From: Acrasis kona
Taxonomy: Eukaryota > Heterolobosea > Eutetramitea > Acrasida > Acrasidae
Direction: 5' to 3'
Length of the DNA: 64,000 nucleotides
NCBI GenBank assembly: GCA_026419775.2
Contig: JAOPGA020001448.1
Location: forward strand, 22,533-86,532
Made by a program: the position numbers and the translations under genes. Every line of letters begins with the position of its first letter. The first letter of the stretch is position 1. The notes beneath the pieces were generated by a model. That model saw only the letters and a list, made by a program, of their open reading frames with translations, had not been told where the DNA came from and did not search any database. Shown here one piece after another: positions 1 to 64,000 of this stretch.

Positions 1-1
1 A

Positions 2-3000
2 ATACGTCTCAGAAGTACTCGAAATTATTTCCAGAACTTGACTAAGCCGATTACTCTATATGCGGGCAACAAATATATTGTACAAGCAATTATATCTGAG
101 GAATGTGAAAGCGGTTTCACGTTATATAACCAAATACCAGTTGTGAATACGGGTCCTTTTAGAGATGAAGTTCAGGTGTTAGGTAACTCTTATGTGTCTA
201 CTACAAGATATGCCTCTGGTAGTACGAGAACTTCTGGTGTATTTGATTTTATGTCGAATTCTTTCACTGGAGGCACTTTTGCATTTACTGCATTAACATG
301 TTTTGGTATAAAATATAATAACTCCCTTGTATGCAGTGGTAATGGAACATGTGTTGATGTTGATAAATGCTCCTGCAGAGCTGGCTATTATGGACAAAGA
401 TGTGAAGCTTATAATTGTTACGGCAATATGTATAACTCTACATCTGCGTGCAGTGGGAATGGAACATGTGCTGATGTTGATAAGTGTGTTTGTAAACAAG
501 GATTTTATGGACAAAGATGTGAAGCTTATAATTGTTACGGTACTATGTATAACTATACATATGCATGTAGTGCAAATGGATTATGTACAAATGTTGATAC
601 ATGTGTTTGTAAGAATGGGTACTATGGTCAGAAATGTGATGTGTATAATTGTTTCGGTACAATTTATAATTCCACCAATGTATGTTCCACGAATGGTACT
701 TGCCGTTCTCCTGATACTTGCGATTGTAGATTTAGATATTATGGTCAACAATGTGATGCTTTTGATTGTTATGGTAGAATTTATAACTCATCAAATGTGT
801 GCTCAGGTAACGGTACTTGTAATTCTCCTGATAACTGTATTTGTAAGAGCGGATATTATGGTTTACAATGTGATGTTTACAATTGTTTTGGAACCATTTT
901 TAACTCATCGAAAGTATGTTCCGGTAATGGTACATGTATAGGACCAAATCAATGTAATTGTAACAACGGGTTCTATGGTCAACAGTGTGAAGCTTATAAT
1001 TGTTTTGGCAGTATATATAACGCAACAACTGTATGCAGTGGGAATGGAACATGTACTGATATTGATAAGTGTGTTTGTAAACAAGGATTTTATGGACAAA
1101 GATGTGAAGCATATAGCTGTTATGGTAGCATATTTAACAGTACTTCTGTATGTAGTGGAAATGGAACATGTATTAATGTCAATAATTGTGCCTGTAGATC
1201 AGGATTTTATGGACAAAGATGTGAAGCTTACAATTGTTACGGAAGTATGTATAATTCTACATCTGCGTGCAGTGGGAATGGAACATGTGTTGATGTTGAT
1301 AAGTGTGTATGTAAACAAGGATTTTATGGACAAAGATGTGAAGCTTATAATTGTTACGGCAGTATATATAACGCAACAACTGTATGCAGTGGGAATGGAA
1401 CATGTGCTGATGTTGATAAGTGTGTTTGTAAACAAGGATTTTATGGACAAAGATGTGAAGCTTATAACTGCTATGGCAATGCATATAATTCTACCGCTGT
1501 ATGTGGAAATGGAACATGTGTCGATGTCGATAAATGCTCATGCAATGCTGGATTTTATGGACGAATGTGCGAGGCATACAACTGTTATAGTGTCATATAT
1601 AATTCTACAACTACATGTAGCGGTAAAGGTACATGCATGGCTCCTAATGTTTGTATTTGTAACGCTGGATATAGTGGAATGAATTGTGAAAATTCACCAA
1701 CACCTACGCCAACACCTACACCGACAATAACTCCGACATCAAGCCCGACGCCGACGCCAACACCTACGCCAACACCTACACCTACACCGACAATAACACC
1801 GACACCAAGCCCGACGCCGACGCCAACACCTACTCCAAGCCCGACGCCAACACCTACACCTACACCTACAATAACTCCGACACCAAGCCCGACGCCAACA
1901 CCTACACCTACACCGACTACACCAAGTCCCACACCTACCCTGATACCAACACCTACTCCAACACCTACACCGTCAACGCCTACATCAACTTTCACATCCA
2001 GCCCAACTTTAACACCTACTCCAACTTCTAGCCTCACACCTACAATGACACCTACGTCCATCTTAACTTCAACACCGACAAATACAATCACACCAACTTC
2101 TACACCCACATCTACTCCAATCTTAACACAAACTTTAACAAGTACGCTTACAGAAACTCATACATCAACTTTCACTCCCACACCAACCACTATTCAAACA
2201 GCAACATCAACACCCACCATCATATCATCATCCACATTGACTCCCACCCCCACTACAGTATCTACACCAATTGCTACTGCATCTGGAACTTTAACAAGTG
2301 TACCGGTAGTAGCCACAACTAGTACATTCACAATGGCAGGGACTACAACAGCTACACCGACATTTACATATACGCCCACACCAACTTTGTCATCTTCCGC
2401 TACACCAACGCTCGCTTACACGACTACATCAACACCTACTCTCACACAAACCTCAACACCGATTGCAACACCTCTCACAACTACAACGGGGTCTGCATCA
2501 TCTACTCCCACACTAACATTAACTTCCACGTCAACTCCCACACCTACTCCGACACAAACACCCACTTCTACACTAATCCCAACTAACACACCAAATCTAA
2601 CACCATCTCTTTCTCCTACATCAACAACCTCTTCAATTTCCTCACTTACCTCTACTCCATCGTCTACACACACAGCTACTTTAGTGCCTAGTTCAACTTT
2701 GACGCCATATACTGTTGCATTCTCTCAGAATGGAATTACTGTCATGTACTATTATAACACAACATCAAATACTTCAACAGTACTATCTACATCAATAATT
2801 AATGGAGTACAAACTGCCACGATAATTAAATCTGATATACAAGGCGTTATCGGACAAATTGTTCCCACGACCGATACAAATAATACTGATGTCGTCATAT
2901 CTACATACAACAACGGAATTACCACTATCGCTCAACTCAATGTCGTATCCAACAGTAACATAACTACTGTTGCATCGATTAGTGGTGTATCAAACAATGT

Positions 3001-6000
3001 AGTAACCATCTACAACTCCGCCACACAATCAACATCTTTACTTGTTTCTACAATCAACACAGATGGATCGACAGTGTTAAGTTCAGTATCTGTCTCAAGC
3101 ATCTCCAATCCATCATCACCCTCTAGTGCTTCAAATGTAACTGTTGTATCGGTTGCTCCATCTGGAACTAACGTCATGTTATTTACCATCTATAATAATG
3201 TCACTGGAACAACAACTGCTTATGTTTTGGCATCGAATTCTAACAGTAGCGTTGCTACAATTAGTAGTTTCGATACAAGTACAAAAACAACTAGTGTTGC
3301 TACTAGTATAAATGTAACAGTTGGTTACACACCAGTGTTGACTACTACTAGCACTGGTTATTCTGTTTCGTTGGGGTCAAACACCGCAATTGTTATACCA
3401 AGTACGGTCAGCTCAAATAGCTCAAGTGTGAATTTGAATATTGCGGTAGTCAATGTTGCTACTACTACAACTTCTACAAACACCCCTACTCCTACATCAA
3501 CGCCAATTGCTACCTTCGCGTCAATACCAACATCCACACAGACTTTTATACCTACTAGTGCATCCACTCCGATATCTACATCTACTCCTCTACAATATAC
3601 AGTTGCTTTCACACAGAGTGGTGTTACAGTTATGTACTATTATAATACGACTACAAATACATCTACTGTGTTGTCTTCAACTGTTATGAATGGAGTACAA
3701 ACAATAACAGTTATTACATCTGGTTTACAAGGCTTGATATCTCAAATTATTCCTACAACCACTACTAATGATACTGATATTATTGTTTCTACAATTAGTA
3801 GCGGAGGATCAACGGCAATTCTATCGCAACTAAATGTAGTACAGAATAGTAACATTTCTTTGGTTGCTGTACTTAATGGGACTACTAGTAATGTCGTTCC
3901 GGTATATAATCCCATTACAAAAACTACTTCAGTTTTGATTTCTAGTACAAGTAGTGATGGATCTACTGTACTGTCTTCTGTTTCAGTACCTAGTATTTCT
4001 CAACCAACAACTAGTACTTTAACTGGTTCATCCACACCTACTGCTAATTTAACAGTCGTTTCAGTTTCTTCACCTGGTAGTAATCTTTTAGTGTTTACTG
4101 TTTACAACAACGTGACTGGTACAACTACTGCTTATGTTATGAATTCGGATACAAACAGTAGTACTGCTACCATTAGTAGCTTTGATACCAGTTCCAAAAC
4201 AACATCAGTTTCTACTACTGTTAATGTGACGCCTGGATTTACTCCAGTGTTGACTGCAACTAGTACAGGATACTCTGTTACTGTTGGAACTAATACTGCA
4301 GTTACTATACCTAGTACAGTCAGTAATAGCAACGGTACTAGTAGCTTGAATATTGCAGTTGTGTATATTCCCACTGCCACACCCACTCTTACATTGACTA
4401 ACACTCCAACACCTACTCCTACGCTACAATACACAGTGGCATTCTCTCAAAATGGTGTTACTGTGATGTACTATTTTAATAGCACTTCAAATACATCTAC
4501 TATATTGTCATCAACAACTATTAATGGAGTACAAATGATCACAACTATAAGTTCAGATATACAAGGTGCAATAGCTCAAATTGTACCTACAACATCTACC
4601 AACAAGACTGATATTGTAGTATCTACATATAACAGTGGTTCTACAATTCTTTCACAATTAAATATATTACCAAACAGTAATATATCCCTTGTTGCAGTGA
4701 TAAATGGAGCGACAAGCAGCGTTGTACCAGTTTACGATCCTACAACGAAAACTACAACAGTTCTTGTTACTAGTTCTAGTAGCAGCGGAACAGCAACACT
4801 TGCATCCGTATCTATACCAAGTATATCACAATCGACTACTAAAACATTAGTTGGAACAGCAGCACCGACTGGTAATTTATCAATCATATCAGTTGCGTCC
4901 TCTGGTGAAAGCCTCCTTGTGTTTACTGTGTACAACAACGTTACTGGTATCACAACTGCATATATATTAGCAGCAAATAATCTAAGCAGTACTGCCACTA
5001 TAAGTAGCTATGATACTAGTTCTAAAACAACTTCTGCATCTACTATTATCAATATTACTCCAGGTTACACGCCTGTGTTAACAGCCACAAGTTCAGGATA
5101 TTCTGTATCCACTGGAACTAACACTGCACTTATAATCCAGAGCACAACAAGTAGCAATAGTAGCACTAGTTTAAATATCAAAGTGATTGTGATACCAACT
5201 CCAACCCCTACCTCTATCCCTTCTTCTACTTTTACTACCTCTTTACCAACTCCTACACCTACACCAAACCTTACTCCATCATATACACCTACATCATCAC
5301 CAATCACTCCTACTTCTACATCACAACCGATATCAACGCCATTATCAGCGACCGTGGCTACCTCGGCGCCTAGTATCTCAAGTCCCACTATTGATGTACC
5401 TGTTAGTGTCATGAGCTCAGTTGATCAATTTTTAGGGCTATTCAATGGATCGTCATCACCAATGTATGATACTTCTACCTCTCCTGTTGTTTCTCTTGTA
5501 ACGAGTTCGAACAATGAAACTGCTATTCAAATCTCCTCCTCATTTGCAACAGGTTCTTCTAGTAGAAGAGTATTAGCATCTTCAGCTAAATACTCCAATG
5601 TGACGTCGTTGAGATGTACTTTCCGCATCACCAGTAGTTCGAATGGAGTTAATCCAGCAGAGCTCTGGATGAGCTCTAATAATTCATTTATTAGATTGAT
5701 TTTTGTTTATGATACGACTTCGTATCTACACTTGTCAGTTAAACAAGAAGCATTAAAATACTCTGGTAAAAAAACATACCCATTATCTTTGTCGACCACT
5801 TATGACGTGAATATGATTATTACCAACATAGAGGAAGTACTTATGACCAGAATAATTATCACTGCTAATGGAGGTCCTGCGAGTACTTTGAACGTGCCAC
5901 TACAATCTGCCTTTTCTTTAAGCTCTTTCCTCAATGAAAAGTTTTCGATGGTCGTGTCGCAGAGTAACTATGAAATTAGTAGTTTGGATAATTTAGAACG

Positions 6001-6295
6001 CAATATAAAAAGTAGTAATGGATCGGCTACGATTGAGATCATTAAAATGAGTATGTCTACTAGTGATGGCAGTAGTGTAGCTTCCCCTAACACGGCTTAT
6101 TCTAGTCCAAGTGTGAATAACAGCACTATTGCTATCATAGCTTCGATTGTTGGTGTGTCGGTTGGAGTTTTGTTGTTCTTTTTATTGTTCATTATTATAC
6201 TAGGTATCATTTTGAGAAAGAAGAAGAATAAAGTAATGGATGACATCTCGTTGAAAGAAAGCTCGATAGGATCTGATAGAATATTGTTAATCTGA
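2..6295 (+). CDS. EGF-repeat, Thr/Pro-rich type I membrane protein (5' partial)
   Basis: The reading frame is open to the left window edge, so the N-terminus is missing; there is no reason to start at the first in-frame Met-like codon near 38. In order the protein shows 12 EGF-like modules of 39 residues (293–1693), a Thr/Pro-rich stalk (about 1694–2700), three copies of a Ser/Thr/Asn-rich module of about 260 residues beginning with a YTVAF motif and separated by Thr/Pro linkers, a non-repetitive domain (about 5395–6110), one transmembrane helix (6128–6213) and a tail of about 26 residues starting RKKK. N-x-S/T sites are abundant, so the ectodomain is probably heavily glycosylated. The layout fits a cell-surface adhesion or recognition protein; that role is inference. 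More than 2,085 residues are seen. Stop is TGA at 6293. Confidence 0.85.
293..1693 (+). repeat. Twelve tandem 117-bp EGF-like coding repeats
   Basis: Each unit encodes 39 residues with the pattern C-x-G...C-S-G-N-G-T-C...C-x-C...G-x-Y-G-x-x-C. Units 2, 7, 9 and 10 are almost identical in DNA, while units 4–6 and 12 are diverged. Unit 11 lacks one codon in the CSGNGTC segment. The near-identity at nucleotide level points to recent unequal exchange inside the gene. Confidence 0.9.
1697..2000 (+). repeat. Thr-Pro coding microsatellite
   Basis: Imperfect hexanucleotide tract of ACACCT, ACGCCA and ACACCG type encoding (Thr-Pro)n, forming the first part of the stalk after the EGF repeats. The strand-reversed frames through it are open and Val/Gly-rich, which is an artefact of the repeat. 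Expected to be length-variable. Confidence 0.85.
2704..5195 (+). repeat. Three copies of a ~260-residue surface-protein module
   Basis: Copies begin near 2704, 3595 and 4429, each with Y-T-V-A-F followed by a V-M-Y-Y motif, and run about 770 nt each. They share landmarks such as [11 protein letters not shown] and GYTPVLT/GFTPVLT. They are much more diverged than the EGF units, so this triplication is older. I do not recognise the module as a named family; it looks like a beta-rich, glycosylated extracellular domain. Confidence 0.75.
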
Positions 6296-6500
6296 CAATA
6301 ATTTAATAAATTTTCTTTTATATCTGTTGAAGCCTTCTACTTGACAAAATACAATCGTCATTTTATGCAAATGGCTCATCGGACTTTCTCCAAAAACATA
6401 AATGTAAACATTATTGTTTTAATTGTAACCAAGTTTCATGAAGTCAACCCTATACAAGAAGGAAAGATTTCATGATGAAAAAAACATACAGTAAGTAACC

Positions 6501-7154
6501 TCGTTAAATGACGTCCCTGAAGAGATATTGCAGATTATCATATCATACTTGGAGCCTATACAACAGTTTTTGTCAATGTCAGTCCCATAGTTGGAAGCGT
6601 CAATTGGAAGCAGTAATCTCCAACACAAGTACGTACATTTATGCGAGTATTGGAATAACTTTATAGATCAAATTGTAAGACGGGACTACTAGATCAATTA
6701 AAAAAGTTCAAATCTTTAACATCCCTTTGTGCACAGAAACCTCGATTGTCAAATTGATTACATTGTAACGTTGTGTCCGCTTCGTGATCTTGACTTCTGT
6801 CATTTTATAATGCTTGATCATCAGAACATAAAAATACATTCCCATGAGAGTCATAGTGTGAACGAATCTCTCTATAACAAATACAAGACGGAACCATTGA
6901 TGTACATACATCGGCAAGACAGTAACTCGAGTTGGGATCGCAAAACACTCTGCATCAGGGAACCCGATACATCTCGTGATTACTTTCAATACCTCTTGGA
7001 AGTTGAGAAGATTCCATTTAACAGTTTATTGGCAGGTAACGATTTGAAGGTAGTTTTCAAAAATAGGACTAACCTAAAAAATATCAAAAAACCCATTGAT
7101 CATGACTCGTTTATTCAGTTCGTTTGGTTTCGATGGTCAAAGAACGACATTTAA
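6501..7154 (+). pseudogene. Decayed F-box-like gene
   Basis: An F-box-like segment (DVPEEILQIIISYLEP) starts at 6510 and breaks off at a stop after 6580. The expected continuation (HSWKRQLEA) lies in another frame, then a further frame (HLCEYWNNFIDQ), and finally a 141-codon open stretch at 6729–7154 rich in His/Asp/Arg. At least two frame changes and no good start codon mark it as a remnant. F-box proteins are SCF ubiquitin-ligase adaptors; this copy is probably not functional. The 6729–7154 part alone has no recognisable domain. Confidence 0.5.
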
Positions 7155-7719
7155 TTAATGACATTAATTAAATACCGTAATTGTACACAATGTAATGTTA
7201 CTTTTAAATTAATGTTTTTGTTCATGATTCGAATCTATCTGTATCTTTTACGGTAAATGGCGAAGCACGTCCAAGAAATTACCAGGTGTCGTTGAGTGTA
7301 CCGCGTCGTAGTTTCTATTCCACTTTGCTGATTAATCAAATTGCGATAGTTGTGTTGGCGGTAATATTCCGATTCTGATCTGCATCAGAACTCTACTTTT
7401 AGGAAAAGTTTAGCGAATGATACTTTGTTGTTGTTAGGGTTGAGGGAAGAAACTATTTCGTATGCTAGGACTGCATAGATGGATTTATTTGCTTCATAGG
7501 TTGGGCATTCGAATTGCCATAAACAACTCGCCATGTTCATGCACAATGAAGCATACAATACTTGAAACTTCTTAAATTTGAGAGAATTCAATTGAGAAAT
7601 ATCATACTACGCCCACAGAACAGTTTCGGCGCTGATGGATTGGTCTTGATATTGTTTCAACGAAAAGTGTCCACATTTTGTAATTGAACTCAACTAACTA
7701 CACATAAGTCATCATAAAG
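7155..7719. other. Intergenic, no supported gene
   Basis: A minus-strand open stretch of 68 codons at 7385–7591 starts without ATG and shows no motif. I see nothing else that I would call a gene here. Confidence 0.4.
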
Positions 7720-9282
7720 ATGTTTGGTTATTCATGTCAAGACACGAGCGATGAACAAAACAACGAGAGGTTTAAATTCAATATAGACGATGAACAAGAA
7801 ATGGTAGAGGAAGAGTTATTTCAGTTAGAAGGAGAATTTGCCGCATTGAAGTACAAGATAAGAGGTGCGAAGGATATCTTTATGAAAGTAATAAATAAAA
7901 TAAAGCAAACCAAAGCAGAAGTGGAATATGAAATTGAGACAAAAGCACAAAAAGAAAAAGAAGAAATTCAAAAACAAGTAGAAAAAGCACAAAAAGTATA
8001 CTTGCACGTCGCGAACAACTTGACAGGAAAGGACAAAATCAAACTAGATATTGGCGGCAAAATATATACAACGTCTTTAAGTACGTTGACAAGTCAGAAA
8101 AATAGCTTCTTCACTGGTATGTTTAGTGAACGAATGCAAACAAAAGCGGAAGAAGATGGTAGCTACTTTATAGACAGAGATGCAGGTGACTTTGACATTA
8201 TACTTGATGGTCTAAGAGGAGAAGATGTAAGTGATAAAATCAACAAACTGGATAAAGAAGAAAAAAAAAGGTTAAAGGCTGACATCAATTTTTATTTATT
8301 AGAAGATTCTTTCATACCATATTTTCCAATAGAATATGAAGGTGTTTGTAATGTCATTATATATGAATCAAATACATTCACACAGCTTCAAGATGGAAGA
8401 TTGATATATGCAAATAAGTATTCAATTAATGAATGGAATGAACAAGGAAAAACAAGGTTGATTGATTATAGGGATGTTAATTCTTTATTACAATTACGAG
8501 ATTTGAGATTGTTGGCAGGTGTTTATGAAAGTCAAATCTTAATATGGAACCTAGATAGTAAAGATTGCATAATGACATTGAATAATTACCAACTAGTCAG
8601 ATGTATTATTCAATTACGGGATGGTAGATTGGTAAGCTTAAGTGATAATGTAATAAAGATATGGTATATAATTAGCGGGCGATGTGTATTGACATTGGGT
8701 GAACGTGATGATAGCTTCGGATCAATCATACAATTACAAAATAGTAGATTAGCAAGTGGAAGCTGTGATGGAACAATCAAGATATGGAACATAAACAATG
8801 GACATTGCGAAATGACATTGGCTGAACATAATTATAGCATCAAATCAATCATACAATTACAAGATAGTAGATTAGCAAGTGGAAGTTTTGATGGAACAAT
8901 CAAGACATGGAACATAAATAATGGACATTGCGAAATGACATTGGCTGAACATAATTATAGCATCAAATCAATCATACAATTACAAGATGGTAGATTAGCA
9001 AGTGGAAGTTTTGATGGAACAATAAAGATATGGAACATAGAGAGCGGGCGATGTGTATTGACATTGGCTGGACATGATAATAGCATCAAATCAATCATAC
9101 AATTACAAGATGGTAGATTAGCAAGTGGAAGTTTTGATGGAACAATAAAGATATGGAACATAGAGAGTGGGCAATGTGAGATGACAATAGTTGATCAAGA
9201 TACATTCATAATTATGCAACTACAAGATGGTAGAATAGCGGGGCAAGCAGTTTACAACGAAATAATCAAAATATGGAGTTGA
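7720..9282 (+). CDS. BTB/T1-domain WD40-repeat protein
   Basis: 520 residues, no intron, ATG at 7720. A charged coiled coil (residues about 20–95, Glu/Lys/Gln-rich) leads into a KCTD-type BTB/T1 domain (about 105–200, with KLDIGGKIYTTS and the SFFTGMF motif). The C-terminal half (about 215–520) is a WD40-like propeller of about seven blades with repeated LASGSFDGTIKIWN motifs. In known families the T1 domain oligomerises and can recruit cullin-3, with the propeller binding substrate; that role here is inference. The four central blades are nearly identical, so the propeller has been recently extended or homogenised. Confidence 0.85.
   Translation: MFGYSCQDTSDEQNNERFKFNIDDEQEMVEEELFQLEGEFAALKYKIRGAKDIFMKVINKIKQTKAEVEYEIETKAQKEKEEIQKQVEKAQKVYLHVANNLTGKDKIKLDIGGKIYTTSLSTLTSQKNSFFTGMFSERMQTKAEEDGSYFIDRDAGDFDIILDGLRGEDVSDKINKLDKEEKKRLKADINFYLLEDSFIPYFPIEYEGVCNVIIYESNTFTQLQDGRLIYANKYSINEWNEQGKTRLIDYRDVNSLLQLRDLRLLAGVYESQILIWNLDSKDCIMTLNNYQLVRCIIQLRDGRLVSLSDNVIKIWYIISGRCVLTLGERDDSFGSIIQLQNSRLASGSCDGTIKIWNINNGHCEMTLAEHNYSIKSIIQLQDSRLASGSFDGTIKTWNINNGHCEMTLAEHNYSIKSIIQLQDGRLASGSFDGTIKIWNIESGRCVLTLAGHDNSIKSIIQLQDGRLASGSFDGTIKIWNIESGQCEMTIVDQDTFIIMQLQDGRIAGQAVYNEIIKIWS
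8721..9190 (+). repeat. Tandem 123-bp WD40 blade repeats
   Basis: Four successive units spaced exactly 123 nt (41 residues), with matching sequence starting at 8721, 8844, 8967 and 9090. They differ by only a few substitutions, such as GRC/VLTL versus GHC/EMTL blades. Confidence 0.85.
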
Positions 9283-9594
9283 TAATCCAAATAAAAAAGA
9301 TAATTCTTCAAATTTGAATTGGCAAACTCTTGTAACTGCTACTATTTAATTGTCCTATTAATTAATAATGGTTTATTGAATGGTTGTATACTCTTGGTGT
9401 TCACGTTGGTTGTTACACACCATTATTTACAATCTCAACCACCGGACTTGAAAGAGGAGTTCATATAGCAGTTACAAACATCAGAACCTCACAAAACAAA
9501 ATCAATATGAAGAAAGAAAAAATTCGACCGGCGGGCGTACATCAAATTATTTATTACTTTTATATCAAAACAGTTCAAAGTTGACTCTGATACA
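9283..9594. other. Intergenic, 5' region of the permease gene
   Basis: About 310 nt with no convincing gene. A 66-codon plus-strand stretch at 9384–9584 has no recognisable features and is probably chance. Confidence 0.4.
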
Positions 9595-11916
9595 ATGAGT
9601 AGTTATGACGACTTGACTGTGGAAGGCTCTACAATACTCTACTCTCCAAGCGAAAACTCAGCGTTGCTTGCTTCCGAGAATTTAAAGAGAATGTCTGTTA
9701 ACGACGAACTTCCAGAAGATGTAGATGCTTTAATTAATTGGGATATGGCTCACGATGGCCAAGAATTTGTGATTACTGACATTGATAATGAAGAATTTCG
9801 CAAAGTTCCACAGGACCAAACATTTGTTCAATCCATCCTTTCTTTTTTCGGAAAATCTGTAGAAGAGCAAGAATTCACAGACCAAGGCACAATCAAACCC
9901 AAGAAGCAAGATCACAAAAAGCTATCGGAATTACCAGCGACTGCAATATGTGGAAATGATATAACATCGTCATGTTTATATGTGATTGGTCTTTGTACAA
10001 GTTACGCAGGAGTATGGGCACCAGTGTGCTTGCTTGTGGTGGCTGTTGTTTTGTATTTATTCAAGGTACGCACGCATCTTATTATTATTCTTGTTGACAA
10101 TGTTAGAGTGTGTACGAAGAGGTTGGAAGCGCTCTTGCTTTGAATGGAGCCAGTTACGCTTTGCTTTTAAACACAACGTCCAAACAGATAGCCTCGCTAG
10201 CGGCCTGCCTAACAGTACATAATTTTTCACAAGACACAAAAAACTAATCCAAGAACAGATCATCTCCTACGTGGCCACAGCAGTCGTCTCCGCGTCCACC
10301 GCAATGTATTACATTCTTCTGTTACCATACTTTCAGGATCTTGATCCAGTGCGCACAGTATTTTGGGGCACCATCATCATTCTGCTAGCATTTGCACTCT
10401 TGAACTTGATAGGTTTGAACCGATCTTGATCCATTAACTAACGTTGAAAAGGCATTACAGAGTCGGCGGCCGCTGCCATGATCATCTTTTTATTACATTT
10501 AGCATGTCTCTTCATGTTGGTATTCTACTGCCTCATGTATGCGATATGGGAGGATAAGTTCGCAATGCTGGTTAACAACTGGCACCACCCACATAATGCA
10601 TCAATGTATGTTTGATCTCAAATGGTGTCAATTAATCATTTTTAGACAAAGCAGCATCTTTTATGGATTCGGTGCAGGAATGGTAAAATACTTTAAAACT
10701 TTTCACAATGTTGCTAATTCGTCTCTAGTTGGGAATTACTGGTTTTGAGTCGAGTGCGAATTTCATAGAGCAACAAAAGAAGGGAGTCTTTCCAAAAACA
10801 TTAAGAAACATGTGGTTGGCTGTAACATTTTTTAATCCTTTAATTTCTTTTTTGTCTTTGTGTGTGATGCCATTGTCCATTATAACCGACAAAACAACCA
10901 ATCAAAGTTTGTTGTCTCAAATGGGTAGAAGGGCCGCTGGCCGTTGGTTGGAAGTTTTGTTGAGCGTTGATGCCGCCACTGTTCTGTGTGGTGGTGTGTT
11001 GACCGCTTATGTCGGCATCATTGGTCTCATCCGTCAAATGAGCAGCGACCGCTGTTTTCCTCAATTCTTTTTACGTACGAATAGTGCTAGAGGCACGAAT
11101 CATTGGATCATCTTGTTCTTCTTTGTCGTCTGTTCATGTATGGTTGCTGTTGTAAAAGAAATGGAAAGCTTGGCAGGTGTCTATACCATAAGTTTCCTTA
11201 GTGTCATGTTCTTGTTTGCATTTGGTGACCTTGTATTAAAGTATAAAAGAAGCCGGTTAAGGCGTACTAGTAGAGCCAAGAGAACAATTATTGTGTTGGC
11301 AATGATTGGTGTCGTGGTTGCTTTGATGGCAAATATATTATCCGGACCTGATCATGTCAAGTATTTTGTTCTTTATTATGGGTTGACTGCTTTTCTTGTT
11401 ATGTGTATGTTATGGAGAATTAAAATCCTTTCTGTTGTGATCTTCTTGTTCTTGAGTAAAAGAAAGTACCTACCAGGAAGACTAAAGTACATTGTGAACT
11501 GGCTGATCGACCGTGCTAAAGAAATCAAGTCACAAAGCATGATTTATTATACAAAAAACGATAGTTTGGCAATGTTAAACAAGGCCATTCTTTATGTAAG
11601 ACAGAACGAGCTTACAGACTGGTTGAGGGTTGTTCATGTTGTTAATATAAATAACTCTGATCAAGAGGAGATCAAGAAACATGTCCAAGAGGTCAAAAAC
11701 ATGGTGAGTTCTCTAGATCCTGCATATGATGATGTTCGTATTGATTGTATTATTGTTTATTCTAATCACGATTTTGGACCCAAAGTGATTGATTACATTA
11801 GCACCAGGTACAACATACCCAAGAATCTCATGTTCATCAGCTGTCCAAGTGAGCGCTTTTCCCACAAGATTTCAGATTTAGGTGGAGTCAGAATCATCGT
11901 TAGTGATATCAAGTAA
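9595..11916 (+). CDS. APC-superfamily amino-acid permease-like transporter
   Basis: Six exons can be placed with GT–AG borders and continuous phase: 9595–10065, 10107–10214, 10259–10412, 10452–10605, 10646–10682 and 10729–11916, giving about 703 residues. Introns are 39–46 nt. The first 115 residues are a hydrophilic, acidic N-terminus. Then come about 12 hydrophobic helices, including the TAICGNDITSS, LNGASYALLLNTTSK and GFGAGMLGITGFESS segments typical of AA_permease_2-type APC transporters. The C-terminal 160 residues are soluble and mixed alpha/beta. It should be a membrane importer of amino acids, polyamines or a related solute; the substrate cannot be read. The gene converges on the histidine kinase with only 7 nt between the stops. 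Confidence 0.85.
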
Positions 11917-11923
11917 TAATTTA

Positions 11924-14900
11924 TTAAATATTAAATACATCTCTACATCTCTCAATCTCTCTCACGATATCTGCGTATTTACAAGGTTTGTTCAAGTAAA
12001 AATTCATTCCGGATTCTATACCCATATTCTGGTACTCTTGCCTTACATTTCCACTCAAACCAATAATGGGAACTTGTGCTTTTTTGTTCTCCCCTTCATA
12101 TTCACGTATGGCTCTGGTACACTCATAACCATTCATTTGAGGCATTGTGACATCCATAAAAATTCAGATCAAACTCGTGTTCTTTATACATTGCAAGACC
12201 TTCAACACCATTGTATGCTCCCATACAAGTGCATCCAGCCTTGACCAGCATGCTAGTTAACACTTTATGATTAATTTTATTGTCCTCAACAACTAACACT
12301 TTTAATTGTTGATCTCTTTGCTTCTTCTCTACGCGAGGCGTGGCCACCGACGCCTCCAACTGAGTTCTATATTCGGCAAGCTGTTCTTCGCTTGGATAAC
12401 CTAATGATGCAGTAAAAATAAATCTGGACCCAACATCCTTCACACTCTCGACGCGAATGGTTCCACCCATCAAGTTGACAAGATTCTTACAAATAAACAA
12501 ACCGAGACCGCTGCCACCATATTCGCTCTGAGTGCGTTGCGCAACTTGTTCAAATCGATTAAACAAGTGCTTACATTCGGATTCGTGCATACCGCAGCCA
12601 GTATCTTCGACAGTACACTTTAATTCAACCTTGACACCATGTGACGTCTGGTCCATAATAATTTTAATGCCACCAGCAGAAGTAAATTTTATTGCATTTG
12701 ACAACAAATTAATCAAAACTTGACTAATCCTCATTCCGTCTCCATTCGCAACCAACCCCTCAACACCAGTCACATCTCTCGTCATTTTTATTCCCTTCTT
12801 CTCCATCTCCGCTTCAAACATTCTAATCACTCCATCCAACAGCACAGCAGGCGACAATGCAGAATCGACCAACACAATCTTTCCGAATTCCAATTTGCTC
12901 AACGTCAGCACGTCGTCGGTAATCACTTTTTGATACTTGGCACAGATGGCCACTGCATCCACGAAGGAATCTAACCCTTGAATCTTTTCCAACATTTCAG
13001 GTTGACCGTGTCCGATCAATTGTCTCATTTCTCTAATGTGAACGTTCATCATGTCGCAATTACCCATGATGCCCTGAATGGGATTTCTAATTTCGTGACA
13101 GATGCGATCGATGAATTCCTCCTGCTTCTCCCTATAAATCTCCGCTTCCTGAGCGCGACCCCTCTGAAATTCCGCCACCTGTTGAATCTTCAACTGTTCC
13201 TTGAACGATCTTGAATTTTGTAGTGAAATTGCCATTTGTGATGTCAAGATGGACAAGACGTTGATTCGTTCCGAAGTGAAACAATCGGTGGCCAATTCAT
13301 TTTCCACGTACAATATGGCCCTGAGTTCGTTCTGATGAGTGACGGGCATGCACAAGACGGATTTGGTTTGATTTTGAATCACGTATTGATCTAATTTCAA
13401 AAATGACAAATTTTGATCTTTGCATGCGTGACCCACCACCACAGTTTCCAACGTATTAGAAACGTACTGAACGATCGCGACGCATCCTTGTTTCCACTCG
13501 CTCAACGGAATTCCACGATGAGTATCAATGTGCGAATTTGCGATATTTCCGATTTGATGCGAATGATGAGAATTGTGATTTGATTTGTGATTTGATTTTT
13601 CGAGAGTCGAATCGGATTCGTCATTGATCGAGCAATCCAAATCCAAATCGGTAGGAGATTGTTCGGGCACGTGATACCTAGCGACCACTTCCTGATCGAT
13701 AATAATCGCACCGCTGGTAGCCCCCGCAGTCTCGATGATCACCTTCATGATGTTCACCAACAATTGATTCATGTCGATGGTCGACGATATGATCTGACTG
13801 GCCCTCAGAATACTTTCCAAATCAAAATAAGCGAGCGCCACGTTGACCGTGCTCGAAGTGGTGCTGCGCGATCGTTTATCTGGTTGGCTAGATAAGCTCT
13901 GAGTGGTATTCAGAGTGGTTTGTAAATTAGAAATGCTCTGGTTCGAATTCCTATTGTTATTGTTGGAAGATGACGAAGAGGCGTTGGCTCCAATGCTACC
14001 ACCGCCAGGCGTCATGCTCAAAGCACTAGTGGTGGTGGTGCTGTTGGGCGTATCTGGATCCAATAAAAATTTATTCAACACGTGCAAGTGATTTGTGTAA
14101 TGCGTCACCATCAATTCGATTTTACGATGAGCGCCCCATTTGTTATAACTCACGAAACTCTTTTTTAAATAAGGTTCCGCTAATAAAGGCTTGTCCAATC
14201 TCAAAAACATTCTGGCGCATAATTCATTGGCCAATGCAATTTCTTGAGTGAAATTATTCTTTTCGGCCAATTGTATCGATTGGTCGTATAACAACAGACA
14301 GGTCCAAGGATCGCTCGTCAAGGATTCCAATTCGGATCGAATCAATAATAATTTGTTTTGGTAATTATCGGGACAAAATTCGCACCAGAGTTTGAAATGA
14401 TTGATTGATTTGTGAATCCATTCCAAAAGTAAATCTTGTCGATTCGACGTTGACGTGGGATCGTCGCACGTTCGTAACAATCGAATCAATCGAATGCAAC
14501 TCAACGAAGTATAAAAGTGTTGGATGGGAATGGCGAAATGACAAGATATGTATTGACTAGAAATGGCCATCTGATCGAATCGGTTCAAATAAGAATCGAC
14601 CAAATTACAAATCGCTTCCGAATTGGATTCTTCCAGATACATCAAATCCAATACATAATCAATTTGTAATTTCCTAACCTTCCAATGACCCAATGCATAA
14701 TAATTCTCTGTGGATTCCCATTCGATCAAGAATTGATTCGCGATGGATTCGATTTTCGAAAATTCTTCGAATTGACGTCCTTGATAATAATTCAAAAACA
14801 ATCGAATGGCATCCATGTGGCCTCTGACGCCAGTGTTTTTGGTTTGAGTCAAGAAGCGATAATAACGTTCCAAATCATTAAGTACGAACGAGATGGTTTC

Positions 14901-17900
14901 TCCAGCATATTCTAATGCTGGTATGCTGCAGCTGAACACGTATCCTGCGTATTGGGTATCTCCACATTCCATCGCCATTTCGAAAACATTCATCGCTTGT
15001 TTGTAACTGGTCCTGATCGGATTGAACCAGTGCGACAAGAAAACATTATTCAAATGTTCAGCTCTCACTCTTGCGCTCAACACATTTGGAAATTCACATT
15101 CGCATACGAATTGGGCCAATTCTACAATTTCGCGTGCCGTTTGGAATTGGTTCCTGTTGATCATTTCTGCGGCGTAAAACATGAAAATTTGACTGGTGCT
15201 GGGAGAGAATTCGTGTTGTAGGGAGTAACAAGTCCCGATGGCTGCCAAACACGCAAATCTCATCGGATCTCCCAGATAAGCAACCAATATGGTGGTGTGG
15301 ATTAATTTTTGAACGATTTGTTGTTGAATGTTTGGCTCCGATTGAATTTTGATGGCGGGTGGCGATGATGACGAGTCTCTTCTGGACTGTAATAATTGAT
15401 TAATTTTGATAATTTCGAATCGAATCAAATCTTCGCATCCTGCTGGATTGTTTGGAATGTAAATTTGGAACAATTCCAACGCTTTCAAGCTCAACTGCAT
15501 GCTTTTTTTTAATTCGAATAACGTGGTCAGCATGTCGATCATTAATGCATGAACGATTGCCTTTTCGAATTCGTCTTTACAACGAATCAATAATTCGTCC
15601 AATGTGGATTGTGCTTGGTTATATTCTGCTCTGATGATTAATACGTTGGCCATGAGATGGTACAATTGAAATCCCAAATTGTGATATTGGATCCACGATT
15701 GGTCCAAATTACATCCGCAACACGATTGGAACGTTAATTGGGCATTGATCAGGTAATTTGTAGCACTGCTATAAGCGACGCTGTCCACTCCTCTCTTGGC
15801 GGCAATCACGTTCAATCTACAAATCATGGACAACAACTCTGGACGATTCTCGATCACATGCGACCTGCCGAAATTCAAATGATCCAACAATTCAAACATG
15901 ATCTGTAGGTCATCTTGATTGGTATCGATCAATTTGATTTCGCATTCGTTACGAATCATTTCGTCGCTGTATTGTAATAGATTGCTATTTTGTAAAAATT
16001 TGATTCCGATTTGGAAATGGGTCCATTGTAAATCCTCTCGAGTCAACCGACTGCTGGCTGCTTCTTGTACTCGATCGTGCTCGAATCGAAAAACACCATC
16101 GGTCACGTTCACCATGCCCATGTTTAATAATGGTAATAAAATTTCCATAATTTCGTCCATCGGAATTTCCATCACGCATGATAATTTGGACAGATTGAAA
16201 CTATTACCCAAACAACAGCACCACTTGAGTAGTTCCAAACTAGATTCGTCCACTTGTGATAATCTTGCAATGGTGAAATCTACGACATTGTCGGTTGCAG
16301 GTCTCTTTGAAATGGCCAACATGTCCCATTCCCATCTGGATCCATCTTTCGATAAATGTACCAATGCTTCGTCGTAGAGCGCTCTTAGGAACAATCCCAA
16401 AAAGAATGGATTTCCTTCCGTTTTTTTGTGTAACAATGTAGCGAGGGAGGTAATGTCTGCGCCGATGGTTCCATTTCCTTGATTGATTCGATCTTCGTCG
16501 TGTCGGTTGAGTGCGTCGGATAACCACTTGTTTACGATTTCCACGTTGAAGGGCTTGAGTACTATTTCGGTCATTGAAATCTTTTTTGATTGTCTGATCT
16601 GTTCGACCACGCGATAAAAAAAATGTGTCTCGTCCACTTCATTGTCTCGATAGGCTCCAACGAAAAGTAAAGCTCCGTTGTTGTCTTCGAGGGATGATTT
16701 GATCAATTCTACGCTCTCAATGTCTGCCCACTATTTTAAAAAAATGTTGACACGTAGTGAGTGATTTGTGACTTACTTGTAGATCGTCAAGGAAGATTAC
16801 TAGCGGGTGTTCTTTGGTGACGAATGCGCCCAGGAAGCGTCTGAACGTGAGTTCGAAACGTGATTTGCTTTCCGTGGCGCCGACTTCTGCTACTGGCGGT
16901 TGCTTTCCTATTAGTTTTTGTAGATCTGGGATAATGTCAATGATGAGTTGTGCGTTGACGCCCAAGGCCTCCATGATTCTACTCCTCCATAAATTGATCC
17001 TCTTTTCAGTTTCGCCCAACATCTAAAAAATGGTCGGTTAGGTCGTGTGAAATGAAATTCTTACTTGTTTGATTAGCACCTGGAAACCTTCCGTCAAGGC
17101 GCTGTACGTAATGTTTCTTTCCATTTGATCAAACTTTCCTGATAAAAAGTATCCATGTCTAAAAGTGATGGGTCGATGAAGTTCTCTGACCAGGCTACTT
17201 TTACCAACTCCTGAGTACCCACTGACCAGTAGCATTTCGCTCTTGCCTAGTGTTGCTACCTTATCGAAAGTTGTCAGGATCTTTTTTAGTTCAGAGTCAC
17301 GACCTGAGAAATATGTTTAAGTAAAAAATGTATGTTTCGCTTACCATAAAGTTTTCTGGGTATGGTTAGTCTTTCTGGAAAGTCTCTCGTTGCAATTTCA
17401 AAACTTTCAATTTCACACACATTAACTCTCTTTGGTTTCTTTTCGTTCAACTTCGGGTTGAGGCCTGGGGCTGGGGCTGTATCGCAATTTTTTTTACGCA
17501 CTGTTGCAAATCATATAATATTCCTTGACAGCTCTGATATCTCTCCTGTGCATCCTTTTTTAAAAGTTTGGATATAATGTTCCGCAGAACTCTTGGAAGA
17601 GAATTAGGAAGTGGAGGTGGCTCTATTGCAATGTGACAGTGAATGAGTTCCATCACGTCATCACTTGCAAAAGGAAGTGTGTCTGTTAATAATTGGTAAA
17701 ATGTTACACCCTGCTAGTGTTAGAAATCTCGTATCACTATAGGCTCACCAAAGAGTAAAAATCAGTTCTATAATCGATGCTGCGATTCATTCTCCCTGTT
17801 TGTTCTGGAGATAAATAGCTCATTGTACCACACAATCGGTGAGGACTGGAAAATGCTTGTTCGGTCTCTTCTCTTAATTTAGAAGAGTTACCAAAGTCTA

Positions 17901-18414
17901 TGAAACGGACGTCCCCAGTGTTTGGGTTCATGACAAAATTAGCTGGTTTTATATCTTTATGAATCACGTCTTGCGTGTGAATGTCACGCAGACCCTGAAC
18001 ACAACGCACTGCTATATCTAGGAATTTAGGCACGGGGAAGCCGTTTTCTGGAATAAGGTTAAAAAGACTAACACCGCCATAATCTTCCTGTATAATGGCA
18101 ATTATCCACTGCGCTGTTCCATTGTCTAAAACATTCATAGACTCCTCTAACCTTAGGTATTTGACGATGAAGTTACTTTGTTTCGATAGTTGCTGTCCTA
18201 CCGAAAATTCTCTTCTCAATTTCTTGGCAGCACCCTCGCCGCAAGTTGGTTCGGGGTGAGTTTTTATTATATACGTTACACCATCATGGGTGCATCGACA
18301 TATTCTTGAATGCTTTCCTACATGAAGAGTTTCCACCACTTCATAATCGAAAATAACATCACACGACTTCGAGTCATCTCGTTCCATTAATAAACTCGAT
18401 TGGTGTTGTAACAA
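11924..18414 (-). CDS. Hybrid histidine kinase with N-terminal Ser/Thr kinase and AAA ATPase
   Basis: Five exons fit: 17749–18414, 17345–17710, 17065–17303, 16777–17022 and 11924–16730 (introns 38–46 nt), about 2,100 residues. Order: Ser/Thr-kinase domain (HKDIKPAN, IDFG, and the TGRMNRSIDYRTDFYS signature), AAA_16-type ATPase (Walker A GYSGVGKSS near residue 375), a long helical TPR-like region, GAF domain (about 1480–1665), HisKA with phospho-His (ICHEIRNP, near 13096), HATPase_c (NLLSNAIKF, DTGCGM, GGSGLGLF) and a receiver domain (VVEDNKIN, DVTMPQMNG, YLNKP). This is the layout of fungal group X kinases such as Candida Chk1 and S. pombe Mak proteins, which sense stress and feed a phosphorelay. 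Two single-base frame breaks occur, at an A8 tract in exon 2 (17488–17495) and just before the receiver Asp (12158–12164). Both look like consensus errors, but true decay is not excluded. Confidence 0.85.
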
Positions 18415-18664
18415 ACTGATTCCAGGAGGAGGAAATATCGATTTCGGAGTCGTTACATTTAGTATATAAGTCTTAAAATACTTGGCAAATATTTTGTAGT
18501 TAAATTATTTTTTATTGTTCAGTAGCAGCTCTCTGGGTTGCCATTGGTTACCACTTTGTTATTATTTTTGATTTGGTCGCCCCGTTCTGCACGGTTCACA
18601 TCCAGTCAGATATAGTTTGTGTATAGGGTTTCATAGCCGTTGGGCGTACAGCTACTTCACAAGC
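18415..18664. other. Intergenic upstream of the histidine kinase
   Basis: 250 nt between the kinase start and the stop of a small minus-strand gene. No gene seen. Confidence 0.4.
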
Positions 18665-19041
18665 CTAGTAGTATGGTTTCCTGATGATAATAATGTATGA
18701 GTTCTTGATGCTTTTTGGAAAAACAATAGGCCGGAAACAGTAACCATATACTGGCATAACAACAGAAGATCTATTTGCGAACATTGACATTTAGAACTCA
18801 CTCACTTGACAATTAATTTCTCACCTGGATTAAAATATCTCTCCTCATCTGTTGTCATCCTTATTGTTGCAGGTCCTTCAATCTTGAATGTCTCATACAA
18901 TCCCTCAAACTCTTGATTCTATTTTGATGAAAGATAATGATAATATAGCTCTGCATGATCCTGAAGCAACCTAACATTTGCAACATGACAAATTCTACAC
19001 CTAGGCCGCTGTTCTCGAAAAAACACAACATCTATACACAT
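18665..19041 (-). CDS. Small uncharacterised protein, in-frame TAG or extra intron
   Basis: Coding character is clear on the minus strand from ATG at 19041: RPRCRICHVANVRLLQDHAEL, then after an in-frame TAG (18919–18921) the frame continues through EGPATIRMTTDEE and FNPGEKLIVK. It crosses a 35-nt GT–AG intron (18771–18805) in correct phase into VVMPVYGYCFRPIVFPK and ends at TAG 18665. The TAG may lie in a second intron: a GTTAGG...ATAG intron at 18919–18975 keeps phase and removes it. Full length is about 93–111 residues. I do not recognise the family. It lies head-to-head with NOT3, 140 nt apart, so the two may share a promoter region. Confidence 0.45.
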
Positions 19042-19180
19042 TCATGACATTTATACATCCAAACCTAACTGTGTTATTAACTAAATTACTCACACGGTAA
19101 CCTCCCAAGGCCACATATTTGATTGTGTATTGTAAGAAATAGATCAAGTTTACCAACATAGTTTACTAACAAAGTTTCTG

Positions 19181-21708
19181 ATGACGAACAGAAAGCTCCA
19201 GCAGGAGATAGACAGGACTCTCAAAAAAGTCAATGAAGGAGTAGAGCTTTTCGATGAGATCGAAGAAAAAGTATGGGCAACCCAGAACACTGCGCAAAGA
19301 GATAAATTCGAAGGTTAGACAAGTTAAATCCAAATACTCACATCATTAGGCGAATTGAAAAAGGAAATAAAAAAACTACAAAGACTTCGTGAACAAATAA
19401 GAACATGGATAGGTGGCAACGAAGTAAAAGATAAAAAGGCCCTTGAAGAGCAACGGAAAGTAATAGAAGCTGTAAGTCACCTTTCAAAAAAATACAATCT
19501 CACTGCGATCGCAGCGAATGGAAAAATTTAAATTATGTGAACAAAAGACAAAAATGAAAGCTTATAGTAAAGAAGCTCTTTCGCAGAAGCAAGTACAACG
19601 GCGGAAAAAAACAAAAATAATACCGGAGACGCCAGAGAAAAGAGCAGTCAAGGAAGAGTTGGAAAGTTACATTGAAACATTAAACGAAATGATTGAAACA
19701 ATAGAAGGAAAACTAACCGACGCAAGAGAGGCGCGGAAACCTGACACGTAAGTTAAAAAAAAATACATTATTCATTAACATCATTAGTGAACTAATCAAT
19801 ACGCTAGAAGATCGCAAAAAAAAGAACTTTCAATTCTTGGATAATCTAGAACAACTCAAGGTCCATTTAGAAGATGATGAAGTCAAACATGACGACGTCA
19901 CAGAGATCAAAGACAGCATAGAATATTACATTGACAGCAGCTTAGAACCCGACTTCCAAGAGGATCCCGACCTATTCAATGAGCTATTTGAAAAGGCACA
20001 AGAAGCCAAAGAAGCAATGGGAGAAGATGAATATGAGGATGAATATGACTTTGATGATGACGATCACGAAAATGAAGATGACGACGATCACGACGATGAC
20101 GACGATCCTTCGCCAGAACTTTCGTCTCCAAAGAAACAAGCACCCAAATCAACCGACACTGCTAAAAAATCAACATCAATGCAACCACCGGTCAAAGTGG
20201 AACCAATCAAATCCCAACCACAAACCATTCCCGCAAGAAAGAATTCGGATGCATCACCCCTCTCATCACCAGTCAAAAAACAATCTCTACCCGACAACAA
20301 ACCATTCGTCGCACCAACGTCAATCAACAAGCAAACACCTCCACAAACAACGACCATACTCAAACCACCATTAGTTCCTCCATCCACAAAATCAACCATC
20401 CCATCACAAATCACATCTCCGTTGGCTTCCACCATTCCATTAATCATCAACAATGATCCAAAACAAACGAAAGCAAAACAAGCAAATCCAAATCTAAAAG
20501 TAAAAGTGCCCCCATCCGATTCCAATCATGCAAATACATCAACGCCCAAATCTGCTCCCATTCAACCCAACGTCAAATCGGTTCCACAACCCAACACACC
20601 ACTAACAGCAATCACGTCTGTTGATTCCAAAAAAAATTCAAATCCATCATCATCGACATCATCATCGAATGTGGTCGTTCCTCAAATTCAACAACAATTG
20701 CAACAATTATCGCCTGCCATTCAATCATCGTCGCCATCGGTCGTGAACAATTCCAATGCAACATTGACATCGACGATTCAGAAAATCAATCCATCACCAA
20801 CGATCAAACAACCGCTCAACCAACCAACTTCAAATGTGGTCAAATCACACGTATCGTACATTGACATGGCGAAGGCACAAACACCGACGCCGATCACCAC
20901 CAACAATTACGTAAATGTAAAGAAGGAAAATGCACCCAAATCGAATCAATCAACAAATCCAATGTTCGAAGAAATGCCGACCAATATGCAAAGTAATCAC
21001 GACATCACCATACTTTCCAATTCTGATTCCAAATCGAACCAAATGAATAATGTAAATCTAGATGCGGAACATCAATCGGCTCAATTGGGAATGAGCCAAT
21101 TAGGATTAGAAGAATTTTCGTTCAATACTCCATCGTCATCATCACACGTTCATCCACAAGGCATCATCGCACCACCTTCACATTTCAATCAATCATCATC
21201 ATCATCGTCGACATTGAATCAACAAATCACCCAAACACACCCCACCGCTTCCTTATTCACGCCCACTGATGGAGATTGGACCAACTCCATGTTGGAAGCA
21301 TCTCTGAATGCATTGCCGGGTGGTACGGATTGCGAAAGACCTAGAGCATACGTGCCGTTGAACGAATGCGTGGTGCCCGATTGTTTCCCCACTCATCCTC
21401 CATCGATATTAGGTAGTCCAAATCTATACGCCAACATGGACGTCGACACGCTGTTTTTTATTTTTTATTTCAAACAAGGAACGTATCAGCAGTATTTGGC
21501 TGCCAAGGAGCTGAAGAGACAGGCGTGGAGGTATCATCGAAAGTATATGACTTGGTTCCAGAGACACGATAAACCTAGACATACCACCAATGAATTCGAA
21601 CACGGTACGTATAGGTACTTTGATTATGAAACTGGGTGGTGTCAGAGAATTAAGAGCGGATTTAGATTCGAGTATCAACATTTGGAAGATGAGTTGCCGG
21701 TACAGTAA
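19181..21708 (+). CDS. CNOT3: CCR4-NOT complex subunit 3 (NOT3/NOT5 family)
   Basis: Four exons: 19181–19313, 19350–19471, 19515–19747 and 19788–21708, introns 36–43 nt, 802 residues. The N-terminal Not3 domain is unmistakable ([41 protein letters not shown], then EYYIDSS). A low-complexity linker follows, first Asp/His-rich (about 20041–20110), then Ser/Pro/Gln/Asn-rich. The C-terminus is a NOT2/3/5 box ([35 protein letters not shown]). In known complexes this box pairs with NOT2 and docks on NOT1, and the subunit supports mRNA deadenylation and decay in cytoplasm and nucleus. Length is close to human CNOT3. Confidence 0.95.
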
Positions 21709-21740
21709 TTATGAATAATAAATATATTTTAATTTGTGAT

Positions 21741-22469
21741 TTAAATTGTTGTTGATGGTGGCGATGTTGATTTTGTTGGTGTGAATTCGGTCATGTAATC
21801 CTCGTCTGGACTGAGAACTACTACTAGGTCTGCATCGGATGCTAGTGGAAAGTAGGGATGAGGTTCGACTGGACTTTTGGGTGCTTCTGTTGTGGGTATG
21901 TATGTGATGATGATGCTGGATGTGATTAATATGAGGAGACATACTGCGAATAGGGTCCATTGTGTGATGAGGAATGTTTGACTGTGGTAATAATAGGTCG
22001 AGTCGATGCTGATGCATCCTTGTTTATCTCTCCATAAAAGAACGCTGGACACTGTCATTAATGATGCGAATACAAAGGAGCATATGATTATAATACAAAA
22101 GATTAAAAAGTTACAAAACATTGTCGCAAGTGTGACGAAAAAGTTGAAAATATTGAACTCTGTTCTTGAGTGTAGTATTCCAGAGCTAGTCATTGCTAGT
22201 ATGGATGAAATTGAAATTACAATTTCTACGGATCCGATGGTGATTTGTGTTATGGATATCAGTTTATAATTACATTTATCGTTGTTCCTCATGTTTGGAA
22301 AGTAGCTAAATAATACAAGGCCGTATATACCAACCAAACCAACAAGTAATACGGTGATCATGATTAACCAAAACCGACTATTCAAATTAATATTTAAGAT
22401 CAAAAGGTGAATATTTACGCTTTTGTTGACGATGTTATGTTTAGCAGCCTCTGTATGCGATGGTGCATG
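21741..22469 (-). CDS. Four-helix membrane protein of unknown family
   Basis: The main exon encodes four hydrophobic helices (FWLIMITVLLVGLVGIYG; a segment around IGSVEIVISISSILAM; one around FCNFLIFCIIIIC; and LFAVCLLILITSSIII), a Cys-containing loop between helices 3 and 4, and a Pro/Thr/Asp-rich cytosolic tail with acidic ADADLVVVLSPDED. I prefer a spliced start at ATG 22469 with a 41-nt GT–AG intron at 22378–22418, which keeps phase. An unspliced version from a GTG at 22550 is also open. The tetraspan pattern is general and I cannot name the family. Its stop is 32 nt from the convergent NOT3 stop. Confidence 0.6.
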   Translation of the reverse strand, partial: HAPSHTEAAKHNIVNKSVNIHLLILNINLNSRFWLIMITVLLVGLVGIYGLVLFSYFPNMRNNDKCNYKLISITQITIGSVEIVISISSILAMTSSGILHSRTEFNIFNFFVTLATMFCNFLIFCIIIICSFVFASLMTVSSVLLWRDKQGCISIDSTYYYHSQTFLITQWTLFAVCLLILITSSIIITYIPTTEAPKSPVEPHPYFPLASDADLVVVLSPDEDYMTEFTPTKSTSPPSTTI

Positions 22470-22708
22470 CTTGATATAAAAGGTATAAGACAGAGCTATT
22501 CTTGTTTTTGTAAAGTTTTGACGAAAAGTCAAGCTTTGATAATCTACCACTCTTGAGTATTAGGAACGGCTGTGCTTGCTAGACTCGAAAGCTTCTAGTG
22601 ATTCAATTCCATGTGCCTGCTTTCATAACTGTGTTTACTAATGTGAATAAAAGTAGATTTCTTTTCAACAATTTAAATGTATACCAACAAGACACTAATA
22701 AATCTATT

Positions 22709-22987
22709 TTAATCAGAATTTTGGTCAAAGTCATCGTCTCCAGCGTCCATCTCGACTTGGTCATCTTCTTGCTCGCTGTTGCTGCTTAATTGCTGCTCGA
22801 ATGCGGATAAAACGTTTCCATAGAACTGTTCTTGAACTTGGACACTTTGTGGCCTGACGTCGTTGGCGACGGCGAAAAGGGTATTTTCCTTCTCCATCTC
22901 TTCCATTCCCTCTAGATTCTCAACATCCTGTGCATACAAGGTAACTGCCAAAAGCACGACAATAAACAGTGCTAGGATTAGCTTCAT
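22709..22987 (-). CDS. Small secreted acidic protein
   Basis: 92 residues from ATG at 22987, the Met directly before a textbook signal peptide (MKLILALFIVVLLAVTLYAQ). An upstream in-frame Met at 23011 would bury the signal. The mature part of about 72 residues is strongly acidic (EGMEEMEKE, DDQVEMDAGDDDFD) with no cysteines. Likely secreted or in the endomembrane lumen; function unknown. Confidence 0.6.
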   Translation of the reverse strand: MKLILALFIVVLLAVTLYAQDVENLEGMEEMEKENTLFAVANDVRPQSVQVQEQFYGNVLSAFEQQLSSNSEQEDDQVEMDAGDDDFDQNSD

Positions 22988-23058
22988 TTTTTCAAGTTCT
23001 GACTTTGACAAATCATATTTTACAAAGACTAACTTTTAATCATACAAAAGATTACATT

Positions 23059-25142
23059 CTATTTACAAGCAACTACCTTGACATGATTCATTTTGGAGGT
23101 CCACTTCCGTAAAAGTGCGTCTCTTTCTGGCTTTTCTTCTGAGACTCTTTTGTTGGACAATATGGTGCTCTTGTTTCCATTCAGCAAGCTCAAAGTCCTC
23201 TCCTTGAGTTTCTGTTTGCTCTTTTCCTTGTATACACTGCTCGCCATTCCAATAAAGGAGTGGTACATCAGGGTGTGATAATAGTCATTATCACTAGTGT
23301 GGAACATGTCTCGCAACATGTCGAACATATGCTTTTTTGTGCGAATATTTACAGAATACAATAACCTGTCGCTCATCGTGTGACGAGCTCCAAGTTCTAC
23401 AATATCATCATGACGGTTCATTTCATAATCAATGTCCTGCCAGATTTGATCCCAATCTTGCTCTTCGCCATCAGGCTTTACATCAAATTGAACGTCGAAC
23501 ATGAGCTCAGCAAATACAACACTCAAATCTCTCATGTCGCAAAACTTTGCTTGTGCATCTTCGGTAATTTCCGAATGCTCGAAGCCCATTAACTTCAAAC
23601 GATATTGATCGTCGAGGAAGAACGTTCCACCGCGGGAGAGCAGGTTACGGTGGACAATGTTGTTGGAATGACAATAAACAACGGAGTGTAGTGCTTGCTT
23701 GATGAATTGTCGCAAAATCTCAAAGCGAGTGTTTAACAGCTGTTGAGTGATTTGCATCAAGTTTCCTTGGGTGTCGGTAGGAACCAAGGAGAATAGACGC
23801 TTGTTAAGAGGTCTAACATTGTCAAACAAAATAGTCGTGTCACTGTCAATTAACTGCACACCTTCACCAAGGTCCAACTCCTTGATGATGTATGGGTGCG
23901 TTTTTAGTTTATTTAAGATTTGCTTCTCCCAGTTACAAAAATGAGATCTTTTTTTCACACAAGTGACGGCTCTGTCACGAGGGGACGAACCCATCACTTC
24001 GTGTCCAATAGTATGATAGCAAAGAATAGTTTTATATTCGTCTTGGAAGAAAAACTCTTTTTCAGGGAATGAATGTAGGGAGGCGGTTGTGGGGGAAGAC
24101 TCCATGTCTACAGTGTCTTGGTCGCATGTAATGAGAGGGTCATTTTTCAAATACCTTGCAGCACTTTTGATTCCGATAGATGAGCTAACAAAACATTCAA
24201 GAACGTTCAAGAGAGCGGCAAAGTCAGATGGATCGCAAATGTCAAATGATTCTTGAGTGACGGTCACCCTCTTCATCTTGTCTTGTTCTTGGTACTCGTC
24301 ATTCACGGCTAGAATGGTAAATATACTTCCGTTAACTAAAACTCCCAGCCTTGTCTTTGCGATGGGTCCATTAGTGAATTCGCTCAGTATGGCACCAATT
24401 CTTTCGGTGTCATATTCCTCTGCGTCTGCTTTGGTCGAGTCCCTCTGCACGATTACAACACCCATCACGGCACTGAGTTGGTTCGGGAGAACCTTCTCAC
24501 GAATGAGCAAAACCAAGTCTTCTGACTCCAAGTTGTCAATTTGGGTCATGTTTTTACTAAAAGTAAATGTAAATGTTTCTCGCTACTTATTGTTACTTAC
24601 TGGTGAAAGTGCACGGAGTGCATTCCAAAGAAAGAAAACAACCACTGTAAGTTCTCACAGTGTGAGCCTATAACAGAAGGGGTGGTACTGGAACTCTTAT
24701 TTAAGCTCGACTGGTTGCTAACAAAGGAGCTCAGGGCTCGGCGGGACCGTGTCATGTCTGTGGACATTTGACTGAATAAAATGTAGTCACGGAACAATTT
24801 GTTGTTTTGGGAGGCTTCATTGATGAGCTTCAGGGCTTTTTCTGGACTCTCTTCAAGTAGGTTTAGGAATATTAGTATGTACTCTTGTCTGTCACTGCAC
24901 TCTTTTGTATCAGTAAGGTTGAAGAGAGGATGTGAGTTTTTGATTAAAATCTCTAACATCTCACTTCCGTTGGCATCATGATTGCCGCCTATTGCAGATG
25001 AAGCGGTGGCTCTATCACTCATTATAACATCTTCATCACGACCCTCCTGTGGCACATCCTGGGGTTCATCAATGGATGAATAGTCCTTTTGGAAGGCACA
25101 TAGTGTCGAAGAAGAGTCAATGACAAGCGAAGACATGTGCAC
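23059..25142 (-). CDS. Protein-kinase-fold pseudokinase
   Basis: Two exons, 24601–25142 and 23059–24556, joined by a 44-nt GT–AG intron in phase, giving about 679 residues. The N-terminal 180 residues are Ser-rich and helical; the next 150 or so have no clear domain. A protein-kinase fold occupies roughly residues 360–620. A candidate ATP lysine is present (TCVKKRS), but the catalytic loop reads VHRNLLSRGG instead of HRDxxxxN, and the DFG position reads MGF. With both catalytic Asp residues lost it should not transfer phosphate. A scaffolding or regulatory role is inference. Confidence 0.75.
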
Positions 25143-25602
25143 GTGTGATATGAGAGTGAAAAAAGGGGTGTATGATTTTGTTGCTAAAGTGCGATGGGCA
25201 GGTATAACAACTGCTAATCTATTTCTGACCAGATAGTTTTGAATAGCCTGAACAACTGAAATTGTAATCTATACCAAGATTGGAATGATAATCCGCGTTT
25301 GTCCAATCACTGCTTTGGTCTCTTGGATTGAGCCTATGATCGAAAAAATCGTTTGGAGTGGAAGATAAGCAACCTAAAAAGCTCGCTTTAAGGCAATAAA
25401 AAACTATTGTCTTCACACCATGATATGCATCATTAAATAAAGAATGCTACATTTTTAACAGTGGTCGTTGTTATAGTTTTTGTATCATTTAAAGACAAAT
25501 CACCGATTAAGGATGACCAACCTACATTGCACAATCTGTCAAACAAGAACATTGTCCCCAATACAGACGAGACAACAACAACAATATTATTATAACAAGT
25601 AT
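25143..25602. other. Intergenic, no supported gene
   Basis: About 460 nt between the pseudokinase start and the MetE stop. Short open stretches on both strands lack ATG starts or motifs. The last 60 nt probably hold the MetE 3' end. Confidence 0.4.
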
Positions 25603-28001
25603 TTATTGAGCAAACTCAGCTCTTGCACGTCTGGCAGCATTTACCAAGTTAACCAAAGAAGCTTCAGTTTCCTTCCATTGACGAGTCTTCAATCCACAAT
25701 CAGGATTTACATGTAGTAGGTGGGCAGGGATATATTGCAACATTTCCTTGATGCGGGCGTAAATTTCTTCTTCACTTGGAACTCTTGGGGAGTGAATGTC
25801 ATATACACCGGGTCCGATCTCATTAGTGTATGATTGTGTTTCGAAAACCTTCAACAGTTTGCTGTCGCTCTTTGAGTTTTCAATGGTAATCACATCAGCA
25901 TCTAGTTTCTTGATGCTTTCGAAAATGTCATTAAAGTCCGAGTAGCAGAAATGTGAATGTGTTTGTGTGCTGTCGGTAACACCGGCGGTTGCCAAGCGGA
26001 AAGAGTCAACGGCCCAGTTCAAGTACTCTTGCCAATCTGCTCTGCGTAGAGGTAAACCTTCACGAAGTGCTGGTTCGTCGACTTGAATGGCACGAATGCC
26101 TGCCTTCTCTAGATCCACAACTTCGTCACGAAGTGCCAATGCCAATTGACGGGAGCTGATTTCGCGGGATACATCTTCACGTGGGAATGACCAGTTCAAG
26201 ATTGTGACTGGACCGGTCAACATGCCCTTGACTGGTTTTGATGTGAGTGTTTGTGCGTAGCTGCTCCATTTGACGGTCATTGCGAATGGACGGGATACAT
26301 CAGAAACGATGATTGGTGGTTTGACGTAACGTGAACCGTAGGAAGCGACCCAACCGTTTTGAGTGAATGCGAAACCATCTAATAATTCACCAAAGTATTG
26401 AACCATGTCATTACGTTCGCACTCTCCATGAACCAATAGATCCAAACCGACGCGCTCTTGGAAACGAATGCAACCTTCAATTTCCTTCTTGATGAATTCG
26501 GTGTATTCGGTTTCGGTGATTTCTGACTTTCCTAAGCGTTGTCTTGCAACTCTGATTTCCTTTGTTTGTGGGAAGCTTCCGATGGTTGTGGTTGGGAACT
26601 TGGGTAGGTTCAAATTCTGCTTGGTGCGTCTCTCTACGAATGGACTTTGACGTTTGTACATGTCTGGTGTTACTTCGGCAACTCTCTTACGTACGGCGTC
26701 GTTGCTGTTCTTGGTGAATTCTCTACGAGCGTTGATGCTCTTGGCATTTTGCTCTAATTGTTGCTTGACGCTATCAAGGTTGTTGATGCTCTTGGCAATG
26801 ACGCTAATCTCTGCGCATTTTTCGACGGCAAAAGAGAACCAGTCCTTGACTTGATCTGAGAGCTTCTTTTCGTTTACAACAGTGTGCGGAACGTGTAGCA
26901 AGCTGCTGGAGGAGCTCACTTGGACGCGGTCGGCGGATCCTAGAATCTCAATGGCCTTGTTTACAATCTTGATGGATGACTCAAAGTCGTTCTTCCAAAT
27001 GTTACGTCCATCGACGACACCAAGGGACAAAATAATGTTCTTGTCCTTGATGGCCTCGGCGACTTGTTGTAATTGTTCGGGTACGCGCACCAAATCAATG
27101 TGAAGGGCTTGAATGTTCAAGTTCTTGACGTAGTTGATGTTGCTCTCCAAACGACCAAAGTAGGTGGCAAGCAGAATGTTGATGCGGTCATCATGGAGGG
27201 CGTCGAATGCAGTTTGGTAATCTGAGGCGGAGTCGGTTGTCTTGTCTAAAACAAGGACTGGCTCGTCGATTTGAACCCATTTGGCACCAGCATCGGCCAA
27301 TTTGTTCAACAGGCTCTTGTATACTGGTAATAGCTTGGGTAGCAATGAAATGGGTTGGAAACCCTCTGGTGCATCACGGGCTGCCTTACCCAACAACAAG
27401 AATGAGACGGGTCCAAGTAGAACGGGGCGGGCTGGAATACCTTCTTTGGCGGCCTCAACGTACTCATCAACTGTCTTTGTTGTGTTCAAAGTGAAGTTGG
27501 TTTCTGGGGAGAATTCGGGTACGATGTAGTGGTAGTTGCTAGCATATTAGAATTTTGTAAGTAGTTTTGTAAAGCATACCTGTCGAACCACTTCTTCATC
27601 TCTGAAGCAGGGACGTCCACTGCTGGTTTCTCTCCTTTAGCTGGTCTTTGAAGACCACGTCCCATAGCAAAGTACTGTTCTACTGCGGTGAGGTCAAAAC
27701 CTTCGTATCTCTTCGGGATAACGTTGAACATGAACGAGTGGTCCAGAACATGGTCGTACAAGGTGAAATCACCAACTGGTACAATATCCAAACCTTGTTC
27801 AGCTTGGGTCTTCCAGTTACCAGTACGGACTTGACTTGTTTGTTCAAGGAGTTCCTTCTCGGTTAAAGCACCTGACCAGAATGATTCAACGCTCTTCTTT
27901 ACTTGACGGGTGGAGCCTATAGGTGATGGTTAGCCTGTCGAACTGGAGAGCAGAGACATACCAATACGAGGGAATCCTAGTGATGATGCTTTGACTGACA
28001 T
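25603..28001 (-). CDS. metE: Cobalamin-independent methionine synthase
   Basis: 5-methyltetrahydropteroyltriglutamate–homocysteine methyltransferase, transferring a methyl group to homocysteine to make methionine without vitamin B12. Three exons: 27962–28001, 27580–27916 and 25603–27538, introns of 45 and 41 nt, 770 residues, the usual length. The N-terminal half starts with LGFPRIGSTR; the catalytic half shows FPTTTIGSFPQT, VDEPALREGL, the zinc-ligand segment HSHFCYSDF and NPDCGLKTR. The first exon is only 40 nt. Cytosolic by default, as no targeting signal is seen. Confidence 0.97.
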
Positions 28002-28672
28002 TGCTTTTTTTTGTTGAGATTGTGGTGATCCTGTGAAAATTATTTATCTTCTCAGCAAGTTGAGAAGAAGAATGCACCAATCCCGGGGATCATTATTTAT
28101 CCACTGTGGAAAAAATTTGTTCCGCTCCCCTGGCCCAATCAGAATTTGAAAGTCAAAAATAAACACTAACATGACTCATTTCACATTGTAAATAAATTGC
28201 AACAATTCGCCATTGTCCTCCAAAAGAGACTGTGGACTGAGGTTTAGTAAGGATTAATAATTGTCCACAGTCAAGAGGAATCATCTCAATTGTAACATGT
28301 TTATTGATACCAACACCAATGTTTTGGTGAATCACAAGTCTAATATCTTGCCGCCTTGTTGGAACATTTGACTGGTTGAATGTTATTGACCATCACAGCA
28401 TTATGTTTCATGTACTTTACTCCATCTCCCTAATATGCAGGGGCTGATGCGACACAGAATTAGTAGCAACAAATCAACATTGAAATGATCCTATTACTAC
28501 TACATCGAATTTGAACAAATCGTGCAAGAATTAATTGTAATTTTGCGAGAACAAGTACGTTGAAGGCTTCAGTTTGTGACCAAAGCAGATGATGTTTGTC
28601 TTCTAGCATAGTGCAAAGCATCAGAAATATAAAACATTTATTACCCATTGCAAGGCCGAGAAAATTTATACT
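28002..28672. other. Intergenic upstream of MetE
   Basis: About 670 nt containing the MetE promoter region. Open stretches of about 60 codons on the minus strand (28153–28335, 28460–28648) show no domain and no codon-level coding look. Confidence 0.4.
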
Positions 28673-28810
28673 TTATTTTTGGGGTTTTCCTTGAATCGTT
28701 AGACTTGGTCTTTTGTTATTCTCTGAGATTGTGTATTTGAAGATAAACTCCTCATCCTCGCGATTACAGTATAATTTGTTATTATTACTGTTTTTGCTGC
28801 CTGCCGCCAT
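28673..28810 (-). CDS. Possible small protein of 45 residues
   Basis: ATG at 28810 to TAA at 28673. The composition (MAAGSKNSNNNK, then NREDEEFIFKYTISEN and a basic tail) looks like a real small soluble protein rather than chance, and no competing gene overlaps it. It could equally be the last exon of a gene whose upstream exons I cannot place. Family unknown. Confidence 0.3.
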   Translation of the reverse strand: MAAGSKNSNNNKLYCNREDEEFIFKYTISENNKRPSLTIQGKPQK

Positions 28811-28982
28811 TTTCCTCCAAAGCACTAATCATGTTCTCCTTATATTAATCCTCTGTAAGATTTCATTATTGAACTCACCCTAATCCAACCACTTGATGAT
28901 CTGGCGACACCATTTCCATTTCTTGTAAAAAAGGAAAAACATTCGAAAGACAAGAAGATTCTGTTCAATTTCGTGTCCATGG

Positions 28983-28990
28983 TATAAATA
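28983..28990 (+). promoter_or_regulatory. TATA-like box
   Basis: TATAAATA about 33 nt before the ATG at 29023. The same octamer lies about 43 nt before the hydrolase ATG at 41033, which supports a shared core-promoter element. Confidence 0.35.
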
Positions 28991-29022
28991 TTCACAATAC
29001 CTCTACTTGTACTGAAGTAGAA

Positions 29023-30312
29023 ATGCCAAGAAAAATCAAGAAGGCACCGAGAAAGATTGACACAGATTCCGACGCTGGGATTGATGACAGCTTCATTTCC
29101 GAAGCTTCAATTGCCTCCATATCAAGTCATGATCAAAATGACAGCGTCAATCTATCTACCGATAGTTTGGAAGATACTTTTAATGCAAAAGATGACTTTG
29201 AAGACATTTCAAGCTCTAGTGAGGAAGAAGATGATGACCAAAAAAACATGAGGTGGAAGGAGAGTGATGATTGTGGGTGTGAGGACTGTTCAAGCTCTAC
29301 AGGTCACTCGGCCACAAAATTCTATTATAACGAGCAAATGTCGCGGTCGTATCAAGATAAACAACGGAGTGGTCAGTTCCTATTTCCTAAAGGAAAGTCC
29401 AAGAAGTCCAGTAAGGCCAAGAAGACTGAATATACCAAGCTTGGTACAGTATCAGTAGACCAAGTCCGTCGCTTTTATAACGACCACCCATTCTGCCAAA
29501 GTAAGTGGAATTGGCACAAGCATGATGTGTCTCCGGCGATTAAGCACCTTCATGATGAGGATCATCCCCTACCAAAACCAATCATCAACACATGCGTCTG
29601 CGACTACAACATCCCTAGGACGCCAGTATTGTTTAAAAAGATTAGCGCATCATACGCCAACTGCGTAGACACAACCTGCATGCATGATAAAAAGTGCACC
29701 GCCAGAATTATGATCTTAACTCGCAGAAGCAGAGAAGGCATAATTGCTTGCGATGTGCTTGGATCTGGCAAACACACGGATCGTTTCCATCCAAAACTAG
29801 ACCAACTACCACAGTGTAAATTATTGAAGGAGAGATTAGAGACATTGATAGAAAGTGGTTCTGGTAACTCCGATTTACAAGATTTTATCTGTAGGGAGTA
29901 CAATTGCCATGAGGATCCTTTCCTTGACCACCGCTTTGACTATTCTAATGAGCAGCTATCGCAGCTTCGTTACCGTTTCAATCACAAGAAGAACTAAGCG
30001 TCGACGGAACGATTTAATGTTGATCTTGACTTGCACGAGAGTGATGTTGGAGATGGAGTGGAATCAACGACTTTAAATGGTTTTGGAGATTTTATTCTAC
30101 AAGACGATAATGTTACTGTTGAGCACGCAAACAATGAGAACCTCCCTGAACCGACGGTGACTACGACAACAATTGTGAGGAAGCGAAAAAGAATCATTCC
30201 GCAGCCTGTCACCGAAGAGCAAGTTCCGGAAGTGCAGCCGTCGATTGAAGTCGTTTCGACCACACCAATGAGAAAGAGGAGAAGAGTTTTTGTTACATCA
30301 AAAAATAAATGA
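29023..30312 (+). CDS. Orphan Cys/His-rich protein, interrupted by one in-frame TAA
   Basis: From ATG at 29023 a basic N-terminus (PRKIKKAPRK), an acidic Ser-rich stretch and a Cys/His-rich region (CGCEDC; CVCDYN; CVDTTCMHDKKC; GSGKHTDRFH) run to TAA at 29995. The same frame continues open to 30312 with similar composition (DLDLHESDVGDG, nuclear-localisation-like RKRKR and RKRRR). The C..C...C/HxH pattern is reminiscent of WRKY/FLYWCH-type zinc fingers of transposon origin, but this is weak. The stop may be a real terminator, a nonsense mutation, or lie in a 30-nt GTTACC...CTAAG intron that would keep frame. It is next to the Crinkler-like kinase gene. Confidence 0.5.
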
Positions 30313-30552
30313 CTTTCATTTAATATTATTGTATTTATTGAAGCATCGTTGTCAATCTCTGTAAAGAGTGTGACATTCTGGTTGATAATGTATTTAAAAT
30401 TTTCTCTCATTTGAAAAGGTGGCGATGTTGCAAATGGTATGTGTATCAGTTGTGAATATCGATCGACAGTTGCATGTTTTAGATTGTTGAGGATTGGGTA
30501 GTGATGAACTCGGAACAAGGGGATTCCCGGTTAAAACAATACAACAAATTTA
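30313..30552. other. Intergenic between convergent genes
   Basis: 240 nt between two convergent 3' ends; nothing else seen. Confidence 0.4.
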
Positions 30553-33432
30553 TTAAAATGAACAACTTTGTAAAATATCCAACGCTTCCTTGGCAGTTGG
30601 TCTCAGTTTTGGATCCCTGCTTATCATCTTCTCAATTAAACTACACAACTGCTTCCTTTCTGTGCAAGCATTAAATGCTTTTTTAATGTCCTCTTCAAAG
30701 TGCATGGAGCTGTTGGTCCTGATTTTAAAAAGCCATTCTGCAAACGTGATCCCCGCTGAGTATATATCAATCTTATTACTGTATGCATTGCGACATTCGT
30801 CAACCTCAGGGGCAGTATAACCCTGAGTACCAATTCTATCCCAAAAAGGATCTTGAATAAAATAATTGCCCTGGTGAGTTTTTGTGGAGTAATTAAAATC
30901 AATAAGAACAGCGCTCTTGTCAGATTCTCTAATCATTACATTATCAGATTTGATGTCCCTGTGCATATAACCCAAATCGTGCAATTCGCTGATCGCTTTC
31001 AAAATATCACGCATATGATCATTCACCAAATCATGATACTTGCGATCACAACGATCAACTAATTTTTCCATCGAATAAATATAATCTTTATTATTTTTTC
31101 TAATTGCGTATTCGTACATCATTGGCACCCTACCAAATTTCGACATTTTTTTTAAAATGTAAATCTCCTCTGGGTGTTGGTAATATTGGCTAGTTTTTAC
31201 AACTACATCATATTCCCTTTTGGTGGATTTTTCACGCATTGAACCATAAAAGATATTTGACCTTAAACGCTCGTAGCTAGAGAGACACAACCTATTGCCG
31301 CATGTTTTCAAATCATAGATGTATTTACTACCGAATGTCCCGATGAAATCTACTTGCTCTTTAGATCTTGTTCTTTTGTCTGTGCTGCTGCTACTAGTAC
31401 TACCCTTCCCGCTGCTTGAACTTCCTTTGCTGGAGCTTCCACGTCCAGTGTTATGTCTCTTGTTACTTTCTTTCAGATATTTTAATGGAGTTGCTGAAGA
31501 TTTTATGATGGTTGCGTTCATTGGCAACGGAGGCACCTCATGTTTACATAAATGCATGATTAGAAAAGCAGTGAGCTTTGCAACATCCTCATGTTTTGTT
31601 AAACTAAAAGGACCTAACCATGCACCGTCGAATAACCCACGAACTTTATTATCGGAAGAAGATGGCTTCATGTTTGTTACAATTAAATAAACCAAATCCA
31701 CACACACCACAATACCAACAACATAATCAATTACATATCCCGCTATCTTGTCTAAACTATAGTCGAATGTGCTTCTTGTTTCAAAAATAATTTTTTCCAA
31801 GTCTACAAAATCATCCAATTCATAAAATCCATCAGGGCGAACATGTTTGTATTCCACGTAGGTTGTTATATAGCGTTTGTGTTCGTCATAAACAACCACA
31901 TCAGCTCGGAATGGATGTTTTGTTGTTTGGAATCTCTTACTTGTCGGAAATGATTTGTCACTATTATAATATTAGAAAGCATATTAAAAAAAAAACATAC
32001 CATACAACATGTAGGCCAACTAAATTAAATAATTTTTCAAAGACATTTGAAGTTACAAAAACAGTAAAAGTCATCTCTGTCTCAAGATGGCGGTTGATAT
32101 CGCTTCGAAAGATTTCTCGTACACCCAATAGATAGGCGTGCCACTTATGAACGTTGACATGCTTAATTTGTTCGATGCCATCAGTTGATTTTTTTAAATT
32201 TGTTTCGTTCCAACCGTTCATGTATTTATCAAATTCCTCGTTTTCAATGGTGAATAAAAGTTGAAGCTCACTGCTCAAATCGACAAGTGTCTGAGAAAAT
32301 AAAGATTGTCCTGTGTATAATTCTTGGATGGGAACTCCAAACACTGTGTCACTCACTTCGAAAGACCTTACAAAAAGTTAATGTGTATAACAAATCGACT
32401 AATAAATACCATTTGTACATGCATTCAAGAATGCTTCCTCTTGGTCCTAAATGATTTAACATACCAGTATACTTTTCTACAAAAGTATCATAGGTGTCTT
32501 GACGGTTCTGTGTAGGATTAGGAGGTAGTTGAGACTCTTCGCTAAAAGACAACCCAATTTTTTTCTACAACGGTCAATGACATCATTTCATCCACCTACC
32601 ATTTGCTCTTCAGTCATTTTGCTGCATAGTTCAGCCACTTGATTTAACATTTCTTCTTCGTCAGCGCTATCGGATTCATCGTCAATGTTCTCTTCGCTAA
32701 AAGACAACCCAATTTTTTTCTACAACGGTCAATGACATCATTTCATATACCTACCATTTGCTCTTCAGTCATTTTGCTGCATAGTTTAGCCATTCGATTT
32801 AACATTTCTTCTTCAGCGTTATCGGATTCATCGTCAATGTTCTCGGTTATCTCATTAAACTTTTTTGCTTTCTTTTTTGCTTTCTTTTTCGTACTTACAG
32901 CTTTGGACTCATCTTTGGGCTCATCTTCGGACTCATCTTTGTCGACAAATACAATGGACGATCTTACTTTCTTAGCTTGTGGCTCATCTTCATGGGATGA
33001 TATTGCTTTCTTGTTCCTTTGTAAAACTTTGGGCTCATCTTCGGACTCATCTTTGTCGACAAATACAATGGACGATCTTGCTTTCTTAGCTTGTGGCTCA
33101 TCTTCATGGGATGATCTTGCTTTCTTGTTCCTTTGTAAAACTTTGGGCTCATCTTCGGACTCATCATTAACGGACACACGTTTGCTATCGACCAGGTAAG
33201 AGTTGAAATCTTTGGGGAGGCCATTGTTTTTTATATTATTTAAAAATGAATCGGGCATAACATGTTGATAATTCTTGTACTTTGAAACATCCTTTGNGAC
33301 AACAACTACTGAGTCATCGCCCACTCTTGGTGGTTTTGTAGTGGTCTTTAAATTGTACCCTTCTAACATTTCCCTGTACTTTTTATTGTCTTCAGTCCCG
33401 AAGCCAATTATGTAGTAACTCTTCTTGTTCAT
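30553..33432 (-). CDS. Crinkler-like protein: nuclease-like segment fused to Ser/Thr kinase
   Basis: Five exons: 32755–33432, 32600–32719, 32410–32564, 32001–32366 and 30553–31960, introns 35–43 nt, all phases consistent, about 908 residues. The first about 80 residues are weakly BRCT-like. An acidic/basic linker with a duplicated 38-residue unit and Lys-rich motifs suitable for nuclear import follows, then a duplicated exon. A middle region contains FRADVVVYDE...VEYKH, spaced like the D...E-x-K core of PD-(D/E)xK nucleases. The C-terminal third is a kinase with a canonical HRDIKSDNVM loop, a GTQGYTAPE segment and DFN in place of DFG. Nuclease-plus-kinase fusions are known among Crinkler (CRN) type proteins; assignment here is by layout only. 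One ambiguous base lies at 33298. Confidence 0.7.
32565..32754 (-). repeat. Duplicated exon-plus-intron
   Basis: Two 35-nt introns (32720–32754 and 32565–32599) differ at only two bases, and each is followed by the same start of an exon (KKIGLSFSEE). The exon between them (32600–32719, 40 codons) repeats the end of the preceding exon (EEEML...CSKMTEEQM). Both copies splice in phase 0, so the protein gains a tandem 40-residue unit. Confidence 0.85.
32923..33165 (-). repeat. Tandem 114-bp repeat in the kinase linker
   Basis: Two copies of a 38-residue unit (DESEDEPKVLQRNKKA, then SSHEDEPQAKK, then SSIVFVDK), spaced 114 nt, with the start of a third. Almost identical in DNA. Confidence 0.85.
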
Positions 33433-33491
33433 TTTTATTTGACAGATTTCAATTCAAAAAATTTAAGTTCGCAAACACAGCACAAGATCTT

Positions 33492-34089
33492 TTGGGGATC
33501 AAAATTCCTCATCAATATACAACAGATGATAGCAGCAGTGACTTTGAGGAATTGAGTGATTCCGGTAAATGTAGAAAGCGTCTTCGTAAATCAAAAAAAA
33601 TCCAAAAATCCAAAAAGAAAGAAACAGATGTTCCTTTAGATTACGTTGTTGCCTCAACAAGGTGTGCTCTTAAAGCACATCAAAGACACTATATCACCAC
33701 AAACACCGACGACCGTTGAGATGTCTTATGAGGATTACAAGCGCGTCTTCAATGCAACCTCATGCACACATTTTGAGCCACAAATTAAAGTACGAAATAA
33801 TGACCCAAGCACTATGTTTAGCATAAACAAAGAGCAGTTCATTGAAATTTTTGGGGAGGACGAAAAATTTCGAAGAAGAACGAAAGACAACATAGTGACG
33901 GAACTTGTATTCCCCGTAATATGCTGCTATATGCATAACAATAACCCTGAGAAATACATCAGTAAATTTAAGTGGGACTTCATCAATGTTAAAAGCACTC
34001 GCAATGGTCAGTCAGTAACAACATTCAATGGAATAGAAGTTAGGAACACGATGAGGAAGGCATTGTCATTAAGTCGCAAAAACAAGTAA
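33492..34089 (+). pseudogene. Orphan gene with a frame break
   Basis: The first part (33492–33719) is acidic then very Lys-rich (KKIQKSKKKE) and lacks an ATG; coding-like sequence extends upstream to about 33440, next to a possible acceptor site. The second part (33721–34089, or from 33646) is in another frame and encodes about 122 residues starting MSYEDYKRVFN, with a mixed alpha/beta look and a helical end (TMRKALSLSRK). Joining the two requires one frame change between 33650 and 33720. No family recognised. It could be a damaged orphan gene or an unspliced two-exon gene. Confidence 0.4.
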
Positions 34090-34705
34090 CGAAATGTATC
34101 AAATAAATTCTCTATTGCCGTCAAAGTATTTGTAAAGTTATGAACAAAACAATTCATCAGATTATTGGGATGCTGACACCTCTCACTATGCCTGACACTT
34201 ATTGTCGTACAAAAAACAGATACACAACATAGTCTCTCCTGCTCTGGAGTTGTTTATTCATCACATACTATTATTGCATGTCATAAATGCAAACTTTCAA
34301 ACCACCGTTTCTCAGGATGGACAATCTATAACGAGAGCAGAGTACGTAAGGCTTTTCAAAAAGTACCGTGGGAACCCAAAACTTGAAAATGACTAACAAG
34401 CAAATAGAAACATAGGAATGTTCTTGTACGAATGTCATCATCACCCCCTGGATGAGCTTATATAGGGGACATTGAAAACATTTTGAGCAATTAGAAGGAG
34501 CACAGGCAATGGACATTTTGAATGAGGACCTTCACGACTACTATGCCAGTTTTGAAGAACATTTGAGGGAACATCCTCTCGACAAACAACAGACAGAAGT
34601 TATTGAATAGTACAAATCATTTTATGGTTTTGAATTGCTTAAGAGCAATTGACCAGACTTTCGTCAAATCAAGAACGGAATTAGAAGATACGAGAAAAAA
34701 CACGG
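34090..34705 (+). other. Region of short coding-like fragments
   Basis: Contains a 64-codon stretch at 34202–34396 ending TRAEYVRLFKKYRG and a 33-codon ATG frame at 34509–34610 (MDILNEDLHDYYASFEEHL). Both look like pieces of degenerated orphan genes. No domain can be named. Confidence 0.3.
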
Positions 34706-35058
34706 ATGGATTTGTTTGACGGTACCGTTTTCGAAGATTACATGGCACGTGAATTGAAAACAATTGATGACCCAGAATCAGTACTTATTGGATTGGATGC
34801 TGATCTTGATGTTTTGTACGTTATAGTTCCCAAATTCCACTCAAGCAGATCTCATACTTTCTTGGAATTATTTGTAATGTTCCCGAACCAAAAAGCAAAA
34901 TCGAAGGACATAAGACATGAGGATGAAGATGTGTCAGTGTACGTTTATCGGAAGCTGCCAACTTACCAACATTCTATGAACATGCAATGGGCAACATACT
35001 GGTTGGTACTTTAAACACTTCGGACAGAGGTTACGTCGTGATAACTAATTACTTGTGA
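34706..35058 (+). pseudogene. Orphan gene fragment with frameshift
   Basis: ATG at 34706 (MDLFDGTVFEDYMAREL) opens a frame of 102 codons. From about 34940 the coding-like sequence is in another frame (LPTFYEHAMGNILVGT, then SDRGYVVITNYL) and ends at TGA near 35056. One frame change makes a plausible protein of about 115 residues. Family unknown. Either a mutation or a base-calling error. Confidence 0.35.
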
Positions 35059-35734
35059 GTACCGTAAAATAAAAATATTTTATAAAGTAGCCTTTAGTAG
35101 TTCATTATTATGATGTTCATTCTCTAGTGTTTGAGATTGTGTCAGCTCTCTTTTTACAAAAAATCTCGTTTTATCTCACTGCTCTGACCTGTCTGCTTCT
35201 TTTTCCCCATTGTTGTTATTATGAAGTGAGAAATCGATCTTCTCAACCAAATAGAAAATCTTGAGGCGTTTCTTAAGTCATGAGAGACTTAAGGTTTACA
35301 GAATTAGGGTTGCTTTCTTCAACATTTGAACAACTTGAACTTCAAATATATTACAACAAGTATTTAAGGTGTATAAGGGTTAAATTAAATGCTTCCATGG
35401 TCTCTGTCCAATAAATGTGTTTATCATTCAAAATTTGTGTATGATAATCCATCTGGAAATAATTTGGCATAGGCTTCGCGCTCCTCAGCGAAACGTACAG
35501 GCTAAAAGTACTGCTCGCCTGGAATGAAAATTTGGCATAGTCTTCGCTCTTTCCAGTGGATTATAAATCAAACGTAAACTCATATAATTGATGTCAAGAT
35601 GCAATAATTCACTCTTTATATCTTTCCTTGTGTGTAATTATAAAGCCCTGTAGACAGGACCAACCACACTTCCAGAAAGATTAAAAGTGAATGTTCAACA
35701 CCATTAATTATAGCTCTTCATACTTCCTGCAATT
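35059..35734. other. Intergenic, no supported gene
   Basis: A+T-rich, many stops in all frames. A short doublet recurs here: 'tttggcatag' followed by 'cttcgc' occurs at about 35465 and 35530. No gene called. Confidence 0.4.
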
Positions 35735-36143
35735 ATAACAACTTTCCCGTTACATGGATGGTTTTAGTAAATTTAACTTTTGAAAACATCAGTTTATATG
35801 AGCCGAAATGATCGTTATTTCGTCAGCACATNCTTATTTAAATGGCTACAATCTGGTAGCCTCCGGCTGGATGTGTAGTTCCTTCGGGTTATATGGGTTA
35901 TTCTCCCAAACAAATATTCGCAGCTTGATGAAAGACGGTGCGACGGTCGCAGTATCAGCAGTCCAAGTTAGGTGTGTTGCTCCACGTGCCGGCAAAGTAA
36001 GTACCTGGTTACATATATCCGGAATTAAGTCCGCCTCTGAATACTACTGTTATTCCAGCATCTGCAAGTCCGCCAGAGGGCGTGGGGTGATTGTAAAATG
36101 AGTCTTCAAAAGGAATGGGGTGTATAACGTTGGTCCTCTTTAA
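35735..36143 (+). repeat. Dispersed repeat, copy A (transposon 3' segment)
   Basis: About 400 nt that reappear, in reverse orientation, at 45960–46311 and 52431–52500. The left end encodes the C-terminal NFPVTWMVLVNLTFENISLY segment of the Plavaka-like transposase; the rest matches the 45954–46301 gene on the opposite strand with internal insertions and deletions. It preserves the uninterrupted junction into which the LINE at 46328 inserted in the other copy (35789–35805). One ambiguous base at about 35832. Confidence 0.75.
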
Positions 36144-36690
36144 TCTTTTGTACATGAAGTCACTACATTGAATCTAATGGTACAGATTCCCGAAAAACCG
36201 AAAGTTACATCATTGTGTAGCCCTTGATGAGTAGATCATGATTCGTTTTTGAAGTATCGAGCGACAGTCATTTCTGAGTGAGATATGGTTTTTTATTTTT
36301 CAGAAATTGTTTTAACATCACACAGTACATATTACCTATTGGCGGAAGTCATTAAGGAAATGGGTTATTACAATGACTCCGTGACGTGTGACACATTGAC
36401 ACTGATGATGTTGACATTTCACAAAAACACAGTATCAGACATGCCAAGAGCATGCACTTTCACCGTCATGTTTTTTTTAGAAATTGCACTCTGCGACAAG
36501 CTTTATTAGAAATTATTTACATACTCATAACTCTATACAGCCGAAAAGGTTGCCTAGCTTGGCAGATTCTGTGCGTTGAGCAAAGCGGCCAGATGGAGTA
36601 AGAAGTTTCCATCAAAATGGTTTTTCACCGTCAGGTTTTGGACGAAGCATTTCGATTCAGACAGATTTTTAGAAGACGCAAAATTTATAA
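36144..36690. other. Intergenic with one weak open frame
   Basis: An ATG frame at 36285–36509 (74 codons, hydrophobic C-terminal stretch) is the only candidate. It has no recognised feature and I do not call it a gene. Confidence 0.3.
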
Positions 36691-37319
36691 TTGAAAGCTA
36701 CGATTATATTGGCTATGAGAGGGCAAGGAATAAGTGTAGGAATGCTACTTGAGCTGAAATTGGCGGCGCACTCAAAAAGATCAGGTGCTCTCGCAATAAC
36801 TCTCGTACATAACTATTTGTCAAGAAAGTTCAATAGGACAAAGCTGTTGTTTGTCAAAATTGATGCCAGGGGTGTTGTACTTAAAACAACACTTATCAAC
36901 AGAACAGATCGAGAATGGACGGGAACTAGAGTACAACAACCAAGAGCCCTCACAAACCCAGATTACAGTAGAATGCACAGGATGATGGCAACATTCGACG
37001 CAGAGGTTTACGAACGCGTTCGAAGAGAAATGACCGGTTCAAAGATTCATCTTTTGCGGTCCTGACGCACTACGAGAGGAACGATGAACTAATCAGGAGG
37101 GTACCAACAGCGGAACCAGGCTTCAATGTAGACCCCTACTTCATGCCTCCCCTATATAACGATCAAGATTCAATCGAGGAGATCCAAATGAAACGGACTT
37201 CTTCACACAGGTCACAACTTTTGGTGGTTAGAGTCAAGACAGGTTGTCTCATGATGATGGCTAGGGTTCTAATGAAAAATATTTTTATAAAACAGGGAAG
37301 CCTGAAAGTTTATTGGTAG
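36691..37319 (+). pseudogene. Broken orphan gene
   Basis: An open stretch of 124 codons without an ATG start (LLELKLAAHSKRSGALAITL, MMATFDAEVYERVRREMTG) ends at 37065. The coding-like continuation (AVLTHYERNDELIRRVPTAE, GFNVDPYFMPPLYNDQ) is in another frame from about 37040 to 37319. At least one frameshift. Family not recognised; it lies in the same orphan and mobile-element neighbourhood. Confidence 0.35.
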
Positions 37320-37743
37320 TTTAATGAATGAAAAAATAATTGAATCTAGCTGCAGAAGTTGATTGGGAAAACAATAAAAACATAAAGATGTTAATTAGTG
37401 TCTTTTTAAAATGCAGTGATGTTCCTACGTACTTTAAATATTATTCGCATCTCCAAAATCCCATATGATACCTGGGTATGGAACTTCTAAGTGTGGATCT
37501 TTTTACGAATTCCATTTGACTCACCAGTGCGCTAACATTGAGTACAAACTTCACAACAAAGATGAAGATTTTCGGTCACCGACAATTTGGAATCTGTGAA
37601 TTTCCTTCTATTAATTAAATGAACGATTGTTCATTCAGGTTATATATGATATTGTTTCGAAGATGTAAGGTTGTTTGTTGCAACAAAAAGCTAGTCAACT
37701 CGAGAGGAAGAACAAAGGATTAGATGACCATGTAAAGAATTGC
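37320..37743. other. Intergenic, no supported gene
   Basis: About 420 nt with frequent stops on both strands; nothing recognised. Confidence 0.4.
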
Positions 37744-38258
37744 TCATGCCTTTATTGAGGTATCTCCAGGACTGTGATCTATCCAAAACACCTGTACATG
37801 GAAAAAATGAGGAACCGACATTTTAGGATTAAAATGTACCAAGCAAAATCAAAAATAGTATCCTCGCCTAGTATTTTGGTTAATTGTGATTCTATGTGTT
37901 TAGAGATTTGAGCTGAACTATAAGGTTGGGTTTTCGAACCATACCACAATACCCAATGGTTTCCAACAGGAATTTGATAAGGAAACTCATTTCTTTCGAA
38001 TACTTGCACTTCACAGGTCAAATCATTTTCAAGAGCTTTGAATTTGTCCTCATAAGTTGTAATCAGCTTTCCAAATACCTTGTGTAGTATGTAATCTTCG
38101 ATTGAATGCCAACGCTCATTTATCTCTGCTAAGGCATCATTTTTTTGTGAATATAGTTCAAACGTGGGTCTAATTGTGATAGAGTTTGGCAGCCATTCAA
38201 ATTGTTGATTCAAATTATCCAGGTCATCAATGTTGGAGGAAATCTCTCCTCTTAACAT
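37744..38258 (-). CDS. DUF3605-like protein (apparent one-base frame break near the end)
   Basis: ATG at 38258. The sequence shows FEWLPNSITIRPTFELYS, AEINERWHSIEDYI and PYQIPVGNHWVLWY, matching the layout of the DUF3605 family of fungi and protists (function unknown, about 170–200 residues). The open frame ends early at 37779 after FDFAWYILI, but a family-like C-terminus (NPKMSVPHFFHVQVFWIDHSPG) continues in another frame to TGA at 37744. The break lies at a short A/T run at 37831–37834. A missing base in the consensus is the simplest explanation. Confidence 0.65.
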
Positions 38259-38424
38259 AACTGAACAAGGAGTAACATAAAGTTGACTGAGTAATGAAGG
38301 TTGTAAGGAAACACATCTGGAACTCTATTTGGAACAAAGTAAGCTCAAACACCAATACGAAAGGGACCAATGAGAAATATACACTCTGAACAAAATAGAT
38401 AAAAAATAAAGTTTGTTTGGTGCA

Positions 38425-39390
38425 TTACATAGAAATTCTACCATTCATGTACTCTACAAATTCCATCAGTGGTTCTTTTTTGATTCTGTAAGAATGCTCG
38501 TGCTCAGGGAACTTTTTCATAACAACTTCATCTCTGTAACATGACAGTGCTTTTGCAATAGCGGAGTTGAGATCTTCAAATTTTTTGCAAAATCTTGGAG
38601 ATGGATGGTTGTACATGGAAAGAACATCATGATAAACAAGAACTTGGCCATTGACTTTCGAGCCACTTCCGATTCCAATGATTGGTACGGAGCTATTGCT
38701 TGTGATAAGCTCTGCAATCTTATCGGGCACACACTCAAGGACGATTGCACAGCACCCAGCGGATTGTAAAGAATAAACATCATTCATCAGCTTTTTGGCT
38801 TCTACTGCTGTTTTTCCAATAGTGTGGTATCCACCGGAAGAGTTGATACTTTGGGGAGTTAGACCAAGGTGGCCAAAAACAGGAATACCACTTTCAGAAA
38901 TCAACTTAATTTGATCATGAACTCTCGAACCACCCTCAAGTTTGATCGCATTAGCGTTGGCTTCTTTAATGAACCTAGTGGCGTTGCGCAGAGCAATTGC
39001 TGGAGACTCTTCATAACTACCAAATGGCATGTCAGCTAGAAGAAAGGAATGTTTTAATGCCTTAGACACGGCTTTGGTGTGATGAATCATTTCGTCCATT
39101 GTAACTGATGTTGTATCTGGATGACCTAATACTGTCATCGCCAGAGAGTCGCCTACAAGAACAATATCAATATTAGCTTGGTCCACCATTGTTCCACTAT
39201 GAAAATCAGTGGCAGTCATCATTGTAATGGGAATTTGATCTTGGTACATCTGTTTGATACTGTTGATGTTAATTTTGTTGCATTGGATCTGGGCCGAATA
39301 AAATTTTTTCGAAATTTGGCAGCTAGAGCGAAGATTTACTCTTTTGAGGACTGATTTGATCATTTCGTTTTGTTTTTTGGTTTCTGACAC
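38425..39390 (-). CDS. panB: 3-methyl-2-oxobutanoate hydroxymethyltransferase, mitochondrial-type
   Basis: Ketopantoate hydroxymethyltransferase, the first committed step of pantothenate (vitamin B5, CoA) synthesis, adding a hydroxymethyl group from methylene-tetrahydrofolate to alpha-ketoisovalerate. Visible family residues: the metal-binding Asp in VLVGDSLAM and Asp in LLADMPFGSY, Glu in IKLEGG, GHLGLTPQS, and the catalytic Glu in IVLECVP. The first 45–50 residues are basic and Ser/Asn-rich (VLKRVNLRSSCQISKKFYSAQ), fitting a mitochondrial presequence; a start at the second Met would serve equally. 321 residues, single exon. Confidence 0.95.
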   Translation of the reverse strand: MSETKKQNEMIKSVLKRVNLRSSCQISKKFYSAQIQCNKININSIKQMYQDQIPITMMTATDFHSGTMVDQANIDIVLVGDSLAMTVLGHPDTTSVTMDEMIHHTKAVSKALKHSFLLADMPFGSYEESPAIALRNATRFIKEANANAIKLEGGSRVHDQIKLISESGIPVFGHLGLTPQSINSSGGYHTIGKTAVEAKKLMNDVYSLQSAGCCAIVLECVPDKIAELITSNSSVPIIGIGSGSKVNGQVLVYHDVLSMYNHPSPRFCKKFEDLNSAIAKALSCYRDEVVMKKFPEHEHSYRIKKEPLMEFVEYMNGRISM

Positions 39391-39784
39391 AAATAAAAGC
39401 CAATTTATAGTTGTGCGGAGGAGGATTTAAATTCTCCATGGAAATTTGGACAATACGCAGTTTACAACAAATCAACCAACTGCTATGGTTAGTTCTATTC
39501 GAACAGTGATGACGTCAAGCTAGGGGGAGGAAGTGAAGTTAATCAAGTTTATTTGCACCTTCAAATATATTTTGTATTAAAATTTGACATCGCTTCATAT
39601 GAGGTATGGAAAGTAATGATTTAGTACGATTTCGCTACGACGTAATAAGGAAGATATGCTTGATGTCAGATCATTCTATATTGGACTAAGAGACGACTCA
39701 CTTCTCCGAAGGTAATTTTTTTTAGAACCAAACAATTGTTAATTTCCATTTTGGTAAACTAAAACTTTATTCTACATTTGCTCT
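39391..39784. other. Intergenic upstream of panB
   Basis: About 390 nt; PanB promoter region and the 3' flank of the next minus-strand gene. No gene seen. Confidence 0.4.
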
Positions 39785-40760
39785 CTATTCGACTCGGTTG
39801 TTATATATTGATACATATTCGTTATTAATCTTCTTCTTATTCCTCTTGTAATATGGAATGTATTGTTTTCTTTTCTTTAACAATGGGGCCGCCAAATAGA
39901 CAAAAACACAAAATAAACTCAAAGTACACAGGGCCGTCGTGAGAGAACAGATAATTATAACTCCTGTGCTTCGGTTGACCAATTTACTTGGTGTCTCTCC
40001 GTCGTCATGGTCTCCAAGTGCTGCACCACCACTCATCCAACTTTCAGAACAATCTTTACTTCTTGTGTCGAATGTTACGTTAAAAAAGAACTCCTCTCCT
40101 GATAGCACTCGTGTTCTTTTTGCTCTCAACACGGTATTGGAGAAGGAACTTTCTACGTTACATGATGATGATTTGTTTGATATTCCCCAATATTTTGGGA
40201 AATGTACTTTTAAATTTAAGGACCGAATGGGCGAAGACCACTTATAATTCCAAAAAATTAAGTTCTTATCTTGTAAAGCGTCATATCTTAGTAGGTTGAT
40301 CTAGAGGTTTAATAACTTTTTTCAGTAAGTGAGAATTCATACCTTTGACTTGAACAGAAAAGTCACATTTGATTGCTTTTGATCGTTGTTGAATTTGACA
40401 ACTTGATAAGTGTTGTTTCCGGACCTCTCCACTTGCACATTAGTAATATTTACATTTTTAGACGGTGAAGTGGCTTCAAAATCTGATATTTGAGTGGTTC
40501 CATCTGACAGAGGTGACAAACACAACTAATTACCACTTACATGTTATTCCATCTGGTATAGGTCTACCTACTACCTTATATGCTCCGTTAAATTGAAATG
40601 TTATAGTCTCAGATACTGTTGACCAGCAGTCATCATGTAGCCTTATATCCGTATCTATGTTTGATATGTGGTAGTTTGCGATAGTAGTGCAGAAAGAGCT
40701 CAATAACAGCAGTAAAAAGCACCAAGTGGGTGTTATCATTATAATTATATAATCAAACAT
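39785..40760 (-). CDS. DUF2207-like single-pass membrane protein
   Basis: Three exons: 40541–40760, 40343–40503 and 39785–40240, introns of 37 and 102 nt, phases consistent, about 278 residues. Signal peptide (around WCFLLLLLSSFCTTIA), then an ectodomain whose start (DIRLHDDCWSTVSETITFQF...VVGRPIP) resembles the N-terminal domain of DUF2207 membrane proteins. Several N-glycosylation sites and a CNVESSF...FDTRSKDC segment precede one transmembrane helix (around IIICSLTTALCTLSLFCVFVY) and a basic tail (KKRKQYIPYYKRNKKK). Function unknown. The second intron is clearly longer than any other in the window. Confidence 0.65.
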
Positions 40761-40982
40761 TCAGTTCCTGCAAACATTTATTGATGGCGGAGCGTTTCGC
40801 AATCTTGTGTCTCGTTTTTGATGTGATTTTGTTAATACAACAGATTTGGACAATCCACTTCTGGGATACATTGTGTATAAAATACATTGAGTGAGAATTT
40901 CAATGGTGCAGTTCAACTCTTCCACTTGCATTGTTTCAGTGCCGGCGGACTATTTTTAACTTCCGCTCAAAGAAATGTTTTC

Positions 40983-40990
40983 TATAAATA
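40983..40990 (+). promoter_or_regulatory. TATA-like box
   Basis: TATAAATA about 43 nt before the hydrolase ATG; same octamer as before the gene at 29023. Confidence 0.35.
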
Positions 40991-41032
40991 GAGATTGTTT
41001 TTATTAATAATTACAAACAAAACAAAAACATC

Positions 41033-41965
41033 ATGATAAACTATCTTGGCAGAAGCGGACATTATCGCTCACTAGCAGCAGAAAAACATATGGTAGAATT
41101 CTATGAAGCAACTCTTCAATCTCATTGGAAAGGAATCTCTTACGAACATGTATACTTTCAGGGGAAGTTTGGAGCAACACATACACTCGTTGTTAACAAC
41201 AACTCCTCACTACCAATCATCGTGTTGCTTCACGGGATTTGCAACACCTCATTAATGTGGGCGGATATTGTTCGCAAACTTTCACCACTCTTCAAAATAT
41301 ACTGTATAGACATAATATTCGAACCAGGCCTATCGAAATGCATCAAACCTATAACTATGATATCAGAGTGTTGTGCATGGCTTAACGAGCTACTAAATCA
41401 GATATCCGGGCACAACCCAGTGTCATTGGTTGGATTTAGTTACGGAGGCTACATTGCAGCAGAGTACACAAACCGATTCCCGTCCAAAATTTCTAAACTC
41501 ACACTTATCAACCCTGCAGCTACCTTCTCAAGAACTTCTTTTTCTCATGATACACTTCTCGTATCATCCCTAATAACTGGTAGTTCTGTAGTTGTAAAAA
41601 AATATTTTGGTTTCCTTTGCAGCAGTCGAAAGGGTAAAAGGATAAGAAACAAGATTTATATAGAAGACCAGTCATCGCAAGATGTCAAGGTCCACCTTCT
41701 AAAAACCTCTTATTACTGTTTTAATGACTTTAAACACCCTCTTGTTATGATAAAGCCGAGGAAAATAATCTTCACACAACACAAGAATGTGGAGGTGTCT
41801 TTAATAATGGGTGAAAACGATTCTACATACATAAGGTCACCTCAAACTGTACAAAGAGAAGTAAATAAAAAATATAACAGAGTTAAAACTCATTTGGTTC
41901 CAGGGGGGACTCATATGATGTTTGTTGACAAACAAGATGAAATTATCCAACATATTCTGAACTAA
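41033..41965 (+). CDS. Alpha/beta-hydrolase fold protein
   Basis: 310 residues, single exon. The oxyanion-hole motif LLHGICNTSLMW, nucleophile elbow G-F-S-Y-G-G (Ser136), acid Asp263 in GENDSTY and His294 in GGTHMMF give a complete catalytic triad in the right order. The fold covers most of the chain; residues about 165–230 are the variable cap. It should be an esterase, lipase or related hydrolase; the substrate cannot be read. No signal peptide or membrane segment is seen. Confidence 0.85.
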   Translation: MINYLGRSGHYRSLAAEKHMVEFYEATLQSHWKGISYEHVYFQGKFGATHTLVVNNNSSLPIIVLLHGICNTSLMWADIVRKLSPLFKIYCIDIIFEPGLSKCIKPITMISECCAWLNELLNQISGHNPVSLVGFSYGGYIAAEYTNRFPSKISKLTLINPAATFSRTSFSHDTLLVSSLITGSSVVVKKYFGFLCSSRKGKRIRNKIYIEDQSSQDVKVHLLKTSYYCFNDFKHPLVMIKPRKIIFTQHKNVEVSLIMGENDSTYIRSPQTVQREVNKKYNRVKTHLVPGGTHMMFVDKQDEIIQHILN

Positions 41966-42432
41966 ACTTGTATTTATTAAAATATATTTATTTTTGACAA
42001 TTTGGATTTCAAAATGTCTTTTTTGGTAATGCTGTTGTAAGTAACTGTATTGACAACTGGTACAGGTGATGGTAGGCGGAAGGCGAACACTCTTCTCCGC
42101 AAGTATTACCGTCGATTGCTCAGCTGGTGTTTCTAAACTTCTTTCAAACACAACTTTGTTGCTAGTCTGGAAAGAACACTCTCCATGTTGGAAACGTTGC
42201 TCCCCATCGTCTTGTTTTCAATTTTGCTGGAGTTGTTGGCATGGTAGCTATATTACTATAGTAATAGATGTTACTAATCTAAATGTCGTTCTAACATAAA
42301 CCAATCTCCACCAGAAATAATAAAGTCAACGATATATTACATGATCCAGTTCTTTGACCCAAATCCTAGGATAAAGCACTTGCAACAAGCAATCAATTAT
42401 TGTAACGCCAAGAGCACAACAGGTCAACTTTG
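41966..42432. other. Intergenic, no supported gene
   Basis: About 470 nt between the hydrolase stop and the UFL1 start. Short frames on both strands lack features. Confidence 0.4.
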
Positions 42433-44792
42433 ATGGACCTCGATAACCTATCCCTTGTAAGATCAACTTTTTGTGAAGACCTAACCATCACAGGAAGAGC
42501 TACAACAACAATTTCAACAAGTTCAGATAGAAGACAATGCATTTCGCCTATCAGAACGTAATGTTGTCGAACTTGTTAATTATTTGATGTCTAGCGGTCG
42601 CTTGAAGGATGTCATGTTCACCACAGACGGTAAAGAATACATCACAGAAAAACAAATCAGAAAAGAAATTGAAGAAAGTATAACCCACAGCGGGGGGCGA
42701 ATAAACAGATCAGATTTACAGGCACTCTTAAAAGTAGATTTCTCGCACATTGAACGCATCACCAACAAAATCATTTCAGAATCCAATCAAACCATTTCTT
42801 TAGTTCACGGAGATTTAATCACAACGTAAGTAGTCGCATTGATTTCAAACATTACATTTCAGAGAATACCTCGACTCTGTGTGTCGAGAAGTCGACGAGA
42901 ACTTACAAGAGAGCGGATCGATCGATCTCGGAGACATTATCAAACGCCTCACTCTTCCAAACGACTTTATCACAAAAGCAGTTTCATCTCGCATCGGCTC
43001 GATCATAAAAGGACGGCTCGAGGACAGCACATTATACACGGAGTCATATGTGATGCGAGAAAAGGCTCGACTCAGAGGAACCACCTCCGCCTACACCAGA
43101 CCAACACCCGTAGCACAACTTCGACAAGATCTACAAGATTCACTGTTCGATCCTCTACTAAAAGACTTGGCTCGAGAGAAACGTCTATTCGGTAATTTAC
43201 ACAAGGCACTTTACGTACCAAAAGCATTCGAAACATCCATCCAATCGACCATCAATCAATTTCTCAATCAAAACGGTTACATTTCGCTCGATCGCGTCGA
43301 CGCCATGTTATACGTCACATTAGGACCGAATGCCGCCAAAAATTATTGTAAAAACAAGTACCCCAACACCATCTTTGTGAACCATTATTGCATCACCACA
43401 TGGCTGAGGGACCAATTAGATGCGGCCGTTCAAAATTGCATCGAAAACGAAACGTGCGTGAATTTGAATCGACTCAACATTATTCCACCAGAATTTACTC
43501 AAGACGATGTGAATGCATTTTTATCGACATGTTCGCATTACAAAAAAAGTAATCATTCGAATCAAGTGCCGATAGTATTTGGTGCCAGTTACATGATCAC
43601 CGTCAACATGATAAACAACATTGTCAAACAAATGCAACCTGATGCATTTCAAATGGTCAAGAAATTTGCGACTCGAACGCGAATCTCTCATCATGCTACT
43701 CCTGCGGTTACGACAAACACCAACACAAGCAACCATTCCGTTAGAAAGAGCGACAAGAAAAAGAAAAAGAAGAGCGGTCATCATGACGATCAAGATGAAG
43801 AAGATTTTGATTCGAACCATGACAATGATGATGAATTTGAAGATTTGATTTGTGAACATTTACCATCGAGAGATGTGATTTGGGGGCATGTAAAGAAACA
43901 TCTTGGTGATGATGCCCCTGATGATAAAGATTTTCAAGATGATTTGATCATCTCCGAGATGATTGATTATTTGGTTCCGTTGGTTCGTGATTTGTACAAA
44001 TCTCAAAAACATTTGGTATTGGGTGCCATGGACTCGATGAATTCCATTCAAGATTTTGAAATTGTGTTACAAAAAATGGTTTTGATTCTAAATTTGAATA
44101 AAAAGGCACTAAAAACGATTCCCAATGATTTGGAATCAATCTTGTCGCGAAAAGTTGTTTCTGATAAGTGTTTGTTTGTTGTTTATGTGATTTGTAGGCA
44201 AGTTGTTAGAAAGGAACAATTAGAGATTGATTTTTCTTCCACTGATTTGAAATTATCAACAGTTGTTGATGTGAGTCAAATTGCACCCGAACTACACTCT
44301 AAAATGGTCCAAACTGCGAAACTGGTTTCTGCAAAAGATGTCAAAAAATCTCTTTCTGATTTGATACAGAGCTTGAATAAATCTCTTGATGAGTTTTTGA
44401 TACAACTCGAAAAATCAGCAATTACTTTAAATTTGTTCTTGAAGGTAGTCGACAAGAAGAGGGAAAGACAATGTATTACTGATGTGAAGGATGAAATTGA
44501 AAAGAGTGTTGTTCATGAAATTGATCCACAAAAATTATTAACGGACTTGTGTTGTTATCTTGTGTTGAACGAAAATCAGATCTTACTTCCTTTGTATTTC
44601 GAATATTTACCACAAGTCGTACCTTGGATAATTTCAAACCTCTCACTTGATGTCGAATTTTCGAACGAACTTACAAAAGTATGTGATTTGGTAAAAGAAC
44701 ACAACACATCAAGTGACACAATGACGCTAGAAAACAAAACAAGAATGGAGAAGCTTCTCACAAATGTAAAATCAAAAATAATTAAAAATTAA
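42433..44792 (+). CDS. UFL1: E3 UFM1-protein ligase 1
   Basis: Three exons: 42433–42456, 42494–42825 and 42863–44792, both introns 37 nt, 761 residues (human protein 794). The first exon is just eight codons. Family landmarks: FRLSERNVVELVNYLMSSGRLKDVM, TTDGKEYITEKQIRKEI, EYLDSVCREVDENLQESG, KARLRGTTSAYTRPT, and the Lys-rich/acidic linker (KSDKKKKKKSG, then Asp/Glu-rich) before the helical C-terminal half. In known systems UFL1, with DDRGK1 and UFC1 at the ER, attaches the ubiquitin-like UFM1 to ribosomal and other targets, acting in ER-phagy and ribosome quality control. Confidence 0.95.
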
Positions 44793-45307
44793 CTTTTATT
44801 TTCTATTATTAGGTTCCAAAACTCTTCTATATGACGACTTGGCTTGATTTTTAGTTTCAATCAAAGCACTTTTTTTGCCTGCAAATTAGGTCCTGCTTGT
44901 GACTGGTTGTTCGGTTGCTATCGGTGATCAATTTGTAATATGTTTGGTGGTTGGCCAATCACCATTTATACAACCACACAAAACCAAATTAATCACCGTT
45001 GCAATCACCAATCCTTTAACCAATACCTCCACCAATCCTAACCAAAAGTAGGTAATGGTTTGGTTGCAAGTTTGGTTTAACCGGGTAAGATACGGTAATA
45101 GTATAACCAAGTTCTACCATTATCAAATGTTGGAGCGTAACCATCTATAACCAAACAATTCAGAGCAAAATTAAAAAAAATTTTAGAAATACATTTATTC
45201 ATCCGATTGTGCTTCCGAGAACTTCTTGCGGTTCATTGGCATAGTGATCTTTAAAGTTGTTAACAGTAACTGATCCTATCCCTTTTCCTTGAGGGTTCCT
45301 TTGGTTC
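44793..45307. other. Intergenic; imperfect CCAATCACC/GGTTGG-type repeats
   Basis: Between about 44900 and 45130 short motifs such as 'ccaatcacca', 'aaccaatacc' and 'ggttggttt-like' strings recur on both strands, giving weak inverted-repeat potential. Could be the edge of the mobile-element cluster; no gene seen. Confidence 0.3.
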
Positions 45308-45957
45308 TTGAAGCCTGGAACAAAGATTTTTTATAGACCAATTGACAACCCTCGTGAAACCTGCTTTGGTGTTGTGGAAAGCATTCTCAACGGAAAATTG
45401 CAGTTGAAGCAAATTACTTTCTCAAGGAATGGGCGACTCCATAATGCGCCATTGTACTCTTCTCATTTCCTTCACAATAATATTACAGAAATCGACATTT
45501 CGCAGTATATTGGCAAAATGACCATAACAGACGGTTTTGTGAACACATTTGTTTGCTTAAATATAATAAAAAAGTGAATTTTATTAACTGTGTTACAGTT
45601 TCCGTGGTAAAATTGACAGGTTCTTTGCAGCAACAAGTGACTTGGCTATGCGTTGTTTGGATGTACAAAACTGTGATTTGTCATCTTCGAGTATTGTACC
45701 TGTTGAACCATCTGTTTTCTCAAAGTTAATCTTGTTGCTGTCTGATTCAATCATGTTGTTGCTCTCTATTGACACTGTGTCTTCACTTTGTCACCCAACT
45801 CCCACACATTGTGGGGTGGAGTTGCTAATTGGTGATGATTGGTGATGAGGGGATTTTAGTCCCAAGTGACTTGATCGCATTTTACAATGATGTCCAAGAA
45901 TTTGACATGTCATATATGGACGACGATGACATGTTTGTTGACAGTGACGAAAAATGA
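45308..45957 (+). pseudogene. Remnant of a transposon gene 3' end
   Basis: A frame without ATG at 45308–45577 (KIFYRPIDNPRETCFGVVES, LHNNITEIDISQYIGKM) resembles in layout, not closely in sequence, the small beta-rich C-terminal part of the Plavaka-like gene at 52905–53219. A second coding-like stretch (about 45848–45957: GILVPSDLIAFYNDVQEF, then an acidic Asp-rich tail) ends at TGA 45955–45957 and overlaps the next ATG. The middle is interrupted. Likely the 3' end of another transposase-type gene, pointing the opposite way to the one at 52.4–56 kb. Confidence 0.4.
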
Positions 45958-46301
45958 AAAGAGTGTTAAAGAGGACCAACATTATACACCCCATTCCTTT
46001 TGAAGACTCATTTTATAATCACCCCATGCCCTCTGGCGGATTTGCAGATGCTGGAATAACAGTAGTATTCAGAAGCGGACTTAATTTAATATATCCAAGA
46101 GCATTCCCCTTCGTCAATGAATTGCATCTGGTGGATATATGTAACCAGGTACTTACTTTGCCGGCACGTGGAGCAACACACCTAACTTGGACTGCTGATA
46201 CGGCGACGAACATCATAACCCATATAACCCGAAGGAACTACACATCCAGCCGGAGGCTACCAGATTGTAGCCATTTAAATAAGTATGTGCTGACGAAATA
46301 A
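45954..46301 (+). CDS. Repeat-borne 115-residue protein of unknown function
   Basis: ATG at 45954 shares an ATGA overlap with the preceding stop. The frame (KRTNIIHPIPFEDSFYNHPM, GGFADAGITVVF, then a Thr/Arg-rich end) runs through the repeat that also occurs, damaged, as copy A on the opposite strand at 35800–36140. The other copy carries a deletion of about 40 nt and an insertion, breaking this frame. That an intact frame survives only here suggests either a transposon accessory gene or chance openness. It ends 9 nt before the LINE target duplication. Confidence 0.4.
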   Translation: MKRVLKRTNIIHPIPFEDSFYNHPMPSGGFADAGITVVFRSGLNLIYPRAFPFVNELHLVDICNQVLTLPARGATHLTWTADTATNIITHITRRNYTSSRRLPDCSHLNKYVLTK

Positions 46302-46310
46302 CGATCATTT

Positions 46311-46327
46311 CGGCTCATATAAACTGA
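46311..46327. repeat. Target-site duplication, left copy (LINE 1)
   Basis: CGGCTCATATAAACTGA, identical to 52431–52447. The uninterrupted site exists at 35789–35805 (reverse strand). Confidence 0.9.
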
Positions 46328-46351
46328 ATTGAATTGAATTGAATTTAATTT
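46328..46351 (-). repeat. LINE 3' tail of TTCAA repeats
   Basis: On the plus strand about three and a half copies of ATTGA abut the target duplication, so the retrotransposon ends in (TTCAA)n rather than poly(A). A short terminal microsatellite of this kind is known from several LINE clades. Confidence 0.75.
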
Positions 46352-46436
46352 ATTCTAGGACTTGTTAAGTTGTTTTTGGTGGCGTAACCTAGAGCCTCGG
46401 AGAACACCAATCAACCTTGACTCGCCCTCATCACTC

Positions 46437-47840
46437 TTAGAAGAGCAGTCTTTTTTTGATTCTTCTGCCCCTCTTCGATACTGAGGTATGGCCCGGTGAG
46501 TGGTGTAGATCCGATTCAGAAGATTCGACCGGAGTATTTTGTTTGACTTCCTCATTGTCATCTTCCATTCCTTCTTCCATTACTTCTTCCTCTTCTTCAA
46601 CGTCTTGATGGTCTTGAAAATCTTCTTCTTGGGATTCTTCTTGTGGATTGGCTTGGAGAGCTTCTTGGTCGGAGTCGGATTCATCTTGTGATTGGGATTT
46701 CCAGATGTTGTTGACCAGCTTGTTGATATTCTTGGACAGTGTTTCGTTCACAGCCATTAATTGATCCATTTTTGATGAGATGGTGGGTTTCTTTGGGTTA
46801 TTTGTTTTGGGGGATTTGGGGGACTTTGTAACTATTCTTTTGGTAGTTGCTTTAGATGGAACTCTTTTCGAGATTGCTTTTGGAGACTTGATTTTGGTTG
46901 GGGTTATTTTAGGAGTGTTTTTCTTTTTGGATTGGGTTGGTGGTTGGGGTTCCATTTCCAAGTCAGAGTTACTGTCAGAATCTGATGGGTCAATTAAGAG
47001 AGGGGAAGGGTGAGAGCGATTAACGATTCTAATCGTGGAGTTGATAGAGTCGAGGTGCCATAGTATTTGTTTTCTGAGGGTAGAGGCTGTTTGGGAGTCG
47101 AAACATTTAATGATGTGTTGTCCAGCATGTTCTTGGATATCCTCGATTTTGTCGTCAAATTTCTTTTTTAAAATCTTTTTTATCTTTTTAAGGTTGGTGT
47201 TTCCAGTGATGACACATCTTACATCACAGATGGAAAGAGATTGGTCATTTCTGGAGAAGGGGTTGTTGATTTCAGTTAGACGGAATGGGAACGCATGTTT
47301 GTCTTTCTTATTTGTTGGTTCGTGAACCCCGGCTAGTGCGTCTTCAGGCATATCTTCAAAGAAAATAGTATGGAATTTGGCTGCGAATCTTTCGGGGCTA
47401 AAGGTGATATTCATGATTTTTTGATCAATTTTCTCGCTGGAAAGGAAAGCATTGATGGTCCTTAGACACCAGTTGATTTGTTTAGTTTCCAAGGGAGAGT
47501 CATCGACGTGGACTAGTTTGAACGCTTTGAGATGGCTAGCGGTCTCTGTCAGGAAAACTGGGTGATTTTCGTTGTTGAAGTCTCTTACAACTTCCGCGGC
47601 TAGATCTTGATCTTTGATAGCGTATCCTATGCAGCTAATTTTCTTTAGGTAAATATGCCCAGCGGAGGGATCGAAGTTATCACCCATGTAGGCGAGGTGC
47701 TCATTGATTTGAGAATCAATGTCTCCATTCCAATCAACAAGGAACTTGACACCTTTGTTGAATGGGAAGTCCGTCTTGGGGGAGGATGGAGAGTTAATAG
47801 TCGAGAATATTCTGTTGCTTGGTGTGATGGAGTGAGGCAT
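46437..47840 (-). CDS. LINE second frame, ORF1-like basic/acidic protein
   Basis: 467 residues from ATG at 47840. The N-terminal 280 residues are globular, with a segment around residues 205–280 (VRCVITGNTNLKKIKKILKK ... IRIVNRS) that has the beta-alpha-beta spacing of an RRM-like RNA-binding fold. A strongly basic Lys/Pro/Thr region follows (about 300–365), then a helical stretch that could form a coiled coil (MDQLMAVNETLSKNINKL), an acidic Glu/Asp-rich tract and a basic end (RGRRIKKRLLF). It has no zinc knuckle. It probably binds the element RNA like other ORF1 proteins, but it lies downstream of the RT frame, the reverse of the usual order. Confidence 0.7.
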   Translation of the reverse strand: MPHSITPSNRIFSTINSPSSPKTDFPFNKGVKFLVDWNGDIDSQINEHLAYMGDNFDPSAGHIYLKKISCIGYAIKDQDLAAEVVRDFNNENHPVFLTETASHLKAFKLVHVDDSPLETKQINWCLRTINAFLSSEKIDQKIMNITFSPERFAAKFHTIFFEDMPEDALAGVHEPTNKKDKHAFPFRLTEINNPFSRNDQSLSICDVRCVITGNTNLKKIKKILKKKFDDKIEDIQEHAGQHIIKCFDSQTASTLRKQILWHLDSINSTIRIVNRSHPSPLLIDPSDSDSNSDLEMEPQPPTQSKKKNTPKITPTKIKSPKAISKRVPSKATTKRIVTKSPKSPKTNNPKKPTISSKMDQLMAVNETLSKNINKLVNNIWKSQSQDESDSDQEALQANPQEESQEEDFQDHQDVEEEEEVMEEGMEDDNEEVKQNTPVESSESDLHHSPGHTSVSKRGRRIKKRLLF

Positions 47841-48011
47841 GTTTGATTTGTTTGTTTAATTGTCTGAAAAGATTTTTTGGTTCTCAGCTTTTTGTAGATG
47901 GATTGTCTCTTAAGTCAGGGATTATCGCCAAATTCTGAAATTGCACTCATATTAAGTTAAGTAGGAGGTAATATTTGTTTACAATGTATTGGGAAGAGAA
48001 TTTTTTAAAAA

Positions 48012-48173
48012 CCACTTAGTAAGTGGAAAAATAAGTAAAGGTAGATGTAGGTATAGTATATGGAGAAAAACCACTTATAAAGTGGAAAACATTAGATTTG
48101 TGGAAAACCACACCTGGTGGAAACCAATAGATTAATAGATAGGGTCGGATATAAAAAACCACTCATAAAGTGG
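48012..48173. repeat. Four small palindromes between the two LINE frames
   Basis: Short inverted repeats of the CCAC...GTGG type at 48012–48026, 48071–48085, 48108–48120 and 48159–48173, each flanked by A runs. In RNA each makes a hairpin of about six base pairs (four or so for the third and fourth) with a tiny loop. They lie in the untranslated stretch after the RT frame and before the ORF1-like frame. Confidence 0.8.
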
Positions 48174-48307
48174 AAAATTTCCTTATAGATAGTAAATAGT
48201 ATTGTAGGTTATATAGGATTGGAAAAAGAATACGAATTGTTTAGATTGCAGATTGAATGATTGCTGTTTGTCTGGATGTGTCAGTGAATATGTAAAAAAA
48301 GGGAATC

Positions 48308-51300
48308 TTATCTTTTATTTTTTGGAATACTTAAGGAGATCTTTTTGATGGTGAATTGTGCAATAGATTTGTGAATTGATTTCAACATTTTAAAAATAAG
48401 ATTCTTCTTTCTGTCTTTGTTGTATTTTTGTATGCTATAAATACGATTTTTAAAGGAGTAAGATTTTGGGAAGTTTCTTTTGATAAGGCTCCAGGATCTT
48501 GAAGTGATCATACCTCTGATCCCAAAAGTGATAATGTTCCTGTCTTCTAGTGATTGGATTTTTGTTCGGTTGTTTTCGTCTACTATCCTTGTTTTCAATT
48601 TGATGCCTGCCTTTTTAGTGGTTTTTTGGATTTTTCTGTTTAGATCACGGAGGTCATTTGAGGGATTGCATTCTAAAAGCATATGATTTATGGTAGTGTC
48701 TTCACCGCAAATTGAGCATGGGATTCTGGAGCCATCAAAGTTCCTGAAAAACCCATCTAGGCGTGATTTAGCAAGGGCATTAGTAGTGGTGGAGTCGTAG
48801 CTGGAATCCCAAATTCTCATTGAAGAGAGAACGTTAAAGAATTTTCCAGATATGTCAATCGAATTGTAGTTATGTGAAATAGAAACGATGTCCTCTTCGA
48901 TCTCCTTCTGCTGTTTATTTTTGATGATAGCTCCAATATTTGATGCTATGGATTGNCCATCAAAGGAGTAAAAGTGGTCTTTGTTTGCTTCCAGCAGAGC
49001 TGCGTTGATAAGGAGAGGAGGGCATTGTTCTCTACCTATGTTGGCTAGTTTGTGTGCTATGGCGTTTCGTTTGTTCAAGGAGTTGTGACCTTTCTCCCAT
49101 TTCAGGTCAACGTGAATATTTTTATTCTCAGCAAAGTTCCAAAATGCATTCGCTAGTTGTCCACAAGTTTTAGAATTTGGATTCATTTTAGATGCGGTAA
49201 TGTTATCAACGAATAACTCCGCCGAACTGTTTGGTGGGAGTATACGGATGATACAGCAGGCAGTATAGATTTCATTGTGTGATGATGAGTTGACTATTGG
49301 GACACCAAATGCAACTCTGGTATATTTATTATTGTAAAAGATAATTGCACCACCTCCTCCTTGTTGTCCTTTGTTTTTAATTGAACCGTCAATAGAAATG
49401 CTGAAGTGGCTGTTGGCAGGGAAAATAGGGGAGGGAATTTCAGAGTCATGTATGTTATGTATTGGTGGGAATTGTTGAATATAATTATTGTGGTAGCGGA
49501 TAATTGAGATTTTAAATTGTTCGAGAAGGGATAGGGTAGTTTTAAGTGGAGATTTAGGACTGGAAGGGATACTACTCTCATAGAGTTCTTTCATGGTAGA
49601 ATAGTAGGTTGGGAAGAAGTCAGAGTTGAGGTTGTTAATTAAAGTATTGAATCTGCTAATGTATGCTGTGATTCTCGTAGATTTAACCCCCCAACCAAGG
49701 TTTGATCTATTGTATTTCATCCAGGCTGTGGGGAATATTTTGCAGGCATACATTGCTTTCCTAATAAGGCCGTTTAAAGTCCCATCGATTAGGTCCAAGC
49801 CTGTATCTGTGATGTGACCTAGAGCAGATTGATATCTTACTACTCCTAGGATTATTGATTCGGCGAAATGGATTACTTGTCTGGGTTTGATCAGATTGGG
49901 GCGTAATTTTTCAATTTTTTGTTTGATCTTTGATATGATCTCCTTTGTGTTAATAGTAGAGGCTTGGGAATAGCAAAGCCAATGTCCAAGGTATTGAAAG
50001 CCTTTTTGGTTGTCTAGAACTGTAAAATTATGGAAGGGATCTGAGGATGTGGATAGTTTGTCGTTGGAGTAGATCCAAGAAATACATTTTGTTTTGTTTG
50101 TGTTGATTTTCATACCCAGGAGGTCCGCAAGTTTCATTATTATTTTCATAGCTTGTTTTCTACCTTTGAGTGAGTTTGTTATAATTGTCATATCGTCTGC
50201 ATAGTTAAGACACGACACGGTAATGGAAGAATCTAATGGGTATCCTATCTTTTTCCCGTAGGTTCGTATTAGTCGAGTAATAATTTCGGTGTATATGTTA
50301 AAGATGTTAGGAGCAGAAGGATCTCCTTGAATAGCACCTTTCGACCAATTTATGGGTTCAGATAAACCGAAGCCAGAACGGATTACAATTTGGTGCGCTG
50401 ATAGGAGGTTTTCAAAGAGGTTTATAACCGCCAGAGGGAACTTCATCAGACGCATTAATTCCCATAGTCTATTGTGTATGAGACTTGTATAGGCATCCGC
50501 GTAATCAATAAGGGTAATTGTTAGTGATTTTTTGTTACGTTTGGAGTGCGACATGATATTATTTAGAGTTGATGTAAGGTCAGAGCATCGTGCTCCTTTT
50601 TTGAAGCCTCTTTGGTTTGGAGATATGGAGTTTGTGTCGTTGAGTGCTTCTGCTAGTCTTGCATTGATCACAGTTAGGAGTAGTCTATAAGCGGTTGGAA
50701 GGACATTAATTGGACGGTAGTTATTTATGTTTAAAAGAAGGTTTTGGTCCGTGACTTTCGGGATTAGGTTGAGGACTCCTATTTTTAGGGATGAGTCTAG
50801 GCTGTCTTCATTAGATATGATTTTGGAAATGCCATTCGCTAGGCGTTTGATGTGGTCAGGAGGGAGAAGTTTCCAAAGTCTGTTGGGGATGCCATCAATG
50901 CCTGCACAACCTTTGCATCTTTTAATAATAGAGGTAAGTTCATCCGTAGAGACAGGTCTAAAAAATCTTTTGATGTCTGATTGTGACCATTCTTGGCTAG
51001 AGTTAATAAGAAAATCCTGTAGGGGTTTAGGAATGTGAGCCGTAGGTGGAATTTGGAGGCGTTCTTCGAACTTGTTTTTGATGTAGATTAGAAGTTCTTG
51101 TTTCTCTGTTATGATTTTTTTCCCCTCATCTTCTAATCTCGTAATGTTGATTGTAGATTTTCGGCCTTTAAAGATTGTCCAAGCTAACTTATGGTTGTTA
51201 GCAATTAGTTTTTCGTAATGTATTTTGTAGGTGTTGATCATAGACAGGAGTTCTGTATTTTTGTCTTTTTCTAGTGCGAGTAGGCATAGGTTGGCGGCAT

Positions 51301-52360
51301 TGTAGATTGAATAAGAGTGGTATAGGTTTGGAGTGAAAGTAATGTTGTTGCGAATGCATTCTTCTTTAATTAGGCTGTAGGCTAGTCTACGTGTTTTCGA
51401 GTTTTCGTCTAGAAGATTGTTGATTGCGGATTCTAGTTCATCCATTCTATCGTAAAGGCGGGTGATTTCTTTGCTCATGAAGGCTTGGTGTCTATTACTT
51501 TTCATTTTTGGTCCTATTTTTAGGGTTTGTTTGCAGGAAGTATCATATGCTTTAATTAACTCGGAGAACGTGGGGTTATCTGTGGAGATGGATTTTTCAG
51601 TGTTTGCGATGGTTTTGAGGAGATCTTCATCCGTGTAACTGTAAGTAGGATAAATGTTATCTCTTGATGGTTGTGTAGTAGAGAAACTAAATTCGAGTAG
51701 GAGGTGGTCCGTGAAGATTTTCTTGCAGTGAATGGTTTTGTTTGAGGAGGAGGAGATGTTTTCGATATAGGAGTAGATGTAGTCGAGGCGACTTCCGCTT
51801 TTGTGAGTCGGGGAAGGTTGGCATGATTGCATGAATCCAAAGGATTGCAATAGAGAAGATAGTCTTAGGGCTCTTGGGTGGTTAGATGTCATGTCGACAT
51901 TAAAGTCTCCTGTAACAATAATGTCATGACCCGCTTTGTGGGCGGATTTCATCCAAACTTCTACGTCTTTTTCTATCATGAAGCATTCTTTCTCCGAAGT
52001 AGAATTGTCTGGATTCGTCGGAAGGTAAACGTTGATTATTGATGTTATTCTGTTGTTAATGATGGCAACAGTCTCTTGGGCTCTATGGGGATTGAGTAAA
52101 CTTTTGTGCTTTGTGATAATAATACAGTCATCGTCTAGTATGGTGGCAACTCCCCACTGTCTTGTGTCATTGCTTGAGCCGAATGTGATTTGTTTTGGGA
52201 AAAGTCTTCTTTTGATAATGTGTTCATCTTTTGAAGAGATTCTGGATTCTTGGATTGTGAAAATCTTTGCTTTAAGATGTGTCATGGTATTAATTATGTC
52301 TACTGAGACATGGGGTCTTAGGAGTTTTCCATTGATATTCCTTGAGAGTATAGTAGTCAT
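48308..52360 (-). CDS. LINE endonuclease–reverse transcriptase–RNase H protein
   Basis: 1,350 residues from ATG at 52360. An APE-type endonuclease opens the protein (TIQESRIS, VTGDFNVDMTS, SRLDYIYS). The reverse transcriptase occupies about 480–780, with LNLIPK, NYRPINVLP, LIDYADAYTSL (first catalytic Asp) and the YADD motif near residue 719. An RNase H domain begins near 985 (SIDGSIKNKG, HNEIYTA, LFVDNITASK, giving D-E-D). A CCHC-like motif lies near 1213 (CSICGE...HMLLEC). All catalytic residues I can check are present. It nicks target DNA and copies element RNA by target-primed reverse transcription. One codon contains an ambiguous base. Confidence 0.93.
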   Translation of the reverse strand: MTTILSRNINGKLLRPHVSVDIINTMTHLKAKIFTIQESRISSKDEHIIKRRLFPKQITFGSSNDTRQWGVATILDDDCIIITKHKSLLNPHRAQETVAIINNRITSIINVYLPTNPDNSTSEKECFMIEKDVEVWMKSAHKAGHDIIVTGDFNVDMTSNHPRALRLSSLLQSFGFMQSCQPSPTHKSGSRLDYIYSYIENISSSSNKTIHCKKIFTDHLLLEFSFSTTQPSRDNIYPTYSYTDEDLLKTIANTEKSISTDNPTFSELIKAYDTSCKQTLKIGPKMKSNRHQAFMSKEITRLYDRMDELESAINNLLDENSKTRRLAYSLIKEECIRNNITFTPNLYHSYSIYNAANLCLLALEKDKNTELLSMINTYKIHYEKLIANNHKLAWTIFKGRKSTINITRLEDEGKKIITEKQELLIYIKNKFEERLQIPPTAHIPKPLQDFLINSSQEWSQSDIKRFFRPVSTDELTSIIKRCKGCAGIDGIPNRLWKLLPPDHIKRLANGISKIISNEDSLDSSLKIGVLNLIPKVTDQNLLLNINNYRPINVLPTAYRLLLTVINARLAEALNDTNSISPNQRGFKKGARCSDLTSTLNNIMSHSKRNKKSLTITLIDYADAYTSLIHNRLWELMRLMKFPLAVINLFENLLSAHQIVIRSGFGLSEPINWSKGAIQGDPSAPNIFNIYTEIITRLIRTYGKKIGYPLDSSITVSCLNYADDMTIITNSLKGRKQAMKIIMKLADLLGMKINTNKTKCISWIYSNDKLSTSSDPFHNFTVLDNQKGFQYLGHWLCYSQASTINTKEIISKIKQKIEKLRPNLIKPRQVIHFAESIILGVVRYQSALGHITDTGLDLIDGTLNGLIRKAMYACKIFPTAWMKYNRSNLGWGVKSTRITAYISRFNTLINNLNSDFFPTYYSTMKELYESSIPSSPKSPLKTTLSLLEQFKISIIRYHNNYIQQFPPIHNIHDSEIPSPIFPANSHFSISIDGSIKNKGQQGGGGAIIFYNNKYTRVAFGVPIVNSSSHNEIYTACCIIRILPPNSSAELFVDNITASKMNPNSKTCGQLANAFWNFAENKNIHVDLKWEKGHNSLNKRNAIAHKLANIGREQCPPLLINAALLEANKDHFYSFDXQSIASNIGAIIKNKQQKEIEEDIVSISHNYNSIDISGKFFNVLSSMRIWDSSYDSTTTNALAKSRLDGFFRNFDGSRIPCSICGEDTTINHMLLECNPSNDLRDLNRKIQKTTKKAGIKLKTRIVDENNRTKIQSLEDRNIITFGIRGMITSRSWSLIKRNFPKSYSFKNRIYSIQKYNKDRKKNLIFKMLKSIHKSIAQFTIKKISLSIPKNKR

Positions 52361-52430
52361 ACCACCTCAGGGGAAGAGAAGGAGAATGTGTGGCTAGACC
52401 CGACTTAACACCGTTTTACGGTCAACCCCC

Positions 52431-52447
52431 CGGCTCATATAAACTGA
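52431..52447. repeat. Target-site duplication, right copy (LINE 1)
   Basis: Identical to 46311–46327; continues directly into the interrupted transposon gene. Confidence 0.9.
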
Positions 52448-53688
52448 TGTTTTCAAAAGTTAAATTTACTAAAACCATCCATGTAACGGGAAAGTTGTAT
52501 ATGATTGCAATAAATTGCAACGCGCCGAAACGCTGCATTTTGTCTTGTTTGTCTCGGCCCGATTTGTTTGAAATAATTTGGGGAACAGGGACTTGAACAT
52601 TTTGTACATCATCTTGAGGTGGAGTGTCTTCAATCTCCGTACCATCTAAGGCATCACAGAAATCACCATCGTTGGAGTCGCCATTAATGGAGTCCAAGAG
52701 GTCCTCTTCACCTGATGAAACATCTTCCTCAATGTTAACGTCCTCAACAAAGTCAAGCACTTCGGATACGTTTATTACAACACCATTTTCAATTGAAACA
52801 CGATGGTTACATTTACAATTCTAATAGGGGAAATTTTCGGTGGTTACCACCCCACGTATATTCAACAACACTTTTATGACCAAATTCAACTTCTAAAATT
52901 TTATTTAATAAAATATGCACACACGTTGTTCTTGATTCTTTTCCGCAATGAGTATTGGTACCAAGTCATTGATGTGAGCATGGGTTTGGTCGACGACTCT
53001 TAATGTGTTTACCCTTGGACATAAATCATCAGATACACAATTATGTACAAAAAACTTATCAATAAATGCAATTGGGATTGATTTTCCTCCAATGTTCCAA
53101 AGTTCAATATTGGTGATTCCCCCAAATGAATTTAAGTCAGTTGAAAACATCACATAGTCATTTACCTTGAATGTTGTTCTATCTCTTTTAACAAGCTCCA
53201 CCTGATTTATGATTGTCATATGATCATGATTATCACACCATCCATTCTCAGCCGCAAGTTGAACATATTCACTTCTCTATTCGGCATTAGGAACTGCAAT
53301 CTGTGTGTTTTCTTTTATATATTTACTATTATTATCAATAGTGGTCCACTCATTCTTCTTGGTGTACACAGTTTCTGGATAACAATATCTAAGACTCTCC
53401 AGGACTTGATGCATCCTCATCGCATATACTTCACCTGTACGTGTTGACTGACCTGCGAGTCGCTTGTGCTGAACATGAAAATGCTCAAACGGCTTTGTAT
53501 GGTACGTACATGGCGGTCCAAATAGTATTGCTTCTTCAAACATGTGAAGCACAGCATGAAATTTAATTGTGTTGGCCTTCAACTTTCCGTAAAGGGTAAA
53601 AAAATTACTAGCATATTGAGTATGTACTTTTTTGGCAAATAGAATGTCTTCTTTTGACAATAGAGAGTGGTACATTGTACGGTAATAT

Positions 53689-53704
53689 ACAAGATGATCC
53701 ATCC
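53689..53704. repeat. Target-site duplication, left copy (LINE 2)
   Basis: ACAAGATGATCCATCC, repeated exactly at 54704–54719. Confidence 0.85.
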
Positions 53705-54703
53705 GACGCCTACAGTGATGTCATAACTGGTCTTGGCATCACAGAGAAATTCAAAGTCTGCAGAGGAGTGCGACAGGGCGACATTCTATCACCACTCCTG
53801 TTCAACTTCTTCGTTGATGCCATTGCGGATAAAATTAACTCCATGAACCTCGGATACAAATTCACTCATGATGAATGCATTTGTATCTCTTCTCTTCTCT
53901 ACGCAGATGATGTTGCGCTAGCATCAGACAACATCCAACACCTGCATAAATGGCACCGGTCTAGAGATAAATGCCTCTAAAACATTTCTCTGTACCAACA
54001 CCCACGGTTTTAATACAACCAATCCACCATCCATACTCATCGATGGTACACCCATTGTGTCTCTTCCCCCGCAAGAGCCCATACATTACCTCGGCGCCCA
54101 CTTCTCAGCTGATGGTTCTCATTCTGGCCACATTGACCATATCACCTCGCAGGTCAGAAAGAAATTTGAGAAGCTTAGGAACNATTTCCTCCCTGTCAAC
54201 CAGCTCATCATGGCCGTGAATACAATCATTATTCCGACTATAACATACGCTGCAGACTGCTTCAGCTGGAACAACACACAATTCCAGCAATTAGACTCCT
54301 CCTTTATTGACATTGCCGGAATACGGAGGAGAAACATGGGTAGACTGTTTCTTTTTGCTCCACCGAATAGAGGTGGCTATGGACTAGGCCATCCCTCCAC
54401 GCTGATCAAAACTGAAGTTTTTGTTGGGCTACACAAGTCCTTAAACTCTGGCACTGATCCGCATCTCTTCGCCACCACCAGGCGACGTTGCATGTGCACC
54501 CAGCAATGTCCAAAACACGAATCTCCCATACCAATCGAGTGAACTCTTATCTGGTGAACTCGTGCAATCTGCTATACTCCGCTAATCTGCACATGGTTCC
54601 ATCAAATCCGCCAAGCTAGGCGGACCTTCAGCTGTATAGAGTCATTTATACACATGTAAATAATTTCTAATAAAGCTTGTCGCAGAATGCGATTTATAAA
54701 AAA
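53705..54703 (+). mobile_element. 5'-truncated LINE fragment inserted in the transposase gene
   Basis: About 1.0 kb carrying the later part of a reverse transcriptase: CRGVRQGDILSPLLFNFFVD, LLYADDVALASD (YADD) and HYLGAHFSADG. One frame change near 53955 and further decay stop it coding; one ambiguous base at about 54183. It ends with an AATAAA-like signal and a short A run next to the 16-bp duplication. The absence of EN and early RT is the usual outcome of incomplete reverse transcription. The sequence style differs from the 6.1-kb LINE, so it is another family, of opposite orientation. Confidence 0.85.
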
Positions 54704-54719
54704 ACAAGATGATCCATCC
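54704..54719. repeat. Target-site duplication, right copy (LINE 2)
   Basis: Identical to 53689–53704. Removing the insert and one copy makes the host transposase frame continuous across the site. Confidence 0.85.
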
Positions 54720-56231
54720 AACATTGAAAATGCTCTTTGGAAAGTAAATTATAAAATAAGAGGGGTGATACTTGATAGAAGCAAGACCAGTTATCACCAT
54801 CCCAATTTCCTCGATCACTGAATAACTTTAGCTTGTCTTGAAAGCTACTTTGATCAAAGGTCCATTTCACCATCTCTCTGTCTACTTTCTCATCTGAAAT
54901 TAATCCCAACTCTATTAGTGCTTCAATATGGCGATCAGATAAGTTACCTAGAACCTCTACATGAAAGATATCTGCAGGACTTTGTTTGTGTACATCAAAG
55001 TTATATGGAGCTATATGTAACTTCCAAAACACATTCCTTGTACATCTAATTGAGACTGTCTTGCTCAAAACATCATACATCTTACGGTCTGTTATTGTGT
55101 TCAGCTTTGCAAACTTGTTTACAGTGTCTGCTACAGTCCTCAACTGTTCTATCTTGTTTTCACAATAATCTTTATGATTGATATAACAAGTGCAGCAACC
55201 TGTTGTAGCTCTATGTCCCTGTACTCCTGTGGCTTCATCCCTTTCAGGCTGATCTGCTATTATCAGGTTGAAAACTGGACGCACTAATACATTCTTGTTC
55301 AACCCAGCATGCTTTATAACAATACCATCATAGTGTGCTTTCAAGTCCTGCACTGCACCTTGTGCAATTTCATGCAAATTTAATTGCTTTGAACCAATAT
55401 TGTACAGTATTTTACTCTCCATCTTGCCTCAAAATTTGTGCAAGTTTGATATGTCATAATAGCAGCCGTAAGCTTTTTTTGATCTTCCAGCATTCCTTGA
55501 TTTATTAAAATGATCGGAAAACCAATTTATTAAAAGCAAAAGAGCACCATCCTTACAATGCATATCCAATAACTTATTGTAGTATTCTGTGTTACATATA
55601 TGATGGACTTTTGATGATGGTTTAGTTACAAATCTCATTTCTTTCACAATTTCTTCTTCACTCAAAAGCCTGGCGATGTTCTGCCCCAGTGGGAAGTAAT
55701 TGACCTCCTTTTGATTTACCTTGTAGCTCTTCATTCTAATTGCTGGAAATTGTTGATGTGACTCTAACTCATTATATTTACGTGGATTTAATACTAAATC
55801 ATCAGGAATATGAACATCTTGCTCTTTGTTCACAGTGTTGTGTAGGTCTTTCATCTTTGTAATGTCATCTGTAGTAAATTTGTTTTCAGGATAAAATCGA
55901 TGACCTATACCCTCAATGATACTTTTATATGGAAGGATACCGTTTGCTGTAGGTGCAGTAACCTTTTTATACACTCTGGTTGTTGTTGTTTCAATGGCTC
56001 TCTCATAAATAACATTATCATAACACACATACACAATAAAAACCAAAAGTTCAAAAATCTTTGTTTATTTTATAATCACATCTGTATGGACAATCATATT
56101 CGTTAACTTGGGTATTTTCACTGGTGCCAAATTTGTCAAACTTGTCGAAAAGTTTCGATGAATAAACAAATGTTACAAATGTTTGATAACTTTTCAGTGG
56201 GCGATAAAAACATGATAAAGATAAGATTATT

Positions 56232-57106
56232 TTATAATGCATTGTGATCACGTCGAGCTCTCGTCTTAAACAGCTTGATGATGCCTGCACACACTACCCA
56301 GCACATATTATGCTCTTCTTGTACAGAGTCAATGTTTGAAACACTTCCTCGAAATGTATCCTTACAAATGTGGAACTTTCGAATTTGGTTGATGACATTT
56401 TCGATAACAATCCGTACGCTCTTGAAATTCTTGTTGAACTCTATTTCCTCCTCAAACATCTTTACCCCTTTTGGCTGCTCAAATGGAAGTACAGAGGCAT
56501 GTAACTTTTGAACACCAGTAAATCCACCATCAAATGCTATCGCTTCATCCTCATCCAGCAGCAGGTCAATTCTATTCTCTCCTAACTTGTACATTTCAAA
56601 ATCTGAAGTCGAACCTGAGTATGATGATGATATCTGGTAGAAAGCACCTTCTGGAGACGAGTTTATCAACATTGTAAAAGTGTGCTTTTTCTTTTTTGGG
56701 CTATATACCACCTTCTCCTGCTTGCGGTCGTCTGGTGTTTTACACTGTTGCTCTGCCCCATCACACACAACTGCTATAACTCTCCCATAAAATTTGATAG
56801 AGTGTTGATCTCGAACACTTCTTGGTGGGAGAAATATCTCAGGCTTCATAAATCTGTGCAGTACTCTTCTTCCTGACCATACATACCTTCCAACAGTTGA
56901 TACTGAAACATTGAACAAGAAAGACATCATGCTATCGGAAGGATACTGTCGTAAATACAACATGACCATCACTAAATGTTGTTTTGGAGACAAAGTGCGA
57001 TTACTTGATCCATTCAACTTCTGGTCATCCCATCTTGTAATTTTACAATCCCGAAGACTGATGCTCACCATGCTCAACAAGATGCCAAAGCTTTCAATTG
57101 GTATTC
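56232..57106 (-). CDS. DDE_4 superfamily transposase (Harbinger-like)
   Basis: About 290 residues. A helix-turn-helix-like N-terminal part (LSPKQHLVMVMLYLRQYPSD, then VSVSTVGRYVWSG) leads into the DDE_4 nuclease core: first Asp in AVVCDGAEQ, second in AIAFDGGF, Glu in RIVIENVINQIRKF. All three catalytic residues are present and the frame is open to TAA at 56232. The 5' end is uncertain: an acceptor-like TTTAATAG at 57107–57114 suggests this is the last exon, while the frame stays open without ATG to 57125. PIF/Harbinger elements move by cut-and-paste. I could not find terminal inverted repeats by eye. Confidence 0.8.
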
Positions 57107-57204
57107 CTATTAAAGCAAGAAACAAATGTGGAGAAAGAAATAGATGATCAGATATATCTATTAAGAGTTAAACTGTTTTTACTTCAGACACTCTAACCAG
57201 GTGT

Positions 57205-58196
57205 TCACTCATCATCAATTTCTTCTTCCAGATCGACTGGCTCAGAAGCAGAACCAGCTTTCGCATTCACCCAATTTTGCCATCTTGTTTGCGATAGGTT
57301 ACTTAAGTACTTTCCAAGACAAACAACCTGACAAAATGTCGCAATTTGCTTTGCACCATCCCTAGCACGGAGATATAAAAAGTCATGTGATAGGCCTGCG
57401 CAGTAGGTGCAAGTAGTGGTCTTTTTTTCATCGTGAGGCCATTTGGAACAGCTTGATTTCGCTTTTTCAATGAACTCCTTCCTGGTTATCTTGGACTTGA
57501 TATGGGTAACTGGATCGCACATCGTCATTGGCTCACTACCAAACATGATAACCATGCCATACTTGGGAATTTTTTGGCTTCTGCACAATTGACAAGTGAA
57601 CACCTGGGGAGGTCTATCTTTAATGACTTACGGTTGGTGGGGTTTGTAGAGTAGGTATCTGAGTTGAATGGAAAACCATCTCTAACCTTCTTTCCTGAAA
57701 TCACATTCATTGAGCTCTCAAATTCATCATCCTCATCCTCTTCTTGCTCTTCATACTTCTTTATGGGATGTCTTGTCCTTTTTCCAACACTGCTCATCTT
57801 TGTAGGTTCTTTGATCACTTCCGACTGTCTTGGAGCTTCTTTGATTACTACACTTGGTTGTTGAGTGTAAACTTGTAAATGGTTCCTGTGACACTCTAAT
57901 GCACCCTCTAATCTTGCAATAGTAACGGATTGGTCTCTTACAATCTCCTTCAAACTCACACATGTTGGACAGTTTAGATCCCTTCCAATATGATTCGCTT
58001 TTTCAAAAGCACAATTCACGACATGCTGATCGATTATCTCGATGTGCTTATCTTGTTTGCAGAGACTACACTTGACGGAATTACTCCACTCCTCCTCGAA
58101 ATGTTTATCCCAGTCCGGTTTGAATCGCTTGGGCGTAGGTTCAATGCTACTGTTGGTGGGAGTGTTCTCAGGTGATGGGGTTCTGTCACTGTTCAT
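57205..58196 (-). CDS. Zinc-finger protein beside the DDE_4 transposase (one frame break)
   Basis: From ATG at 58196: a Pro/Ser/Thr-rich N-terminus with PKRFKPDW, a Cys/His segment (VKCSLCKQDKH...HVVNC), LNCPTC, a coiled-coil-like stretch, a basic/acidic linker (KRTRHPIKKYEEQEEDEDDE) and then, after a frame change between 57605 and 57640, a second Cys-rich part (FTCQLCRSQK; TCTYCAGL) to TGA at 57205. About 310 residues if joined. A GTAAGT...AAAG string of 14 nt at the break is too short to be an intron I would trust. PIF/Harbinger elements often carry a second DNA-binding gene; that role is inferred from position. Confidence 0.5.
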
Positions 58197-58510
58197 TGAT
58201 TTTGAATTGTTGTGAATTAGTTAAATTGATTTGTTGTTTAAATAAAACAACATAAGATAGAAACTTTTGGAAAAGGACAAAAAAGTTGTTATTTAACAGG
58301 TTTTTTATGATCTATCACAAAATTGTCAAAAAATTTTGCTTTTCATAAATTTGTCTCAATTTAGCATCCCAATGAAAATGGCCAACTGATACTGATGACA
58401 AAATATTGTAAATGTTTTTGTATTGGCTATTGGATTCTTTTGTCTCACTTGAGGTGCAGGTTGAATATCAGGCTCATCTTCTTCAGTAAATTCACTTTCT
58501 GCCTTCAACT
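58197..58510. other. Intergenic with a short overlapping frame
   Basis: A minus-strand ATG frame from about 58512 to 58365 (MKLKAESEFTEEDEPDIQPA) is acidic and coding-like. It overlaps the stop of the ubiquitin-like gene in another frame, so it may be that gene's displaced C-terminus. Confidence 0.3.
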
Positions 58511-58945
58511 TCATAATTTACAGTTATGAACAATTGTTTGAGTAGTTCTAAGCATTATGTCCCAATCTTTATCATCAAGGTTAGCAAACTGTGTACTTTG
58601 CGTATCATCTTGAATGTAATCGTCGTCCTCTCTCGTCCTCTTTTTTCCAACTCCACCAATAAGACGATAATGGATAATGACTGTATCTTGGTCGCGAATA
58701 TTATAGTCGCTCACAACATGATCGCGTTTGAGGATACAATTGTTATATGAAACATAAAAATCATTCTTGCTAATATTTAAAGCGTTGCACAAATCGGAAT
58801 ATATCTTATTGGTTTGTGTTGAATTGAATATTGTCATTGAAAATGGCTCTTCATGTCCATGAACAAATACAAAGATGGGTCCGAGCGACCAACATGCGGC
58901 TTGTTGCACTTTGTTTTTAACTTGTTGATTATTTTTTTGTGGCAA
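58511..58945 (-). CDS. Ubiquitin-like domain protein with Gly-Gly after the fold
   Basis: 144 residues from ATG at 58945. After a basic start, residues about 25–95 have beta-grasp character (IFVFVHGHEEPFSMTIFNST, a helix IYSDLCNALNI, then YNNCILKRDH and DYNIRDQDTVIIHYRL). They end in LIGG-V, the position where ubiquitin-family proteins end in Gly-Gly. The remaining 48 residues are basic then acidic (KKRTREDDDY). Ubiquitin-like domains of this sort head Crinkler-type proteins and some transposon proteins; whether the tail is cleaved is unknown. A displaced acidic frame follows in the next 150 nt. Confidence 0.55.
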   Translation of the reverse strand: MPQKNNQQVKNKVQQAACWSLGPIFVFVHGHEEPFSMTIFNSTQTNKIYSDLCNALNISKNDFYVSYNNCILKRDHVVSDYNIRDQDTVIIHYRLIGGVGKKRTREDDDYIQDDTQSTQFANLDDKDWDIMLRTTQTIVHNCKL

Positions 58946-59101
58946 TCAATTGTCCTTCTTATCTTCACTCTTTGCCTCCTCGACCACTCCGCGACTGTCA
59001 TATTTATTTTACAAAATTATATTATAATCAAGCTCGGTTAATTGAACTTGAACACAAAAACAAAATATACGAAATGATGGAACAAGTTCATAAAAAACAA
59101 C

Positions 59102-59342
59102 ATGCCTTCTTTGAAAAAAAGCAATAGAAAGATCACACCCACTAAAGTCAAAAAGGCATCTGTTTTATTCAATGACCTTTTGTTCTACGTTACACAGGGC
59201 AAACACTTTGAGGATTTGAACACCTATAACAACAAGTAGAGGCACGGTTATCAAAACACTAACCTCTAAACTGGATTTGGCAATCTATAAAGTTGGGGAA
59301 GATCCATCGTTCTTTAATGCAAACAAGCACATTCAAGTGAGT
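59102..59342 (+). pseudogene. Orphan gene fragment
   Basis: ATG at 59102 opens 45 codons (MPSLKKSNRKITPTKVKKAS, LLFYVTQGKHFEDLN) to TAG 59237. A coding-like stretch in another frame (GTVIKTLTSKLDLAIYKVGE) follows to about 59335, next to a GTGAGT donor-like site. Looks like a broken first exon of an orphan basic protein. Family unknown. Confidence 0.3.
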
Positions 59343-60089
59343 TAGGGTTTTCAAAAAGATGTTCTTCTTGATTCATTGTTTGGTGTTTAATTTAATTGAA
59401 TAAATTACAAATGATGATTTATAAACCTGCTAACCTATAAATATAATACAATATAAAAAGAACAGAGAATATATATGAAGAATAAAGTAGATGGAATGTA
59501 GTTTTAAAAATATCTTTTAAAAGAATAAAAATGGTGATACTAATAAAGACCAAGTCGCTCAGTGGGTTGGCCACCCCCACCATAGAACCGGTGACATTAT
59601 ATCGGAGGTCTATACTATTTAAGAGACTGTTCAAGAGAGTAACGGAATGCTACCAAACTTCAACACCACGCTTTCAGATCACCACCCCGTTCCATCGTTA
59701 TATGTTCAACAAGCATGACATTACAGCATTGTTATAAAGTTTTCACTATAAACAACTGTTCATCCACTTGTCAGCACACAACATGTTTCACAGCCTGGCT
59801 TTCATCCATAACATGTAAATTAAAGAAGAATAAATCAAAAGCTTCTGTTTCCGCCTGCCAAGCTTCGCAGTTGCCTTATCAAAATCCCATTTTCAGTCTG
59901 GCATAGTGTAAATAAATAAACATCACCAGTCCTATTAACAAACACATTTGCGGCTTATCCATTTGTCTTTCCCCCATACTATCAGCAACATCCACCTATT
60001 GTCCACATCCTCTAAGAGTAACCTTTGGCAAAGCCAATCCGCCAAGGACATGTATATAGGCGTCAGCGGCCAACTTTTCGATCTCACAG
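59343..60089. other. Intergenic, no supported gene
   Basis: About 750 nt. An open stretch at 59531–59737 lacks features. A+T-rich with scattered stops. Confidence 0.4.
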
Positions 60090-60099
60090 TGGTTTTTTG

Positions 60100-61006
60100 A
60101 AAATGAAAAACGGAAAATTTTTGATGGACGGTTGAAAAATATCAAGTACCGGTTTGGAAGGAAACCTTCGGATGTTTTTATTAATTTTGAATTGGACCAA
60201 GTGAGGTGCTCAAGAATTTAGTAGGCGCTTTTGTTACATGGAATGCAAAGGATCTAAGAGCGCACACAACAAATAAATCAGTGCAGCAAAATGACAAGCA
60301 AATTGTGTTAGATTCTTGCAAAAGATTACCAGAAGCGTCAATGCAAGATCAAGAACAACCCAACAAAAGGCAACGAACACACAAAGAATTAAAAGATAAA
60401 GTTGTGGAGCCAACATCAGAGGTTCAAAAACTTCAGAAGCAGATATCAATTCTACATGCAGAGAATGTGATGCTCAAGAGTAAATTAAAGAAAGCAGAGG
60501 AAGAGGTCTTGCATTTCAAAGACACATTATGTAATGAAATGTCGTTAATCCATGAAGTAGTTGATAAGCAGCTGCAAGAAGAAGCTGAAGGTGGTGGATA
60601 TAATAAATTCAAGGATGGTGAAATTAAGATACTGCAATATAGACTTTATTGTCAACACCGAGGACTACATGCAGCTTAAAGAGTCCAATCAAAATCCGAC
60701 AATTGTATCACTGTATTGCACTATAGTTGAAATTGATATTTTGGAATATTACATGCCGGCTTTCAAAAAGGAGCCAAGCGGCGATGAAAATAGTGCCAAA
60801 TACAAATTCACCGAGGAGCAAGTCAAAAGTTTAAAGAATTGAACAAAAGTAGGGAGTGAATGTACACTGCAATGGAAAAGATGGTAGAAAAACTTGTTGC
60901 AGCAGATCAAAAACCAAATGATGACAGGCTATTAAGAATTGAATTAACTTTAAAGAAGCTGGCTACTGTTGTTGATCAATTGGCGTCAAGAGATCATCTT
61001 GTCTAA
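60100..61006 (+). pseudogene. Coiled-coil orphan gene in several frames
   Basis: Four coding-like blocks on one strand: 60100–60190 (FDGRLKNIKYRFGRKPSDVF, ending at a GTGAGG donor-like site), 60206–60640 (a basic/Gln-rich start then a coiled coil, VQKLQKQISILHAENVMLKS), about 60640–60840 in another frame (NTEDYMQLKESNQNPTIVSL, YYMPAFKKEPSGDE), and 60860–61006 (MEKMVEKLVAADQKPNDDRL). They may be exons of one gene or a frameshifted relic. I see no named domain beyond the coiled coil. It is close to the ubiquitin-like and Harbinger-like genes. Confidence 0.4.
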
Positions 61007-61620
61007 ATAAACTCCTTACTTTGCCAAATTTTACATCTTTAATACATTTGTTAATTATAAGATCTTAATATAATGCATATATTAATTAATTTAAACATGT
61101 AATGTGGTGTATTATTTTTATACATACAAAATTGTAAAAGAGTTTTATTTTGCCAAGATGTAATGAAGAAATAATATTTGAAAGAGCAATATATAGAATA
61201 TTTAAAATTTAGGATATTTATAATTCTTTACCAAATATTAGTAATGACTTTTTTTAATAATAAGAATCATTTAATAAAATATTTTATATAATAATTTTAT
61301 GAAAAAAATTTTATCAACAAGTGTTAACTTAACAAAAAGAGCATCAAGCTAGATTACATTTAAAATTACTTACTTAAAGTTAACCATGTTATTATTTTTA
61401 TAAATCAAAAAAGAATTAAAGAGTTGGAAGACAATTTTACAGAGTAATTTTGTTAACAAATTTGATTATTATATATTTATAAATATAATAAATAAAAAAA
61501 GTACAATTAATATTATTGTTAATTTATTAATATTTAATATTTATTAATATTTATGTAATTTAAAAGTAAAATAACTTGAATATATAGATATATGGTCACA
61601 AAACATCCCAAAGCTACGGA
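61007..61620. other. Very A+T-rich block
   Basis: About 600 nt with very low G+C, made of TTTAATA, ATATTTAT and AATAAA-like strings on both strands and no open frame of note. Could be a degenerated intergenic spacer, scaffold-attachment-like DNA or the flank of a transposon. Confidence 0.6.
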
Positions 61621-61666
61621 TGTTCAACGCCGCATAAAAAAAGAAGTTATGGACATTAATTAAATA

Positions 61667-61972
61667 TCTCATCTGAATGACCATTTTGCGAGAGTGTTCC
61701 GCACAAATGAGGCTCATGTTGCGCTCAACGTCATGCAGTCCCTCAGTAATGACGAGTACGAGGCCTTTCTGATGAGGAGAGTGGAACCAAGCATGTCGGC
61801 AACCGTGGTTAGCAAAAGGCAGAATATTGGATACCTTGTTGGTCAAGAGGAATCTGATGCAATGGTCTACATACGTCTCTTCAATGAAAGGTATAGTAGA
61901 TACAATAACAAGAGGGCCATCAGGAGCGACATGGTTAGAAGATTGAGCGATGGACAAGTAATTGATCATTGA
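61667..61972 (+). pseudogene. Orphan gene fragment
   Basis: About 100 codons without a good start (coding-like from about 61670; first Met-like codon about 61694): ALNVMQSLSNDEYEAFLMRR, YLVGQEESDAMVYIRLFNER, ending at TGA 61970. Composition is that of a real helical protein, but the 5' part is missing after a stop at about 61660. Family not recognised. Confidence 0.35.
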
Positions 61973-62094
61973 TTTATATTTTCCGACAATAAATAATATT
62001 TTTTGCGATATCCCCAACTTTTTATTTTACAAGACTTGTTCATCAGAGGGACCCTGTTTTCACGTGCGGAAGGAAATAAATCAATAAGGAAACA

Positions 62095-62417
62095 ATGGGC
62101 GCAATTGATCAAATATTAATAAATCTATTTAAAGCAACGGTAAACCAAAAATGTGATGAATTGACGACGTCACGTACAAAGCAGCAGACTACACAATGGC
62201 TACCCAATACAGATTCATTGAGTGCACTGGACAGTCATAGGATGTTGTACCAAGAAAAAGAGCTCCACCAACAACAATTGACCACTTAATGGACATTGAT
62301 GGACCTGATGAAGCCCAAGTTGAGGTTATAGGCTACAATATGAAGGAGTTTACTGTTAATGGAGTGACATACTATTGTTTCACCAAAGAAGACCTAAATA
62401 CATTTGTTGACTGTTGA
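62095..62417 (+). other. Two short overlapping coding-like frames
   Basis: 62095–62289 (ATG, 64 codons, Gln-rich end) overlaps, by one base at its stop, an ATG frame at 62289–62417 (42 codons: DIDGPDEAQVEVIGYNMKEF, then a Tyr/Cys-rich end). The second looks genuinely coding. They may be exons of one orphan gene together with 62439–62870. Confidence 0.35.
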
Positions 62418-62438
62418 ATAAAAACATTCATATCCACA

Positions 62439-62870
62439 TTGATAGGAAAACTTCTACTTGGAATAAGGGATTTTTTGTTAGTTGGAGGTTTGACACAAAG
62501 GGCTTACAATAACCACTTCCTAGGAATAATACCACAAGATTTCTTCAACTGGTGGTGGGACAAGATTAAGACTCATGAGACCTTCAATACAATGACTAGA
62601 GCTTGTAGAGACATTGATAGAAGAAAAACATTTGATGGAGTTGTTGTAAAGAACATTACCCCCAATGTAATATCTGCTAATTGGTGAAGGGCTTATTATT
62701 ATGACAAAAATGGAGTAATACATTATTACTTTATACATTACCTAACATTTAAATACAATATTGTTACCCAAAGGTTTTATTGTGACTTTAACTACACTAT
62801 CTTTGCTCCTACAGCTGTAACTTTGAATGATAACACACCACAAATAAAATGGGAACCTGCTTTTCATTAA
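62439..62870 (+). pseudogene. Orphan gene with one in-frame TGA
   Basis: Coding-like from about 62439 (QDFFNWWWDKIKTHETFNTM, ITPNVISANW) to TGA at 62685–62687. The same frame continues for 60 codons (YYYDKNGVIHYYFIHYL, then FAPTAVTLNDNTPQIKWEPA) to TAA 62868. A single stop interrupts an otherwise continuous protein of about 143 codons. Tyr/Asn-rich, beta-like C-terminus; family unknown. Confidence 0.4.
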
Positions 62871-63303
62871 TTCTTGTTACAACTTCACTTTAATAACTTT
62901 TTTGAACTAAATGATTTACATTTATGAACAAGCACATGCATTGTGTGTCAAACAAATTACACAGCCTACATCCTGTTTTTGATTAAAAGAAGACAGCATC
63001 TTTTCTAAAGACTTTTATTCACTACTACATTAGTGTAGCATGATGAAGAAAACAAGAAATGAAACTCAAACAATACACATTTATTAACCACTGTTTTCAA
63101 TTTTTCTTGTGCGACGTTGTTATCAAATCGTACAACGTCAAATCCCATTCCGACTTTTTATAAAGAATACATTGCAGGGAATTCTCTTTTAATGTATATC
63201 TTTAGAAGTAAAGGATTTTTAATATTTTAAAACCCATCAATATCGCTTATAATTTCTTATTTAAACACCCAGATTCAATAAATTTAAACAATTTATTACA
63301 CAA
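62871..63303. other. Intergenic 3' of the GST gene
   Basis: About 430 nt, A+T-rich, no gene seen; contains the GST 3' flank. Confidence 0.4.
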
Positions 63304-64000
63304 TCACAATTTAGATTGTTGAGAAAATGTTTTGAAGATGAATTTAGATAAAAAGTTATGAACTTCACCGTAATGTGGTAACTCTTCCATTTTAGAGCAC
63401 CATTTCTTCACCTTGGGATAATCATTCAATGCAGCGGAGGACCCGAGTTGAATTTCCTTGTTACCAAAAACGAACGATAATTGTATCAATTCGCCATAAG
63501 CAAAGAGGTCAGCTAGAGATGGTGCGTTCTGGCCGGCGATGAATTTACCATCCTTTAGCCATTGCTCCTCTAAATCTTTGATTGCCTTGAATGCGGCTCT
63601 CTTTGTTTCTTGTACTTTGTCGTCGGTAAGAGGTTTAGTTTTGAACAGCATCGGACCAATCACTGCGAAGGCGCATGTAGCGATACGTGGTCTAAAGTGA
63701 TTATGGTGCCAGTCCAAGTAGCTATTGATAAGAGCACGTTGTTTAATTTCTTTAGGGAACCACTGATCGTTGATTGTGTTTTCATGTTTTTGATGGAGAT
63801 ACTTTGCTATTGCTACACTGAAAGAAGTTGACAAGTAATATGATTTGAATCGTACCTTTCAAATAAAACAAATCCGTCGTCGTTTAGGACGGGAATCTTC
63901 ATGTTAGGGTTCATCTTTTTGAACTCATCGCTCCTCTGTTCGCCTTTGTTAATGGCCACTGTTTTTTCAACTAGAGCAATATCATTTAGTTTGGAAAACC
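63304..64000 (-). CDS. Theta-like glutathione S-transferase (5' partial)
   Basis: Two exons are inside the window, 63856–64000 and 63304–63817, joined by a 38-nt GT–AG intron in phase; the N-terminus lies beyond the right edge. The thioredoxin-like half is seen from VEKTVAINKGEQRSDEFKKM through PVLNDDGFVLFES, the last two residues being the glutathione-binding Glu-Ser. The helical C-terminal half has the theta-style QRALINSYLDWHHNHFRP and LADLFAYGELIQL segments. It should conjugate glutathione to small electrophiles in the cytosol. About 219 residues seen, stop TGA at 63304. Confidence 0.9.

Follow-up and report, generated by a model that had tools for sequence, protein, structure and literature searches.

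The window, by which we mean the whole stretch of 64,000 nucleotides of Acrasis kona DNA that was analysed, carries on its minus strand one spliced gene that encodes a header, a charged linker, a nuclease-like middle region and a C-terminal protein kinase, and that is flanked by relics of two multicopy gene families (Table 1). The earlier note on this DNA had pointed to paralogues in the same genome as something to look for; we found four copies of the gene, the one in the window and three others, here called C120, C213 and C574 (a search with the exons gave 8 matches from 9 candidates).

Table 1. Features of the gene and its surroundings, in window coordinates
Feature	Position	Strand	Details
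Whole gene	30553..33432	-	five exons, 892 aa (888 with alternative splice phase)
Exons 1-5	33432-32751, 32691-32596, 32536-32410, 32366-32001, 31960-30553	-	prediction; exon 4/5 junction also by annotation
Header, residues 1-95	33148..33432	-	no Pfam, PADLOC or NCBIfam match
Tandem 114-bp repeat, 2.2 copies, 98%	32913..33165	-	codes for acidic/basic linker with clusters such as NKKARSS
Tandem duplication of ~155 bp, includes a whole intron	32535..32844	-	makes exon 2
Nuclease-like middle region, residues 260-570	31522..32536	-	genomic span including introns 3 and 4
Candidate PD-(D/E)xK centre	31846..31902	-	D444 31902-31900, E460 31854-31852, K462 31848-31846
Protein kinase, residues 651-892	30556..31281	-	K679, HRDIKSDN, DFN, APE
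Unit shared by window and C213	30521..33511	-	ends ~75 bp upstream of the ATG and ~30 bp past the stop
Relic of multicopy transposase-like gene, convergent	29023..30312	+	50 genome matches including itself
Relic of second multicopy ORF family (MSYEDYKR...), divergent	33516..34089	+	33 genome matches including itself

A single spliced gene

The GT...AG ends of introns 3 and 4 are clear. For introns 1 and 2 there are two possible cuts, which leave the frame unchanged and give 892 or 888 residues; the phase-0 choice at both yields the 888-residue form, with no stop before the end. Residue 46 is ambiguous in the window (N at 33297) and is alanine in the other three copies. The earlier note had described a spliced five-exon frame of about 908 residues. 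We confirm the frame and its exons on the minus strand, with C120 and C213 open to the same stop, and correct the length to 892 or 888. The ADVVVYDE...VEYKH segment that it had placed ahead of the kinase is likewise there (RADVVVYD at residues 442-449, VEYK at 459-462).

An annotated A. kona protein of 494 aa, P0001, shares 99.1% identity with copy C213 over 469 residues, which identifies the host as A. kona or a very close strain. P0001 spans the exon 4/exon 5 junction as predicted, so that one annotated protein holds both the nuclease-like segment and the kinase. The D...ExK region and the kinase also lie together in exon 5, in a single open frame of 472 residues. The annotation of P0001 begins inside exon 4, at a position equivalent to residue 400 here, and the header is missing from it; relative to the gene described above, the public protein appears N-terminally truncated. 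Thus, the locus contains one spliced gene, in which the exon 4/5 junction is given by annotation and the remainder by prediction together with the ends of the unit shared among the copies. As a whole the gene is more than a chance frame, being open in C120 and C213 over the whole length between the shared ATG and the shared stop.

Ten other long ORFs of the window were scanned. Their matches include methionine synthase, ketopantoate hydroxymethyltransferase, UFL1, an amino-acid permease and a hybrid histidine kinase, and the window resembles ordinary amoeba DNA, which makes contamination unlikely. We also noted a BTB and WD40 protein (7708-9282, plus strand) with 123-bp repeats that are 88% matched and perhaps reflect a recent expansion. 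A non-LTR-type retroelement (46437-52366, minus strand) consists of a 472-aa ORF with no Pfam match over cut-off and a 1352-aa ORF with Exo_endo_phos, RVT_1 (9.4e-30) and a weak RNase H match, and a DDE_Tnp_4 transposase (1.3e-22) with HTH_Tnp_4 lies at 56232-57167 (minus strand).

Header and linker

In the genome the header occurs only in the four gene copies (4 of 4 candidates). Reading its sequence directly, we saw neither an LFLAK nor an HVLV motif, nor a hydrophobic leader, and the Crinkler header PF20147 is not among the Pfam matches of the protein up to E 10, in agreement with the earlier description of this header as not obviously ubiquitin-like. PF20147 was not found in the genome, but since the control genomes gave no match either, this negative does not prove that it is absent. 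Two candidate identities were discarded: a BRCT domain, which seemed possible by eye (BRCT families are absent among the Pfam matches up to E 10), and a resemblance to PDB entry 8yri (E 0.002 over 49 residues, the last of them a His-tag-like end), which we judged to be chance. The number of linker repeats varies among the gene copies, and in the window protein the repeat is followed by KKKAKKKAKK at residues 182-191. The duplication of ~155 bp, comprising an exon and an intron, is present in the window, C120 and C213 and absent in C574.

A protein kinase at the C-terminus

The kinase displays K679, HRDIKSDN at residues 757-764 (D759, N764), DFN at 778-780 (D778) and APE at 807-809; HRDIKSDN and the replacement of DFG by DFN had both been reported in the earlier note. 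That note had also named a profile search of the C-terminal part against kinases, and called the kinase complete. Pfam PF00069 matches residues 672-885 at 89.5 bits, well over the cut-off of 31.7 (E 3.2e-25), but only from profile position 47 onwards, so that a glycine loop goes unrecognised and ‘complete’ is slightly generous. The catalytic residues K679, D759, N764 and D778 are present; given DFN in place of DFG and the unrecognised glycine loop, kinase activity is put no higher than likely. The closest other kinase in the genome shares 32% identity with this one over a part of the domain, and for the kinase part the protein searches returned one Paramecium kinase besides the A. kona protein.

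Several kinases of known systems resemble this domain. The best PADLOC matches of the exon 5 protein are the defence kinases MkoA (1.2e-24), MADS MAD6 (9.2e-24) and PD-T4-6 (5e-20), and BREX PglW also matches it (1.4e-7). Because the best 25 of 35 families align in the kinase only (266-470 of 472 residues), these matches indicate a protein kinase and no more. The fungal protein kinase FunK1 (PF17667) reaches 27.9 bits, over its cut-off of 24.1, but its match covers residues 740-807 only and falls far short of the PF00069 score. The segment ahead of the kinase may resemble FunK1 N-termini.

A candidate nuclease centre in the middle region

The D...ExK segment of the middle region reads RADVVVYDEHKRYITTYVEYKH and contains D444, E460 and K462, which are identical in all four copies. 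The loose motif D-x(10,20)-[DE]xK arises in 64% of shuffles of residues 396-570; alone, it is no more than chance would give and is weak evidence. A stricter pattern with hydrophobic flanks added, which was composed after the sequence had been seen, arises in 3.9% of shuffles of residues 396-570 and in 8.3% of whole-protein shuffles, and among the 35 window ORFs of at least 150 aa it is found in two, this gene and one unrelated ORF.

Profile searches gave no nuclease. Outside the kinase, no Pfam family matches over its cut-off, the best for the middle region being Colicin_V (E 0.12); the best PADLOC match of the region is PbeC (0.0087, 12.6 bits) and the best in NCBIfam a TetR regulator (0.097). 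A PDB sequence match to a dynamin-like protein (8ct1, E 0.8) was judged to be chance. In protein searches with the middle region the A. kona protein itself was the sole match (3242, 5917 and 131 candidates); these searches need shared 5-residue words and can miss distant kin, so that finding no relative does not mean that none exists. When viral and genome contigs were compared with residues 260-578, patterns matched 5 and 17 stretches, of which none was confirmed, and phage records gave no match to the exon 5 protein.

The earlier note had assigned a restriction-endonuclease fold to this region, with profile search and structure prediction as the means of checking it. Neither lends the fold support: no profile matched, and two AlphaFold2 models, one of P0001 alone (mean pLDDT 35.2) and one of the 172 residues at the start of the window's exon 5 with P0001 as the second row (mean pLDDT 35.5), were unusable. 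Both models place strands on or next to the D and ExK segments, but with pLDDT values of about 30 there, to which we give no weight.

Four copies and a dispersed DNA unit

C120 and C213 keep introns at the same places as the window copy, and their exon indels relative to it are of 3, 12 and 102 bases only; C120 has 898 or 894 codons including the stop, and C213 has 866 or 862. C574 carries a one-base deletion in exon 4 that shifts the frame, is without the first tandem intron, and has a divergent exon 1 that aligns badly. It matches the window from 27160 to 32695 at 98.4% and may therefore be the other haplotype of this locus or a segmental duplicate of recent origin. A search of the genome for more distant paralogues of the middle region or the header found none.

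What the window, C120 and C213 have in common is little more than the gene itself (~3 kb), introns included, set in different flanks. C120 shares 30192-33506 with the window, with a patch replaced at about 30437-30512. The introns kept in the copies indicate copying via DNA, and we rejected retrocopying on this ground. Mobility by terminal inverted repeats was likewise dropped, since a search for inverted repeats joining the ends of the unit found none.

All four copies have transposon-like or multicopy ORFs no more than a few kb away, which bears out the link to transposons drawn in the earlier note. In the window, the convergent relic keeps the N-terminal part of its family (324 residues), followed by a stop codon and a join to another tail. 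Full relatives of this family (L056, L063) have a terminal SWIM-like finger (E 0.0047 and 0.029, under the Pfam cut-off), and by motif we take the family to be MULE-like. The divergent relic is cut at its 5' end at 33516, where it abuts the gene unit. Members of its family that were scanned (for example L041, L042 and L047) have no Pfam match over cut-off; one group is only ~30% identical to the query, and the family as a whole may represent an unclassified mobile-element gene. Near C120 we found another relative of the convergent family, an ORF with DUF7869 (2.4e-34) and an HTH_29 ORF just under its cut-off (3.4e-6, 27.5 against 28.1 bits). Near C574 there is a Tet_JBP-like oxygenase fragment (L021:7731-8138, minus strand; 2.1e-5, 24.2 bits, under the cut-off of 34.9). 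The case is weakest for C213, which adjoins an armadillo-repeat host gene and for which it rests on a broken relative of the divergent family ~1.3 kb away. Contig C213 also has a 187-aa ORF (L026:1659-2219, plus strand) with paired CxxC-type motifs, HNH-like by eye and with no Pfam match.

Selection is unequal on the two halves

We estimated omega for the four sequences with our own GY94-type likelihood script. Domain limits were taken from the anatomy with the alignment already seen, the pooled span 260-570 was introduced afterwards, and the p-values below are uncorrected for the number of tests and come from non-independent pairs. By minimal-path counts over the four copies, residues 260-570 have accumulated 69 nonsynonymous and 11 synonymous changes, as against 4 and 7 in the kinase (651-892; Fisher p 8e-4). 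Without C574 the contrast persists, with 10 synonymous and 57 nonsynonymous changes in 260-570 and 7 and 4 in the kinase (p 1.4e-3). A shared omega for the two spans is rejected (p 0.0016; p 0.0009 without C574). Thus, selection acts unequally on the two halves: the kinase is constrained and the middle region evolves fast.

For residues 260-570, omega is 2.23 (against 1, p 0.009), or 2.36 when C574 is left out (p 0.022), and for 300-570 it is 2.31 (p 0.026). When C213 is left out, the estimate for 260-570 falls to 1.56 and significance against 1 is lost (p 0.24), and 396-570 alone gives 1.95, which is not significant (p 0.13). Selection on the middle region (260-570) thus appears to be diversifying, with the test for omega above 1 depending much on C213. 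In the kinase, omega is 0.26 for 651-892 (p 0.025) and 0.49 for 571-892 (p 0.12). The header (1-95) shows zero synonymous changes in any pair (p 0.02). Comparison with non-coding sites of the window copy, C120 and C213 points the same way: 60 of 929 sites vary in 260-570, and in introns and ends 4 of 311 (p 9.5e-5), whereas the kinase, with 11 of 727, behaves as the non-coding sites do (p 1.0). For pairs with C574, one of three such comparisons is significant (p 0.011; the others p 0.18 and 0.15).

The substitutions crowd at residues 283-298, 450-454, 467-473 and 491-499. The last three clusters adjoin the D and ExK segments and precede a long unchanging hydrophobic stretch, and no substitution separates the copies at 424-445, 455-462 and 500-526. 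What is new here is this combination of a constant kinase with a possible DNA-cutting half that changes unusually fast between copies.

Discussion

As described in the part of PMC5289972 available to us, a restriction endonuclease (REase) coupled to a kinase accounts for about one-sixth of the C-termini of Crinkler-RHS-type (CR) proteins, the REase being thought to be the toxic part and the kinase its regulator. The same text reports header types other than the Crinkler header in the CR family, describes Crinkler-type proteins as best known from parasite effectors and as reported also in free-living eukaryotes, and relates a proposal that their effector parts arose in prokaryotes, where they were directed against invading DNA inside the cell. 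Like the CR/CRN proteins so described, the protein studied here has a kinase after a D...ExK segment, a modular build of header and effector, a link to transposons, and basic clusters consistent with a nuclear location. Unlike them, it has no LFLAK or ubiquitin-like header, its middle region matches no profile and is read as an REase by motif alone, and its host is a heterolobosean amoeba. Since the CR family has other header types, according to the same text, the missing Crinkler header lowers the case for membership but does not exclude it. Protein searches by shared 5-residue words gave no sequence link to a named Crinkler. We found no literature joining Acrasis with Crinkler, and the word ‘crinkler’ is absent from the main text, as available to us, of the A. 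kona genome paper (PMC11589745). Our best reading is that the protein would work like a CR REase-kinase; we do not file it as a Crinkler, membership being unproven. Of the Crinkler-type reading in the earlier note, the union of a D...ExK region and a kinase in one gene is supported, as are the paralogues and the transposon-like surroundings; the restriction-endonuclease fold, a Crinkler header and a sequence link to a named Crinkler are not supported.

With moderate confidence, we propose that one gene at this locus encodes a conflict protein of CR-type architecture that acts inside the cell, probably in the nucleus. The proposal builds on the constant kinase, the fast orphan domain with a plausible nuclease centre, the basic clusters and the lack of a hydrophobic leader. 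The protein would start with a header specific to its lineage, continue with a charged linker that holds basic clusters, and carry a divergent restriction-endonuclease-like domain ahead of the C-terminal kinase. Its middle domain would most likely cut or bind the nucleic acid of an opponent, perhaps mobile DNA, a virus or another cell. The kinase, kept constant, may switch the middle domain on or off by phosphorylating either that domain or a partner, the same division of labour as between toxic REase and regulatory kinase in the available account of CR proteins (PMC5289972). Loops around the presumed active site would change quickly because the opponent changes, and the gene has been copied, close to remains of transposons, within a short stretch of DNA of ~3 kb. 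A role in conflict had been suggested earlier, and the fast evolution of the nuclease-like half fits such a role.

The main rival is a sensor kinase without a nuclease. In such an intracellular receptor kinase the middle region would be a binding domain whose fast-changing face recognises a foreign protein or ligand, and the kinase would signal. We assign this explanation a low but substantial probability. It agrees with the failure of every method to match a nuclease and with the frequency of the loose D...ExK motif in shuffled sequence, and diversifying selection beside a conserved kinase fits a receptor as well as it fits a nuclease. However, D444, E460 and K462 are fixed while the adjoining loops change (a weak argument with four copies), an REase joined to a kinase is a known combination according to the available text of PMC5289972, and no sensor family in Pfam, PADLOC or NCBIfam matched the middle region either.

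Less probable, and in our view unlikely, is that the gene is mainly a transposon passenger that a MULE-, Helitron- or similar element captured and copied, that serves no function in the long run and whose copies are now decaying. The multicopy or transposon-like ORFs near all four copies, the frameshift in exon 4 of C574 and the varying number of linker repeats would all be expected of such a passenger. Yet three of the four copies are open over 862-898 codons, the exon indels of C120 and C213 are multiples of three, and the kinase is constrained over 651-892, if less clearly over 571-892. In three copies more sites vary in the middle region than in introns and ends, for which drift alone is insufficient, and the search for inverted terminal repeats found none. 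That the gene is instead a selfish toxin, a killer element of gene-drive type that spreads by harming cells or meiotic products without the matching antidote, seems very unlikely: a multicopy, fast-changing orphan in a dispersed single-gene unit suits it, but the unit ends close to the gene and carries no companion antidote gene. Least probable is a misreading of two neighbouring genes as one, for which the start of P0001 inside exon 4, without the header, might speak; the earlier note had itself considered that the halves could be separate genes, and for middle region and kinase this is largely refuted by P0001 and by the single open frame of exon 5, both of which join the two, while the duplicated unit in C120 and C213 begins 75 bp upstream of the header's ATG.

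Returning to a conflict protein of CR-type architecture, we put forward a more specific form of it only tentatively: a free-living excavate amoeba would harbour a nuclease-kinase propagated by transposons, in which both the header and the nuclease family are new and the substrate-facing loops are under pressure from an arms race against mobile DNA or viruses within the cell. If this is true, the protein would be the counterpart, in a eukaryote, of nuclease-kinase defence proteins known from bacteria, or else a selfish element with the same chemistry. With a constrained kinase and a middle domain that outpaces its own introns, this set of copies allows such an intracellular role of Crinkler-type effector parts to be examined in a heterolobosean amoeba that lives freely, and four copies that are nearly identical and differ for the most part in a handful of loops amount to something like a natural mutagenesis series.
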